Shown here one piece after another: positions 1-64,000 of a stretch of DNA of 64,000 nt. The notes beneath the pieces were generated by a model that was not told where the DNA came from, did no database searches, and worked only from the letters and a program-made list of their open reading frames with translations. Numbering within the stretch: position 1 is the first letter of the stretch; each line of letters begins with the position of its first letter. A program made the position numbers and the translations under genes. This DNA is from Variovorax sp. Root411 (lineage in GTDB: Bacteria > Pseudomonadota > Gammaproteobacteria > Burkholderiales > Burkholderiaceae_C): assembly GCF_001425205.1 (NCBI RefSeq), contig NZ_LMDW01000001.1:249928-313927 (forward strand), read 5' to 3'.

Positions 1-455
1 ATCACGAAGATCGAACCCAGCACCACGCGGGGGATCGAGTTGGCGATCTGGATGTACAGGCTGAACACGTCCGACAGCAGCTTGTTGCGGCCCAGGATGA
101 TGCCGCACAGCACGCCGGCGATCGAGCCGATGAGGAAGCCGATCACCGTTTCCTCGAGCGTCACCGCGACCTGCATCCACAGCGAGCCTTGCGAGGTGCC
201 GTCGCGCATCCACTCCACGAGCTGGTCGTAGATCATCGAAGGCATCGAGTAGAAGAACGGGTCGATCCACTTCAGGCGCGCCGCAATCTCCCAGCCGCCG
301 AGCGCGACCACCAGCACGATCAGCCGCAGCGCGATGATCATGCGGCGCCGGCCGCGGATGGCCGCCTGCGCGACTTCGGATTCGCGCGCCAGCGCGGCGT
401 CGCTGAGCGACGAAGGCAGCACGGCTGCCGTGGGGGTGGTGGTGGAAGGCGTCAT
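1..455 (-). CDS. ABC transporter permease, NitT/TauT (SsuC/TauC-like) family; C-terminal part outside window
   Basis: Membrane permease of an ABC importer. Only the first 151 codons are present; the gene runs off the left edge of the window. The start is the ATG at 455-453. The N-terminus has a basic stretch (RGRRR) and then a hydrophobic segment around residues 40-55, followed by the G-W-E-I-A motif and short amphipathic region typical of nitrate/sulfonate/taurine permeases of the BPD_transp_1 fold. The frame is open with no stop through base 3. It lies 26 bases downstream of the ATPase gene on the same strand, with the binding-protein gene before that, so the three probably form one operon. 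The substrate cannot be read from the sequence; family members import taurine, alkanesulfonates, nitrate or pyrimidine precursors. Confidence 0.85.
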   Translation of the reverse strand, partial: MTPSTTTPTAAVLPSSLSDAALARESEVAQAAIRGRRRMIIALRLIVLVVALGGWEIAARLKWIDPFFYSMPSMIYDQLVEWMRDGTSQGSLWMQVAVTLEETVIGFLIGSIAGVLCGIILGRNKLLSDVFSLYIQIANSIPRVVLGSIFV

Positions 456-481
456 GGTTCTTGTCGTCGTGTTCGTTGTGT

Positions 482-1294
482 TCACTGGATGACCACTTCT
501 TCGCGCAGGTCGTCCCAGATGTGCTTCGAGAGCTCGATGAACTGCGGGTCGTACCGCACTTCGGACATGACGCGTGGGCGCGGCAGGTCGATCTCGTACA
601 CGCGCTTGAGCGTGGCGGGCCGCGCCGACAGCACGAACACGCGGTCGGCCAGCGCGATCGCTTCTTCCAGGTCGTGCGTGACGAACACCACGCTGCCGCC
701 GTTGCCCGACCACAACTGCAGCAGCTCGTCCTGCATCAGCGTGCGGGTCTGCATGTCGAGCGCCGAGAAGGGCTCGTCCATCAGCAGGATCTCGGGGTTG
801 TTGATGAAGGTCTGCGCCAGCGCCACGCGCTTGCGCATGCCGCCGGAGAGCTGGTGCGGGTAGTGCTTGCCGAATTTCGACAGGCCCACGCGGTGGATCC
901 ACTCCTGGGCCAGTTCCATCGCTTCCTTCTTCGGCTTGCCGCGGAACACCGGGCCGGCCGCCACGTTGTCTTCCACGCTGCGCCACGGGAACACCGCGTC
1001 CGCCTGGAACACGAAGCCGATGCGCGGGTCTACGCCGGTCACGGGCTGGCCCATCACCTTGACGTCGCCCACGGTGGGCTTGAGCAGGCCGGTGATCATG
1101 TTGAGCGTGGTCGACTTGCCGCAGCCCGTGGGCCCGACGATGGCGACAAACTCGCCGCGCGCCACCGACATGCTGAAGTTGCGCAGCGCCACGGTGGCGT
1201 TGCCGTCCTGCGAGATGAAGCGCAGCGACACGTCGTTGAAGTCGATGGCCGAGGTCACGGCGCTGTTGCCGCTGGGGGGCGTTCCGTTGCGCAT
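482..1294 (-). CDS. ABC transporter ATP-binding protein, NitT/TauT family
   Basis: Cytoplasmic ATPase of 270 aa that powers the adjacent importer. Walker A is GPTGCGKST at residues 54-62, the ABC signature is LSGGMRKR, and Walker B is ILLMDEPFSALD, followed by the switch histidine in VFVTHD. This layout matches SsuB/TauB-type ATPases. The start at 1294 (MRNGTP) was chosen because it lies two bases after the stop of the upstream binding-protein gene (1297-1299), suggesting translational coupling. The same frame stays open much further upstream, but that part is antisense-like GC-rich shadow within the binding-protein gene. Confidence 0.92.
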   Translation of the reverse strand: MRNGTPPSGNSAVTSAIDFNDVSLRFISQDGNATVALRNFSMSVARGEFVAIVGPTGCGKSTTLNMITGLLKPTVGDVKVMGQPVTGVDPRIGFVFQADAVFPWRSVEDNVAAGPVFRGKPKKEAMELAQEWIHRVGLSKFGKHYPHQLSGGMRKRVALAQTFINNPEILLMDEPFSALDMQTRTLMQDELLQLWSGNGGSVVFVTHDLEEAIALADRVFVLSARPATLKRVYEIDLPRPRVMSEVRYDPQFIELSKHIWDDLREEVVIQ

Positions 1295-1296
1295 GG

Positions 1297-2316
1297 TCAC
1301 TTCGCCGCCGCTGCCAGGTAGGCGTTGCTGTAGGTCTTCGACAGGTCGATGTTCTTGCTCTTCACGAGCGGCTTGTAGGTGGAGAGAACCTTCAGCACGG
1401 TCTCGGGGCCGCCGGCGGGCATCTTCGCGTCGGTGGTGAACATCGGCAGCGACGCCTTCAACGCCGTCACGTACAACTCCTTGTCGTTGCCGTAGTAGTC
1501 GCGCGGCACCTTCTCGGCGATCTCTTCGGCGCTGTGGGTGTGGATGTATTCCATGGTGCGGGCGAAGGCGTGTGCCAGCTTGGTGGCCTCGGCCTTGTGC
1601 GACTCGGCCCAGGTGTTCTGCACGTAGAGGCTGGCCGCGGGGTACAGGCCGCCGAGCGCCTTGGTGGTGTCTGCCTCGGTGCGCAGATCGACCAGCACCT
1701 TGGCGTCGCCGGTCTTGAGCATCTGCGACACGGTGGGCTCGGTGGTCATGCCGGCCTGGATGCGGTCCTGCTTCATGGCGGCGATGAAGGTGTTGCCGGC
1801 GCCCACTGGCAGCAGCGAGTAGTCCTTCGAGGCCACGCCGGCGCGGTCGGCCAGGTAGCGCGTGAGGAAGTCGGTGGACGAGCCCAGGCCCGTCACGCCC
1901 AGCGTCTTGCCGCCCTTGGCGTCGGCCATGGTCTTGAAGCCCGCGACGGCGGCCTTGGCCGAGACCATTTCGACTTCGCCCGGCACCTTGCAGAACACGG
2001 CGATGGCCTGGATCTCCTTGCCCTTGCTCTGCAGGTCGATCGTGTGGTCGTAGAAGCCCACCACGCCCTGCACGGCGCCGGCGATCAGCTGGTTCTCGGC
2101 ATCGACGCCGGCCGGCTGCGATTGCAGCTCGACGTTCAGGCCTTCTTCCTTGAAGTAGCCCAGCGCCTCGGTGAGCTTGGCCGGCAGGTAGATGATCTTG
2201 TTGATGCCGCCCACCATGATGGTGATCGGCGCATCGGCGGCCTGCGCGAGCGGGGGTGCGGCGGCGAATGCGGTGCACAGGGCGGCGGCCAGCAGGGTGC
2301 GGCGGGTAGCGGACAT
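1297..2316 (-). CDS. ABC transporter substrate-binding protein (NMT1/THI5-like, NitT/TauT family)
   Basis: Periplasmic binding protein of 339 aa. It begins with a Sec signal peptide (MSATRR, hydrophobic core, AQA cleavage site near residue 26). The mature start is PITIMVGGINKIIYLPAK, and a helix then precedes LGYFKEEGLNVEL, a hallmark of NMT1-like periplasmic proteins. The start at 2316 is preceded by a GGAGAGA Shine-Dalgarno on the minus strand; an in-frame ATG further upstream (2376) would add an unlikely extension before the signal peptide. It is the first gene of the minus-strand importer operon. The 181 bases between it and the divergent response regulator gene hold both promoters. Ligand unknown. 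Confidence 0.9.
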   Translation of the reverse strand: MSATRRTLLAAALCTAFAAAPPLAQAADAPITIMVGGINKIIYLPAKLTEALGYFKEEGLNVELQSQPAGVDAENQLIAGAVQGVVGFYDHTIDLQSKGKEIQAIAVFCKVPGEVEMVSAKAAVAGFKTMADAKGGKTLGVTGLGSSTDFLTRYLADRAGVASKDYSLLPVGAGNTFIAAMKQDRIQAGMTTEPTVSQMLKTGDAKVLVDLRTEADTTKALGGLYPAASLYVQNTWAESHKAEATKLAHAFARTMEYIHTHSAEEIAEKVPRDYYGNDKELYVTALKASLPMFTTDAKMPAGGPETVLKVLSTYKPLVKSKNIDLSKTYSNAYLAAAAK

Positions 2317-2497
2317 GGTGTCTCTCCGTGTTGGAAGTGAATACTGGAAGGTCCGCGCACATCTGATCTGCCGCATGACGAGGTCAGTCTAGGAAGCGGC
2401 ATCCTTCGGGCAGCTTTCGGCGGCCCGCATGATTCGTCATGGTTATCCCTAGGGCTTGCCGATGCTTCCTAGAATCCACGGCACCACCTCGACCCCC

Positions 2498-3172
2498 ATG
2501 AAGCTGCTGCTCATCGAAGACAACCCGCAACTCGCGCACTGGCTCTCCAGCCTGTTGCGCGAGCAGGACTTCGTGGTCGACCATGTCGAGAACGGCGATG
2601 CGGCGGACCGGTTGCTGATGCAGACAAGCTACGACGTGGTGCTGCTGGACCTCAACATCCCGCAGCTCTCCGGCAAGGCCGTGCTGCGTCGGCTGCGCGA
2701 GCGCGGCGACACGGTGCCGGTGATCATCCTCACGGCCACCGCGTCGCTCGACCAGAAGGTGCTGTGCCTGGAGATCGGCGCGGACGACTACCTCGTGAAG
2801 CCCTTCGAGATCCGCGAACTGGTGGCGCGCATCAAGGTGCTGGTGCGCCGCCAGATGCCCGGCAAGGCCAACGATATTGCCTGTGGCGACCTGCGCTACG
2901 ACCTGCGCACGCGGCAGTTCACGCTGGCCGACGAAGAGCTGGCGCTGCCGCCGCGCGAACGCACGCTGCTCGAGACGCTGATGCTGAAGGTGGGCAGCAC
3001 CGTGTCGAAGCAGGCGTTGATCGATGCGATCTTCGGGCTCGACGACGAGCCGAGCGCGGATGCCGTCGACATCTATATTCATCGGCTGCGCAAGAAGCTC
3101 GAGGCGAGCCAGGCGACGATCATCACGCTGCGCGGTGTGGGCTATCTCCTGCGTACGCGTCAGGAAGATTAG
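2498..3172 (+). CDS. Two-component response regulator, OmpR/PhoB family (TctD/QseB-like)
   Basis: DNA-binding regulator of 224 aa. The receiver domain (about 1-115) has the acidic pair E7-D8, phospho-acceptor Asp51 in VVLLDLNIP, Thr79 and Lys101 in LVKPF. The C-terminal winged helix (about 125-220) ends with the family signature RGVGYLL. The ATG at 2498 was chosen because it begins directly with MKLLLIEDN; an upstream in-frame ATG at 2462 would add 12 residues without domain content. A TAGAAT hexamer at 2470-2475 could be its -10. It is followed after 227 bases by a TctE-like sensor kinase gene, the likely partner, and is divergent from the NitT/TauT-type importer, which it may control (inference). 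Confidence 0.93.
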   Translation: MKLLLIEDNPQLAHWLSSLLREQDFVVDHVENGDAADRLLMQTSYDVVLLDLNIPQLSGKAVLRRLRERGDTVPVIILTATASLDQKVLCLEIGADDYLVKPFEIRELVARIKVLVRRQMPGKANDIACGDLRYDLRTRQFTLADEELALPPRERTLLETLMLKVGSTVSKQALIDAIFGLDDEPSADAVDIYIHRLRKKLEASQATIITLRGVGYLLRTRQED

Positions 3173-3225
3173 GGTGCGGGTTCTTTGCGCTGTGCTTTGT
3201 TGTTCAGGGCCCGCTCACGCCGACG

Positions 3226-3361
3226 GGGTGCCTTGCTCCGCGAATGTCCCCCGCTTCGCTCCTCCTTTATTTCGCTGCGCAAGGCACCCCGCCGTCGTGA
3301 TCGTTCAGACAGCGAAATAAAGGAGGAGCGAAGCGGGGGACATTCGCGGAGGGGAGCACCC
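3226..3361. repeat. Large imperfect palindrome between regulator and kinase genes
   Basis: Bases 3236-3277 are a perfect 42-base inverted copy of 3310-3351. The pairing continues after a 4x4 internal loop (3232-3235 against 3352-3355) with six more pairs (3226-3231 against 3356-3361), and 32 bases lie between the arms. A competing 12-base-pair stem (3224-3235 with 3280-3291) can form instead, and it would place the whole left 42-base arm in its loop. The length and the intergenic position suggest a dispersed palindromic repeat (REPIN or MITE-like) rather than a simple terminator. No second copy is visible in this window. Confidence 0.85.
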
Positions 3362-3399
3362 GGTGGCCTGTGCACACACCCCGGACAGAAGGCTCAGAA

Positions 3400-4809
3400 A
3401 TGAAGCGCGCCAGCCTCCGTCTGCGCCTGGCCTTGTGGCTGCTGCTGCCGATGTCGGTGTTCGTCGCCATCTGCGGATACCTCAACTGGCGCAACGCCGC
3501 GGAAGTGGCCGACTACGTGCAGGACCACGACCTGCTGTCGTCCGCCAAGGTGCTGTCGGACCGCTTGATCTGGGAAGGCAATGACGTGCAGGCCAGCGTG
3601 CCGCCTTCGGCGCTGAGCCTGTTCGTCTCGCCCGAGCGCGACCGTGTGTTCCTCAGCGTGACGGGCATGAACGGCGAGGTGCTGGCCGGCTCGCCCGACT
3701 TCCCGCTGCCCGCCGTGCGCAAACCCGAAGGCGTCGACCGCGCGCAGTGGTACGACACGCACTTTGCCGGCGTGCCGCTGCGCGCCGTCGTCACCACGCG
3801 CGCGATGTACGAAGCCGGCGGCGCGCGCGACATCACCATTGCTGTCGGCAAGACCGAAGGCAGCCGCGACCATATGCTGCGAACGCTGTGGTGGCCGTCG
3901 ATGGAGTACCTGCTCATCGCGCTCGCGCTGGCCATAGCGCTCGCCGTGGCGGCGCTGACGCTGGAGCTGCGCCCCATCGTGCGGCTGAGCCAGCAGCTCG
4001 CGCAGCGCGACCCGCTGCACCTCGACCTCGTGGTGGACCCGGCCGCGCTGCACAGCGAACTGCGGCCGGTGGCTGACACCATCAACCGCTTCGTGGGCCA
4101 GCTCAAGGCGCATTCCGAGGCGCAGCGCCGCTTCATTGCCGACGCGGCGCACCAGCTGCGCACGCCGCTGGCCATGCAGGCCTCGCAGATCGAGTTCGCA
4201 CGCTACACGCGGCAGCACCGCGGCGAATGGGACACGCGCCGCGCCGACATGGACGCGATGTGGCTGGCCATGCAGACCAGCAACCGGCGGCTGGTCGATG
4301 TCACGAACAAGCTGCTGTTGCTGGCCCAGGCCGAACACGGCGACGCGCACACGCAGCTCGAACGGGTCGACTTGGCGGCAGTCGCCTTGCGCTGCGTCGA
4401 GCAGCTTGCCGCGCTGGCAGACCGGCGCCGCATCGATCTCGGGCTGGAGGCGCCCGATGCGGCCTTCGTGATGGCGCAGCCTGCCTTGCTCGACGCGTTG
4501 GCCGGCAACCTGCTCGACAACGCCCTTCGCTACACGCAGGAAGGCGGCCGCGTGACCGTCGGCGTGCGGCAGGTGCAAGGGGCGGTGGAACTGACGGTGG
4601 AAGACAACGGCCCAGGCATTGCGCCCGAGGTGCGCGAACGCGTGTTCGAGCGCTTCTACCGCGTGGCCCAGGACGCCGAGGGCACGGGGCTCGGCCTGGC
4701 GATCGTGCGCGAGATTGCACGGGCCTTCGATGCGAACGTGGACCTGGCAGCCAACCCGCGCGAGGCGCAGGGGCTGCTGGTCACGGTGCGCTTTCCGTCG
4801 GCCGCCTGA
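3400..4809 (+). CDS. Sensor histidine kinase, TctE-like (2CSK_N sensor domain)
   Basis: Inner-membrane kinase of 469 aa. Transmembrane segments lie near residues 8-27 and 165-190, enclosing a periplasmic sensor of about 140 residues resembling the TctE-type 2CSK_N domain. Then come a HAMP-like linker, the H-box DAAHQLRTPL, N-box NLLDNALRY, G1 DNGPGI and G2 GTGLGLAI. The ATG at 3400 was chosen over an in-frame GTG at 3370 because it gives a compact basic N-terminus (MKRASLRLRL) right before the first membrane segment; the GTG would also lie at the edge of the palindromic repeat. It pairs with the regulator gene at 2498-3172. In TctDE systems the stimulus is tricarboxylates, but no TctABC transporter is next to it here. 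Confidence 0.92.
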   Translation: MKRASLRLRLALWLLLPMSVFVAICGYLNWRNAAEVADYVQDHDLLSSAKVLSDRLIWEGNDVQASVPPSALSLFVSPERDRVFLSVTGMNGEVLAGSPDFPLPAVRKPEGVDRAQWYDTHFAGVPLRAVVTTRAMYEAGGARDITIAVGKTEGSRDHMLRTLWWPSMEYLLIALALAIALAVAALTLELRPIVRLSQQLAQRDPLHLDLVVDPAALHSELRPVADTINRFVGQLKAHSEAQRRFIADAAHQLRTPLAMQASQIEFARYTRQHRGEWDTRRADMDAMWLAMQTSNRRLVDVTNKLLLLAQAEHGDAHTQLERVDLAAVALRCVEQLAALADRRRIDLGLEAPDAAFVMAQPALLDALAGNLLDNALRYTQEGGRVTVGVRQVQGAVELTVEDNGPGIAPEVRERVFERFYRVAQDAEGTGLGLAIVREIARAFDANVDLAANPREAQGLLVTVRFPSAA

Positions 4810-4824
4810 AGCGGCGGCCGGGGG

Positions 4825-6012
4825 TCAGCCGCGGAGGCCGGCGGCTGCGCGCAGCGCGGCGGCCTGCGTCGTCGCTTCCCAGGTGAACTCGGGCTCTTCG
4901 CGGCCGAAGTGGCCGTAGGCGGCGGTCTTCTGGTAGATCGGGCGCAGCAGGTCGAGCATCTGGATGATGCCCTTCGGACGCAGGTCGAAGTGCTCGCGCA
5001 CGAGCTCGGCGAGCTTCTCGTCGGGGATCACGCCGGTGCCCTCGGTGTAGACCGTGATGTTCATCGGCTCGGCCACGCCGATCGCGTACGCCACCTGGAT
5101 CTGGCACTGGCGCGCGAGGCCGGCGGCCACGATGTTCTTGGCCACGTAGCGCGCGGCGTAGGCGGCCGAGCGGTCGACCTTCGACGGGTCCTTGCCCGAG
5201 AACGCGCCGCCGCCGTGCGGGCAGGCGCCGCCGTAGGTGTCGACGATGATCTTGCGGCCGGTGAGGCCGCAGTCGCCCTGCGGGCCGCCGATGACGAAGC
5301 GGCCGGTCGGGTTGATCAGGTAGCGCGTTTCCTTGAGCCACTCCTTGGGCAGCACGGGCTTGATGATCTCCTCGATGATGGCTTCGTTGAACGAGGCCTT
5401 CATCTTGGTCGAGGTTTCGCTCTGGTCGGGGCTGTGCTGCGTGGAGAGCACCACGGTGTCGATGCTGTGCGGCTTGCCGTCCACGTAGCGCATCGTCACC
5501 TGGCTCTTGGCGTCGGGGCGCAGGAAGGGCAGGCGGCCGTCCTTGCGCAACTGGGCCTGGCGCTCGACGAGGCGGTGCGCGTAGTAGATGGGCGCGGGCA
5601 TCAGTTCGGGCGTTTCGTCGCAGGCGTAGCCGAACATCAGGCCCTGGTCGCCGGCGCCGGTGTTCAGGTGGTCGTCGCTCGCGTGGTCCACGCCCTGGGC
5701 GATGTCGTTGGACTGCTTGTCGTAGCAGACCATCACCGCGCAACCCTTGTAGTCGATGCCGTACTCGGTGTTGTCGTAGCCGATGCGCTTGATGGTGTCG
5801 CGCGCGACCTGGATGTAGTCGACGTGCGCGTTGGTCGTGATCTCGCCGGCGAGCACCACGAGGCCGGTGTTGGTCAGCGTCTCGGCGGCCACGCGGCTGC
5901 GCGGGTCCTGCTCGAAGATGGCGTCCAGGATGGCGTCCGAGATCTGGTCGGCGACCTTGTCGGGGTGGCCTTCTGAAACCGATTCGGAAGTGAAGAGGAA
6001 GTCGTTCGCCAT
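4825..6012 (-). CDS. metK: S-adenosylmethionine synthetase (methionine adenosyltransferase)
   Basis: Cytosolic enzyme making SAM from methionine and ATP; 395 aa, the usual bacterial length. Diagnostic motifs are the N-terminal [12 protein letters not shown] (ATP and metal site), the GAGDQG hexapeptide and GGGAFSGKD phosphate-binding loop, and the C-terminal aspartates. The ATG at 6012 has a good AGGAG Shine-Dalgarno on the minus strand. It is convergent with the sensor kinase gene (15 bases between stops) and divergent from an LpxL-type gene, an arrangement common in Burkholderiales. I saw no recognisable SAM riboswitch in its leader. Confidence 0.98.
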
Positions 6013-6123
6013 TTTTAAAACTCCTTGAAGTGAGATTGGCGCGTTGCCAACTCTGCGGAGCCCTGGCGAACGCTTTAGCAGATGTCGGTGAATCGACGGG
6101 GCACAATCGCTTTGCGCTTGTGT

Positions 6124-6160
6124 TTGTCGCCCTGCAAGTTGTTCCGTAACTCGGCGACAA
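6124..6160. promoter_or_regulatory. Inverted repeat in the metK / acyltransferase divergent intergenic region
   Basis: TTGTCGCC at 6124-6131 and GGCGACAA at 6153-6160 form perfect 8-base inverted repeats 21 bases apart, about two helical turns in centre-to-centre spacing (29 bases). They sit between divergent start codons at 6012 and 6226, where promoters for both genes must lie. This fits an operator, but a chance repeat cannot be excluded; no known binding motif is recognised. Confidence 0.35.
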
Positions 6161-6225
6161 TTTGGATTCTATTCGAGCCGTGCATACCATGCGCGCGCGT
6201 CCGTTTTTTGACCCTCCCGCTTTCA

Positions 6226-7116
6226 ATGATCACCCTGTTTCGCCTGCTCGCCCGCGTGCCGATGCCGTTGATGCATCGGCTCGGTGCCATGCTGGGCTGG
6301 CTGGTCTGGTGGAGCGCGCCGGACTACCGCCGCCGCTTCAAGGCCAACGCCGAGAGCGCGGGCTTCGCGCCCGGCCAGTACCGTCCCGCCATCGCCGCCG
6401 CCGGCAAGATGGCTTCCGAGCTGCCCTGGCTCTGGCTGCGCCCGCACGGCGAGACCGTGCTGCACCGCGTGGTGCGCTGGGAGGGCGTCGAGGCTTTCGA
6501 GGCCGCCATGCAGGCGAAGAAGGGCGTGATCCTGGTGGCGCCGCACCTCGGCAGCTGGGAGATGTGCGGCCAGGCCATCGGCGAGCGCTTCCTGGCGGCC
6601 TACGGGCCGATCACGGCGCTGTTCCGGCCGGCGCGCAAGAAGTGGATGGCCGACCTGATCGCCGCCGGCTCGCGCGACCGGCCCGGCCTGCAGACGCTGC
6701 CGACCAACAACAGCGGCGTGCGCGGCCTGATCCGCACGCTGCGCAGCGGCGGCTACACCGGCATCCTGCCCGACCAGGTGCCGCCGATGGGGCAGGGCGT
6801 CTGGGCGCCGTTCCTGGGCCGTCCCGCCTACACCATGACCCTGCTTCCCCGCCTTGCGCAACAGACCGGCGCGGCCTGCTTCCTGAGCGTCTGTGAGCGG
6901 CTGCCGAACGGCGCCGGCTACGTGGTCCGCTTCGAACCCATCGTCGGCACGGCGTTGACCGATCCGGCCGCCTCCATCGAGGACGCGGCCGCGGCCATGA
7001 ACGACGCCATCGGCCGGCTGATTCACAGCCTGCCGGGGCAATACGTGTGGGACTACGCCCGCTACAAGGAGCCGCGCGCCGAGCGCGTGGCCGCCGCCAC
7101 CGGGGAGGCCGCATGA
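6226..7116 (+). CDS. LpxL/HtrB-type lipid A biosynthesis (lyso-phospholipid) acyltransferase, first copy
   Basis: Membrane-associated acyltransferase of 296 aa that adds a secondary acyl chain to lipid A precursors (family role). The catalytic HX4E box is HLGSWE in VAPHLGSWEM; a second conserved block is GILPDQVPP, and the C-terminal YVWDYARYK resembles the conserved W-x-x-R/Y-F/Y-K end of the family. The ATG at 6226 gives MITLFRLLARVPM, a typical N-terminal amphipathic/membrane anchor; the frame is open further upstream but that part looks non-coding. It overlaps the next acyltransferase gene by four bases (ATGA), so the two are co-translated. Which acyl position it serves cannot be told. 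Confidence 0.9.
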   Translation: MITLFRLLARVPMPLMHRLGAMLGWLVWWSAPDYRRRFKANAESAGFAPGQYRPAIAAAGKMASELPWLWLRPHGETVLHRVVRWEGVEAFEAAMQAKKGVILVAPHLGSWEMCGQAIGERFLAAYGPITALFRPARKKWMADLIAAGSRDRPGLQTLPTNNSGVRGLIRTLRSGGYTGILPDQVPPMGQGVWAPFLGRPAYTMTLLPRLAQQTGAACFLSVCERLPNGAGYVVRFEPIVGTALTDPAASIEDAAAAMNDAIGRLIHSLPGQYVWDYARYKEPRAERVAAATGEAA

Positions 7117-7997
7117 GCCTCGGTTCCCGACTCGGCATCGGCTTCATGCGCGTGATCGCGCCGCTGCCACTGCCGCTCGTGCGCGGCTTCGGCGCGTTCC
7201 TCGGCCGCATCCTGCACACCGTCGCCGTGCCGCGGCGGCGCGTTGTCGACACCAACCTGGCGGTCTGCTTTCCAGAGAAATCGGAGGCCGAGCGCCGTGC
7301 CATCGCGCGCCAGACCTTCGTCTACGTGGCGCAGTCCTGGCTGGACCGCAGCTGGCTCTGGCATGCGCCCGAGAAGGTGGTGGCGAGGCGGCTCAAGGTG
7401 GTCGGGGCGGCGTCGGAGATCCGCGAGATCGCCGACGGCGAGGCGCCGATGATCTTGTTCGCGCCGCATTTCTACGGCTTGGACGCTGCGGCCACCGCGC
7501 TGACCATGCACACGGCGCGCCCCTCGGCCACCATCTACACGACCCAGCGCGATCCGATGGTCGATGCCTGGATCCGCGAGGGCCGCACGCGCTTCGGCGA
7601 TGTGGCGGCGCTCAACCGGGTTGACGGCATCAAGCCCGTGCTGCAGGGCCTGCGCAAGGGCGGCCTGCTGTACCTGCTGCCCGACATGGACTTCGGCCGC
7701 GACCAGACCATCTTCGTGCCGTTCTACGGCGTGCAGGCGGCCACCGTGCCCTCGCTCTCGCGCTTTGCGCGGCTGGGCAAGGCCAAGGTGGTGCCGGTGG
7801 TATCGAAGCTCACGGCCGACGGCTACGAGATCGAGGTGCTGCCGCAATGGCAGAATTTCCCGACCGATGACGTGGAGGCCGACACCGCGCTCATGAACAC
7901 GCGGCTGCAGGGCTACATCGACACGATGCCGGCGCAGTACTACTGGGTGCACCGCCGTTTCAAGACCCGCCCGGAAGGCGAGCCCCGAATCTATTGA
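7113..7997 (+). CDS. LpxL-type lipid A biosynthesis acyltransferase, second copy
   Basis: 294 aa acyltransferase, paralogous to the preceding gene, with the HX4D box HFYGLD in FAPHFYGLDA, conserved block YLLPDMDFG and C-terminal YWVHRRFKTRP, which fits the family ending more closely than the first copy. Start ATG at 7113 overlaps the previous stop. The pair probably supplies the two secondary acyl chains of lipid A (lauroyl/myristoyl-type), as in other beta-proteobacteria with this metK-linked pair. In many Burkholderiales dapF follows; here the next gene is an unrelated hydrolase on the opposite strand whose stop overlaps this one by seven bases. Confidence 0.9.
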   Translation: MSLGSRLGIGFMRVIAPLPLPLVRGFGAFLGRILHTVAVPRRRVVDTNLAVCFPEKSEAERRAIARQTFVYVAQSWLDRSWLWHAPEKVVARRLKVVGAASEIREIADGEAPMILFAPHFYGLDAAATALTMHTARPSATIYTTQRDPMVDAWIREGRTRFGDVAALNRVDGIKPVLQGLRKGGLLYLLPDMDFGRDQTIFVPFYGVQAATVPSLSRFARLGKAKVVPVVSKLTADGYEIEVLPQWQNFPTDDVEADTALMNTRLQGYIDTMPAQYYWVHRRFKTRPEGEPRIY

Positions 7998-8905
7998 TTG
8001 CGCTGCAGGAAGCCCTCGATCTCGCGGGCCACCAGCTGCGGCTGCTCGTGCACGATCCAGTGGGTCGCGTTCGGCACCTTCTTGACCTCGAGCTTCGGCA
8101 CGTACTCGTCGAGTCCTTCGAGCAGGCCGGGCAGCAGCGCCGCGTCGTCGAGTGCCCAGAACACGAAGGTCGGCACGTCCACCGTGAGCCGCTCGCGCGG
8201 CAGCACCGGGATGCCGTCGATGGTCTGGCCCGGCAGCGGCGGCTTCATCGGCGTCACGCGGTAGAGGTTGCAGGCGCCCGTGAGGCCTGCGCCCCAGACT
8301 TCGCGGTACTTCTGCTTCACTTCCTCGGTGAGCCAGCCGAAGCCATCCGCACCGGCCTTCATCAGCAGGAAGAAGGGCCACATGCGCTTGAAGTCGTCGG
8401 CTGCAAGCAGCGTCTCGGCGTCGGGGCGCGCGAGGAAGTTCATGTAGGCGCTGGCCTGCTGCTGCGCCGCGCTGTTGCGCAGTTCGCGCGTGAAGGTGCC
8501 AGGGTGCGGCGAGTTGATGATGACCAGCTTGCCGATCTGCTGCGGGAACGCGTTGGCATAGCCCCAGGCAAAGGCGCCGCCCCAGTCGTGGGCCACCAGC
8601 GCGGCCATGGTGCCGTCGGTGCTTTCGGTCGCCACGAGCTGCTGGATGTCCTGGATCAGCAGGTGCGCCTTGTAGGCCGCCACGTCGGTCGGCGCGCTCG
8701 ACTTCTCGAAGCCGCGCAGGTTGGGTGCCACACAGCGGTAGCCGCCGTGGGCGGGATCCGAGAAGTACGCCAGCAGTTCGTCCCAAATGAACGCGGCTTC
8801 GGGGAAGCCGTGGAGGAACACCATCAGCGGCCGCCCCGGCTGGCCGGCAGCGCGGCAACTCAGGGTGGTGCCGTTGGGCAGGCTGCGTTGGAAGGTCTCG
8901 ATCAT
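7991..8905 (-). CDS. Alpha/beta hydrolase, epoxide hydrolase-like
   Basis: 304 aa hydrolase. The oxyanion motif is HGFPE (residues 32-36) and the nucleophile elbow is HDWGG with Asp107 in place of serine. That makes it an epoxide hydrolase or haloalkane/haloacetate dehalogenase-type member rather than an esterase. The catalytic His is probably in NATHWIVHE near the C-terminus. The cap domain lies roughly between residues 135 and 215. The ATG at 8905 has a strong AAGGAGA Shine-Dalgarno on the minus strand. No signal peptide, so cytosolic. The substrate is unknown. Confidence 0.88.
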   Translation of the reverse strand: MIETFQRSLPNGTTLSCRAAGQPGRPLMVFLHGFPEAAFIWDELLAYFSDPAHGGYRCVAPNLRGFEKSSAPTDVAAYKAHLLIQDIQQLVATESTDGTMAALVAHDWGGAFAWGYANAFPQQIGKLVIINSPHPGTFTRELRNSAAQQQASAYMNFLARPDAETLLAADDFKRMWPFFLLMKAGADGFGWLTEEVKQKYREVWGAGLTGACNLYRVTPMKPPLPGQTIDGIPVLPRERLTVDVPTFVFWALDDAALLPGLLEGLDEYVPKLEVKKVPNATHWIVHEQPQLVAREIEGFLQRNQ

Positions 8906-8991
8906 GCTTCTTGTCTCCTTGGGTTGACTGTCGCTATTCTTTTGATAGTGAACTACGCACGCTGGACGGCCCATGCAGCCTGTTCTGGGGC

Positions 8992-9735
8992 TCAGGCTTC
9001 TGCTGGCGGCTCCGGTGGTTCGGCAGATGCCGCCGCGGTCTCTTCCGGATGCACCCAGCGCCACAGCAGCTCGGCCGCTTCACCGACGCCCTGCTTCTTC
9101 AGCGCGGAGAACAGTTTCACCTCGCCGCCGCCAGCATTCAGTCGCGTAATCGACAGCACCTTGGCGGCTTCGCTGCGTGTGAGCTTGTCGGACTTGGTCA
9201 GCAGCACGAGGAACTTGAGGCCCTGCTCCACGCGCGGGCGGATCACGTCGAGCAGGATCTCGTCGAGTTCGGTCAGGCCGTGGCGCGGATCGCACATCAG
9301 GACCACGCCGCGCAGGCTCTCACGCGTCATCAGGTAGTTGCCCATCACGCGCTGCCAGCGCAGCTTGGCTTCCTTCGGCACGGCCGCGTAGCCGTAGCCG
9401 GGCAGGTCGGCCAGCACCGCATCGTCGACCTTCTGCTTGCCGATGCCGAACAGGTTGATGTGCTGCGTGCGGCCCGGCGTCTTGGAGGCGAAGGCCAGCC
9501 GCGTCTGCTGCGTGAGGGTATTGATGGCGGTCGATTTGCCCGCATTGGAGCGGCCGACGAAGGCGATCTCGGGCAGGTCGACGGGCGGCAGGTGTTCCAG
9601 CTGGGGGGCGCTGGTCAGGAAGTGGGCGGTATGCAACCAGCCCAGTGCCACGCGTTCGCGTTCGGCGACCTGGGGGTCCGCGGCGGGAGCCGCGCGGGGA
9701 GGATAGGCAGCGGGCTTGGCGCGCGGGGAGGGCAT
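8992..9735 (-). CDS. engB: Ribosome biogenesis GTP-binding protein EngB (YihA/YsxC)
   Basis: TRAFAC GTPase of 247 aa needed for late 50S ribosome assembly. G1 is GRSNAGKS (61-68), G2 lies in the KTPGRTQ segment, G3 is DLPGYG and G4 is TKSD. The N-terminal extension of about 30 residues is rich in proline and alanine, longer than in E. coli. The gene is divergent from a cytochrome c4 gene with 72 bases between starts, a conserved neighbour pair in beta-proteobacteria. The C-terminal tail is acidic and alanine/proline rich. Confidence 0.96.
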   Translation of the reverse strand: MPSPRAKPAAYPPRAAPAADPQVAERERVALGWLHTAHFLTSAPQLEHLPPVDLPEIAFVGRSNAGKSTAINTLTQQTRLAFASKTPGRTQHINLFGIGKQKVDDAVLADLPGYGYAAVPKEAKLRWQRVMGNYLMTRESLRGVVLMCDPRHGLTELDEILLDVIRPRVEQGLKFLVLLTKSDKLTRSEAAKVLSITRLNAGGGEVKLFSALKKQGVGEAAELLWRWVHPEETAAASAEPPEPPAEA

Positions 9736-9761
9736 CTACGGACTTTCGAAACAAGGCCCAC

Positions 9762-9771
9762 ATTGTAGAAT
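9762..9771. promoter_or_regulatory. Overlapping divergent -10-like elements between engB and cytochrome c4
   Basis: TAGAAT at 9766-9771 on the plus strand and TACAAT at 9767-9762 on the minus strand overlap by two bases. They are placed about 27-36 bases from the two start codons, as expected for -10 boxes of the divergent genes. No good -35 is visible for either. If both are used, RNA polymerase could bind only one way at a time. Confidence 0.4.
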
Positions 9772-9807
9772 CGTGAGGTTTTGCGCCATAAATTCGAAGC
9801 CCCCGAT

Positions 9808-10482
9808 ATGAAGTTGTTTGCCAATATTCTGCTTGCAGCCCTCGTGGGCATCGCATCCAGCGCGAGTTTTGCAGCCGATGAACACGCGGCTGCTCCGAGT
9901 GCAGCGGCGCCTGCCCAGCCCGCCAAGCCCGACCCCGCCAAGGGGGACACGCTGTTCAGCGCGAGCACCCCGACGATCCAGAGCTGCGCCTCATGCCACA
10001 ACGCCGACGGCAATTCGACCATCGCGGCCAATCCCAAGCTGGCGCAACAACACCCCGAATACATCGTCAAGCAGTTGCAGGACTTCAAGTCCGGCAAGCG
10101 CAAGAACAGCGTCATGACCTCGATGGCCTCGCACCTCAGCGACCAGGACATGCGCGATATCGCCTGGTTCGTCGGCTCGAAGAAGGTCAAGCCGGGCTTC
10201 TCGAAGGACAAGGACACGATTGCCCTGGGCGAGAAGATCTATCGCGGCGGCATCGGCGAGCGCCAAGTCCCGGCCTGCGCCGGCTGCCACAGCCCGAACG
10301 GCGCCGGCATCCCCGCCCAGTACCCGCGCCTGGGCGGCCAGAACGCCGACTACACCGTGGCCCAGCTCACGGCCTTCCGCGACAACGTGCGCCTGAACAG
10401 CATTCCCATGACCGGCGTCGCCGCCAAGCTCAACGACAGGGAAATCAAGGCCGTCGCCGACTACATTGCCGGTTTGCGTTGA
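9808..10482 (+). CDS. Dihaem cytochrome c4
   Basis: Periplasmic electron carrier of 224 aa with an N-terminal Sec signal (MKLFANILLAALVG, AFAA-like cleavage near residue 23) and two covalent haem sites: CASCH near residue 60 and CAGCH near residue 154, each followed by a distal methionine region (for example SVMTSMA and NSIPMTG). Two tandem class I c-type domains of about 90 residues match cytochrome c4, which feeds terminal oxidases. The ATG at 9808 starts the signal peptide directly; a TTG at 9781 is in frame but would precede it with charged residues. Its product needs haem attachment by the ResB/CcsA machinery encoded just downstream. Confidence 0.93.
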   Translation: MKLFANILLAALVGIASSASFAADEHAAAPSAAAPAQPAKPDPAKGDTLFSASTPTIQSCASCHNADGNSTIAANPKLAQQHPEYIVKQLQDFKSGKRKNSVMTSMASHLSDQDMRDIAWFVGSKKVKPGFSKDKDTIALGEKIYRGGIGERQVPACAGCHSPNGAGIPAQYPRLGGQNADYTVAQLTAFRDNVRLNSIPMTGVAAKLNDREIKAVADYIAGLR

Positions 10483-10531
10483 TGATGGCGCTCCCTGGAG
10501 CGTGAACCAGCCGCCGAAAACAACCCCAAAC

Positions 10532-10568
10532 AAAAGGCGGGCCGATCCAGCAGGATGGCCCGCCTTTT
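10532..10568 (+). terminator. Rho-independent terminator after cytochrome c4 gene
   Basis: Perfect 12-base stem (10532-10543 with 10557-10568, AAAAGGCGGGCC against its complement) with a 13-base loop and a run of five T's at the 3' side. It closes the cytochrome c4 transcript and separates it from resB. The A-rich 5' side makes it potentially bidirectional. Confidence 0.92.
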
Positions 10569-10589
10569 TGCTTTTTTCCTCTCTTTCCC

Positions 10590-10595
10590 TACTGT
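10590..10595 (+). promoter_or_regulatory. -10-like TACTGT six bases before resB start
   Basis: A TANNNT hexamer lies just after the terminator and six bases upstream of the resB ATG at 10602, and there is no Shine-Dalgarno between. Transcription from it would start at or within a base or so of the ATG. A TTG-beginning -35 candidate near 10568 is weak. Confidence 0.3.
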
Positions 10596-10601
10596 CGTCC
10601 G

Positions 10602-12782
10602 ATGTCCGTCTCCACCCATGGCCTTCGCGTTCATCGCGGCCCGCAGATGCTTCGCGCTGCGGTGGAGCTGTTTTCGTCGATGCGCTTCGCGATCGCGCTG
10701 CTCACCATCATCTGCATCGCGTCGATCATCGGCACCGTGCTCAAGCAGCATGAGCCGATCAACAACTACATCAACCAGTTCGGGCCGTTCTGGGCCGAAC
10801 TGTTCCGCGCGGCCAGGCTCGACTCGATCTACAGCGCCTGGTGGTTCCTGCTGATCCTGCTGTTCCTCGTGATCAGCACCACGCTGTGCATCGCGCGCAA
10901 CACGCCGCGCATCATGGTCGACCTCAAGACCTTCAAGGAAGACATCCGCGCGCAGAGCCTGAAGGCTTTCGGCCAGCGCGCCGAGAACCGGCTCGGCGAA
11001 ATGCCCGAAGCGGCGGCCAACCGCATCGGCCAGCTGCTGGTGAGCGGTGGCTGGAAGGTCAAGCTGCAACGGCGCGACGCCACCAGCGGCAGCCGGCCGA
11101 CTGCTGCCGGCTGGATGGTCGCGGCGCGCGCCGGTGGCGCCCACAAGCTCGGCTACATCGCGGCCCACAGCGCGATCGTGCTGGTGTGCATCGGCGGCCT
11201 GCTCGACGGCGACCTCGTGGTGCGCGCGCAGACCTGGTTCAACGGCAAGAGCGTGTTCACCGGCGGCGGCATGATCGCCGACGTGGCGCCGGAGCACCGC
11301 CTGTCGGCCGCCAACCCGACCTTCCGCGGCAACATCCTCGTGCCCGAGGGCGGGCAGGGCAGCGTGGCCATCCTGAACCAGTCCGACGGCGTGCTGCTGC
11401 AGGAGCTGCCGTTCTCCATCGAGCTGAAGAAGTTCATCGTCGACTACTACTCGACCGGCATGCCCAAGCTCTTCGCGAGCGAGGTGGTGCTGCACGACCG
11501 CGAGACCGGCGCGCAGGTGCCGGCGCGCATCGAGGTCAACCATCCGGCCAGCTACAAGGGCGTGGAGATCTACCAGTCGAGCTTCGACGACGGCGGCTCC
11601 AGGGTGAAGCTCAAGGCGGTGCCGATGGCGGCCGCGGCCAAGCCCTTCGAGGTAGAGGGCATCATCGGCGGCCCGAGCACCGAAATCACCAACGGCCGCG
11701 ACAAGCTCACGCTCGAGTTCGCCGCGCTGCGCGTGATCAACGTCGAGAACTTTGCCGATGGCGGCGCCATGGGCAGCGGCGCCGACGTGCGCAAGGTCGA
11801 CCTGCGCCACGACATCGAGTCGCGCCTGGGCGCCGCCAACAAAACCAACAAACCGAAGGTGCTGCGCAACATCGGCCCGAGCATCGGCTACAAGCTGCGC
11901 GATGCCGCCGGCCAGGCGCGCGAGTACCAGAACTACATGGTGCCGGTCGACACCGGCGACGGCCAGCCGGTGTTCCTGCTGGGCATGCGCGAGAAGCCCG
12001 AGGACCCGTTCCGCTACCTGCGCGTGCCGGCCGACGAACAGGGCTCGATGGACGGTTTCGTGCGCATGCGCGCCGCGCTCGGCGATGCCGATACCCGCGC
12101 CCGTGCCATCGAGCGCTACATCGCGAAGGCGACCGACCCCAAGCGGCCCGAGATGGCCGAGCAGTTGCGCGTATCGGCCACACGCGCGTTGGCGCTGTTT
12201 GCGGGCACCGAGCGCGCCAAGGCCGACGCCACCACGGCGGGTGGCTGGCAGGCGATTGCCGAGTTCATGGAAGTCAACGTGCCCGAGGCCGAACGCGAGC
12301 GCGCCGGCAGCGTGCTGGTGCGCATCCTCAACGACGTGCTGTTCGAGGTGCTCAACCTGGGCCGCGAAGGCGCCGGCCTCGCCGCGCTGCCGAACGACCA
12401 GAAGTCGCAGGCCTACCTGACGCAGGCAGTGCTGGCCATCAGCGACGCGCATTTCTACCCGGCCCCGGTCGCGATGATGATGACCGACTTCACCCAGGTG
12501 CAGGCCAGCGTGTTCCAGGTGGCGCGTGCCCCTGGCAAGAACGTCGTCTATCTGGGTTGCCTGTTGCTGATCGTCGGGATTTTTGCCATGCTGTACGTGC
12601 GCGAGCGCCGCCTCTGGGTGTGGCTGACGCCCGACGGCACGGCTGCCGAAGGCGAGACATCCGGGACAGCGGCCACGATGGCGTTCTCGGTCAATCGCAA
12701 GACCATCGACAGCGACCGCGAATTCGAGCACCTCAAGCACAAGTTGCTCGCCCTGAGCAAGACAGAAGCACAGACACGATGA
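10602..12782 (+). CDS. resB: Cytochrome c biogenesis protein ResB (System II)
   Basis: 726 aa inner-membrane protein. Together with the next gene product it exports haem and attaches it to apocytochromes c. Hydrophobic segments appear near residues 30-50, 80-100, 170-190 and close to the C-terminus (about 650), enclosing a very large periplasmic domain, the ResB layout. The N-terminal block LFSSMRFAIALLTIICIASIIGT is typical. Start ATG at 10602 comes right after the c4 terminator. It overlaps ccsA by four bases. System II in place of CcmABC is usual for beta-proteobacteria. Confidence 0.95.
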   Translation: MSVSTHGLRVHRGPQMLRAAVELFSSMRFAIALLTIICIASIIGTVLKQHEPINNYINQFGPFWAELFRAARLDSIYSAWWFLLILLFLVISTTLCIARNTPRIMVDLKTFKEDIRAQSLKAFGQRAENRLGEMPEAAANRIGQLLVSGGWKVKLQRRDATSGSRPTAAGWMVAARAGGAHKLGYIAAHSAIVLVCIGGLLDGDLVVRAQTWFNGKSVFTGGGMIADVAPEHRLSAANPTFRGNILVPEGGQGSVAILNQSDGVLLQELPFSIELKKFIVDYYSTGMPKLFASEVVLHDRETGAQVPARIEVNHPASYKGVEIYQSSFDDGGSRVKLKAVPMAAAAKPFEVEGIIGGPSTEITNGRDKLTLEFAALRVINVENFADGGAMGSGADVRKVDLRHDIESRLGAANKTNKPKVLRNIGPSIGYKLRDAAGQAREYQNYMVPVDTGDGQPVFLLGMREKPEDPFRYLRVPADEQGSMDGFVRMRAALGDADTRARAIERYIAKATDPKRPEMAEQLRVSATRALALFAGTERAKADATTAGGWQAIAEFMEVNVPEAERERAGSVLVRILNDVLFEVLNLGREGAGLAALPNDQKSQAYLTQAVLAISDAHFYPAPVAMMMTDFTQVQASVFQVARAPGKNVVYLGCLLLIVGIFAMLYVRERRLWVWLTPDGTAAEGETSGTAATMAFSVNRKTIDSDREFEHLKHKLLALSKTEAQTR

Positions 12783-14095
12783 ACACCACGACCCTCACGC
12801 TCAATGAAAGCTGGCTTTCGCGCCGCAACCTGTTCGATTGGGTGTTCGCGGCGCTGGTGCTGGCGGGCGGCCTGTTCGCGTTCACGCGCTACGCGGGATC
12901 GATGGACTACTACGAGAAGCCGATCCTTGCCGCCGCCGTGGCCGCGATGATCGCCATCGGCTGGTTCTGGCGGCCGCTGCGCGTGCTGGCCATTGTGGTC
13001 GCCGCGGCGTCGCTGCTGGCCATCAGCTCGTACCAGGGTGACCTGGCGCGGGCCGACACGGTGTTCTGGCTCAAGTACTTCCTGTCGAGCCAGTCGGCCA
13101 TTCTCTGGATGAGCGTGCTGTTCTTCATGAGCACGCTGTTTTACTGGCTCGGCTTCTTCGGCGGCAAGCAGTCGGACACCTTCGACATGATCGGCTCGCG
13201 GCTGGCCTGGGCGGCCGTAACGATGGCGCTGATCGGCACCATGGTGCGCTGGTACGAAAGCCACCAGCTCGGCCCGGACATCGGCCACATCCCGGTCAGC
13301 AACCTGTACGAAGTGTTCGTGCTGTTCTGCTGGCTCACGGCCGCGTTCTATCTCTACTTCGAAGAGCGCTACAACACGCGCGCGCTCGGCGCCTTCGTGA
13401 TGCTGGTGGTCAGCGCGGCGGTCGGCTTCCTGCTCTGGTACACGATCGTGCGCGAGGCGCACGAGATCCAGCCGCTGGTGCCGGCCCTGCAGAGCTGGTG
13501 GATGAAGCTGCACGTGCCCGCCAACTTCATCGGCTACGGCACCTTCTCGCTCGCGGCCATGGTGGCCTTCGCCTACCTCATCAAGGAGCAGGCCGACGAG
13601 AAGCGCTGGTACAAGCTCACGCCGATCTGGCTGCTGGGCGTGGCGCTGTGCTTCGTGCCGGTGGCGTTCCGCCAGCGCGTGCAGGAAGCCGGCGGCAGCT
13701 ACTGGGTAATCTATGCGGGCATCTCCGCGCTGATCGCGGCGGGCATCTTGCTGGGGCGCAAGCGCATCGCGGCGCGGCTGCCGGCCAACGAGGTGCTCGA
13801 CGACGTCATGTACAAGTCGATCACGGTCGGCTTTGCCTTCTTCACCATCGCCACCGTGCTCGGCGCCCTGTGGGCCGCCGACGCCTGGGGCGGCTACTGG
13901 AGCTGGGACCCGAAGGAAACCTGGGCGCTGATCGTCTGGCTCAACTACGCGGCCTGGCTGCACATGCGGCTCGTGAAGGGCCTGCGCGGCACCGTGGCGG
14001 CTTGGTGGGCGCTGGGCGGGCTGGCGGTCACGACATTCGCCTTCCTCGGCGTGAACATGTTCCTGAGCGGGCTGCACAGCTACGGCACCCTGTAG
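12779..14095 (+). CDS. ccsA: Cytochrome c biogenesis protein CcsA/ResC (haem handling, System II)
   Basis: 438 aa polytopic membrane protein with about eight or nine hydrophobic segments. The haem-binding tryptophan-rich motif WGGYWSWDPKETW is present near residue 372, and conserved histidines flank it (for example KLHVP and YAAWLHM). This is the partner of ResB in System II. The ATG at 12779 overlaps the resB stop (ATGA), implying coupled translation. The same gene is called ccsB in some annotations of beta-proteobacteria. Confidence 0.95.
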   Translation: MNTTTLTLNESWLSRRNLFDWVFAALVLAGGLFAFTRYAGSMDYYEKPILAAAVAAMIAIGWFWRPLRVLAIVVAAASLLAISSYQGDLARADTVFWLKYFLSSQSAILWMSVLFFMSTLFYWLGFFGGKQSDTFDMIGSRLAWAAVTMALIGTMVRWYESHQLGPDIGHIPVSNLYEVFVLFCWLTAAFYLYFEERYNTRALGAFVMLVVSAAVGFLLWYTIVREAHEIQPLVPALQSWWMKLHVPANFIGYGTFSLAAMVAFAYLIKEQADEKRWYKLTPIWLLGVALCFVPVAFRQRVQEAGGSYWVIYAGISALIAAGILLGRKRIAARLPANEVLDDVMYKSITVGFAFFTIATVLGALWAADAWGGYWSWDPKETWALIVWLNYAAWLHMRLVKGLRGTVAAWWALGGLAVTTFAFLGVNMFLSGLHSYGTL

Positions 14096-14211
14096 GCACG
14101 GGCCTGCGGTCTTTCGCGAAGAATTGAAACCGCGCGCCGCTGCGGCGCGTAACCAAATCGGGACTGCTCACGAACTACCCTGAGCACAACGATTCACGCG
14201 AAAGGCCTGCC

Positions 14212-15231
<1,020 letters not shown>

Positions 15232-15259
15232 GCTCGCTTCGGTAACCGGTCTTCGCCCC

Positions 15260-15919
15260 ATGAACAAGCTGCTCATGCATCCGGCGACCAAGCCGGTCAT
15301 CTTCCTGCTGTGCCTGCTGCCGTTCGCGCGGCTGGCCTACGGCGCCTTCACGGACGGGCTCGGCGCCAACCCGGCCGAGTTCCTGATCCGCGCCGCGGGC
15401 GACTGGACGCTGCGCTTCATCTGCATCGTGCTGGCGGTGACGCCGCTGCGCGTGATGACCAAGTGGAATGCACTCGCACGCCTGCGCCGCATGCTGGGCC
15501 TGTTCGCGTACTTCTACGTGGTGCTGCACCTGCTGTGCTACAGCTGGTTCGACATGGGCTTCGAGTGGGGCGACATCGCCAAGGACATCGCGAAACGACC
15601 GTTCATCCTGGTGGGCTTCTCTGCCTTCGTGCTGCTGACGCCGCTGGCGGCTACATCGTTCAACCGCGCGATCAAGGCCATGGGCGCGAAGCGCTGGCAG
15701 ACGCTGCACAAGCTGGTCTATGTGATCGCGGGGCTCGGCCTGCTGCACTTCTTCTGGATGCGCGCGGGCAAGAACAACTTCGCCGAAGTGTTCGTCTACG
15801 CCGCGATCATCGGATTGCTGCTCGGGTGGCGCGTGTGGAATTTCGCGAGCAAGCAGCGCAAGGCGAAGCCGCCTGCGGTGGCGGCGCGCGGCAGCGAGAA
15901 GCCGCTGCGCACCGGCTGA
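15260..15919 (+). CDS. msrQ: Haem-binding membrane subunit MsrQ (YedZ)
   Basis: 219 aa membrane flavocytochrome-like protein with six or so hydrophobic segments and conserved histidines (for example VVLHLLCYSW and TLHKLVYV, LLHFFWM) that ligate haem b in the ferric reductase-like fold. It passes quinol-derived electrons to MsrP. Start ATG at 15260. The C-terminus is basic and cytoplasmic. It is convergent with lysA, 17 bases between stops. Confidence 0.94.
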   Translation: MNKLLMHPATKPVIFLLCLLPFARLAYGAFTDGLGANPAEFLIRAAGDWTLRFICIVLAVTPLRVMTKWNALARLRRMLGLFAYFYVVLHLLCYSWFDMGFEWGDIAKDIAKRPFILVGFSAFVLLTPLAATSFNRAIKAMGAKRWQTLHKLVYVIAGLGLLHFFWMRAGKNNFAEVFVYAAIIGLLLGWRVWNFASKQRKAKPPAVAARGSEKPLRTG

Positions 15920-15936
15920 CCGCCGGCAATCAGCAA

Positions 15937-17223
15937 TCAGCCGTCGATCTCGGCGCGCAGCTGGTCTTCCATCGTCTCGCGGCGGCGGATCAGCTTGGCG
16001 GTGGTGCCGCTCACCAGCACTTCGGCGGCACGGCCGCGCGTGTTGTAGTTGCTGGACATGCTCATGCAGTACGCGCCGGCCGACAGCACGGCCAACAGGT
16101 CGCCGGCCACCACGTTGAGCGCGCGGTCGCGGCCGATCCAGTCGCCGCTCTCGCAGACCGGGCCGACCACGTCGTAGATCGGCGCATCGCCGGCGCGCTC
16201 GCGCAGCGGCACGATGCGCTGGAAGGCTTGGTACATCGCGGGGCGCGGCAGGTCGTTCATGGCCGCGTCGACGATGCAGAAGTTCTTGTCCTCACCGGGC
16301 TTGGTGTAGAGCACTTCGGTCACGCAGACGCCGGCATTGCCGACCAGCGAGCGGCCCGGTTCGATCACCAGCTTGCGCTGGCCGAAGCCGCGCGCGTCGA
16401 GCTTGGCGAGCAACTGCTGCCAGAGCGCATCGGCCTTGGGCGGCACTTCGCCGTTGTAGTCGATGCCCAGGCCGCCGCCGAAGTCCAGGTGATGGATCGG
16501 CACGCCGGCCGCTTCGATCGCCTCGACCAGGTCCAGCACGCGGTCGCAGGCGTCCAGGTAGGGCGAGGCTTCGGTGATCTGCGAGCCGATGTGGCAGTCG
16601 ATGCCCACCACCTCCAGTCCCGGCAGCCGCGCGGCGTGCCGGTAGGCCTCGACTGCTCGGTCGTGCGCGATGCCGAACTTGTTGCCCTTGAGGCCGGTGG
16701 AGATGTAGGGATGCGTCTTGGGATCGACGTTCGGATTGATGCGGATGCTGATGGGCGCGCGCTTGCCCTCGGCCAGCGCCACCTCGTTGAGCACGTCGAG
16801 CTCGGCCTCGCTCTCGACGTTGAAGCAGGCGATGCCGGCGGCAAGGGCCTCGCGCATTTCCGCGCGGGTCTTGCCCACGCCCGAGAAGATGATCTTCTTC
16901 GGATCGGCGCCCACGGCCAGCACGCGTGCCAGCTCACCGCCCGAGACGATGTCGAAGCCGCAGCCGGCCTCGGCGAACACGCGCAGCACGCCGAGCGACG
17001 AATTGGCCTTCATCGCATAGCAGATGAGTGCGTCGCGGCCCTCGAAGCCGCGCTGGTAGGCCGCGAGGGCGTCCAGCATCCATTGCTTCGAATAGACGAA
17101 AAGAGGCGTGCCGTGCTCGCGCGCCAGCGCTTCGAGCGCGACGCCTTCGACGTGCAGCGCGCCGTCGCGTTGCGCAACGTGAGGCTGGCCGGGCAGGGCG
17201 GCGGAGTTGATGCTGGCACTCAT
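15937..17223 (-). CDS. lysA: Diaminopimelate decarboxylase
   Basis: Last step of lysine synthesis: PLP-dependent decarboxylation of meso-diaminopimelate, fold type III; 428 aa. The PLP lysine is Lys72 in CYAMKANSS, the glycine-rich phosphate loop is DFGGGLGI, and the substrate cysteine region is GPVCESGDW. The ATG at 17223 overlaps the stop of lptM by four bases, so lptM-lysA is one unit, a conserved pair in beta- and gamma-proteobacteria. Confidence 0.97.
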   Translation of the reverse strand: MSASINSAALPGQPHVAQRDGALHVEGVALEALAREHGTPLFVYSKQWMLDALAAYQRGFEGRDALICYAMKANSSLGVLRVFAEAGCGFDIVSGGELARVLAVGADPKKIIFSGVGKTRAEMREALAAGIACFNVESEAELDVLNEVALAEGKRAPISIRINPNVDPKTHPYISTGLKGNKFGIAHDRAVEAYRHAARLPGLEVVGIDCHIGSQITEASPYLDACDRVLDLVEAIEAAGVPIHHLDFGGGLGIDYNGEVPPKADALWQQLLAKLDARGFGQRKLVIEPGRSLVGNAGVCVTEVLYTKPGEDKNFCIVDAAMNDLPRPAMYQAFQRIVPLRERAGDAPIYDVVGPVCESGDWIGRDRALNVVAGDLLAVLSAGAYCMSMSSNYNTRGRAAEVLVSGTTAKLIRRRETMEDQLRAEIDG

Positions 17224-17498
17224 TTGCGCGGTTCCGTGCTGTTGCTGGCCGGTGCGCTGGCGGCAGCGGCCGGTGCGGGCGCCGCCTCGCTGGAGCTGGA
17301 GCTGGATGAAGAGGACCGCAAGCTCTCGGGCGTCATGAGCTGCGGCAGCGTGGCTCGTCCGGCGGCGGCAGGATCGGTCGGCAGGTACAGCGCACCGCGC
17401 TGTCCGCAGGCAACCAGGGCGGTGGTGCCTGCAACGAGGCAGACCATGAGCGCAGCGCGGGCGCGGGTGCTCACTAGAATTTGGCGAACGTTCAACAT
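17220..17498 (-). CDS. lptM: LPS translocon maturation chaperone LptM-like lipoprotein (YifL)
   Basis: 92 aa small outer-membrane lipoprotein. The lipobox is LVAC with Cys31 followed by GQRGALYLP, the signature of YifL/LptM, which assists maturation of the LptD/E translocon. The rest is low-complexity Ser/Ala/Pro. The start at 17498 gives a basic n-region; a shorter start at the internal ATG (about 17447) would leave a signal peptide without positive charge. The start codon is only 12 bases from the divergent cyaY start. Confidence 0.85.
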
Positions 17499-17504
17499 AG
17501 CGAA

Positions 17505-17510
17505 ATTGTA
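17505..17510 (-). promoter_or_regulatory. -10-like TACAAT six bases before lptM start
   Basis: On the minus strand TACAAT (17510-17505) is followed by six bases and then the lptM ATG, so a transcript from it would begin at or next to the start codon. Its -35 region would fall inside cyaY codons, and I see no convincing -35 there. Confidence 0.35.
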
Positions 17511-17843
17511 ATGACCGACACCGAGTACATGGACCGCGCCGAAGCCGCGCTCGCCGCCATCGAGCAGGGATGCGACCGCATCAACGATGCGACCGACGCC
17601 GACATCGACAACCAGAGGGTGGGCGGGATGATCACGATGTCATTCCGCAACGGCAGCCAGTTGATCGTAAATCTGCAGAAGCCGCTGCAGGAAATCTGGC
17701 TCGCCGCGCGTTCCGGCGGCTACCACTACCGCCACGATGGCCGGGCCTGGGTCGATACCAAGACCGGGGAAGAGTTCTTCGGCAACCTGTCGCGCGAAGC
17801 GACCCTGCAGGCAGGCCAGCCGCTGGCGTTCGCGGCCGCCTGA
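17511..17843 (+). CDS. cyaY: Iron-sulfur cluster assembly protein CyaY (bacterial frataxin)
   Basis: 110 aa frataxin homologue, an iron-binding regulator of Fe-S assembly. It shows the acidic first helix ([17 protein letters not shown]), the strand motif VGGMITMSF, and [15 protein letters not shown] plus W[10 protein letters not shown], all diagnostic. The ATG at 17511 was chosen because it starts at MTDTEY; an upstream TTG would run into lptM. A TAGAAT at 17475-17480 inside lptM could be its -10. It is divergent from lptM and convergent with mrcA, an arrangement shared by many beta-proteobacteria. Confidence 0.95.
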
Positions 17844-17859
17844 TTCTTCTTCGTCGCCG

Positions 17860-20274
17860 TCAGTTGCGGAAAAGATCGAGGATGCGGTTGCGCTCCTCGG
17901 GCGGGGCCGGCGGACTCACCGGGGCGCCGGTCAGGGCTTCCACCGGCGCCGCAGCCGCGGACTCCACGCCCAGGCTTGCCACGCCGCGTCCCGGCGCATA
18001 GTCGTCGTAGTACCACTCGCCGCCTACGTTCACGATGCCGGAAGGCGGTGCGGTGGCGATATCGGTCACGGGGATGCCCTTGATCGCGGTCTCCATGTAG
18101 GCAATCCAGATCGGCAGGCTCAGGCCGCCGCCGGTTTCGCGGTCGCCCAGGTTGCGCGGCGTGTCGTAGCCGATCCACGAGATGGCCGTCATGGTGGGCT
18201 GGAAGCCTGCGAACCATGCGTCGAGCGAGTCGTTGGTGGTGCCGGTCTTGCCGTAGAGGTCGGGGCGCTTGAGCGTCGCCTGCGCCTTGGCGGCGGTGCC
18301 GGCGCGGGCCACCGACTGCAGCAGCGTGTCCATGATGAAGGCGTTGCGTTGGGGAATCGCGCGGTTCGCCTCGTTGAGCAGCGAGGGTTGCTTGTCGACC
18401 AGCACCTTGTCCTTGTGGTCGGTGATGCGCGTCACGAGGTAGGGATTGACGCGGTAACCGCCATTGGCGAACACCGAATAGCCCACCGCCATCTGCATCG
18501 GGGTGACGGAGCCCGCGCCGAGCGCCATCGGCAGGTAGGCGGGGTGCTTTTCCTTGTCGAAGCCGAAGTTGGTGATCCACTCCTGTGCGTAGCGCGTGCC
18601 GATGGACTGCAGGATGCGGATCGACACGAGGTTCTTCGACTTCATCAGCGCGGTGCGCATCGACATCGGGCCGTCGTAGCCGCCGCCGTAGTTCTTGGGC
18701 TCCCACGGCTGGCCGCCGGTGGTGCCGGCGTCGAAGAAGAGCGGGCCGTCGTTGATCACCGTGGCGGGGGTGAAGCCCTTCTCGAGCGCCGCCGAATAGA
18801 TGAACGGCTTGAAGCTCGAACCCGGCTGGCGCCAGGCCTGCGTGACGTGGTTGAACTTGTTCTTGCCGAAATCGAAGCCGCCGACCAGGGCCTTGATGGC
18901 GCCGTCGCGCGGGTCCATGGCGACGAACGCGCCTTCCACTTCGGGCAACTGCGTGATCTCCCAGGTGTTCTTCGGCGTCTTCACCACGCGGATGACCGCG
19001 CCGCGGCGAATCTTGATGTTGGGCGGGGCCTTGTCGGAGAGGCCGGACTGCGCGGGCTTGAGGCCCTCGCCCGTGATCTGCACCGCGTCGCCGTTGCCGC
19101 GCACGGCATCGATCTGCTTGGGCGTGGCCTTGAGCACGACCGCGGCCATCACGTCGCCGTTGTCGGGGTGGTCGTTGAGTGCATCGTCCACGGCCTCGTC
19201 GAGATCCTTGGCGTCGCTGGGCAGGTCGACGAACTTCTCGGGGCCGCGATAGATCTGGCGGCGCTCGTAGTCCATGATGCCCTTGCGCAGCGCCTTGTAG
19301 GCCGCAGCCTGGTCGGCCGCCACCAGCGAGGTGTAGACCTTGAGGCCGCGCGTATAGGTGCTGTCGCCGTACTGCGCGTACATCAGCTGGCGCACCGTCT
19401 CGGCTACGTACTCGGCGTGCAGCCGGTTCGGGTCGGCGGCATCGCGCAGGTGCAGTTCTTCCTTCTTGGCTTCGGTCGCCTGTTCGGCGGTGATGAAGCC
19501 GGCTTCCTGCATGCGGTCGATCACGTAGAACTGGCGGCCGCGCGCGCGTTGCGGGTTGTTGACCGGGTTGTTCGCGCCCGGCGCCTTCGGCAGTCCGGCC
19601 AGCATGGCAGCCTGGGCGATCGAGAGATCCTGCAGCGGCTTGCCGAAATAAGCTTCGGAGGCAGCGGCAAACCCGTAGGCGCGGTTGCCGAGGTAGATCT
19701 GGTTCAGGTAGATCTCGAAGATCTGGTCCTTGGTGAGCAGGTGCTCCAGCTTGAAGGTCAGCAGCACCTCGTAGATCTTGCGGGTGAGAGTCTTCTCGGA
19801 ACTCAGGTAGACATTGCGCGCCACCTGCATCGTGATGGTCGACGCGCCCTGGCTCTTCACGCGGTTCATGTTCGCCAGGCCCGCACGCACCATGCCCTTG
19901 TAGTCGACCCCGCCGTGATCGTAGAAGCGGGCATCTTCGGCAGCCAGCACCGCGTCCTTCACGACCTTCGGAATGGCCGAGATCGGGGTGAGATTGCGGC
20001 GCTCCTCGCCGAACTCGCCGATCAGGGTGCCTTCGGCCGAGAAAACCCGCAACGGCAGCTTGGGCCGGTAGTCGGAGAGTTCACTGATGTCGGGCAGGTT
20101 CGGGTACGCGACTGCCAGGGCCACCGCCACCACGCACAGCACTGCGAGCACACCGGCAGCGGCAATGCCGAACCCCCAGAAGAAAAAGCGCAACAGCCAT
20201 TTCAGCCAGGTTGGGCGCTGGGGCTTGGGGGAGGGGGTCTTGGCTGGCCCTTTGGGGCTTGAGGTTTCTTGCAT
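17860..20274 (-). CDS. mrcA: Penicillin-binding protein 1A (bifunctional transglycosylase/transpeptidase)
   Basis: Inner-membrane peptidoglycan synthase of about 804 aa. It has a cytoplasmic proline-rich tail, one membrane anchor near residues 30-55, a GT51 glycosyltransferase domain with the catalytic Glu in EDARFYDHGGVD, an OB-like insert, and a transpeptidase domain with the active serine in PGSSFKPF and the KTGTTN box. The start at ATG 20274 is preferred to the in-frame GTG at 20292 because a TATAAT box on the minus strand at 20303-20298 would place the transcript start near 20291. The C-terminus is short and proline rich. It is divergent from the pilMNOPQ operon, a conserved linkage. Confidence 0.94.
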   Translation of the reverse strand: MQETSSPKGPAKTPSPKPQRPTWLKWLLRFFFWGFGIAAAGVLAVLCVVAVALAVAYPNLPDISELSDYRPKLPLRVFSAEGTLIGEFGEERRNLTPISAIPKVVKDAVLAAEDARFYDHGGVDYKGMVRAGLANMNRVKSQGASTITMQVARNVYLSSEKTLTRKIYEVLLTFKLEHLLTKDQIFEIYLNQIYLGNRAYGFAAASEAYFGKPLQDLSIAQAAMLAGLPKAPGANNPVNNPQRARGRQFYVIDRMQEAGFITAEQATEAKKEELHLRDAADPNRLHAEYVAETVRQLMYAQYGDSTYTRGLKVYTSLVAADQAAAYKALRKGIMDYERRQIYRGPEKFVDLPSDAKDLDEAVDDALNDHPDNGDVMAAVVLKATPKQIDAVRGNGDAVQITGEGLKPAQSGLSDKAPPNIKIRRGAVIRVVKTPKNTWEITQLPEVEGAFVAMDPRDGAIKALVGGFDFGKNKFNHVTQAWRQPGSSFKPFIYSAALEKGFTPATVINDGPLFFDAGTTGGQPWEPKNYGGGYDGPMSMRTALMKSKNLVSIRILQSIGTRYAQEWITNFGFDKEKHPAYLPMALGAGSVTPMQMAVGYSVFANGGYRVNPYLVTRITDHKDKVLVDKQPSLLNEANRAIPQRNAFIMDTLLQSVARAGTAAKAQATLKRPDLYGKTGTTNDSLDAWFAGFQPTMTAISWIGYDTPRNLGDRETGGGLSLPIWIAYMETAIKGIPVTDIATAPPSGIVNVGGEWYYDDYAPGRGVASLGVESAAAAPVEALTGAPVSPPAPPEERNRILDLFRN

Positions 20275-20297
20275 GGAGGGCCGGAGAGTCACCCAAC

Positions 20298-20303
20298 ATT
20301 ATA
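20298..20303 (-). promoter_or_regulatory. -10 box TATAAT of mrcA
   Basis: A perfect TATAAT on the minus strand lies 23 bases upstream of the mrcA ATG at 20274. The -35 region 17 bases further is poor. The expected transcript start near 20291 would leave a leader of about 17 bases and excludes the upstream GTG as start. Confidence 0.5.
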
Positions 20304-20513
20304 AAAAGCCGGTCCCATTGCACGATCCGATCTTTGTTGCTGTTGCATCGCTCTAATTCAAAAGTTACAAAATGCAGATTTGACGTCAGGTTTTGACAAC
20401 GCTTCAGGGTTTTGCCCCCCGGCGTTGCTTGGTGGCCGCCACGCCTGCTGCTAGCATGCAACCGAACGCACTTTTTTCTATTGGTTACAAATACAGGGGG
20501 AGAGGGACCTAAC

Positions 20514-21593
20514 TTGGCTGCTCTTGGATCATTGTTTCGTCGTCAGAACGCTCCCCTGCTGGGGCTGGATGTCAGTTCGTCCAGCGTCAAGCTGGTCGAG
20601 CTCGGCCGTGAGGCCAGCGGCAAGCTGGTTCTGGAGCGCTGCGCCATCGAACCCCTGGAACGTGGCTGGATCACCGACGGCAACGTCGAAAAGTTCGATG
20701 AAGTGGCGGAAGCCGTCCGGCGCGTCATCCGCAAGAGCGGCACGCGCACCCGCAACGTGGCGCTTGCGCTGCCGCCTTCGGCCGTGATCACCAAGAAGAT
20801 CATTCTTCCGGGTGGCATGAGCGAGCAGGAACTCGAGATTCAGGTCGAATCCGAAGCCAATCAGTACATCCCGTTCTCGCTGGACGAAGTCAGCCTCGAC
20901 TTCTGCGTTACGGGGCCGAGCACCACCTCCGCCGGTGACGTGGAAGTGCTGATTGCCGCGTCCCGCAAGGAAAAGGTGCAGGACCGCGAAGGCTTGGCGG
21001 AAGCCGCCGGACTGAAGGCGATGATCCTCGACGTCGAGTCCTACGCCTCGCGCCTGGCGACCGCCCGCCTGATCGAACAGCTGCCCGGCAAGGGCGTGGA
21101 CTCGATCGTGGCGCTTTTCGAAGTGGGCGCCTTCACCACCAGCATGCAGGTGCTGCGCAACCAGGAAGTGCTGTACGACCGCGATCAGGCGTTCGGCGGC
21201 GCCCAGCTCACGCAATTGATCGTGCGCCAGTACGGTTTTTCCGCAGAGGAAGCCGAAGCGAAGAAGCGCAGCGGCGACCTGCCCGACGACTACGGCTCCG
21301 GCGTGCTCAAGCCTTTCGTGGAGGGCATCGCGCAGGAAATCGCGCGCGCGCTCCAGTTCTTCTTCACGAGCACGCCGCACAACCGCGTCGACTACGTGCT
21401 GCTGGCTGGCGGCTCGGCGTCGCTGCCGGGCTTGACCAACGCAGTCACGCGGCAGACCTCGTTTGCCTGCTCGCTCCTGAATCCCTTCGACGGCATGGAC
21501 TTCAGTTCGAACATCCGTGAAAAGAAGGTCCGTCGCGAAGCGCCGTCCTACCTGACCTCTTGCGGGTTGGCCATGCGGAGGTTCCTGCAGTGA
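20514..21593 (+). CDS. pilM: Type IV pilus assembly protein PilM
   Basis: Cytoplasmic FtsA/actin-like ATPase of 359 aa that links the inner-membrane PilNO complex to the pilus motor. The N-terminus LLGLDVSSSSVKLVEL is the phosphate-1 loop of the actin fold; LLAGGSASLPGL is the adenosine-binding motif. The start is TTG at 20514, preceded by GGGGGAGAGGGA about 10 bases upstream; PilM homologues begin at this point and no ATG lies between it and the conserved domain. It is the first gene of pilMNOPQ; the pilN start overlaps its stop. Confidence 0.94.
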   Translation: MAALGSLFRRQNAPLLGLDVSSSSVKLVELGREASGKLVLERCAIEPLERGWITDGNVEKFDEVAEAVRRVIRKSGTRTRNVALALPPSAVITKKIILPGGMSEQELEIQVESEANQYIPFSLDEVSLDFCVTGPSTTSAGDVEVLIAASRKEKVQDREGLAEAAGLKAMILDVESYASRLATARLIEQLPGKGVDSIVALFEVGAFTTSMQVLRNQEVLYDRDQAFGGAQLTQLIVRQYGFSAEEAEAKKRSGDLPDDYGSGVLKPFVEGIAQEIARALQFFFTSTPHNRVDYVLLAGGSASLPGLTNAVTRQTSFACSLLNPFDGMDFSSNIREKKVRREAPSYLTSCGLAMRRFLQ

Positions 21594-22210
21594 TCCTCAT
21601 CAATCTGCTTCCGCACCGCGAAGCTGCACGCAAGCGGCGGCGCGAGGCCTTCTTTGGCACCTTGGGCGCTGCAGCGGTGCTCGGCCTGCTGATCGCCGGC
21701 CTGGGCTACCTCTGGTTCGAGGCCCAGATCTCGACGCAGCGATCGAAGAACGGCTTTCTCCAGGCCGAGATCAAGAAGCTCGAAGTCGAAATCAAGGAGA
21801 TCTCGACGCTGCAGGAAGAAATTGCAGCGCTGCGTGCGCGCCAGCAGGCCGTCGAAGACCTGCAAGGCGACCGCAACCTGCCGGTGCACCTGCTCAACGA
21901 ACTGGTTCGGCAGCTGCCCGACGGCGTCTACCTGACCAGCATGAAACAGGACAACCAGACGGTCACGCTGCAAGGCATGGCGCAGTCGAACGAACGGGTT
22001 TCGGAGCTGCTGCGCAACCTGGGCAACAACAGTCCGTGGCTGGTCAAGCCGGAGCTGGTCGAAATCACGTCGGCGAACGTGAACCTGACCCCGCGCGACC
22101 AGCGCCGCGTTGCGAACTTCACGATGCGCATTGGCCTGAAACGCCCCACCGATGCTCAAAAGGCCGCTGCCGACAAGGCCGTGGCTGCGGCGGCTCAATC
22201 CAAGGGGTAA
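21590..22210 (+). CDS. pilN: Type IV pilus assembly protein PilN
   Basis: 206 aa bitopic inner-membrane protein. The N-terminal cytoplasmic motif ILINLLPHRE binds PilM, and is followed by one membrane segment (about 22-45), a coiled-coil region (about 50-95) and a periplasmic ferredoxin-like domain. The start is GTG at 21590, overlapping the pilM stop by four bases, so that the protein begins exactly at the conserved INLLP box. Confidence 0.95.
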   Translation: MILINLLPHREAARKRRREAFFGTLGAAAVLGLLIAGLGYLWFEAQISTQRSKNGFLQAEIKKLEVEIKEISTLQEEIAALRARQQAVEDLQGDRNLPVHLLNELVRQLPDGVYLTSMKQDNQTVTLQGMAQSNERVSELLRNLGNNSPWLVKPELVEITSANVNLTPRDQRRVANFTMRIGLKRPTDAQKAAADKAVAAAAQSKG

Positions 22211-22216
22211 CGGAAC

Positions 22217-22894
22217 ATGGCAAGCAATCGCCCCTCCATGAAAATAGATGTCGGTGCTGTTCTGCAGCGTGTCGGCGGGCAGTTCCGCGGGCTCAATCCG
22301 AACGATCCGTCGATGTGGCCGGCAGTGCCCCGCTACGCGCTTTGCCTGGCGGTCACCGCCCTGGTACTGGTCGCGCTGTGGTTCGTCTGGCTGACCAACT
22401 CGAACGACGAACTCGAGAGCGAGCGTTCCAAGGAAGTCGCGCTGAAGGCCGACTACCAGAAGAAGGTGGCCCAGGCGGCCAACCTCGAACTGCTGAAGAA
22501 GCAGCGCGAACAGGTGCAGCAGTACGTGACACTGCTCGAGAAGCAGTTGCCCAGCAAGGCCGAAATGGACGCCCTGCTGTCGGACATCAACCAGGCGGGC
22601 CTCGGCCGCAGCCTTCAGTTCGAGCTGTTCCGTCCGGGGCAGGTGTCGGTCAAGGACTACTACGCCGAGCTTCCGATCGCCGTTCGCGTGACCGGGCGGT
22701 ATCACGACATGGGCGCCTTCGCCGCCGACGTCGCGGGCCTCTCGCGCATCGTGACGTTGAACAACATCACCGTCACCCCGCAAAAGGACAAGGACGTGCT
22801 GACGATGGACGCCACCGCGCGCACCTTCCGCTACCTCGACGAAGACGAGCGGGCCGCGCAGAAGCGCGCCGCCGCACCGAAGGCGAAGAAATGA
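22217..22894 (+). CDS. pilO: Type IV pilus assembly protein PilO
   Basis: 225 aa bitopic inner-membrane partner of PilN. It has a short cytoplasmic part, one hydrophobic segment near residues 40-60, a coiled coil rich in Lys/Glu/Gln (about 65-110), and a periplasmic ferredoxin-like domain (FRPGQVSVKDYYAELPI). Start ATG at 22217, six bases after the pilN stop. The stop overlaps pilP by four bases. Confidence 0.95.
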   Translation: MASNRPSMKIDVGAVLQRVGGQFRGLNPNDPSMWPAVPRYALCLAVTALVLVALWFVWLTNSNDELESERSKEVALKADYQKKVAQAANLELLKKQREQVQQYVTLLEKQLPSKAEMDALLSDINQAGLGRSLQFELFRPGQVSVKDYYAELPIAVRVTGRYHDMGAFAADVAGLSRIVTLNNITVTPQKDKDVLTMDATARTFRYLDEDERAAQKRAAAPKAKK

Positions 22895-23430
22895 AGATCG
22901 CCGCCAAAGTACTGTGGCTGACACTGGCCGCGTCGGGCTTGAGTGCCTGCGATTCCGGCCAGGACGATCTGCAACGCTGGATGGCCGAGCAGCGCGCCCA
23001 GGTGAAGCCCTCGGTGCCGCCTATTTCAGAGCCCAAGAAGTTCACGCCGCAGACCTACACCGAGGCCTCGTCGTTCGAGCCCTTCAATATCCTGAAGCTG
23101 ACGCAGGCGCTGCGCCGCGAGTCGAACCAGCCGAGCACTTCGGAGCTGATCGCGCCCGAGCTGGCACGCCGCAAGGAGGCGCTCGAAGCCTTCCCGCTCG
23201 ACTCGATGGCAATGGTCGGCAGCATGAACCGCAACGGCCAGCCGGTGGCGCTGGTTCGTGTCGACAAGCTGCTCTACAAGGTTCGCGTCGGCGAATACCT
23301 GGGACTCAACTACGGGCGCATCACCCGTATCAACGAAACCGAAGTCGCCTTGCGTGAGATCGTGCAAGACGCCGCCGGTGAATGGATCGAACGCGTCGCG
23401 ACGCTGCAGCTGCAAGAGAGTGCGAAATGA
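22891..23430 (+). CDS. pilP: Type IV pilus lipoprotein PilP
   Basis: 179 aa inner-membrane lipoprotein bridging PilNO and the PilQ secretin. The lipobox is GLSAC with Cys20, followed by an Asp-containing start of the mature protein. A disordered linker of about 50 residues leads to the beta-sandwich domain (AMVGSMNRNGQPVALVR and KVRVGEYLG). Start ATG at 22891 overlaps the pilO stop, and the stop overlaps pilQ. Confidence 0.95.
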   Translation: MKIAAKVLWLTLAASGLSACDSGQDDLQRWMAEQRAQVKPSVPPISEPKKFTPQTYTEASSFEPFNILKLTQALRRESNQPSTSELIAPELARRKEALEAFPLDSMAMVGSMNRNGQPVALVRVDKLLYKVRVGEYLGLNYGRITRINETEVALREIVQDAAGEWIERVATLQLQESAK

Positions 23431-25577
23431 ACCAAAAGAAATCAACGATGGCACAGTGGCTGCGCGCTGCCGGCCTGGGTCTGCTGGCCTTCGGTGCATT
23501 GGCCGTGGCCCATGCGCAAAACGCCATCGAGGCCGTGACCAGCTCGACCCAGTCCGGTGCGGAAGTGATCCGCATCGATCTCGCGCAACCGCTCACCGCG
23601 GTGCCTGCAGGGTTCGCCGTCCAGACGCCGGCCCGCATTGCGCTCGATTTTCCGGGCGTCACGAATGCCATCGGCCGTTCCGCGATTGAAGTGAACCAGG
23701 GCAACCTGCGTTCGGTGAACGTGGTCCAGGCCGGTGAACGCAGCCGCGTGGTGCTGAACCTGAAACAGGCCACTGCGTACAAGGCCGAGATCCAGGGCAA
23801 GTCGCTGCTGGTCATCCTCGAGCCGGTGGCAGGTTCGGCGCTTGTCGCGTCTGCCGGCGCGACCTTCGCGGAAAACCGCAACCGGGACATGCTGCCGCTG
23901 CGGGACGTCGATTTCCGCCTTGGCGCCGACAGCACCGGCCGGGTCATCGTCGATCTTCCGAACAACCAGGTAGGCGTCGACGTCAAGCAGCAGGGCAAGA
24001 ACCTCGTCGTGGAGTTCACCAAGTCGACGCTGCCCGAGGGTCTGCGCCGGCGCCTCGACGTGGCCGACTTCGGAACGCCGGTCCAGCTGATAACTTCGCA
24101 GCAGTCGGGCGACCGCGTGCGCATGACGATCGAGGCCAAGGGCGACTGGGAACACAGTGCCTACCAGAGCGAGAACCAGTTCGTTGTCGAGGTCCGCGCC
24201 CGCAAGGTCGATCCGACCAAGCTGACGCAAGGCGTGGGCTACAACGGCGAAAAGCTGTCGCTCAACTTCCAGAACATCGAAATCCGTTCGCTGCTGCAGG
24301 TGATTGCCGACTTCACGAACTTCAACATCGTGACCTCGGATTCGGTGAACGGCGCGCTGACGCTGCGGCTGAAGGACGTGCCCTGGGACCAGGCCCTCGA
24401 CATCATCATGCAGGCGAAGAACCTGGGCATGCGCAAGAACGGCAGCGTGCTGTGGATTGCGCCCAAGGATGAAATCAACGCCAAGGAAAAGCTCGAATTC
24501 GAGGCCAAGGCCGCGATCGAGAACCTGGAGCCGCTGCGCACCCAGTCGTTCCAGCTCAACTACACCAAGGCGATCGCGATTGCGCAGGGGCTGACCGGCA
24601 CGGGTGCCTCGTCCGGCGGCGGCGGTGGCGGCGGTACCACGACGCGCATCCTGAGCCCTCGCGGCAGCGTCATCGCCGAGGCGCGCACCAACCAGCTCTT
24701 CGTGTCGGACGTTCCGTCGCGCCTGGCCCAGATCACCGAGCTGATCCAGAAGCTGGACATCCCGGTTCGCCAGGTGTTGATCGAGGCCCGCATCGTCGAG
24801 GCGTCCGATACCTTCGGCAAGTCGCTCGGCGTGCGGCTGGGCGGCGGCATCGCTGGCGAGCGCTTCGCATCGTCCGCCGGCAACCGCGCATTCGCCAACC
24901 TCGGCGCGATGCCCGTCGTCACGGCGGGCACCAATGGCGGAGCCAGCACGGCCACCTCCACGTTTACCAATTCCAACTTCATCAACCTCCCGGCGGGCGA
25001 TGCGGGCGGCACGGGCAACGCGGCAGGCACCTTCGCGATCTCGCTGTTCAACTCCAGCTTCTCGCGCATGCTGAACCTCGAAATCTCGGCGCTCGAAGCC
25101 GACGGCAAGGGCAAGCTGGTGTCCAGCCCCCGCGTCATCACGGCCGACCAGACCAAGGCGCTGATCGAGCAGGGCGAAGAAATTCCGTACCAGCAGGCCA
25201 CGTCCAGCGGCGCCACCTCGATCTCGTTCCGCAAGGCGGTGCTGAAGCTGGAAGTCACGCCGCAGATCACGCCGGAAGGCAACATCATCCTGACGCTGGA
25301 CGTGAGCAAGGACGCCCGGGGCGTGAACACGTCGGCGGGTCCGGCCATCAACACCAAGCACGTGCAGACCGAAGTGCTGGTCGAGAACGGCGGCACGGTC
25401 GTCATCGGTGGTATCTTCGAGCTCACCGAAACCAATGACGAATCGCGCGTGCCGGTGCTGGGTGAAGTGCCCTATCTGGGGGCACTGTTCCGCAAGCGCG
25501 AACGCGTTGCCAACAAGACCGAAATGCTCGTCTTTATCACCCCGAAGATGATTACCGACCGCAACGCCGCGCGCTGA
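23427..25577 (+). CDS. pilQ: Type IV pilus secretin PilQ
   Basis: Outer-membrane secretin of 716 aa through which the pilus leaves the cell. Order: signal peptide (cleavage after AHAQ near residue 31), two AMIN domains binding peptidoglycan (about 35-140 and 150-260), STN/N0 (about 275-345), N1 domain, and the C-terminal secretin domain ending in VFITPKMI. A glycine run of seven residues (about 396-402) marks the flexible insert in the N1 region, as in other PilQ proteins. Last gene of the pilMNOPQ overlap chain; aroK follows after 23 bases. Confidence 0.96.
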   Translation: MNQKKSTMAQWLRAAGLGLLAFGALAVAHAQNAIEAVTSSTQSGAEVIRIDLAQPLTAVPAGFAVQTPARIALDFPGVTNAIGRSAIEVNQGNLRSVNVVQAGERSRVVLNLKQATAYKAEIQGKSLLVILEPVAGSALVASAGATFAENRNRDMLPLRDVDFRLGADSTGRVIVDLPNNQVGVDVKQQGKNLVVEFTKSTLPEGLRRRLDVADFGTPVQLITSQQSGDRVRMTIEAKGDWEHSAYQSENQFVVEVRARKVDPTKLTQGVGYNGEKLSLNFQNIEIRSLLQVIADFTNFNIVTSDSVNGALTLRLKDVPWDQALDIIMQAKNLGMRKNGSVLWIAPKDEINAKEKLEFEAKAAIENLEPLRTQSFQLNYTKAIAIAQGLTGTGASSGGGGGGGTTTRILSPRGSVIAEARTNQLFVSDVPSRLAQITELIQKLDIPVRQVLIEARIVEASDTFGKSLGVRLGGGIAGERFASSAGNRAFANLGAMPVVTAGTNGGASTATSTFTNSNFINLPAGDAGGTGNAAGTFAISLFNSSFSRMLNLEISALEADGKGKLVSSPRVITADQTKALIEQGEEIPYQQATSSGATSISFRKAVLKLEVTPQITPEGNIILTLDVSKDARGVNTSAGPAINTKHVQTEVLVENGGTVVIGGIFELTETNDESRVPVLGEVPYLGALFRKRERVANKTEMLVFITPKMITDRNAAR

Positions 25578-25600
25578 CGCGCGGGCGTAGCAGCCACCGC

Positions 25601-26149
25601 GTGGCGGTCGCACTCGTCGGCTTGCCCGGCGCCGGAAAATCCGCAGTGGGCCGGCGCCTGGGGATGCGGCTGGACCTTCCTTTCGTCGACACCGATCACG
25701 TGATCGAGCAGCGCATCGGCTGCTCGATCCGCGATTACTTCGAGCGCGAAGGCGAGGTGGCCTTCCGGGATCTCGAACAAACCGTCATCGCCGAGCTGGC
25801 GGCCAATGCCCACGGCGTGCTGGCCACCGGCGGTGGTGCGGTGCTGCGGGAGGCCAACCGAACCCAGCTGCGCGATCACTTCCACGTGATCTACCTGCGC
25901 TCCTCTCCCGAAGACCTGTTCCGGCGCCTGCGCCACGACGTCAAGCGTCCGCTGCTGCAGGTGGCGGACCCGCTGGGCCGGCTGCGCGAACTGCACGATG
26001 CGCGCGACCCGTTCTACCGGGAAACCGCCCACGACGTGGTCGACACCGGCCGTCCGTCGATCGCGATGCTGGTGAACATCATCGTGATGCAGCTCGAGCT
26101 GGCGGGCATCGTCGAGCCGGGCGCCCATCCGGAAGAGCCCACTGGCTGA
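25601..26149 (+). CDS. aroK: Shikimate kinase
   Basis: 182 aa P-loop kinase that phosphorylates shikimate at O3. Walker A is GLPGAGKS with Lys13; the DTD shikimate/Mg motif follows (FVDTDHVIE), then FRDLE, the GGGAVLRE substrate loop and the lid RPLLQ. The start is GTG at 25601, placing the P-loop six residues in, as in homologues; no ATG is available upstream before the pilQ stop. The pilQ-aroK-aroB-dgt order is a classic proteobacterial arrangement. Confidence 0.95.
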
Positions 26150-26170
26150 ACCTGCGCCGGCTGCAGCGCC

Positions 26171-26176
26171 TAAACT
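26171..26176 (+). promoter_or_regulatory. -10-like TAAACT eight bases before aroB start
   Basis: TAAACT is followed by eight bases and the aroB ATG, with no Shine-Dalgarno in between. It may drive a leaderless or near-leaderless aroB transcript in addition to read-through from aroK. No clear -35 is seen within the end of aroK. Confidence 0.3.
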
Positions 26177-26184
26177 CGCTGCCC

Positions 26185-27297
26185 ATGTCCCTGCCCGTAC
26201 TTTCCGCCCCGCCCGAACGCGTCGACATCCAGCTCGGCGACCGCAGCTACCCGATTCTGATCGGTGCCGGCCTGCTGGACGATCCCCGTAGCTTTGCCGC
26301 CACGCCCGCTGCGGCCACGGCCCTGATCGTCAGCAACACCACGGTGGCACCGCTTTATGCCAAGGCGCTGCAGACGGCTCTGGCGGGCCGTTTCCGCACG
26401 GTCCACCTGCTGGAGCTGCCCGACGGCGAGGTGCACAAGAACCTGCAGACGCTGAACCTGATCTTCGACGACCTGCTGGGCCACGGCAGCGACCGCAAGA
26501 CCGTGCTGTTCGCCCTGGGCGGCGGCGTGGTGGGCGACATGACCGGCTTTGCCGCCGCGAGCTACATGCGCGGCGTGCCTTTCGTGCAGGTGCCGACCAC
26601 GCTGCTGGCGCAGGTCGATTCCTCGGTCGGCGGCAAGACGGCCATCAACCATCCGCTCGGCAAGAACATGATCGGCGCGTTCTACCAGCCGCAACTGGTG
26701 GTCTGCGACCTGGCCACGCTGCAGACCCTGCCGCCGCGCGAACTCAGCGCCGGACTGGCCGAAGTCATCAAGTACGGCCCGATCCACGACATGGCGTTCC
26801 TCGACTGGATCGAAGCCAACATCGACGCCCTCGTCGCGCGGGAGCCGGCCGCGCTGGCCCACGCCGTCAAGCGCAGCTGCGAGATCAAGGCGCTGGTGGT
26901 CGGGCAGGACGAGCGCGAAACCGGCCTGCGCGCAATCCTCAATTTCGGCCACACCTTCGGCCACGCGATCGAATCGGGCCTCGGCTATGGCGAATGGCTG
27001 CACGGCGAGGCCGTCGGCTGCGGCATGGTCATGGCGGCACGGCTGTCGCAGCGGCTCGGCGGGGTCGATGCGGCCTTCGTCGAGCGGCTCACGCGCTTGA
27101 TCGAACGCGCCGGCCTGCCGACCGTCGGCCCCGCGCTGGGCGCCGAGCGCTACCTGGAGCTGATGCGCGTCGACAAGAAATCGGAAGCCGGCGAGATCCG
27201 CTTCGTGGTGATTGACCGGCCCGGCTCCGCCGTGGTCCGCAGCGCGCCCGACGCGCTGGTGCGCGAAGTGCTCGCGCAGTGCTGCGCGGCGCAATGA
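26185..27297 (+). CDS. aroB: 3-dehydroquinate synthase
   Basis: 370 aa NAD- and metal-dependent enzyme, second step of the shikimate pathway. Nucleotide-binding [10 protein letters not shown], the [17 protein letters not shown] substrate block and metal ligands in [10 protein letters not shown] are all present. Length is normal. Start ATG at 26185 follows the aroK stop by 35 bases. Its stop overlaps the next gene by four bases. Confidence 0.97.
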
Positions 27298-28424
27298 GCC
27301 TCGCGGCCTATGCCTGCCTGCCCGCGCGGTCGCGCGGCCGCCGGCATGCCGAGCCGCCCGCGCCCACGCGCGACGCCTTCCAGCGCGACCGCGACCGCAT
27401 CGTGCATTCCACGGCCTTTCGCCGGCTGGTCTACAAGACGCAGGTGTTCCTGAACCACGAGGGCGACCTGTTCCGCACCCGGCTCACGCACTCGCTGGAA
27501 GTCGCCCAGCTCGGCCGTTCGATCGCGCGCGCCCTGCGCATCAACGAAGACCTTGTCGAGGCGATTGCCCTGGCGCATGACCTGGGCCACACGCCCTTCG
27601 GCCACGCCGGCCAGGACGCGCTCAACGAGTGCATGAGCGCGCACGGCGGCTTCGAGCACAACCTGCAGAGCCTGCGCGTGGTCGATGCGCTGGAGCACCG
27701 CTATCCGCAGTACGACGGCCTGAACCTCAGCTTCGAGACCCGCGAGGGCATCCTCAAGCACTGCTCGCGCGCGAACGCCGAACGCCTGGAGGCGGCCGAA
27801 CCGCACGGCGTGGCCCGGCGTTTCCTCGACCGCACGCAGCCGGGGCTGGAGGCGCAGCTGTGCAACCTTGCCGACGCCATCGCCTACAACGCCCATGACA
27901 TCGACGATGGCGTGCGCTCGGGGCTCATCGGCGTCGAGCAGTTGTCCGAGGTCGAGTTGTTCGAGCGCTACCGCCGCGAGGCGCTCGCCGAGCACCCGCA
28001 GCTGCAGGGCCGCCGCGTGCTCTACGAGACCATCCGGCGCATGCTGAGCGCGCAGGTCTACGACGTGATCGACGCGACCCGCGCGGCGCTCGAAGTCCTC
28101 GCGCCGGCCGATGCCGACGCGGTACGCAAGGCGCCGCCGGTCGTCGCGTTCAGCGCAGCCATGCAGGCCCAGTCGGAAGACCTCAAGCGCTTTCTTTTCC
28201 GCAACCTCTACCGGCATCCCCAGGTCGCCCAGACCACCGACCAGGCGCGCGACGTGGTGCAGGAGCTGTTCGAGGCCTATCTCGAGCGCAGCGCCGAAAT
28301 GCCTGCTTCCTATGCCGAGCGCCACGACCGGCACCGTGCCGTTGCCGACTACATCGCCGGCATGACCGATCGTTTCGCCATGCGCGAACACGAGCGGCTC
28401 ACGGGGCGCCGGGGCATCGCGTGA
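27294..28424 (+). CDS. dgt: Deoxyguanosinetriphosphate triphosphohydrolase-like protein
   Basis: 376 aa HD-superfamily protein. The metal-binding set [26 protein letters not shown] and the later [13 protein letters not shown] fit the dGTPase-like group (type II, shorter than E. coli Dgt). It presumably hydrolyses dNTPs to nucleoside and triphosphate. The ATG at 27294 overlaps the aroB stop; an upstream in-frame ATG at 27279 lies inside aroB and adds only five residues. It overlaps the next gene by four bases. Confidence 0.9.
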
Positions 28425-29674
28425 GTCCCTTCGCAGCACGGCCGCGTGTTCCCGCTGCTGCCCTGGCCGTCCTGCTGGGCGGCGTCAGCGCGGCGTTGCA
28501 CCTGGGCAAGCTGCCTCCGGCCGTGCCGGCGCTGCAGGCCTCGCTCGGCATCGGCCTGGTCGAGGCGGGCTTCCTGCTGTCGCTGGTGCAGGTCGCGAGC
28601 ATGACCCTGGGGCTGCTGGCCGGGCTCGCGTCGGACGCCATCGGCCTGCGCCGCAGCATGCTGACGGGGCTGGCGGTGCTGACGGTCGCCAGCCTGCTGG
28701 GCGGCATGGTCGGCATCATCGGCGGAACGCACGCCGTGCAATGGCTGCTCCTGCTGCGTGCCGTCGAAGGCATCGGTTTCCTGCTGACGGTCATGCCGGG
28801 GCCGGGGCTGATCCGCGCCCTGACCCCGCCGGGTGCGGACAAGGCGGCGCTGGGCCTCTGGGGCGCCTACATGCCGCTCGGTGTGGCTCTTGCGCTGCTG
28901 CTGGGCCCTGCATTGATCGCCTGGGGCGGATGGGCGGATTGGTGGTGGGCACTGTCGATCGTGTCGGCCGGAGCCGCGCTCTGGCTGTGGCTGGCGGTGC
29001 CTGGCGACCGGCTTCGCCCGGCCGCGGTGGGCCAGGCCTCCGGCGGCTGGTCGTCGCGCCTGCGTGCCACGGTCGGCGCACGCGCGCCCTGGCTTATCGC
29101 GCTGACCTTCGCCGTGTACTCGTCGCAGTGGATGGCCGTGATCGGCTTCTTGCCCGCCATCTATGCCGGCGCGGGTGTACCGGCCGCCTGGAACGCGGTG
29201 CTCACCGCGCTCGCAGCCGCCATGAACATCGTCGGCAACATTGCAGGCGGCCGCTGGCTGCAGCGCGGCGTGGCGCCGGAGCGACTGCTGCAACTCGGTT
29301 TCCTGACGATGGCGCTCGGGGGCGTTGCCGCCTTCGCGCAGGCAGGGCAGGGTGCAGACGCCCTGGGCCTGCCGCCCGCGCTGCGCTACATCGCCGTGTG
29401 CGCGTTCTCGCTCGGCGGCGGCATGGTGCCGGCCACGCTGTTCCTGCTGGGCGTGCGGCTGGCGCCCGGGCCCACCACCGTTTCGACGACGGTCGGCCTC
29501 ATGCAGCAGGCGTCCTCGCTCGGCCAGTTCCTGGCCCCGCCGGCCGTAGCGTGGATGGCTCACCGCGTTGGCGGCTGGCACTGGACCTGGACCGCCACGC
29601 TGGCCTGCTCGCTGGTCGGCATGGCGATCGCGCGGCGCCTGGGGCGGATTCGCCCTGCGGCGGAGATGGCATGA
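28421..29674 (+). CDS. MFS transporter (CynX/NimT-like)
   Basis: 417 aa major facilitator with about 12 hydrophobic segments. The loop 2-3 motif is partly kept (GLASDAIGLRRSM). GTG start at 28421 overlaps the dgt stop. The family includes cyanate and nitroimidazole transporters, but nothing here identifies the substrate. It sits between dgt and a DUF1415 gene in a run of four-base overlaps, so it is probably co-transcribed with them. Confidence 0.85.
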   Translation: MSPFAARPRVPAAALAVLLGGVSAALHLGKLPPAVPALQASLGIGLVEAGFLLSLVQVASMTLGLLAGLASDAIGLRRSMLTGLAVLTVASLLGGMVGIIGGTHAVQWLLLLRAVEGIGFLLTVMPGPGLIRALTPPGADKAALGLWGAYMPLGVALALLLGPALIAWGGWADWWWALSIVSAGAALWLWLAVPGDRLRPAAVGQASGGWSSRLRATVGARAPWLIALTFAVYSSQWMAVIGFLPAIYAGAGVPAAWNAVLTALAAAMNIVGNIAGGRWLQRGVAPERLLQLGFLTMALGGVAAFAQAGQGADALGLPPALRYIAVCAFSLGGGMVPATLFLLGVRLAPGPTTVSTTVGLMQQASSLGQFLAPPAVAWMAHRVGGWHWTWTATLACSLVGMAIARRLGRIRPAAEMA

Positions 29675-30273
29675 CCCACCCGGCGACAATCGCATCTGCC
29701 CAGGCCGAAGCCGACACGCGGCGCTGGCTCGAACGCGCGGTGATCGGCCTCAACCTGTGCCCGTTCGCAAAGGCCGTGCACGTGAAGGCGCAGGTCCACT
29801 ACGCCGTGTACGAGCCGGCCGAGGAGGCCGACCTGATGGACGCGCTTCTTGCCGAAGCGAAAGACCTCGCCGCACTCGACGCCGCCGTGCGCGACACCAC
29901 CCTGCTCATTGCACCGAACACCTTGGCCGACTTTCTGGACTTCAACGACTTCACTGCGCGTGCCGAACGCCGGCTTGCGCGCGCCGGTTTCGACGGTGTG
30001 TTCCAGCTGGCGAGCTTTCATCCGCGCTTCCAGTTCGCCGGCACTGATGCCGACGACATCGGCAATGCCACCAACCGCGCGCCGTACCCCACGCTGCACC
30101 TGCTGCGCGAAGACAGCGTGAGCCGCGCGGTCAAGGCGTTCCCCGAGGCCGAGGCCATCTTCGAACGCAACATCGACACGCTCGAAGCGCTGGGCCCCGA
30201 AGGCTGGGCGGCGCTCGACATCGGCCCCGGAAGCGCCAAGCCATTAACACGAACAACGCGACAAGAACCGTGA
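29671..30273 (+). CDS. DUF1415 family protein
   Basis: 200 aa cytosolic protein of unknown function. It has the family features: N-terminal W-L-E-R-A-V-I-G-L-N-L-C-P-F motif, central LDFNDF, and QLASFHPRFQF followed by NATNRAPYP, which suggests a conserved surface with Cys, His, Asn and Arg that could be catalytic or metal-binding (inference). Start ATG at 29671 overlaps the MFS gene, and its stop overlaps the methyltransferase GTG. Confidence 0.88.
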   Translation: MTHPATIASAQAEADTRRWLERAVIGLNLCPFAKAVHVKAQVHYAVYEPAEEADLMDALLAEAKDLAALDAAVRDTTLLIAPNTLADFLDFNDFTARAERRLARAGFDGVFQLASFHPRFQFAGTDADDIGNATNRAPYPTLHLLREDSVSRAVKAFPEAEAIFERNIDTLEALGPEGWAALDIGPGSAKPLTRTTRQEP

Positions 30274-31130
30274 AAACGAACAAGGCCGCCAAGGCCGATG
30301 CGGAGCTGGCCGACGCGCTGCGCCCCGGCCAATCCATCGAACTGCTCAAGGAACTGCACATCCTGACCCGCGAGGGCCGGCTCAACCAGGACTCGCGGCG
30401 CAAGCTCAAGCAGGTCTACCACCTGTTCCAGTTCATCGAGCAACTGCTGCGCGAGTTGCCCGAAGAGGGCGCGGGCGCCACGCTGGCCGACCATGGCGCG
30501 GGCAAGTCGTACCTCGGCTTCATCATCTACGACCTGTTCTTCCGGGCTCGGCAGGGCAGCGGCCACGTCTACGGCATCGAGACGCGCGGCGAACTGGTCG
30601 AGCGCTCGCGCGCGCTGGCGCAGCGCCTGGGCTTCGAGCGCATGTCCTTCCTGAACCTCACCGTGGCCGAATCGGCGCAGGCGAGCGAATTGCCGGCGCA
30701 GATCGACGTGGTCACCGCGCTGCATGCCTGCGACACCGCCACCGACGACGCCATCGCCTTCGGACTGGCCAAGAAAGCGCGCTGCATGGTGCTCGTGCCC
30801 TGCTGCCAGGCTGAAGTGGCCGCCTGCCTGCGCGAAACCAAGGCGCTGTCGCTGTCGCGCACGCCGCTGGCCGAGTTGTGGCGCCATCCGCTGCACACGC
30901 GCGAAATCGGCAGCCAGCTCACCAACGTGCTGCGCTGCCTGTATCTCGAAGCCAACGGCTACAGCGTCACGGTGACCGAGCTGGTCGGCTGGGAGCACAG
31001 CATGAAGAACGAGCTGATCCTGGCGCGCTACACCGGGCAGCGCAAGGCGAGCGCGGCCACGCGGTTGCGCGAGCTGCTAGGCCAGTTCGGGCTCGACGCG
31101 CTGGGCGATACGCGCTTTCGCCTCGCCTGA
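30270..31130 (+). CDS. Class I SAM-dependent methyltransferase
   Basis: 286 aa protein with a Rossmann-type methyltransferase core. Motif I is replaced by ADHGAGKSYLGF, then GIETR (motif II acidic residue) and VVTALHACDTATDD (motif IV), reminiscent of the METTL25/GSTCD-like group. A Cys-Cys pair (VPCCQAE) follows. The N-terminal 60 residues are helical. GTG start at 30270 overlaps the DUF1415 stop. The substrate is unknown; an RNA substrate is a guess from remote family resemblance. Confidence 0.8.
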   Translation: MKTNKAAKADAELADALRPGQSIELLKELHILTREGRLNQDSRRKLKQVYHLFQFIEQLLRELPEEGAGATLADHGAGKSYLGFIIYDLFFRARQGSGHVYGIETRGELVERSRALAQRLGFERMSFLNLTVAESAQASELPAQIDVVTALHACDTATDDAIAFGLAKKARCMVLVPCCQAEVAACLRETKALSLSRTPLAELWRHPLHTREIGSQLTNVLRCLYLEANGYSVTVTELVGWEHSMKNELILARYTGQRKASAATRLRELLGQFGLDALGDTRFRLA

Positions 31131-31147
31131 ACGCCAGCGCTCACCCC

Positions 31148-31843
31148 ATGGCCCGGCTTCCCCGCCTTACGCTGGCCGGCATGCCGCACCACGTGATCCA
31201 GCGCGGCAACAACCGCCAGCCGATCTTTATGGACCGCGCGGACCACGAGAAGCTGCTCGCACTGCTGGCCGAGAACGCCACGCGCTTCGGCATCGCACTG
31301 CACGCCTACGTGCTGATGGACAACCACTTCCACCTGTTGGCCACACCCGACAGCCCCACCGGCCTGCCCCAGTTCATGCAATCGGTGGGCCGAAGCTACG
31401 TGCGCTACTTCAACGACCGGCATGGCCGCAGCGGCACGCTGTGGGAGGGCCGCTACCGGTCCACTCTCATCCAGACCGACCGCTACCTGCTGACCTGCAT
31501 GGCCTACATCGACCTCAACCCGGTTCGCGCGGGCATGGTGGCCGATGCGCGCGACTTCCCCTGGTCCAGCCATGGCCACTACGCCGGACTGCGGCACGAC
31601 CGGCTGCTGACCCCGCATCCGCTGTATTGGGAACTTGGCAACACGCCTTTCGCGCGGGAGGCCGCGTACGTCGAGCTGGTGCGTGGCGGGGTGCGTGCGG
31701 CCGACCAGAGCGCACTGACCGAGGCCACATTGCGGGGCTGGGCCGCGGGCGACGACGACTTTCTCGACAGCCTGCAGAAGTCCACCGACCGCCGGGTGGT
31801 CAAAGCCAAGGCCGGCCGGCCGCCATCGAACTCTTCATCCTGA
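31148..31843 (+). CDS. REP-associated tyrosine transposase (Y1_Tnp, IS200/IS605-like HUH)
   Basis: 231 aa single-strand DNA transposase-like protein (RAYT). The N-terminal PRLTLAGMPHHVIQRGNNRQ is the TnpA-REP signature; the HUH metal motif is MDNHFHLL; the catalytic tyrosine is probably the one in SYVRYFNDRHGR, followed by GTLWEGRYRS and YIDLNPVRA. No terminal inverted repeats or target duplication typical of an IS are visible, as expected for this family, which acts on REP palindromes elsewhere in genomes. An AT-rich tail follows. It seems intact and starts 17 bases after the methyltransferase gene. Confidence 0.93.
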   Translation: MARLPRLTLAGMPHHVIQRGNNRQPIFMDRADHEKLLALLAENATRFGIALHAYVLMDNHFHLLATPDSPTGLPQFMQSVGRSYVRYFNDRHGRSGTLWEGRYRSTLIQTDRYLLTCMAYIDLNPVRAGMVADARDFPWSSHGHYAGLRHDRLLTPHPLYWELGNTPFAREAAYVELVRGGVRAADQSALTEATLRGWAAGDDDFLDSLQKSTDRRVVKAKAGRPPSNSSS

Positions 31844-31890
31844 ACTGAAAAAGCGGCACCGGCCGGCTGCCGAACTGGCTCTTTTGCTCC

Positions 31891-31966
31891 TTCTTTTAAT
31901 ATGTCCCTAATTTAATTCTGACAAGATAACTCAAGATTTAATAGGAATCTGACCCCCATTAAAGTG
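31891..31966. other. AT-rich tail downstream of the Y1 transposase
   Basis: About 76 bases of clearly lower GC content than the surroundings lie between the transposase and gltB. They contain GTCCCTAATTT (31903-31913) and two related octamers, ATTCTGAC (31915-31922) and AATCTGAC (31946-31953), the second followed by a C run. I associate similar sequences with the downstream flank of REP-type transposase genes from memory of other genomes, so a link to the transposase unit is plausible but unproven. Confidence 0.5.
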
Positions 31967-32028
31967 TTTGGCATTCTTTGTGCATCGCAATATGCTCCAT
32001 TTCCCTGCGAAAACTGAAGGAGCGCGCC

Positions 32029-36786
<4,758 letters not shown>

Positions 36787-36820
36787 GCGCCCACGAGTAC
36801 AGAGAACAAAGGAAAGCACG

Positions 36821-38299
<1,479 letters not shown>

Positions 38300-38359
38300 T
38301 TTTTGTTTCAGTTTCGCGGGGTCGGGTTTGTCCCCGGTATCATCCGCCAGAAACCGCAT

Positions 38360-38392
38360 GCCGGGATGCCTGAAAGGGCGCCCGGCTTTTTT
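38360..38392 (+). terminator. Rho-independent terminator after gltBD
   Basis: GCCGGG (38360-38365) pairs with CCCGGC (38381-38386), further pairs (GCC with GGG/C) may form inside, and six T's follow (38387-38392). It ends only six bases before the mlaF start codon. Confidence 0.8.
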
Positions 38393-38398
38393 ATTGAG

Positions 38399-39229
38399 AT
38401 GGACCCCGCCGCACCGCCACAACATCCCTTCGTAGAGTTCCGCGACGTCACGTTCGGCTACGGCGCGCGTGCCATTCTCGACGGCGTTTCCTTCACCGTG
38501 CCGCGCGGCAAGGTCACGGCCCTGATGGGCGCATCGGGCGGCGGCAAGACCACCGTGCTGCGCCTGATTGGCGGACAGCAGAAGGCGCAGCGCGGCGAGG
38601 TGCTCTTCGATGGTCAGGACGTCGTCAGGTTCGACGCCAAGGCGCTCTATGCAGCACGGCGCCGCATGGGCATGCTGTTCCAGTTCGGCGCGTTGTTCAC
38701 CGACATGAGCGTGTTCGACAACGTGGCCTTCCCGCTGCGCGAGCACACCCAGTTGTCCGAAGCGCTGGTGCGCGACATCGTGCTCATGAAGCTCGATGCC
38801 GTCGGCCTGCGCGGTGCGCGCGACCTGATGCCCAGCGAGGTGTCGGGCGGCATGGCGCGGCGCGTGGCGCTGGCGCGCGCGATCGCGCTCGACCCCGACC
38901 TCGTGATGTACGACGAACCCTTCGCCGGCCTCGATCCGATCTCGCTCGGCACGGCAGCGCGGCTGATCCGCCAGCTCAACGACACGCTCGGACTCACCAG
39001 CATCATCGTGTCGCACGACCTCGAGGAAACCTTCCGCATCGCCGACCACGTGATCATCCTGGCCAACGGCGGCATTGCCGCGCAGGGCACGCCCGACGAA
39101 GTGCGCGAGAGCGACGATCCGCTGGTCCATCAGTTCGTCAATGCGCTGCCCGACGGGCCGGTGCACTTCCACTACCCCGGCGTCAGCATCGAAGACGACT
39201 TCGGCAATGTGGAAGGAGGGCGTTCATGA
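38399..39229 (+). CDS. mlaF: Phospholipid ABC transporter ATP-binding protein MlaF
   Basis: 276 aa ATPase of the Mla system, which keeps outer-membrane lipid asymmetry. Walker A is GASGGGKTT, the signature SGGMARRVALARA, Walker B LVMYDEPFAGLDP, and the switch His is in VSHDLEET. The ATG at 38399 is the first start after the gltBD terminator. A longer reading frame from 38303 would start before that hairpin and is not supported. No clear Shine-Dalgarno is seen. It overlaps mlaE by four bases. Confidence 0.93.
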   Translation: MDPAAPPQHPFVEFRDVTFGYGARAILDGVSFTVPRGKVTALMGASGGGKTTVLRLIGGQQKAQRGEVLFDGQDVVRFDAKALYAARRRMGMLFQFGALFTDMSVFDNVAFPLREHTQLSEALVRDIVLMKLDAVGLRGARDLMPSEVSGGMARRVALARAIALDPDLVMYDEPFAGLDPISLGTAARLIRQLNDTLGLTSIIVSHDLEETFRIADHVIILANGGIAAQGTPDEVRESDDPLVHQFVNALPDGPVHFHYPGVSIEDDFGNVEGGRS

Positions 39230-40008
39230 CCTGGTGGAAACCAGCCGACCTCGGCTTCGCGGTGCGCCGCCATTTGGCCAACCTGGGCTATGGCGCGAAG
39301 CTTTTCATGCGCCTGGTCGGCCCGGGCGCGCAGATCATGCGCCGCTTCGGGCTGGTGCGCGACCAGATCCATTTCCTGGGCAACTACTCGCTCGCGATCA
39401 TCGGCGTGTCGGGGCTGTTCGTCGGCTTCGTGCTGGGGCTGCAGATGTATTACGCGCTGCAGCGCTACGGCTCTTCCGAAGCGCTCGGCCTGCTGGTCAC
39501 GCTGAGTCTCGTGCGCGAGCTCGGGCCCGTGGTGGCGGCCCTGCTCTTCACCGGACGCGCCGGTACGTCGCTTACCGCGGAGATCGGCCTCATGAAGGCC
39601 GACGAGCAATTGAGCGCCATGGAGATGATGGCGGTCGATCCGGTGCAACGCATCCTCGCGCCGCGCTTCTGGGCCGGCGTCATCACCATGCCGCTGCTGG
39701 CGGCCGTGTTCAGCGCGGTCGGCATCATGGGCGGCTACGTGGTGGGCGTGCTGATGCTGGGCGTGGACCCGGGCGCGTTCTGGGGCCAGATGCAGGGCGG
39801 CGTCGACGTGTGGCGCGACGTCGGCAATGGCGTCATCAAGAGCATCGTCTTCGGCTTCACCGTGACCTTCATCGCGCTGCTGCAGGGCTACGAAGCCCAG
39901 CCCACGCCCGAAGGCGTGTCGCGCGCGACCACGAAGACCGTGGTCACGGCATCGCTGGCGGTGCTGGGGCTCGACTTCCTGCTCACCGCCATGATGTTCA
40001 GTATCTAA
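39226..40008 (+). CDS. mlaE: Phospholipid ABC transporter permease MlaE
   Basis: 260 aa inner-membrane permease with about five or six hydrophobic segments. The conserved MlaE block (LVRELGPVVAALLFTGRAGTS, AEIGLMKADEQLSAMEMM) is present. Start ATG at 39226 overlaps mlaF. It forms the MlaFEDB complex with its neighbours. Confidence 0.96.
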   Translation: MTWWKPADLGFAVRRHLANLGYGAKLFMRLVGPGAQIMRRFGLVRDQIHFLGNYSLAIIGVSGLFVGFVLGLQMYYALQRYGSSEALGLLVTLSLVRELGPVVAALLFTGRAGTSLTAEIGLMKADEQLSAMEMMAVDPVQRILAPRFWAGVITMPLLAAVFSAVGIMGGYVVGVLMLGVDPGAFWGQMQGGVDVWRDVGNGVIKSIVFGFTVTFIALLQGYEAQPTPEGVSRATTKTVVTASLAVLGLDFLLTAMMFSI

Positions 40009-40047
40009 AGAGGCTCGGCCTCCATCGTTCTAGACAGAGATCAAACC

Positions 40048-40539
40048 ATGCAACGTTCCAACAACGACATCTGGGTCGGCCTGTTCGTGCTGATCGGCGC
40101 GGCGGCGCTGCTCTTCCTCGCGCTGCAGTCGGCCAACCTGCTGAGCCTGAATTTCCAGAAGACCTATGCGGTTACCGCGCGCTTCGACAACATCGGCGGG
40201 CTCAAGCCGCAAACCGCGGTCAAGAGCGCGGGGGTCGTGGTTGGCCGTGTGGAATCAATCGCCTTCAACGACAAGTCCTTTCAGGCCGACGTGACGCTGG
40301 CTTTGCAAAACCGTTACAGTTTTCCCAAGGACAGCTCGCTCAAGATCCTGACCAGTGGCCTGCTCGGCGAGCAGTACATCGGGATCGAGGCGGGCGCCGA
40401 GGAGAAGGCACTGCAGGCCGGCGACACCATCACTTCGACCCAATCGGCCGTGGTGCTGGAAAACCTGATCAGCCAGTTCCTGTACAGCAAGGCGGCCGAA
40501 GGCAATTCTTCGACGCCCGGAACAGCCAATAAGAAATGA
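40048..40539 (+). CDS. mlaD: Phospholipid-binding MCE protein MlaD
   Basis: 163 aa protein with one N-terminal membrane anchor (about 10-30) and a single MCE domain (about 38-118), including the typical FDNIGGLKPQTAVKSAGVVVGRVE and LTSGLLGEQYIGIE. It forms the periplasmic hexameric ring on MlaE. The stop overlaps the mlaA ATG by four bases. Confidence 0.96.
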   Translation: MQRSNNDIWVGLFVLIGAAALLFLALQSANLLSLNFQKTYAVTARFDNIGGLKPQTAVKSAGVVVGRVESIAFNDKSFQADVTLALQNRYSFPKDSSLKILTSGLLGEQYIGIEAGAEEKALQAGDTITSTQSAVVLENLISQFLYSKAAEGNSSTPGTANKK

Positions 40540-41306
40540 AAACACGAGCCCCTTTTTCTGTTGCTATGAATAACGTAGCAAGCCATGCGCGCTGGATGGG
40601 CGCAGCAGCCGTCTTCGCACTGGCGGCCGGTTGCGCCACCGGACCCAACGCCAATCCGGCCGACCCCTTCGAACCGTTCAACCGCGGCGTCTCGCGCTTC
40701 AACGACACCGTCGACGACGCGGTGCTCGTCCCCGTGGCCACGGTCTACCAGAAGGCGCTGCCCTCGATGGTGCGCACCGGCGTGAACAACTTCTTCTCCA
40801 ACATCGGCGATGTCTGGAGCCTGGCCAACAACGTGGCCCAGCTCAAGCTGCAGAACAGCGCCGAGACCTTCATGCGGCTGAACGTCAACACCTTCTTCGG
40901 CCTCGGCGGCCTGCTGGACGTTGCGACCGAGGCGGGCATTCCCCGCCACGAGGAAGACTTCGGCCAGACCCTGGGCTACTGGGGCGTCGGCGCCGGCCCG
41001 TATGTCGTGCTGCCGCTGCTGGGCCCCTCGACGCTGCGCGACACCGCGGCCAAGCCGCTCGACATGTATGGCGACCCGGTGGGCCATGTGGACGACATCC
41101 CATGGCGCAATTCGCTGACGGTGCTGCGCGTCGTCGACAAGCGCTCGCAATACCTGCGCGCCGGCCGCCTGCTCGGCGACGCGGCGCTCGACAAGTATTC
41201 GTTCACGCGCGATGCGTTCCTGCAGCGCCGCCGCAGCCAGGTCTACGACGGCAATCCGCCCAACGATGGCGGCGGCAGCGACGGCGGCGACGGCAGCGAC
41301 AAGTAA
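40536..41306 (+). CDS. mlaA: Outer-membrane lipoprotein MlaA (VacJ)
   Basis: 256 aa lipoprotein (lipobox ALAAGC, Cys33 with this start) that forms the outer-membrane channel removing misplaced phospholipids. Motifs DPFEPFNR at the mature N-terminus, then YWGVGAGPYVVLPLLGPSTLRD, are diagnostic. The ATG at 40536 overlapping mlaD was chosen; the ATG at 40566 would give a shorter, equally possible signal peptide (Cys23). The C-terminus ends in a Gly/Asp/Ser low-complexity tail. The presence of mlaA within the mla operon is normal in beta-proteobacteria but not in E. coli. Confidence 0.94.
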   Translation: MKTRAPFSVAMNNVASHARWMGAAAVFALAAGCATGPNANPADPFEPFNRGVSRFNDTVDDAVLVPVATVYQKALPSMVRTGVNNFFSNIGDVWSLANNVAQLKLQNSAETFMRLNVNTFFGLGGLLDVATEAGIPRHEEDFGQTLGYWGVGAGPYVVLPLLGPSTLRDTAAKPLDMYGDPVGHVDDIPWRNSLTVLRVVDKRSQYLRAGRLLGDAALDKYSFTRDAFLQRRRSQVYDGNPPNDGGGSDGGDGSDK

Positions 41307-41465
41307 GCCGGGGAGCATGAAGGGGAGGCCGCTTGCATCCGGTTGCAAGGCTTCACCTCCCCGACAGGAACCCGGTCGGCCCCATGGGCCTCGAATCCGT
41401 TCCTGTCTCAGCAGCCGGCTTTTCCGGATGCCTGTGGATTTTCAAACTTGAATGAGGGACCCTCA

Positions 41466-42122
41466 ATGAACAACAAGACCTTGCAACGTCGCGATCTCGG
41501 CCGCCTGGTGCTGGCCGGTGCCCTGCTGTTCGGTGCCGCTTTCGCATTCGTCCAGCCCGCCCGCGCCGCCGACGAAGCGCCCGATGCGCTCGTCAAGCGC
41601 CTCTCGACCGACGTGCTCGAGACGATCAAGGCCGACTCGTCCATCAAGTCGGGCGACGTCAACAAGATCATGCTGTTGGTCGACAGCAAGATCATGCCCA
41701 ACGTCAACTTCCAGCGCATGACGGCCTCGGCCGTCGGCCCGGCCTGGCGCACGGCGACGCCCGAGCAGCAGAAGCGCCTGCAGGACGAATTCAAGACCCT
41801 GCTGGTGCGCACCTATGCCGGCGCGCTCGACCAGGTGACCGACCAGAGCGTCACCATCCGTCCGTTCCGCGGCTCGCCCGACGACAAGGACGTGCTGGTG
41901 CGCACCGAGGTCAAGGGCCGCGGGGATCCGGTCCAGCTCGACTACCGCCTCGAGAAGACCCCCGGCCAGGGCGCCGGCTGGAAGGTCTACAACCTGAATG
42001 TGCTGGGCGTCTGGCTGGTCGACACCTACCGCACCCAGTTCGCGCAGGAAATCAACAAGAGCGGCGTCGACGGCCTGATCGCCGCACTGGCCGCGCGCAA
42101 CAAGGGCAACGGCAAGAGCTGA
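41466..42122 (+). CDS. mlaC: Periplasmic phospholipid-binding protein MlaC
   Basis: 218 aa periplasmic shuttle carrying phospholipid between MlaA and MlaD. A signal peptide with an RRDLGR n-region and hydrophobic core ends near PARAAD (residue 35). The MlaC/Ttg2D domain includes RMTASAVGPAWRTATPEQQ and WKVYNLNVLGVWLV. The start at 41466 has a GAGGGA Shine-Dalgarno; the preceding 159 bases after mlaA hold no gene. Confidence 0.95.
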   Translation: MNNKTLQRRDLGRLVLAGALLFGAAFAFVQPARAADEAPDALVKRLSTDVLETIKADSSIKSGDVNKIMLLVDSKIMPNVNFQRMTASAVGPAWRTATPEQQKRLQDEFKTLLVRTYAGALDQVTDQSVTIRPFRGSPDDKDVLVRTEVKGRGDPVQLDYRLEKTPGQGAGWKVYNLNVLGVWLVDTYRTQFAQEINKSGVDGLIAALAARNKGNGKS

Positions 42123-42134
42123 CCGGAGCGCACG

Positions 42135-42410
42135 ATGCTGGTCCTGCCGACCCGACTCACCCACGACGAGGCCCCCGCCTGCATGCGCATGCTGCAGCAG
42201 GGGCTGAAGGGCCAGGTCGATTCGTCGTCCACCGTGGTCGACGCGACGGCGCTGGCCCAGTTCGACTCGTCGGCACTGGCCGTGCTGCTCGAATGCCGTC
42301 GCGAGTCGAGCGCGCTGGGCCGGGGCTTCTCGGTCAAGGGCCTGTCGCCCCGGCTGCGCGAACTGGCTGCGCTGTATGGCATTGCGGGCCTTTTGCCGGC
42401 CGCGCCCTGA
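42135..42410 (+). CDS. mlaB: STAS-domain protein MlaB
   Basis: 91 aa cytosolic STAS protein, subunit of the MlaFEDB complex. The FDSSALAVLLECRR segment carries the conserved D-S/T-S-A-L motif of MlaB, and GLSPRLRELAALYGIAGLL completes the fold. ATG at 42135 is 12 bases after the mlaC stop. Confidence 0.9.
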   Translation: MLVLPTRLTHDEAPACMRMLQQGLKGQVDSSSTVVDATALAQFDSSALAVLLECRRESSALGRGFSVKGLSPRLRELAALYGIAGLLPAAP

Positions 42411-42426
42411 AAAAGTAGCAGCCCCT

Positions 42427-42432
42427 TAAAAT
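42427..42432 (+). promoter_or_regulatory. -10-like TAAAAT upstream of the YadG-like ATPase gene
   Basis: TAAAAT lies 11 bases before the ATG at 42444, which would leave a leader of about 4-5 bases. No Shine-Dalgarno is visible. It may mark a separate transcript for the ABC exporter, bolA and murA block. Confidence 0.35.
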
Positions 42433-42443
42433 CGCCGGCTCTC

Positions 42444-43387
<944 letters not shown>

Positions 43388-43391
<4 letters not shown>

Positions 43392-44152
43392 TGGCTGTGA
43401 CAGGGTGGCGCGCGCTGCTCTACAAGGAGACGCTGCGCTTCTGGAAGGTCGGCTTCCAGACCGTCGGTGCGCCGGTGCTCACCGCGCTGCTGTACCTCAT
43501 GGTGTTCGGCCATGTGCTCGAGGGCCGCGTGACGGTGTACGGCATCGTCGGCTACACGGCCTTCCTCGTGCCGGGACTGGTGATGATGAGCGTGCTGCAG
43601 AACGCGTTCGCCAACAGCTCGTCATCGATCATCCAGAGCAAGATCATGGGCAACCTGGTGTTCGTGCTGCTCACGCCGCTGTCGCACTGGGGCTGGTTCT
43701 TTGCCTACGTGGGCTCGTCAGTGATCCGCGGGCTGGCGGTGGGGCTCGGCGTGTTCGTGGTCACGATCTTCTTCGCGATGCCGAACTTCGTGGCGCCGGT
43801 CTGGATCATCGTTTTCGCGCTGCTGGGCGCAGCGATGCTCGGCACGCTCGGGCTGATCGCCGGCCTCTGGGCCGAGAAGTTCGACCAGATGGCGGTGTTC
43901 CAGAACTTCCTGATCATGCCCATGACCTTCCTGTCGGGCGTGTTCTATTCGATCGGCTCGCTGCCGCCTTTCTGGCAGAGCGTGAGCCACCTGAACCCGT
44001 TTTTCTACATGATCGACGGCTTCCGCTACGGCTTCTTCGGCGTGAGCGACGCTTCGCCCTGGCTCAGCCTGGGCATCGTCGGCACCGCGTGGCTGGCGGT
44101 GAGCGCCATCGCTGTTCATCTCCTGCGCATCGGCTACAAAATCCGAGGCTGA
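43388..44152 (+). CDS. ABC-2 type exporter permease (YadH-like)
   Basis: 254 aa membrane protein of the ABC2_membrane family with six hydrophobic segments. The motif [17 protein letters not shown] before the last segments is characteristic. ATG 43388 overlaps the ATPase gene by four bases. Confidence 0.9.
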
Positions 44153-44172
44153 ACGCTTCTTCTCCAGACCCC

Positions 44173-44415
44173 ATGACCGCCGAACAACTCCAGGCCCTGA
44201 TCCAGTCCCACCTCCCGTGCGAGCACATCACGCTCGAGGGCGACGGCCGGCATTGGTATGCCACCATCGTCTCGGCCGAATTCGAGGGCAAGCGCGCGAT
44301 CCAGCGCCATCAGCGGGTCTACGCCACCCTCGGTGCGAAAATGCATACCGACGAGGTGCATGCGCTTTCGATGAAGACCTACACGCCGGCCGAATGGGCG
44401 GCGGTGGAAAAATAA
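44173..44415 (+). CDS. ibaG: BolA/IbaG family protein
   Basis: 80 aa BolA-like protein. [20 protein letters not shown] and the invariant His in [17 protein letters not shown] fit IbaG (YrbA), which in E. coli also precedes murA. BolA proteins bind Fe-S clusters with monothiol glutaredoxins and may act in transcription. ATG 44173 is 20 bases after the permease stop; murA starts 41 bases after its stop. Confidence 0.9.
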
Positions 44416-44456
44416 CTCCCCGGCCCTCGCGGGCCCCTGATTTCGCTGGAATTTCG

Positions 44457-45754
<1,298 letters not shown>

Positions 45755-45758
<4 letters not shown>

Positions 45759-46396
45759 TCACCCTGGCGCTTTCCAAAGGCCGCATCTTCGAAGAGACGA
45801 TGCCTCTGCTGGCGGCAGCCGGCATCGAGGTCACCGAAGACCCCGAAAAGTCGCGCAAGCTCATTCTTGGCACCACCCGCCCCGACGTTCGCGTGGTGCT
45901 GGTGCGCGCCTCCGACGTGCCCACCTACGTGCAGTACGGCGGTGCCGATCTCGGCGTGACCGGGCTCGACGTGCTGCTCGAACACGGCAACCAGGGCCTG
46001 TACCAGCCGCTCGACCTGCGCATCGCGGCCTGCCGCCTCAGCGTGGCCGTGCGCGCCGACTACGACTACGCCTCGGCCGTGAAGCAGGGCTCGCGCCTGC
46101 GCGTGGCGACCAAGTACGTGGGCCTGTCGCGCGACTTCTTCGCCAGCAAGGGCGTGCACGTCGACCTGATCAAGCTCTACGGCAGCATGGAGCTGGCGCC
46201 GCTCACGGGCCTGGCCGACGCCATCGTCGACCTGGTCTCGACCGGCAACACGCTCAAGGCGAATCACCTCGTCGAGGTGGAACGCATCATGGACATCAGC
46301 GCCCGGCTGGTGGTCAACCAGGCGGCGCTCAAGCTCAAGCGCGAGCCCATTCGCCGCATCATCGACGCGTTCGCGTCGGCCATTCCTTCCGCCTGA
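45755..46396 (+). CDS. hisG: ATP phosphoribosyltransferase, short form
   Basis: 213 aa first enzyme of histidine synthesis. [21 protein letters not shown] and the PRPP loop [13 protein letters not shown] are diagnostic. It lacks the C-terminal regulatory domain, so it is a HisG-S that needs HisZ as partner for activity and feedback control; hisZ is not in this window. ATG overlaps murA. Confidence 0.96.
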
Positions 46397-46407
46397 ACAT
46401 CACGCAC

Positions 46408-47730
46408 ATGATTCTGAAAGCAGCCCCCGCCCGACTGTCCACGACTTCAGCCAGCTTCGACGCTGAATTCAAGGCGCGGCTGCATTGGTCCGCGGATGCG
46501 GATGCGGCCATCGAGAAGGTGGTGGCGGACATCCTGGCCGACGTTCAAACGCGTGGCGACGTTGCGGTGCTGGAGTACACGAATCGCTTCGACAAGCTCG
46601 ACGCGAAGACGCTGCCCGAGCTGGAGCTGACCCAGGCCGAACTGAAGGCCGCCTTCGAGTCGCTGCCCGCCGCGCAGCGCGACGCGCTCGAAGCCGCTGC
46701 ACGCCGCGTGCGCAGCTACCACGAGGCCCAGAAGAAGGCCTCGGGCGAGAGCTGGAGCTACCGCGACGCCGACGGCACGCTGCTCGGCCAGAAGGTTACG
46801 CCGCTCGACCGTGTCGGCATCTACGTGCCGGGTGGCAAGGCTGCCTATCCGTCGAGCGTGCTGATGAACGCCATTCCCGCGCACGTGGCGGGCGTGGCCG
46901 AAATCATCATGGTCGTGCCGACGCCGAAGGGCGAGAAGAACCCGCTCGTGCTCGCTGCCGCCTACGTGGCCGGCGTCACGCGCGCCTTCACCATCGGCGG
47001 CGCACAGGCCGTGGCCGCGCTGGCCTACGGTACCGCCACCGTCCCCGCCGTCGACAAGATCACCGGCCCCGGCAACGCCTACGTGGCCGCGGCCAAGCGC
47101 CGCGTGTTCGGCACCGTGGGCATCGACATGATCGCGGGCCCGAGCGAAATCCTCGTGCTGGCCGACGGCAGCACGCCGCCCGAGTGGGTGGCGATGGACC
47201 TGTTCAGCCAGGCCGAGCACGACGAACTGGCACAGAGCATCCTCCTATGCCCCGACGCCGCCTACATCGATCGCGTGCAGGCCGAAATCGATCGCCTGCT
47301 GCCCACCATGCCGCGCGCCGAAATCATCGCCGCCTCGCTCAACGGCCGCGGAGCGCTGATCCACACGAAGAGCATGGAAGAGGCCTGCGAGATCAGCAAC
47401 CGCATCGCGCCCGAACACCTGGAAGTCAGCAGCAGCGAACCGAACCGCTGGGAGCCGCTGCTGCGCCACGCCGGCGCGATCTTCCTCGGCGCCTTCACCA
47501 GCGAGAGCCTGGGCGACTACTGCGCCGGTCCCAACCACGTGCTGCCGACCAGCGGCACGGCGCGCTTCTCGAGCCCGCTGGGCGTCTACGACTTCCAGAA
47601 GCGCTCCAGCCTGATCGAGGTCAGCGAGGCCGGTGCCCAGGTGCTCGGCCCGGTCGCCGTGACGCTGGCCGAGGGCGAGGGCCTGCAGGCGCACGCCGAG
47701 GCCGCCCGCATGCGGCTGCGTAAGATCTGA
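46408..47730 (+). CDS. hisD: Histidinol dehydrogenase
   Basis: 440 aa zinc enzyme performing the last two oxidations to histidine. [47 protein letters not shown] and the C-terminal [11 protein letters not shown]-like block are present. Start ATG at 46408, 11 bases after hisG. No convincing Shine-Dalgarno is seen. Confidence 0.97.
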
Positions 47731-47745
47731 GCTCCAACAACAACC

Positions 47746-47758
47746 CCTCCCCGGGAGG
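47746..47758 (+). promoter_or_regulatory. Small hairpin covering the ribosome binding site of the following lipoprotein gene
   Basis: CCTCC (47746-47750) can pair with GGAGG (47754-47758) over a CCG loop. The GGAGG is the core of the Shine-Dalgarno for the ATG at 47769, so folding would hide it. The stem is only five pairs but all or nearly all G-C. Confidence 0.4.
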
Positions 47759-47768
47759 AGCAAGCAAG

Positions 47769-48602
47769 ATGATCGATCGCCTCTTTGGTTCGCGCCTGTT
47801 CAGGTTCGCCGCGACGGCCGTCGCGGGCGCCGCGCTGCTGGCCGCCTGCAGCCAGATGCCGCAGGCTCCGCGCGAATCGGCCGCCGCCAGTGCCATGCCC
47901 AGCGCCGCCGCGCCGGCCGCACCCGCGCCGCAACTCGGCACGCAATGGGGCGAGGGCATCGAATCGAAGACCCGTGCCGTCGTCACCAAGCGCCTGTCCG
48001 ACCGGCCGGACGACGTGGCCTCGGTGGGCTACAACGACGCCTCCGCCGTGCGCCGCGCGGTCGGCAGCAATCCCGAGCGGCGCCTGAACCTGCTGCTGGC
48101 CGACGGCGATGTCGAATGGTCCGTGCTCGACGAGGCCGGCCGTCCGCTGCCCCTGCAGCGCACGCGCCGGGGCAGCGGCGGGGAGGACATGTTCCGTCTC
48201 GCCGGCGTCGAAGGCTCGCGCTACACACTGCGCTTTCGCAACCTGAGCGAGCGCAGCTACGAGGTGATCGCCACTGTCGACGGCCTCGACGTGCTCAACG
48301 GCAAGCCCGGCAGCATGCGCAACGGCGGCTACGTGCTGCGGCCGCTGCAGTCGCTGACCATCGAGGGCTTCCGCAAGAGCCAGAACGAGGTGGCGGCCTT
48401 CCGTTTCTCCGCGCCCGGCCGCGCCTACGCCGCGAACACCGAAGCCGGCGACGTGCGCAACGTCGGCGTGATCGGTGCCGCGCTGTTCGAGCTCGAAGAG
48501 CGCGACAGCCCGCGCCGCCAGCGCCGTGGCGCCGACCCGTCGCAGCCCAGCGCCTTCCCGGCCGACGGCGCCTACGCGCCGCCGCCGCGCTACCGCAAGT
48601 GA
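47769..48602 (+). CDS. Putative lipoprotein of unknown function within the his operon
   Basis: 277 aa protein I do not recognise. The signal ends at a lipobox LLAAC (Cys27), followed by an Ala/Pro-rich linker (about 28-60) and a mostly beta domain with LNLLLADGDVEWSVLDEAGR, YTLRFRNLSERSYEVIATVDGLDVLNGK and RPLQSLTIEGF. Those blocks suggest an immunoglobulin-like or beta-sandwich fold (inference). The C-terminus is basic and proline-rich. The start has a strong GGAGGAG ribosome site. The gene lies between hisD and hisC, and its stop shares one base with the next ATG. Confidence 0.8.
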   Translation: MIDRLFGSRLFRFAATAVAGAALLAACSQMPQAPRESAAASAMPSAAAPAAPAPQLGTQWGEGIESKTRAVVTKRLSDRPDDVASVGYNDASAVRRAVGSNPERRLNLLLADGDVEWSVLDEAGRPLPLQRTRRGSGGEDMFRLAGVEGSRYTLRFRNLSERSYEVIATVDGLDVLNGKPGSMRNGGYVLRPLQSLTIEGFRKSQNEVAAFRFSAPGRAYAANTEAGDVRNVGVIGAALFELEERDSPRRQRRGADPSQPSAFPADGAYAPPPRYRK

Positions 48603-48955
48603 TGCCGATGAAGCGTGCCGCGTTCCTGCTGCTCGCACTCGCCGCCGCCTCCGGCGCGCAGGCCATGAGCATCCGCGAGCTGCGCACGCTCGAAGCGGGC
48701 GAGAAGGACGGCAAGGCCTACGCCGGCTACTACCTGGTCGGCGTGCTCGAAGGCCTGCGCGAAGGCGTCGAGTCTTCGCAGCGCAACGGCCAGAAGCCGC
48801 TGTTCTGCGTCGAGGGCCGCCGCCTCGAACCCTCGATGGCCCGTTCGCTCTACCAGACCGAGCTGACCCGCAACGCCGACAGTTACGAAGCCGACATGCC
48901 CGTGCAACTGGTCATGTCCGGCGCCCTCAAGAACAGCTACCACTGCACCCGATGA
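48602..48955 (+). CDS. Small secreted protein, Rap1a/Tai-like
   Basis: 117 aa protein with a Sec signal (MPMKRAAFLLLALAAASGAQA). The mature part has G-x-x-x-G-V-L-E-G followed by FCVEGRR, a VQLVMSGAL helix and a C-terminal Y-H-C. The spacing of two cysteines and these helices resembles the Rap1a/Tai immunity protein family, but identity is too short to be certain. Start at 48602 overlaps the previous stop by one base; an ATG at 48608 is equally possible. The stop overlaps the hisC ATG by four bases, so it is translated within the his operon. Confidence 0.72.
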   Translation: MPMKRAAFLLLALAAASGAQAMSIRELRTLEAGEKDGKAYAGYYLVGVLEGLREGVESSQRNGQKPLFCVEGRRLEPSMARSLYQTELTRNADSYEADMPVQLVMSGALKNSYHCTR

Positions 48956-50043
48956 CCGCCCCTGAATCCGCTCGCCCGCCGTTCGACCGCATCCGCCACG
49001 ACGTGCGGTCCATGCATGGCTATGCAGTGCAGGACGCGCGCGGCTTCATCAAGCTCGACGCCATGGAAAACCCCTTCGGCCTGCCGCCCGCGCTGCAGGC
49101 CGCACTCGGCGCGCGGCTCGGCGCGCTGGCGCTCAACCGCTACCCGGGCGACCGCGGCGCCGACCTGCGCAGCGCGCTGGCGGCACATGCGCAGATGCCT
49201 GAAGGCTTCGCGCTGATGCTGGGCAACGGGTCGGACGAACTGATCTCGCTGCTCGCCATTGCCTGCGACCTGCCGGGCGCGACCGTGCTGGCGCCCGTGC
49301 CCGGCTTCGTGATGTACGCCATGAGCGCGAAGCTGCAGGGCCTGAAGTTCGTCGGCGTGCCGCTCACGGCCGACTTCGAGCTCGACGAGGCCGCCATGCT
49401 GGCCGCCATCGAGCGCGATAAGCCCGCCATCGTCTATCTCGCGTACCCCAACAACCCGACCGCCAACCTCTGGGACGACGCCATCGTCGAGAAGATCGTC
49501 GAAGCCCAGGGCGCGCAGGGCGGCCTGGTGGTGATGGACGAGGCCTACCAGCCCTTTGCCGCCCGCAGCTACATCGACCGGCTGGCGAAGCACGGCCACG
49601 TGCTGCTGATGCGCACGCTCAGCAAGTTCGGGCTGGCCGGCATCCGCCTGGGCTACATGATGGGTCCGGCCGCGCTGGTCGCCGAGATCGACAAGGTACG
49701 CCCGCCCTACAACATCAGCGTGCTCAACTGCGAGGCTGCGCTGTTCGCGCTGGAGCATGCCGACGTGTTCGAGGCCCAGGCCCGGCAGATCCGCGAGGAG
49801 CGCGAGCGCCTGATAACGGGGCTCGGCCGCCTGCCGGGCGTGAAGACCTGGCCCAGCGACGCCAACATGATCCTCCTGCGCGTGCCCGATGCCGCCAGGA
49901 CTTTTGAGGGTATGAAAGCTCGCGGCGTTCTGGTGAAGAACGTTTCTAAAATGCATGAACTGCTCGCGAACTGCCTGCGCCTCACCGTCGGAACGGCCGA
50001 CGAGAATGCGCGAATGTTCGCGGCACTCGAAGCCTCACTATGA
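48952..50043 (+). CDS. hisC: Histidinol-phosphate aminotransferase
   Basis: 363 aa PLP aminotransferase (fold type I). [12 protein letters not shown] at the N-terminus, [23 protein letters not shown] and the PLP lysine in [18 protein letters not shown] 48952 overlaps the preceding gene and the stop overlaps hisB. Confidence 0.96.
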
Positions 50044-50648
50044 CCACCCCCCAGATTGCCGATCGCACAGCGACGGTCACCCGCAACACCGCCGAGACGA
50101 AGATCACCGTCAGCGTGAACCTCGACGGTACCGGCCGCGCCAAGCTTTCCACCGGCATCGGCTTTTTCGACCACATGCTCGACCAGATCGCCCGCCACGG
50201 GCTGATCGACCTCGACATCGACTGCCAGGGCGACCTGCACATCGACGGCCACCACACGGTGGAAGACGTGGGTATCACGCTGGGCCAGGCCGTGGCCAAG
50301 GCCGTCGGCGACAAGAAGGGCATCAGACGTTATGGGCATGCCTACGTGCCGCTCGACGAAGCGCTGAGCCGCGTCGTCATCGATTTTTCGGGCCGCCCGG
50401 GGCTCGTGATGCACGTGCCCTTCACCAGCGGCATGATCGGCACCTTCGACAGCCAGCTCACCTACGAGTTCTTCCAGGGCTTCGTGAACCACGCCTTCGT
50501 CTCGCTGCACATCGACAACCTCAAGGGTGTCAATGCGCACCACCAGTGCGAGACGGTGTTCAAGGCCTTTGCGCGCGCCATGCGCGGCGCGCTCGAACTC
50601 GATCCCCGCTCCGTCGGGGTCATTCCGTCGACCAAGGGTTCGCTCTGA
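50040..50648 (+). CDS. hisB: Imidazoleglycerol-phosphate dehydratase
   Basis: 202 aa monofunctional dehydratase (no histidinol phosphatase domain, unlike E. coli HisB). Metal-binding motifs [10 protein letters not shown] and NAHHQCE are both present, along with [16 protein letters not shown] 50040 overlaps hisC. Confidence 0.97.
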
Positions 50649-50667
50649 AACTCGCCAGCGAACAGCT

Positions 50668-51324
50668 ATGAAATCTGCAGCAAAAACCGTCGCGGTCGTC
50701 GACTACGGCATGGGCAACCTGCGGTCCGTTTCGCAGGCCGTCATCCATGCGGCGCAGAACAGCGGCGTCGAGGTCGTGTGGACGCGCAACGCCGAAGAGG
50801 TGATGGCCGCCGAACGCGTGGTGCTGCCGGGGCAGGGCGCCATGCGCGACTGCATGCGCGAACTGCGCGAGTCGGGCATGTACGAAGCCGTCATGCACGC
50901 CGCTGCCAACAAACCGCTCATGGGCGTATGCGTCGGCATGCAGATGCTGCTGGACCGCAGCGACGAAGGGCCCACGGAAGGGCTGGGCCTGATTGCAGGC
51001 GAAGTGCTCAAGTTCGAGCTGGCCGGCCGGCTGCAGCCGGACGGCAGCCGCTACAAGGTGCCGCAGATCGGCTGGAACCAGGTTCGCCAGTCACAGCCGC
51101 ATCCGGTGTGGGCGGACGTGCCCGACATGAGCTATTTCTACTTCGTGCACAGCTTCTACGCCCGTCCGGTGGACCCCAAACACAGCGTGGGCGAGGCCGA
51201 GTACGGTGCGAGCTTTACCGCAGCCATCGCACGCGATAACATTTTTGCCACCCAGTTCCACCCGGAGAAGAGTGCGGACCACGGGTTGCAGCTCTATCGC
51301 AATTTCCTCCACTGGAAACCCTGA
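50668..51324 (+). CDS. hisH: Imidazole glycerol phosphate synthase, glutamine amidotransferase subunit
   Basis: 218 aa class I glutaminase that supplies ammonia to HisF. Nucleophile Cys88 in GVCVGMQML; catalytic His/Glu in QFHPEKS; N-terminal [12 protein letters not shown]. Its partner HisF is encoded about 4.4 kb away beyond the inserted block rather than directly downstream. ATG 50668 is 19 bases after hisB. Confidence 0.97.
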
Positions 51325-51387
51325 ACCATTTTTTTCGTCCGGGCCGACCCTTCCACAGCCCGGATCTCGCACACTCGCGTCACTTCC

Positions 51388-52128
51388 ATGCTCCTCATTC
51401 CCGCCATTGATCTCAAAGACGGCCACTGCGTTCGCCTCAAACAGGGCGACATGGACCAGTCCACCATCTTCAGCGAAGACCCCGCCGCCATGGCCCGCAA
51501 GTGGGTCGATGCCGGCGCGCGCCGGCTGCACCTGGTCGACCTGAATGGCGCCTTCGCCGGCAAGCCGCAGAACCATGCGGCAATCAAGGCGATCCTGAAA
51601 GAGGTGGGCGACGACATTCCGGTGCAGCTCGGCGGCGGCATCCGCGACCTCGACACCATCGAGCGCTACATCGACGACGGCCTGCGCTACGTGATCATCG
51701 GCACCGCCGCGGTCAAGAACCCCGGCTTCCTGAAGGACGCCTGCAGCGCCTTCGGCGGCCACATCATCGTGGGCCTGGACGCCAAGGACGGCAAGGTTGC
51801 CACCGACGGCTGGAGCAAGCTCACGGGCCACGAGGTGGCCGACCTGGGCAAGAAGTTCGAGGACTACGGCGTCGAATCGATCATCTACACCGACATCGGC
51901 CGCGACGGCATGCTCTCGGGCATCAACATCGAGGCCACCGTCAAGCTCGCGCAGGCGCTGAGCATCCCGGTGATCGCCTCGGGCGGCCTGTCGAACATGG
52001 CCGACATCGAGCAGCTTTGCGCGGTCGAATCCGACGGCGTGGAAGGTGTGATCTGCGGCCGCGCGATCTACTCGGGCGACCTCGACTTCGCCGCCGCGCA
52101 GGCCCGCGCGGACGAGCTGGCCGCCTGA
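51388..52128 (+). CDS. hisA: Phosphoribosylformimino-5-aminoimidazole carboxamide ribotide isomerase (ProFAR isomerase)
   Basis: 246 aa TIM-barrel enzyme. [16 protein letters not shown] with the catalytic Asp, [13 protein letters not shown], and [14 protein letters not shown] with the second Asp. Start ATG at 51388 after a 63-base gap from hisH. A strong hairpin follows immediately, and the his gene run on this strand stops here until hisF. Confidence 0.97.
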
Positions 52129-52328
52129 CGCAAAGCCGGTAGCGCCCCGGGAGGTGCACCGGCTCGATCGTCGCTTTCACCGCCAGGGCTCTCGGGTCGA
52201 TTCGCGGCTGCAGGCTGTTGAAGCTCGGCCTCGTCGGTGTCGTGGCCGATTGCCAGCACACCCAGGATGAGCCCGGCCACCACGATGGCCAGCCCAAGTA
52301 TCAACACAGCCTCGATATAGAAATTCAT
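52068..52328 (-). CDS. Possible small single-span membrane protein
   Basis: 86 aa frame starting [19 protein letters not shown], with one clear hydrophobic segment (about 3-26) and then an acidic HDTDEAEL stretch and a low-complexity tail. The last 61 bases are antisense to the end of hisA. The start at 52328 lacks a good Shine-Dalgarno; the open frame continues upstream to 52415. The well-formed membrane helix argues for a real gene; the tail, which reads like shadow sequence, argues against. Unknown function. Confidence 0.45.
52134..52164. terminator. Strong hairpin just after hisA (terminator-like, no T-run)
   Basis: AGCCGGT (52134-52140) pairs with ACCGGCT (52158-52164). After a bulged A, GCGCC (52142-52146) pairs with GGTGC (52153-52157, one G-U pair), with a six-base loop. 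It starts six bases after the hisA stop. It lacks a U-tract, so it may be a Rho-type or mRNA-stabilising stem rather than an intrinsic terminator. Confidence 0.5.
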
Positions 52329-52458
52329 GAAGATCTGCGGATGAAACCCTTTCGAGGGCTCGCAGGCAATTGGACGATATTCCTCCTGACGGGCCACTGA
52401 GTAAAAAAACGTCACGCCGCGCCCCTGAAAAAGCGGGCGAGGCGGGGATGCAAAGAAC

Positions 52459-53373
52459 CTATTCGGCCTTCACCGACATCGTCTGGATGATCGTTTCCAG
52501 CTGCGCGCTCATCGGCAGGTTGATGCTCTCCCCCGAAGGCAGCTTGCGCAGGAACCAGCGCTTGTACTGCCGATCGATCTCGCCGTCTTCCGCCAGCACC
52601 TGGAAGGTGTCGATGACCACCTTGTTCAGCTGCGGGTCGCCCTTGCGGTACATGATCCCGTACGGGTCGTAGGAGAGAAAGTCGCCGACCACCTCGTAGT
52701 CGGCCTTGGCGGCGTCCTGCGCGATCAGGCCGTAGAGCAGCACGTCGTCGGTCGCGAAGGCGTCGGCCTGGCCGCTCTTCACCAGCGCGAACGACTCCGC
52801 GTGGTCGCGCGCCACCCTCAGGTCGATGTTCAGCTTGAACTTCTCCGACAGGTCGCGCAGCGTCTTCTCGTTGGTGGTGCCGGCCGTCACCGCCACCTTC
52901 TTGCCCGCGAGGTCGCGGAACGACTTGATCGGCGAACCCTTCTTCACCAGCACCTTGGTGCCCGAGACGAACATCGTCGGCGAGAAGCTCACGCGCTTCT
53001 GGCGCTCGAGGTTGTTGGTGGTCGAGCCGCATTCCAGGTCGACCTTGCCGCTCGCGACCGCGTCGATGCGCGTGTCGGGCGTGACGGGCACCCACTTGAT
53101 CGCGAGGCTCTTGTTCACCGCGTCCTCAATGGCCGTCACCAGCGCGCGGCAAAGCTCGATCGAGTAGCCGATCGGCTCCTTGCGCGCATTGAGGTACGAA
53201 AAAGGCACCGACGACTCGCGGTAGCCGATGGTGATGGCGCCGGTTTCGCGCGCCTTGGCCAGCGTGCCGGTGAGTTCCTGTGCCCGCGCCGGCCCTGCCG
53301 GCATGGCCGCAAGAACCACGGCCGCCAGCAGCGCGGCGAAAGCGGATGGCAGGGTGATGCCGATGCGCTTCAT
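52459..53373 (-). CDS. Polar amino acid ABC transporter substrate-binding protein (GltI-like)
   Basis: 304 aa periplasmic binding protein, SBP_bac_3 family. Signal peptide to about residue 31 (PARAQE). GAITIGYRESSVPFSYL, PIGYSIELCRALV, VDLECGSTTNN and YDPYGIMYRKGDPQL match glutamate/aspartate-binding GltI. No permease or ATPase genes of such a system are adjacent. Instead the upstream neighbour on the same strand, 11 bases away, is a dicarboxylate/amino acid symporter gene, so they may be co-transcribed (inference). Confidence 0.9.
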   Translation of the reverse strand: MKRIGITLPSAFAALLAAVVLAAMPAGPARAQELTGTLAKARETGAITIGYRESSVPFSYLNARKEPIGYSIELCRALVTAIEDAVNKSLAIKWVPVTPDTRIDAVASGKVDLECGSTTNNLERQKRVSFSPTMFVSGTKVLVKKGSPIKSFRDLAGKKVAVTAGTTNEKTLRDLSEKFKLNIDLRVARDHAESFALVKSGQADAFATDDVLLYGLIAQDAAKADYEVVGDFLSYDPYGIMYRKGDPQLNKVVIDTFQVLAEDGEIDRQYKRWFLRKLPSGESINLPMSAQLETIIQTMSVKAE

Positions 53374-53384
53374 GGTGTGGCGGC

Positions 53385-54689
53385 TCACGCGTGCGCCGGG
53401 TGGGCGAGGGTGGCGCTGGCTTCCTCGTCGATCGCCTTGGCGTTGACCTCGGCATCGCGCTCGGACATCAGCTCGCCCTCCCACTTGGCGACCACGGCGG
53501 TGGCAATGGAGTTGCCCACCGCGTTGGTGGCCGAGCGGCCCATGTCGAGGAAGGTGTCCACGCCCAAAATCAGCAGCAGGCCGGCCTCGGGAATGTCGAA
53601 ATGGTTCAGCGTGGCCGCAATCACCACCAGCGAGGCGCGCGGCACGCCCGCCATGCCCTTGGAGGTGAGCATCAGGATCAGCAGCATTGTGACCTGCGTG
53701 CTGATCGGCATGTGGATGTTGTAAGCCTGCGCGATGAAGAGCACGGCAAAGGTGCAGTACATCATCGAGCCGTCGAGGTTGAACGAGTAGCCCATCGGCA
53801 TCACGAAGCTCGAGATCTTGCGCTTCACGCCGAAACGGTCGAGCGCCTGCAGGATCTTCGGGTAGGCCGCTTCGGAGCTCGCGGTGGCGAACGACAGCAG
53901 GAAGGCTTCCTTGATGAGCACCAGCAGCTTGAACACGCGTGGGCCCAGGAACGAGAAGCCCGCCAGCACCAGCACGCTCCACAGCACGAACAGGCCCAGG
54001 TAGAAGTCGCCCATGAACACCGCGAACTTCAGCAAAATGCCCAGGCCGTTGACGGCCACCGTGGCGGCCATGGCGGCCAGCACCGCCAGCGGCGCGAGCT
54101 TCATCACGTAGCCTGTGATCTTGAGCATCGCGTGCGACAGCTCCTCGATGGCGGCGACCAGCGTTTTCGCCTTGTCGCCCAGCGAGGCCAGCGCCACGCC
54201 GAAGAACATCGAGAACACCACGATCTGCAGGATCTCGTTGTTGGCCATGGCCTCGACGAACGACTTCGGCACCGTGTGGCTCACGAAGTCCTTCAGCGTG
54301 AACTTGGCGGTGGCCAGGTTGGCCGAGGCGCCGATGTCGGGCAGCGGCAGGCCCAGGTTCTCGCCGGGCTTGAGCAGGTTGGCCATGACCAGGCCGATCA
54401 CCAGCGAGATCAGCGAGGCGGTCAGGAACCAGCCGATGGCCTTGCCGAACACGCGGCCGACCGACTTGGCGTCGCCCATGTGCGCGATGCCCACCACCAG
54501 CGTGGAGAACACCAGCGGGCCGATCAGCATCTTGATCAGGCGCAGGAACACGTCCGAGACGATGGAGACGTAGTCTGCAATTTCTTTCGCGGCCTTTTTG
54601 TCCGGAAAGCTCGAGAAGATCATGTAGCCCACGAGGATGCCGAGCACCATCGCGATCAGGATCCATGCGGCCATCGGCAGCTTCTTCAT
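53385..54689 (-). CDS. Dicarboxylate/amino acid:cation symporter (DctA/GltP family)
   Basis: 434 aa sodium/proton-coupled carrier of the DAACS family. It has hydrophobic segments throughout, the serine-rich re-entrant loop represented by SFATASSEAAYPK, MPMGYSFNLDGSMMY and GVPRASLVVI, and a conserved aspartate motif DTFLDMGRSATNAVGN in the last third. Start ATG 54689 with an AAGGGGA ribosome site. The substrate (C4-dicarboxylate, glutamate or aspartate) cannot be fixed; the neighbouring GltI-like protein hints at acidic amino acids. Confidence 0.92.
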   Translation of the reverse strand: MKKLPMAAWILIAMVLGILVGYMIFSSFPDKKAAKEIADYVSIVSDVFLRLIKMLIGPLVFSTLVVGIAHMGDAKSVGRVFGKAIGWFLTASLISLVIGLVMANLLKPGENLGLPLPDIGASANLATAKFTLKDFVSHTVPKSFVEAMANNEILQIVVFSMFFGVALASLGDKAKTLVAAIEELSHAMLKITGYVMKLAPLAVLAAMAATVAVNGLGILLKFAVFMGDFYLGLFVLWSVLVLAGFSFLGPRVFKLLVLIKEAFLLSFATASSEAAYPKILQALDRFGVKRKISSFVMPMGYSFNLDGSMMYCTFAVLFIAQAYNIHMPISTQVTMLLILMLTSKGMAGVPRASLVVIAATLNHFDIPEAGLLLILGVDTFLDMGRSATNAVGNSIATAVVAKWEGELMSERDAEVNAKAIDEEASATLAHPAHA

Positions 54690-54845
54690 GCGTATCCCCT
54701 TTTTGTCTGTGAGAGTGATTTTTCGAGTGCACGGGGCCGACTTGCATGCTGTCCCCCGATGCAAGCGGCCACAGGGTATCCAAGAAGGCCCCGTGCACGC
54801 AATGGCCCCTTGATGCCAATTCCGTGCCATCCCATGCTCGCTGCC

Positions 54846-54851
54846 TACAAT
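54846..54851 (+). promoter_or_regulatory. -10-like TACAAT seven bases before the mutarotase start
   Basis: TACAAT followed by seven bases and then the ATG at 54859, with no Shine-Dalgarno. The geometry predicts a transcript starting at the start codon. The 169-base gap to the divergent symporter gene must contain both promoters. Confidence 0.4.
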
Positions 54852-54858
54852 TCCGGGC

Positions 54859-55692
54859 ATGGAAACCAGCCTGATCGAGTTCCGCGGCCAGCCCGCCATC
54901 CGCGCCACGGGCGCCGATGGAAGCACCCTGACCGTTGCATTGCATGGCGCCCAAGTGCTCTCGTGGGCCACGGCCAGCGGGGTGGAGCGGCTCTATCTGA
55001 GTCCGCGCGCGGTGTTCGACGGACAGGCCGCAATTCGCGGGGGCGTGCCCATCTGCTGCCCCCAGTTCAACCAGCGCGGCATGCTGCCCAAGCATGGATT
55101 CATGCGCAATTTGCCTTGGTCGCAAGCGCCCGCCGATGCGCCGCAGACGCTGCGGTTGACGCTGCGCGACAACGAAGCCACCCGCAGGCTCTGGCCGCAC
55201 GCTTTTGAGGCACGGCTGGAAGCCACCCTGTCCGCCGGCGGGCTGCGCACCACGCTCACGCTCGTCAACATCGACCATGCGCCCTGGACCTTTGCAGCCG
55301 CGCTGCACACCTACCTGCGCGTCGACGACATCGCCCACGTGCGCCTCGAAGGCCTGCAGGGCGCCAACCGCTGGGATTCGCTGCGCGACGACCGCCATGT
55401 GGAAACCGCCGCGGCGCTGCATTTCGACGCGGAATTCGACAGTGTCTACGCTGCGCCCGCCAAGCCGCTGCGCCTCGTGCAGCCGGGCAGCACGCTCGAA
55501 ATCGCACAAAGCGCGAGCTGCAGCGAAACCGTGGTCTGGAACCCCGGCGCCGTGCTCGGTGCGAAACTCGCCGACATGCCCGAAGACGGCTTTCGCCACA
55601 TGCTCTGCGTCGAGGCGGCCCGCATCGACGAGCCCGTCCTGCTGGCGCCCGGCGCCCAATGGCAGGGCTGGCAACAGCTCCGCGTTCTCTGA
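54859..55692 (+). CDS. D-hexose-6-phosphate mutarotase (aldose 1-epimerase family, YeaD-like)
   Basis: 277 aa galactose-mutarotase-like fold. [15 protein letters not shown] followed by [11 protein letters not shown] with the catalytic-type histidine, and [20 protein letters not shown] near the C-terminus, are typical of the YeaD/YMR099C group acting on hexose-6-phosphates. Start ATG 54859. It precedes hisF by 22 bases and may share its transcript, although there is no metabolic link. Confidence 0.9.
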
Positions 55693-55714
55693 TCTCCTAC
55701 CGGTTCATCTTTTC

Positions 55715-56500
55715 ATGCTTGCCAAACGCATCATTCCCTGCCTCGACGTCACCGGCGGCCGCGTCGTCAAGGGCGTCAATTTCCTCGAACTGCGCGATGC
55801 CGGCGACCCGGTGGAGATCGCCGCACGCTACAACGCGCAGGGCGCCGACGAACTCACCTTCCTCGACATCACCGCCACCAGCGACGGACGCGACCTGATC
55901 CTGCCGATCATCGAGGCCGTGGCTTCGCAGGTCTTCATTCCGCTGACCGTGGGCGGCGGCGTGCGCACCGTGGCCGACGTGCGCCGGCTGCTCAACGCGG
56001 GCGCCGACAAGACCAGCTTCAACTCCGCCGCCATCTCGGATCCGCAGGTGATCAACGACGCCTCGCAGAAATACGGCTCGCAGTGCATCGTGGTCGCCAT
56101 CGACGCCAAGCGCCGCAGCCCCGAAGAAGCCGCCACGCGCGGCGCGGGCTGGGACGTGTACAGCCACGGCGGGCGCAAGAACACCGGCCTCGACGCCGTC
56201 GAATGGGCCGCCGAGATGGCGCGCCGCGGCGCCGGCGAGATCCTGCTGACCAGCATGGACCGCGACGGCACCAAGAGCGGCTTCGACCTGGAGCTGACCC
56301 GCGCGGTGAGCAACGCCGTCAACGTGCCGGTGATCGCCTCGGGCGGCGTCGGCAGCCTCGACGACCTGGCCGACGGCATCCAGACCGGCGGCGCCGACGC
56401 GGTGCTGGCGGCCAGCATCTTCCACTACGGCGAGCACACGGTGGGCGAGGCCAAAGCCCGCATGGCCGCGCGGGGCATTCCCGTGCGGATCGACCGTTGA
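55715..56500 (+). CDS. hisF: Imidazole glycerol phosphate synthase, cyclase subunit
   Basis: 261 aa TIM-barrel synthase that uses ammonia from HisH to make IGP and [24 protein letters not shown] with the catalytic Asp, [10 protein letters not shown], and [14 protein letters not shown] with the second Asp. The frame stays open upstream within the mutarotase gene, but [11 protein letters not shown] at 55715 is the true start. First gene of the second his segment. Confidence 0.97.
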
Positions 56501-56529
56501 ACGTGCCTCAAGGGTCTTTTCCCATCCCC

Positions 56530-56535
56530 GACAAT
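56530..56535 (+). promoter_or_regulatory. -10-like GACAAT six bases before hisI
   Basis: GACAAT followed by six bases and then ATG 56542, in the 41-base gap between hisF and hisI; there is no Shine-Dalgarno close to the ATG. Possible internal leaderless start; weak evidence alone. Confidence 0.3.
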
Positions 56536-56541
56536 ACCGCC

Positions 56542-56931
56542 ATGAATTGGCTCGACGAAGTGAAGTGGGACGCGAACGGCCTGGTGCCGGTCATCGCGCA
56601 GGAACAAGGCAGCAACGACGTGCTGATGTTCGCCTGGATGAACCGCGAGGCGCTCGAAAAGACCGCCGAGCTCGGCCGCGCGGTGTATTTCAGCCGCTCG
56701 CGCAACAAACTCTGGTTCAAGGGCGAGGAATCGGGCCACGTGCAGACCGTGCACGAGATCCGCCTCGACTGCGACAACGACGTGGTGCTGCTCAAGGTCA
56801 CCCAACTCGGCCACGAGCCCGGCATCGCCTGCCACACCGGTCGCCACAGTTGCTTCTTCAGCAAGTATGAAAAAGGCCAGTGGACCGCGGTCGAACCCGT
56901 CTTGAAAGACCCGGAGTCGATCTACAAATGA
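56542..56931 (+). CDS. hisI: Phosphoribosyl-AMP cyclohydrolase
   Basis: 129 aa zinc enzyme, separate from the pyrophosphohydrolase. [32 protein letters not shown] and the metal-binding DCDNDVVLL and CHTGRHSCF are all present. The stop overlaps hisE by four bases. Confidence 0.96.
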
Positions 56932-57320
56932 CGGCCACAGTGAACAACAGCAGCTCCGACGCCCTCGCACGCCTGGCTGCGGTCATCGAAAGCCGCCTGC
57001 CCGCACGCGGCGGCGACCCCGAGAAAAGCTACGTCGCGCGCCTGCTGCACAAGGGCCCCGACGCCTTCCTCAAGAAAATCGGCGAGGAAGCCACCGAGGT
57101 CGTGATGGCCGCCAAGGACGCCGACCACGGCGGCGACCGCTCCAAAATAGTGAACGAAGTGGCCGACCTCTGGTTCCACACCATGGTGGCGCTGGCGCAC
57201 TACGGTTTTTCCCCGGCCGACGTCACCGCGGAACTCGAGCGCCGCGAAGGCACCAGTGGCATCGAGGAAAAGGCGCTGCGCAAGGTGCAGGCGCGGGAAT
57301 CCGAAGCCTCCAACGATTGA
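56928..57320 (+). CDS. hisE: Phosphoribosyl-ATP pyrophosphatase
   Basis: 130 aa MazG-like helical enzyme for the second step of histidine synthesis. [15 protein letters not shown] and [15 protein letters not shown] supply the acidic metal ligands. ATG 56928 overlaps hisI. Last his gene here. Confidence 0.95.
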
Positions 57321-57333
57321 AAGGACATCGAGC

Positions 57334-57723
57334 ATGGCCAACGACATCGTGAACGTGAAACCCGACGACTCCCTCAAGACCTGGGGCTGGGTCAGCTACA
57401 TCCTTCACCTGATCGTGGCCATCGGCGCCGTCGTGCCGGGCGCGCAGGCCTCCGTGCTGCTGCTGCTGATTGCGCTGGTGATCGACTTCGTCAAGCGCGA
57501 CGACGCGGCCGGCACCTGGCAGGCCTCGCACTTCAGCTGGCGCATCCGCTCGGTGCTGTGGGCCGGCCTGCTGTACATCGTTACTTCGTGGCTCTGGCTG
57601 CTGTTCTTCGTGCCGGGCTGGATCGCCTGGAGCCTCATCTCGCTGTGGTTCCTGTACCGGATCGTGAAAGGCATGATCCGCATGAACGACGGCCGTCCCA
57701 TGGAACCCAAAGATGTCATCTGA
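57334..57723 (+). CDS. DUF4870-type small membrane protein
   Basis: 129 aa protein with three hydrophobic segments (about 18-50, 72-95, 96-110) and the K-R-D-D-x-x-G-T-W-x-x-S-H-F-x-W-R-I motif typical of this unknown-function membrane family. The Shine-Dalgarno GAAAGGA precedes the ATG at 57334. Its 3' end overlaps the HIT gene by 11 bases. Conserved neighbour of hisE and hinT in Comamonadaceae as far as I recall. Confidence 0.82.
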   Translation: MANDIVNVKPDDSLKTWGWVSYILHLIVAIGAVVPGAQASVLLLLIALVIDFVKRDDAAGTWQASHFSWRIRSVLWAGLLYIVTSWLWLLFFVPGWIAWSLISLWFLYRIVKGMIRMNDGRPMEPKDVI

Positions 57724-58072
57724 CCCGAACTGCGTCTTCTGCAAAATCATCGAAGGCAAGATCCCCTCGCGCAAGGTCTACGAAGACGACGACCTGTTCG
57801 GTTTTCACGACATCTCGCCCTGGGCGCCGGTGCATTTCATGCTGGTGCCCAAGAAGCACATCGCCTCCATGGCGCAGCTCACGCCCGACGACTCGGCCCT
57901 CATGGGCAAGATCATGATCCTGGCGCCCAAGCTGGCGCTGGAACAGGGCTGCAGGCCGTATCCGGACGGCGGCTACCGGGTCGTCGTCAACACGGGCAGC
58001 GAGGGTGGGCAGGAGGTTCACCATCTCCATGTCCATGTCATGGGCGGCCCTCGCCCGTGGCTTCGCGGTTGA
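57713..58072 (+). CDS. hinT: Histidine triad (HIT) nucleotide hydrolase, HinT-like
   Basis: 119 aa purine phosphoramidase. CVFCKIIEGKIPS at the N-terminus and the triad HHLHVHVMGG at the C-terminus. Start ATG 57713 overlaps the upstream gene in a different frame. Confidence 0.94.
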   Translation: MSSDPNCVFCKIIEGKIPSRKVYEDDDLFGFHDISPWAPVHFMLVPKKHIASMAQLTPDDSALMGKIMILAPKLALEQGCRPYPDGGYRVVVNTGSEGGQEVHHLHVHVMGGPRPWLRG

Positions 58073-58107
58073 GTGGCATTAGTCCAAACTGTCACATTCC
58101 GCCCGAC

Positions 58108-58113
58108 TAAAAT
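58108..58113 (+). promoter_or_regulatory. -10-like TAAAAT upstream of tatA
   Basis: TAAAAT 24 bases before the tatA ATG, which also has an AGGAG ribosome site; this is the likely start of a tatABC transcript. The -35 is weak. Confidence 0.4.
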
Positions 58114-58137
58114 CGGACACATTCTTAGGAGTTCTCC

Positions 58138-58380
58138 ATGGGTTCTTTTTCCATCTGGCACTGGCTGATCGTGCTGCTCGTCGTGGTCATGATCTTCGGC
58201 ACCAAGAAGCTGCGGAACATGGGTTCGGACCTTGGCGGCGCCGTCAAGGGCTTCAAGGACGGCATGAAGGACGGTTCGTCCGACGCCGCCACCCCGCCGG
58301 CCCCCACCCAGCAAGTGACTGGCCAGCCGGCCAACAGCGACAAGTCGACGATCGACGTCGAAGCGCGCCAGAAGTCCTGA
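58138..58380 (+). CDS. tatA: Sec-independent protein translocase TatA
   Basis: 80 aa pore-forming subunit of the Tat exporter. One membrane helix (about 5-21, [15 protein letters not shown]), the [21 protein letters not shown] amphipathic helix and a charged tail. AGGAG six to eight bases before the ATG. tatB follows after 16 bases. Confidence 0.96.
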
Positions 58381-58396
58381 GCGCGGGCAGCAGCAC

Positions 58397-58864
58397 GTGC
58401 TCGACCTCGGCATTGAGAAGCTGGCGCTGATCGGCGTCGTGGCGCTGATCGTCATCGGTCCGGAAAAGCTGCCGCGCGTGGCCCGCACCGTCGGCACCTT
58501 GCTCGGCAAGGCGCAGCGCTACGTGAACGACGTCAAGGCCGAAGTCAACCGCTCGATGGAGCTCGACGAGCTCCGCAAGATGAAGACCACCGTCGAGGAT
58601 GCGGCGCGCGACGTCGAGCACAGCATCCACACCGGCGCGAGCGAATTCGAGAAGCAGTTCAGCGGTTCGGGCGAAACCCTCTCGGCGCTGGCCGAACCCG
58701 AACCCTCGCCGCCCGAATACAAGCACCCGCGCAAGAACTGGCGCCTGAAGCAGGGCGCCACGCCGCAGTGGTACAAGGCGCGCAACGGCGTGCGCACCAA
58801 GGCGCTGTCGGGTGCCGCGCGCGTCGCGCGCTTTCGCCCGCACACGATCAACAAGATCAACTAG
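58397..58864 (+). CDS. tatB: Sec-independent protein translocase TatB
   Basis: 155 aa Tat substrate-receptor subunit. N-terminal membrane helix with the conserved Glu ([25 protein letters not shown]), then a long amphipathic helix and charged C-terminus. GTG start at 58397; no in-frame ATG lies upstream within the gap. Confidence 0.95.
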
Positions 58865-58930
58865 CGTCCCCTCACCACCGCGTTCCCCGAGCGCCGCACG
58901 CCGGCCGACGTCACGCTATCTTCTTTTCCA

Positions 58931-59740
58931 ATGGCCGATTCCGACAACAAGAACAAAGACAAAGAAGACGAGCTGGCGGGCACCGAACAGCCGTTCGTGG
59001 CGCACCTGGTCGAGCTTCGCGATCGCCTGCTCTACTGCGTCTACGGCCTCGTGGTCGCGGGCATCCTGCTGGCCATCTGGCCCGGCCCGGGCGGGCTGAT
59101 CGACATCATCGCGATGCCGATCAAGGCGCACATGCCGCACGACGCGAAGCTCATCGCCATCGGCGTGTTCTCGCCGTTCTTCGTGCCGCTCAAGGTGCTG
59201 ATGATGGCGGCCGTGCTGCTGGCGCTGCCCTGGCTCATGTACCAGGCGTGGATGTTCGTCGCGCCCGGGCTCTACAGCCATGAAAAGAAATTCGCGCTGC
59301 CGCTGATCTTCTTCGGCAGCCTGCTGGCCTATGCCGGCATTGCCTTCGTGCAGCTCTTCGTGCTGGACAAGATGTTCAGCTTCATCCAGCGCTTTGCGCC
59401 CGCAGCGGTGCAGGCAACGCCCGACATTTCCTCGTACGTCGAGGCCATCCTGTCGCTGTACATCGCCTTCGGCGTGGCCTTCCAGGTGCCGATCGTCGTG
59501 ATGCTGCTGGTGCGCTTCAACATGGTGACCATCGAGAAGCTGAAGTCCTTCCGCGGCTACTTCATCGTGGTCGCGTTCGTCGTGGCCGCCGTGCTCACGC
59601 CGCCCGACGTGGTGTCGCAGCTGGCGCTGGCGGTGCCGATGTGCCTGCTGTACGAGGTGGGCATCATCGGTGCCAAGTACTTCGCCAGCGCCGCCAAGAA
59701 GCCCGAAGAAGAGGAAAGCGCTGATTCAGCGCAGTCCTGA
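58931..59740 (+). CDS. tatC: Sec-independent protein translocase TatC
   Basis: 269 aa six-span Tat receptor. VAHLVELRDRLLY is the N-terminal signature, FVAPGLYSHEKKF follows the second segment, and FRGYFIVVAFVVAAVLTPPD lies before the last helices. ATG 58931. MsrP at 14.2 kb, with its twin-arginine motif, is a likely client. Convergent with the DegS-like protease gene. Confidence 0.96.
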   Translation: MADSDNKNKDKEDELAGTEQPFVAHLVELRDRLLYCVYGLVVAGILLAIWPGPGGLIDIIAMPIKAHMPHDAKLIAIGVFSPFFVPLKVLMMAAVLLALPWLMYQAWMFVAPGLYSHEKKFALPLIFFGSLLAYAGIAFVQLFVLDKMFSFIQRFAPAAVQATPDISSYVEAILSLYIAFGVAFQVPIVVMLLVRFNMVTIEKLKSFRGYFIVVAFVVAAVLTPPDVVSQLALAVPMCLLYEVGIIGAKYFASAAKKPEEEESADSAQS

Positions 59741-59765
59741 TCGATTGGCCTGCGATGGCAGTCCG

Positions 59766-60935
59766 TTATTCGGGCTGTTGCTGCTGATTCGGTAGCTGCC
59801 GCACCGGGCTCTTCGGCCGCAGGCCAGGCATCACGTCCAGTTCCATCTTGTCGCTGCCGCGCTGCAGCGCGAACCGCGCGGTGCTGCCGGGCTTCAGGCC
59901 GGCCACCGCGGTGAGCAGCGCCTGCACGTTGTCTGTTTTCTTCTCGCCCACCGAGGTGATCACGTCGCCTGGGCGGATGCCGGCCTTGGCGGCCGGGCCG
60001 TTCTGCAGCACGCCGGTGATGATCACGCCGGTATCCGCCTTCACGCCGAAGGTCTCGGCCAGTTCGGGCGAGAGTTCGTTCGGCTCCACGCCGATCCAGC
60101 CGCGGCGCACCTGGCCTTCCTTCACGATCCCCTCGAGCACGATCTTGGCCATCGACACCGGAATGGCGAATCCGATGCCCATGCTGCCGCCCGAGCGCGA
60201 GTAGATCGCGGTGTTGATGCCCTGCAGGTTGCCGTTGACGTCGATCAGCGCGCCGCCGGAGTTGCCGGGGTTGATGGCCGCGTCGGTCTGGATGAAATTC
60301 TCGAAGTTGTTGATGCCGAGCTGGTTGCGCCCCAGCGCCGAGACGATGCCGCTGGTCACCGTCTGGCCCACGCCGAAAGGGTTGCCGATGGCCAGCACCT
60401 GGTCGCCCACCTGCAGCGCGTCGGAGTCGCCCAGCACGATCGCCGGCAGCTTGTCGAGCTCGATCTTCAGCACGGCCAGGTCGGTGTCGGGGTCGGTGCC
60501 GATCACCTTGCCGTGCGCGTGGCGGCTGTCGTTGAGCGTGACCTCGATCTCGTCGGCGCCCTCGACCACGTGGTTGTTGGTGAGGATGTAGCCGTCAGGG
60601 CTCACGATCACGCCGCTGCCCAGGCCCACCTGGGGCTGGTCGTCCTGGTCGCCGAAGAAGAAGCGGAACCACGGGTCGTTGCTGCGCGGATTGCGCTGCG
60701 CGGCCTTGCTGGTGTTGATGCTCACCACCGCCGGCGAGGCCTTCTTGGCCGCCGCGCTCAGGCTGCCGGCTGTCGGGATGCCCGGGTTGCCCGCGGGCGC
60801 CTCGACGATCGACACCACCCCGCCCAGCGAGGTTGCGCGCTTGTTGATCCACTCGGGCTTGAGCGTCGCGACGACGAAATAGGCCGCGAGCAGGACAGTC
60901 ACGGCTTGTGCAAAGAGCAGCCAGGTGCGTTTCAT
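59766..60935 (-). CDS. Trypsin-like serine protease, DegS/HtrA type with one PDZ domain
   Basis: 389 aa periplasmic protease anchored by an N-terminal membrane helix (about 5-24). Catalytic triad His122 (TNNHVVEG), Asp152 (DTDLAVLKI) and Ser226 (NPGNSGGAL). A single PDZ domain (about 280-370) follows. The size, single PDZ and uncleaved anchor resemble DegS/AlgW, which sense misfolded outer-membrane proteins to activate RseP-RpoE; MucD/DegP types have two PDZs. The ATG at 60935 starts the anchor. It ends in a poly-Gln stretch. Confidence 0.93.
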   Translation of the reverse strand: MKRTWLLFAQAVTVLLAAYFVVATLKPEWINKRATSLGGVVSIVEAPAGNPGIPTAGSLSAAAKKASPAVVSINTSKAAQRNPRSNDPWFRFFFGDQDDQPQVGLGSGVIVSPDGYILTNNHVVEGADEIEVTLNDSRHAHGKVIGTDPDTDLAVLKIELDKLPAIVLGDSDALQVGDQVLAIGNPFGVGQTVTSGIVSALGRNQLGINNFENFIQTDAAINPGNSGGALIDVNGNLQGINTAIYSRSGGSMGIGFAIPVSMAKIVLEGIVKEGQVRRGWIGVEPNELSPELAETFGVKADTGVIITGVLQNGPAAKAGIRPGDVITSVGEKKTDNVQALLTAVAGLKPGSTARFALQRGSDKMELDVMPGLRPKSPVRQLPNQQQQPE

Positions 60936-61131
60936 GAAAGATTGGTTAAAAAGGCGATGGAAGGCTGCCGTGCAGCGCAGCGATGTTGTCAATTGTCCCT
61001 CAACCGCACGGAACAGACACCGCGCCACGCTGTCGAGATGGGGCCGCATGCCTGCGTGAATCCGGGTTAACCCGTGGCATCACCCGCGGTCCCACATCCG
61101 GCCCATGTTTCCAGGCCATCGCGGGCGGCGC

Positions 61132-61137
61132 GACAAT
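61132..61137 (+). promoter_or_regulatory. -10-like GACAAT six bases before the Nif3-like gene
   Basis: GACAAT followed by six bases and the ATG at 61144, with no Shine-Dalgarno in between. Same geometry as at resB, lptM, aroB, the mutarotase gene and hisI. Confidence 0.35.
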
Positions 61138-61143
61138 GGCGCG

Positions 61144-61917
61144 ATGAGCACCACCCGCCACGAACTGCTTCACGCATTCGACCTGCTGCTCGCCCCCGGG
61201 CGCTTCAAGGATTACGGACCCAACGGCCTGCAGGTCGAAGGGCGCACCGTGGTGCGCAAGATCGTTTCGGGCGTAACCGCCAGCCGCGCGCTGATCGAGG
61301 CTGCGATCCACGCCGAGGCCGATGCCATCTTCGTCCACCACGGCCTGTTCTGGCGTGGCCAGGACGGCTGCGTCACCGGCTGGATGAAGCAACGCCTGAG
61401 CCTCCTGCTGGGCGACGACGTCAATCTCTTCGCCTATCACCTGCCGCTCGATGCGCATCCCGAGCTCGGCAACAACGCGCAGCTCGGCCTGCAACTGGGG
61501 CTCGTGGCCCATGCCGGATCGGCCGGGCGCTTCGGCGAGCAGGAACTGGGTTTTCTCGGTGCACATGAAAACGGCGAGGGCTTCGCCAACGCCAAGGCGC
61601 TCGCCACCCACGTCGAAAAAGTGCTGAAAAGGCCGGTCACGCTCATCGACACGGCGCATCGCGCCATCAAGAACATCGCGTGGTGCACGGGCGGCGCGCA
61701 GGGCTACTTCGAAGCCGCCATCGCAGCCGGCGCCGACGCCTTCATCACCGGCGAAATCTCGGAGCCCCAGGCCCACTACGCGCGCGAGATGGGCGTGGCC
61801 TTCCTGGCGTGCGGGCACCACGCCACCGAACGCTACGGCGCGCCAGCCGTGGCCGGGCACGTGGCGGCGCAGCTCGGGCTGAAGCACGAGTTCATCGACA
61901 TCGACAACCCGGCATGA
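61144..61917 (+). CDS. Nif3-like dinuclear metal centre protein
   Basis: 257 aa NIF3/YbgI family protein, probably a toroidal hexamer with a two-metal site. DYGPNGLQVEG, FVHHGLFWRGQ (metal His pair), DAHPELGNNAQLG and CGHHATERYG near the C-terminus supply the ligands. Often annotated as GTP cyclohydrolase I type 2, which is not firmly established. Divergent from the DegS-like gene, a conserved pair in beta-proteobacteria. Confidence 0.92.
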   Translation: MSTTRHELLHAFDLLLAPGRFKDYGPNGLQVEGRTVVRKIVSGVTASRALIEAAIHAEADAIFVHHGLFWRGQDGCVTGWMKQRLSLLLGDDVNLFAYHLPLDAHPELGNNAQLGLQLGLVAHAGSAGRFGEQELGFLGAHENGEGFANAKALATHVEKVLKRPVTLIDTAHRAIKNIAWCTGGAQGYFEAAIAAGADAFITGEISEPQAHYAREMGVAFLACGHHATERYGAPAVAGHVAAQLGLKHEFIDIDNPA

Positions 61918-61981
61918 GCGCAGCGCCGGGCCGCCCCAAGCAAGCTTGCATCGCAGTGCGGAGCACGGAGGTGCCTTTCCA

Positions 61982-63022
61982 ATGAGCGCTGCCATCGCCA
62001 TCACCCTGGGAGATCCCGCGGGTATCGGCCCCGAGATCATCGCCAAGGCCTTTCGCGACGCGCCCGACGCGACGCACGGCGCGTTCGTTGCCGGCGATGT
62101 GGGCACGATGCGCCAAGCCTCGCAAGCCCTGGCCGCGCCGGGCCTGCCGGCATGGCCAGTGCTGGAAATCGAATCCGCCGCCGAAGCCGCGGCCGTGCCC
62201 CCTAACTGCATCCCCGTGCTGCAGGTAATTGCGCCGCCATCGCCTATTGCACAGGGCCAGATCAGCGCCGAAGCCGGCCGCGTGGCCGGCGAATGCGTGG
62301 TCTGGGCCGCGCGGGCCGCGCTGCGCGGCGAAATCGGCGCCATCGTGACCGCGCCGCTGCACAAGGAAGCGCTGTCGGCCGCCGGCTTTCCGTACCCCGG
62401 CCATACCGAACTGCTGCAGGCCGAGGCCGCCGCCCACCTGGGCCGCAGCCTGGCCGACGTGCCGGTGCGCATGATGCTGGCCAACGACGAGCTGCGCACC
62501 GTGCTCGTCAGCATCCACATGTCGCTGCGCAACGCCATCGAGGCCGTGCAATTCGACGGCGTGCTCGAAACCTTGCGCATCACCCACCGCGCACTGACGC
62601 ATGCGCTTGGCCGCGTGCCGCGCATCGGCGTGGCGGGCCTCAACCCGCATGCGGGCGAGGGCGGCCTGTTCGGATCGGAAGAGCGCGAGATCATCGCGCC
62701 GGCCATCGAGGCTGCGCGCGCCGAAGGCCTCGACGCCAGCGGGCCCTATGCGCCCGACACCGTCTTCATGCGCGCGCGCGCCAGGCAAGGCGTGCCGTCC
62801 AGCGGCGAGTTCGACGTGGTGGTTGCGATGTACCACGACCAGGGCCTGATCCCGGTCAAGTACCTGGGCGTGGAGAAGGGCGTGAACGTAACGCTGGGGC
62901 TGCCGCTGGTGCGAACCAGCCCCGACCACGGCACCGCGTTCGACATCGCCGGCACGGGCCTGGCCGATGCGTCGAGCCTCGTCGAGGCGCTGCGCATGGC
63001 CCGCGTGCTGAAGGGCGCTTGA
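61982..63022 (+). CDS. pdxA: 4-hydroxythreonine-4-phosphate dehydrogenase
   Basis: 346 aa enzyme of the DXP-dependent pyridoxal phosphate pathway. ITLGDPAGIGPEII at the N-terminus, IVTAPLHKEAL and the metal His in YPGHTELL, then NPHAGEGGLFG and MYHDQGLIPVKYLG. Start ATG 61982 has a CGGAGG ribosome site. The last codons form part of a tandem decamer repeat. Confidence 0.97.
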   Translation: MSAAIAITLGDPAGIGPEIIAKAFRDAPDATHGAFVAGDVGTMRQASQALAAPGLPAWPVLEIESAAEAAAVPPNCIPVLQVIAPPSPIAQGQISAEAGRVAGECVVWAARAALRGEIGAIVTAPLHKEALSAAGFPYPGHTELLQAEAAAHLGRSLADVPVRMMLANDELRTVLVSIHMSLRNAIEAVQFDGVLETLRITHRALTHALGRVPRIGVAGLNPHAGEGGLFGSEEREIIAPAIEAARAEGLDASGPYAPDTVFMRARARQGVPSSGEFDVVVAMYHDQGLIPVKYLGVEKGVNVTLGLPLVRTSPDHGTAFDIAGTGLADASSLVEALRMARVLKGA

Positions 63023-63050
63023 GGGCGCTTAGAGGCGCTTAGGGGCGCTT
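63011..63050. repeat. Four tandem copies of a 10-base unit between pdxA and mscL
   Basis: Four consecutive decamers of the form (A/G)(A/G)(A/G)GGCGCTT, at 63011-63020, 63021-63030, 63031-63040 and 63041-63050. The first includes the last sense codons of pdxA, and the last two cover the mscL stop and its final codons on the other strand. Confidence 0.8.
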
Positions 63051-63467
63051 GAGGCTGTCGCGGATTTCGCGCAGCAGCGTGATGTCTTCTGGCGTTGCGG
63101 CCGGAGCAGGCGGCGCGGCTTCGGTCTTCCGCAGCCTGTTGATCTGCTTGACCATCATGAAGATGATGAAAGCGAGGATCACGAAGTTGACCGCCACGGT
63201 AATGAAGCTGCCATAGGCCAGCACCGGAACGCCGGCCTTCTTCAGGTCTGCCAGCGTGTTCGCCACGCCGGCGGGCGCCGTGCCCAGCACCACATAGAGG
63301 TTCGAGAAATCGAGCTTGCCGAACACCACGCCCACCAGCGGCATGATGATGTCGCCCACCAGCGAGTCGACGATCTTGCCGAACGCGGCGCCGATGATCA
63401 CGCCCACTGCGAGGTCGATGACGTTGCCCTTGACGGCAAATTCCTTGAATTCACTGAGGATGCTCAT
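63039..63467 (-). CDS. mscL: Large-conductance mechanosensitive channel
   Basis: 142 aa homopentameric emergency channel. [28 protein letters not shown] is the first helix region with the pore; the second membrane helix lies at about 85-110, with a cytoplasmic helix at the end ([10 protein letters not shown]). ATG 63467. Convergent with pdxA, 16 bases between stops. Confidence 0.96.
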
Positions 63468-63916
63468 GATTCAAAAGGCTGCTGGAGCTCTGCTGTTGAA
63501 GGAGGGTCGAGTATGCCCGCGGAAGCGCGCTGGAATCGGCTGCCCGGCGTGAACCATTCGGCGCATTTGATCTATTTGCCTCATCCGCAATGCGAAAAGG
63601 AAAGTGCGTGCTTAGGTGTACCCGGTTTCAGTGGTTTTAGTTACAAAAGGAAACGGGGCCTCCGTGGTGACTCATCGGAGCGGCTCTCCACTGTTAGGAT
63701 CACGCCGCCGCTAAGACAAGCGGACCGGCATTGACATGCGGTTGCATGTGCCCGGTTCAGCGCCTCCACGAGGCACTCGGCGCCCTGACAGTGCCCAGCA
63801 GTGTGCCTGCGGTAACCACGAAGTGTGAAAAAGAATTGCAGCGTAAAAGTGCATGCGTAGTTTTTATCGCCCGCTATTTGGCGCTAAAAAATTGGAATTT
63901 CCTTGGGGGATCGGAA
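63468..63916. other. 449-base region without a recognisable gene, upstream of a Wza-like start
   Basis: Divergent intergenic region between mscL and the polysaccharide export gene. The GC content falls towards the right, with A/T runs. A short open frame at 63513-63734 has no recognisable features and was not accepted. A TTGACA is at 63731-63736 without a matching -10. A stem-loop precedes the export gene. The long leader is typical of regulated capsule or exopolysaccharide operons. Confidence 0.6.
63861..63890 (+). promoter_or_regulatory. Stem-loop in the leader of the polysaccharide export gene
   Basis: TTTTTATCGCC (63861-63871) pairs with GGCGCTAAAAA (63880-63890) with one mismatch and an eight-base loop. 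It lies 26 bases before the putative TTG start. It might be an attenuator, an operator or a stabilising stem. No T-run follows directly. Confidence 0.45.
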
Positions 63917-64000
63917 TTGAGAAGAAATGCAAATGTCCTGAAGTTGGCTTCGACACTGGCATGTGTGGTGGTGCTTCAAGGCTGCGCGGTCGTGCCGGGC
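63917..64000 (+). CDS. Polysaccharide export lipoprotein (Wza/EpsA-like), N-terminal fragment
   Basis: Only 28 codons before the window ends. TTG start at 63917 with GGGGGA at 63905-63910 as ribosome site. The sequence is a lipoprotein signal: RRN n-region, hydrophobic core, lipobox VVLQGC with Cys23, then AVVPG. Wza-type outer-membrane exporters start their mature part as C-(T/A)-(V/x)-(L/V)-P-G, which is the basis for the call. It would be the first gene of a capsule or exopolysaccharide cluster to the right. The remainder cannot be checked here. Confidence 0.6.
   Translation, partial: MRRNANVLKLASTLACVVVLQGCAVVPG

Follow-up and report, generated by a model that had tools for sequence, protein, structure and literature searches.

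Between a response regulator gene and the sensor histidine kinase gene that follows it, Variovorax sp. Root411 carries a long palindrome, which raises the question of whether this sequence is a switch belonging to the gene pair or a copy of a mobile repeat and, if the latter, how such a repeat is accommodated at this site. Mobile DNA within operons is expected to break gene coupling. The window, a stretch of 64,000 nucleotides, was analyzed together with the remainder of the 6.06-Mb genome (21 contigs) and with the genomes of relatives. The regulator is of the OmpR type, and its nearest NCBIfam model was TctD, with a score under the cut-off of that model.

The initial annotation of the window had described two perfect 42-nt arms (3236-3277 and 3310-3351) and a rival 12-bp stem (3224-3235 with 3280-3291). 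The arms were confirmed as exact reverse complements, and the 12-bp stem is likewise exact, the real rival hairpin being longer than first described. An inverted-repeat search returned 55-nt arms (3223-3277 and 3310-3364, 91% identity) and a second inverted repeat with 33-nt arms of 85% identity, which corresponds to hairpin A in Table 1. Folded as RNA, positions 3173-3400 reached -144.1 kcal/mol, whereas shuffled versions averaged -91.8 (z -9.9) and 0 of 200 did as well; the DNA fold of positions 3205-3370 gave a z of -12.6. The hairpin core pattern had 2 matches in the window with 0 expected. An Rfam search of the palindrome returned microRNA models alone, all under cut-off, which were taken as chance matches to a long hairpin.

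Table 1. Coordinates of the features at the regulator-kinase junction (positions of the window)
Feature	Position	Strand	Basis
Response regulator gene, upstream of the element; OmpR type	2498..3172	+	Pfam Response_reg, Trans_reg_C
Leader frame: GTG 1 base past the regulator stop, 48 codons, TAA in core B	3174..3320	+	Translation
Weak alternative frame: TTG start, 72 codons, 4-base stop overlap with the kinase ATG	3185..3403	+	
Left terminal-repeat-like segment GTTCAGGGC	3202..3210	+	Copies aligned by eye
Hairpin A, arms 3212-3244 and 3271-3303	3212..3303	+	Inverted repeat; stem-partner test on other copies
Core A: conserved internal loop and tip hairpin GCTTCGC	3240..3275	+	
Core B, exact reverse complement of core A	3312..3347	-	
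Hairpin B, outer arm still present (partner arm and most of spacer gone)	3348..3375	+	Alignment with L021
Right terminal-repeat-like segment ACACCCCGGAC	3376..3386	+	Copies aligned by eye
Sensor histidine kinase gene, downstream of the element	3400..4809	+	Pfam 2CSK_N, HisKA, HATPase_c

A single-copy palindrome conserved at this locus was not seen. The Root411 genome contains 136 cores of the GCTTCGC type (67 + 69) at up to 3 mismatches, the reversed control giving 0, and 167 exact cores of the general type (87 + 80). Within the genus, the full element was matched in 84 of 101 genomes and exact cores were present in 80 of 101, at 1 to 332 each, so that counts among the congeners range from 0 to 332. 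An even draw of the family gave matches in 39 of 399 genomes and 20 of 141 genera, with low counts outside the genus, and a draw of the order gave 4 of 399, all among the 12 family members drawn, and 0 of the 387 others. A search of 298 other family genomes, 3 of which are congeneric, with the GCTTCGC-specific pattern (at most 2 mismatches) gave no match. The exact core was found in at least 97 stretches of named species genomes, and among the 80 matches listed all are Variovorax. Three plasmid records bear the element, all from Variovorax (family Comamonadaceae); phage records and the E. coli genomes searched with the element gave no match.

The tips and the assemblies show further features of this distribution. 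GCTTCGC tips dominate in the Root411 genome (123 of 147 cores in its regions L188-L260) and make up most of the 100 matches listed in the relative G354, other species mixing many tips, which suggests a recent burst of one tip variant in these two high-copy genomes. Contigs break in or beside copies, both in Root411 (C15:27-52, C16:836544-836569) and at contig ends of Variovorax sp. KBW07 (L065, L083, L093, L101 and others); draft assemblies are thus broken at the element, and copy counts taken from them are likely too low.

Empty sites are found in relatives. At the regulator-kinase junction, the anchor-to-anchor distance was readable automatically in 22 of 25 orthologous loci, that of Root411 included (all but L284, L285 and L287), and in 19 of the 22 it is 60-76, corresponding to a tight, element-free junction. 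The three filled junctions (289 in Root411, 392 in G354 and 261 in G305, where the element is degenerate) have the same orientation, with the A side at the stop of the regulator. A tree of the 25 loci needs three changes of the filled label, and its well-supported branches force three; one gain and two losses would also amount to three changes, yet close relatives of the filled genomes are empty at this junction. For 15 other loci of Root411, the corresponding junction was sought in G340 and G352. Tight junctions were seen for L193 (2 and -4), L198 (1), L201 (0), L250 (1) and L188 (15 and -4), as well as for L241 in G340 (1) and for L258 (2) and L229 (1) in G352, the gaps at these loci in Root411 being 217-330. 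In G352, L241 and L204 hold 91 and 145 bases of other sequence, respectively; L204, L212 and L229 have partial or degenerate relatives of the element in G340; L195 is ambiguous (27, -16), and the comparison was uninformative for L210, L211, L219 and L225. Together with the 136 cores in Root411, these empty sites support the earlier proposal of a dispersed, mostly intergenic, mobile repeat.

The same data bear on the idea of a conserved local switch of the regulator-kinase pair. Such a switch would fit an element that lies exactly between both genes, has two alternative folds and occupies this junction in three genomes. With scores of copies elsewhere and 19 of 22 readable junctions empty, it is ruled out as a general account and has hardly any probability as an explanation of this locus; a local effect of the window copy alone is possible.

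The structure of the element is best seen in long copies. In L021, a left end GTTCRGGGCGCG is followed by hairpin A, a spacer of roughly 50 nt and hairpin B, with variable tails; the right end CGCGCCCCGAAC is present in other copies, L021 diverging there. In each hairpin, the outer stem leads to GCGAA/TTCGC and on to an asymmetric internal loop, which has TGTCCCCC and TCCTCCTTTAT on one strand and beyond which lies a tip hairpin. Neighboring cores are arranged plus then minus, always so for cores less than 200 bp apart in the Root411 regions. The rival hairpin of the window copy is hairpin A of these longer copies, and comparison with L021 reveals that the window copy has lost the first arm of hairpin B along with most of the spacer. 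The palindrome is therefore genuine but secondary. It represents a copy, reduced by an internal deletion, of a dispersed element with two hairpins, A and B, in inverted arrangement; the deletion left the two inverted cores, which are identical here, close to each other, and this accounts for the long perfect arms.

Outer stems are variable in sequence, and differ between genera, yet they are paired. Mean pairing with the own partner was -41.0, -41.2 and -43.4 kcal/mol for 144 modules of Root411, 58 of other Variovorax and 39 of other genera, respectively, compared with -21.0, -20.9 and -20.4 kcal/mol for swapped partners. The tip covaries, and at least 3 pairs, the flanking G-C counted, are formed in 28 of 39 distinct tips. 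The internal loop is nearly invariant, with CCCCC and TCCTCC in 337 of 357 modules and CCTCC with TCCCCC in 10; none of the 357 has one of the two changes alone, and the remaining 10 differ in other ways, two being related to the second state. That shape and internal-loop core are kept while stem sequences change suggests that the element is recognized by structure. The co-change of distant loop positions, C to T on one side and T to C on the other, is seen for example in L035, L039, L050, L228, L321 and L330, and the spread of one variant could explain it as well as selection.

The ends are less regular. The segments GTTCRGGGCGCG and CGCGCCCCGAAC were seen by eye, and in a test for MITE terminal inverted repeats the exact ends differed from copy to copy. 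The longest target-site match averaged 4.48 against 4.23, which is not significant (21 of 300 shuffles as high), with single loci such as L198 reaching 9 bases, and left and right junction types read by eye in G354 showed no correspondence. Outside Variovorax (L336, L337; G232, G020), some pairs have a longer spacer that sets the cores about 240 bases apart, and G020 has tips such as GCGACGGGCTGCGCCCGCCGC. At L318 (G474:C185), inverted cores at 2779-2818 (+) and 4759-4796 (-) lie 2 kb apart with several small ORFs and no short spacer between them; this pair was considered as a possible autonomous element, and no transposase was recognized by eye among the ORFs listed for it.

The position of the element relative to genes follows a rule. 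Genes were called with a home-made codon-based caller, and the Root411 regions were drawn from among the matches listed. Of 79 elements classed in 73 of these regions, 4 overlie a called gene. Between co-directional neighbors, hairpin A lies beside the upstream stop in 53 cases versus 3 in Root411 (74 elements once duplicates and edge cases were removed, including 4 in called genes and 1 untyped), in 20 versus 3 at 29 loci of other Variovorax and in 18 versus 4 among 33 elements at named loci. A replication in G354, read afterwards (73 elements in 60 regions), gave 40 versus 8, so that the four samples pooled hold 131 concordant and 18 discordant cases. In other genera 13 of 26 elements were typed, and the co-directional count of 9 versus 3 is not significant. 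Divergent gaps are avoided (2 of 70 elements, 2 of 69 as tested, against 16 of 67 control gaps of more than 60 bases; in G354, 2 of 73 against 43 of 121 controls). Elements generally lie just past stop codons, with the hairpin B side toward the downstream start. No preference for TGA stops was seen (49 of 59 versus 102 of 129), and strand openness is weak as a cause of orientation: at least one stop-free frame was present in 37 of 46 sense and 31 of 46 antisense strands, compared with 57% of shuffles.

A reading frame was then found to connect the upstream stop with the next gene. Elements with the A side facing a 3' end numbered 130 (60 from Root411, 27 from other Variovorax and 43 from named genomes). 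An ATG within -4 to +12 of the stop was present in 52 of the 82 followed by a co-directional gene, compared with 4 of 22 at convergent sites, 8 of 26 classed as undetermined and 6 of 44 ordinary co-directional gaps of more than 60 bases; 30 of the 82 co-directional copies lack it. The corresponding values in G354 are 26 of 40 versus 1 of 23 convergent. Of 64 such ATGs, 47 stand in the same frame relationship to core A, the stop codons themselves being spread 51/45/34; the copies share ancestry, so that p-values are overstated and this frame excess is inflated, and distinct ATG-to-core distances are multiples of 3 in 15 of 29 only, a modest excess.

In 47 co-directional cases with a gap of at most 420, 32 ATG frames extend as far as the next start or past it, versus 9 and 6 for the other frames, of which 38 and 41 stop early. 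Of the ATG frames, 21 terminate between -20 and +8 relative to the next start, 11 continue into the following gene (6 of them in its frame) and 15 stop early. Ends near the start fall at -1 or +4 in 12 of the 21, the 4-base ATGA overlap being commonest (9 of 21). G354, with a gap limit of 480, gave a similar picture: 15 of 25 ATG frames reach the next start or beyond (14 near it, 1 into the gene and 10 ending early) versus 0 and 4 of 25 for the other frames, which end early in 25 and 21, and 12 of the 14 near ends fall at -1 (six) or +4 (six). The favored frame relative to the core differs there (frame 1 in 18 of 27, frame 0 in 7) because the stems differ, so that openness and the two junctions are kept rather than one peptide. 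The N-terminal tails of the bridging frames are alike by eye (M..CFS.RRVV...CSGR); one conserved protein through the whole element is ruled out, since core-to-core distances are not multiples of 3. Three peptides matched no Pfam family and gave one meaningless NCBIfam match (E 0.16), and Shine-Dalgarno motifs are not enriched ahead of the next start (15 of 48 versus 40 of 94).

These frame statistics bear on a further explanation, namely, that the element is an oriented RNA element (terminator, attenuator or RNase III site) selected at transcript 3' ends, the frame being secondary. It would account for copies that lie just past stops, are oriented, avoid divergent gaps and preserve their hairpins, and for ERIC an orientation-dependent effect on mRNA stability is reported (PMC2229807). 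Set against this are the different frame statistics of co-directional and convergent sites and the junctions that are empty in most relatives, which argue against a conserved function per site, and we regard the explanation as quite improbable.

Starting from the observed dispersal, empty sites, paired stems, orientation and frame statistics, we consider it likely that the copy in the window is a shortened form of a mobile, non-autonomous element found in Variovorax and its relatives and tolerated in operons since it can be translated through. As judged from the sequences, ribosomes finishing the upstream gene would re-initiate at its stop, unfold the hairpins as they pass and continue to the next gene; coupling would survive the insertion, and such copies would be retained in operons. 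At the window junction, the distance from the GTG of the leader to core A is 66 bases, and its frame matches most ATG leaders of other copies. The internal deletion has shifted the frame and broken the bridging frame of this copy: the GTG leader terminates in core B, no ATG-led bridging frame is kept and only the TTG frame extends to the kinase, so that coupling may be weakened there. In relatives, kinase translation is probably coupled more closely to the regulator than it is here, and an effect of the element on the regulator-to-kinase ratio, as the initial annotation had suggested, is plausible. The double-hairpin origin, the orientation rule and the bridging frame go beyond that annotation.

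It had also been proposed that the element is moved by the Y1 transposase encoded at 31148-31843 of the window, and this part of the annotation found no support. No core was seen within 1.5 kb at any of the 30 Y1 loci read, of which two score as IS200-like, and presence and absence are uncoupled: a Y1 match occurs in all 17 genus genomes without a match to the element, and the 4 genus genomes without a Y1 match all hold cores (38, 8, 4 and 6), one of these genomes being 99% complete. Of the 101 genus genomes, 97 have the Y1 gene in single copy, whether or not they also hold elements. This distribution weakens the link with Y1, action in trans staying conceivable.

These observations also weigh on a reading of the element as a REPIN proper, i.e., a doublet moved by a single Y1/RAYT protein, with orientation and stop adjacency resulting from the single-strand target preference of the transposase and not from selection on translation. 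Inverted doublets, high copy number and fixed orientation are in line with this reading, as are the nearly universal single-copy Y1 gene and the score of the window Y1 to the NCBIfam REP-associated transposase model (74.2 bits, cut-off 80). The Y1 distribution speaks against it, as does the absence of a GTAG-type tag from the conserved core GCGAATGTCCCCCG...CTCCTCCTTTATTTCGC and its complement, and target choice alone leaves the bridging frame, and its absence at convergent sites, unexplained; the reading is thus unlikely.

Going beyond the translatable mobile element favored here, the copies may, rather doubtfully, represent a distinct mobile class: a translatable, structure-recognized double hairpin adapted to operon junctions, which would supply a start codon for re-initiation together with an unobstructed route to the following start, leave the downstream gene unsilenced and be moved by an enzyme reading the hairpin shape and internal loop. 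If the repeat survives by being translated through, it would provide a natural case of selection on coupling itself, for which many matched filled and empty junctions across species are available, and it would account for many intergenic repeats of Variovorax.

No published description of the element was recognized in the literature on repeats of Variovorax and Comamonadaceae, BRE, REPINs and RAYTs, small repeats close to stop codons, candidate structured RNAs and repeats in translational coupling, a search that mostly covered papers outside subscription. Like REPINs/BIMEs with RAYTs (PMC3116915, PMC2817692), the element forms inverted doublets of palindromic units, mostly intergenic, high in copy number and non-autonomous; its units are about 100 nt long versus 20-40 for REP units, its stems are sequence-variable, its orientation to transcription is fixed, and the related unit beside a RAYT described for REPINs has no counterpart at the 30 Y1 loci. 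With ERIC, YPAL and NEMIS it shares small size, structure, transcription and empty sites, and ERIC and YPAL also lie near gene ends, some with open frames (PMC2229807, PMC2759123). It differs from all three in having two hairpins with conserved internal loops and a frame joining the upstream stop to the next start, and in lacking matches in E. coli genomes. Nearest in taxon is BRE, a GC-rich and mostly intergenic repeat about 90 bp long that occurs in Bordetella and Comamonadaceae, with 29 copies in Polaromonas sp. JS666; BRE is described as tandem, not inverted, and its Table 2 holds no Variovorax, and in this comparison, by description only, it might be related to single modules (PMC3110155). 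Integron attC sites differ in that the element occurs in dispersed single copies, not cassette arrays, and its ends, GTTCRGGG, have a C at the fourth base and depart from the attC core site GTTRRRY (PMC8876359). The likeness to integrons lies in the proposed role of translation: short frames in some attC sites and ORF-11 of attI1 are described as allowing terminating ribosomes to re-initiate and reach the next gene (PMC8876359), and in the same sense the short frame spanning the stem-loops of the Variovorax element would carry ribosomes to the gene downstream.
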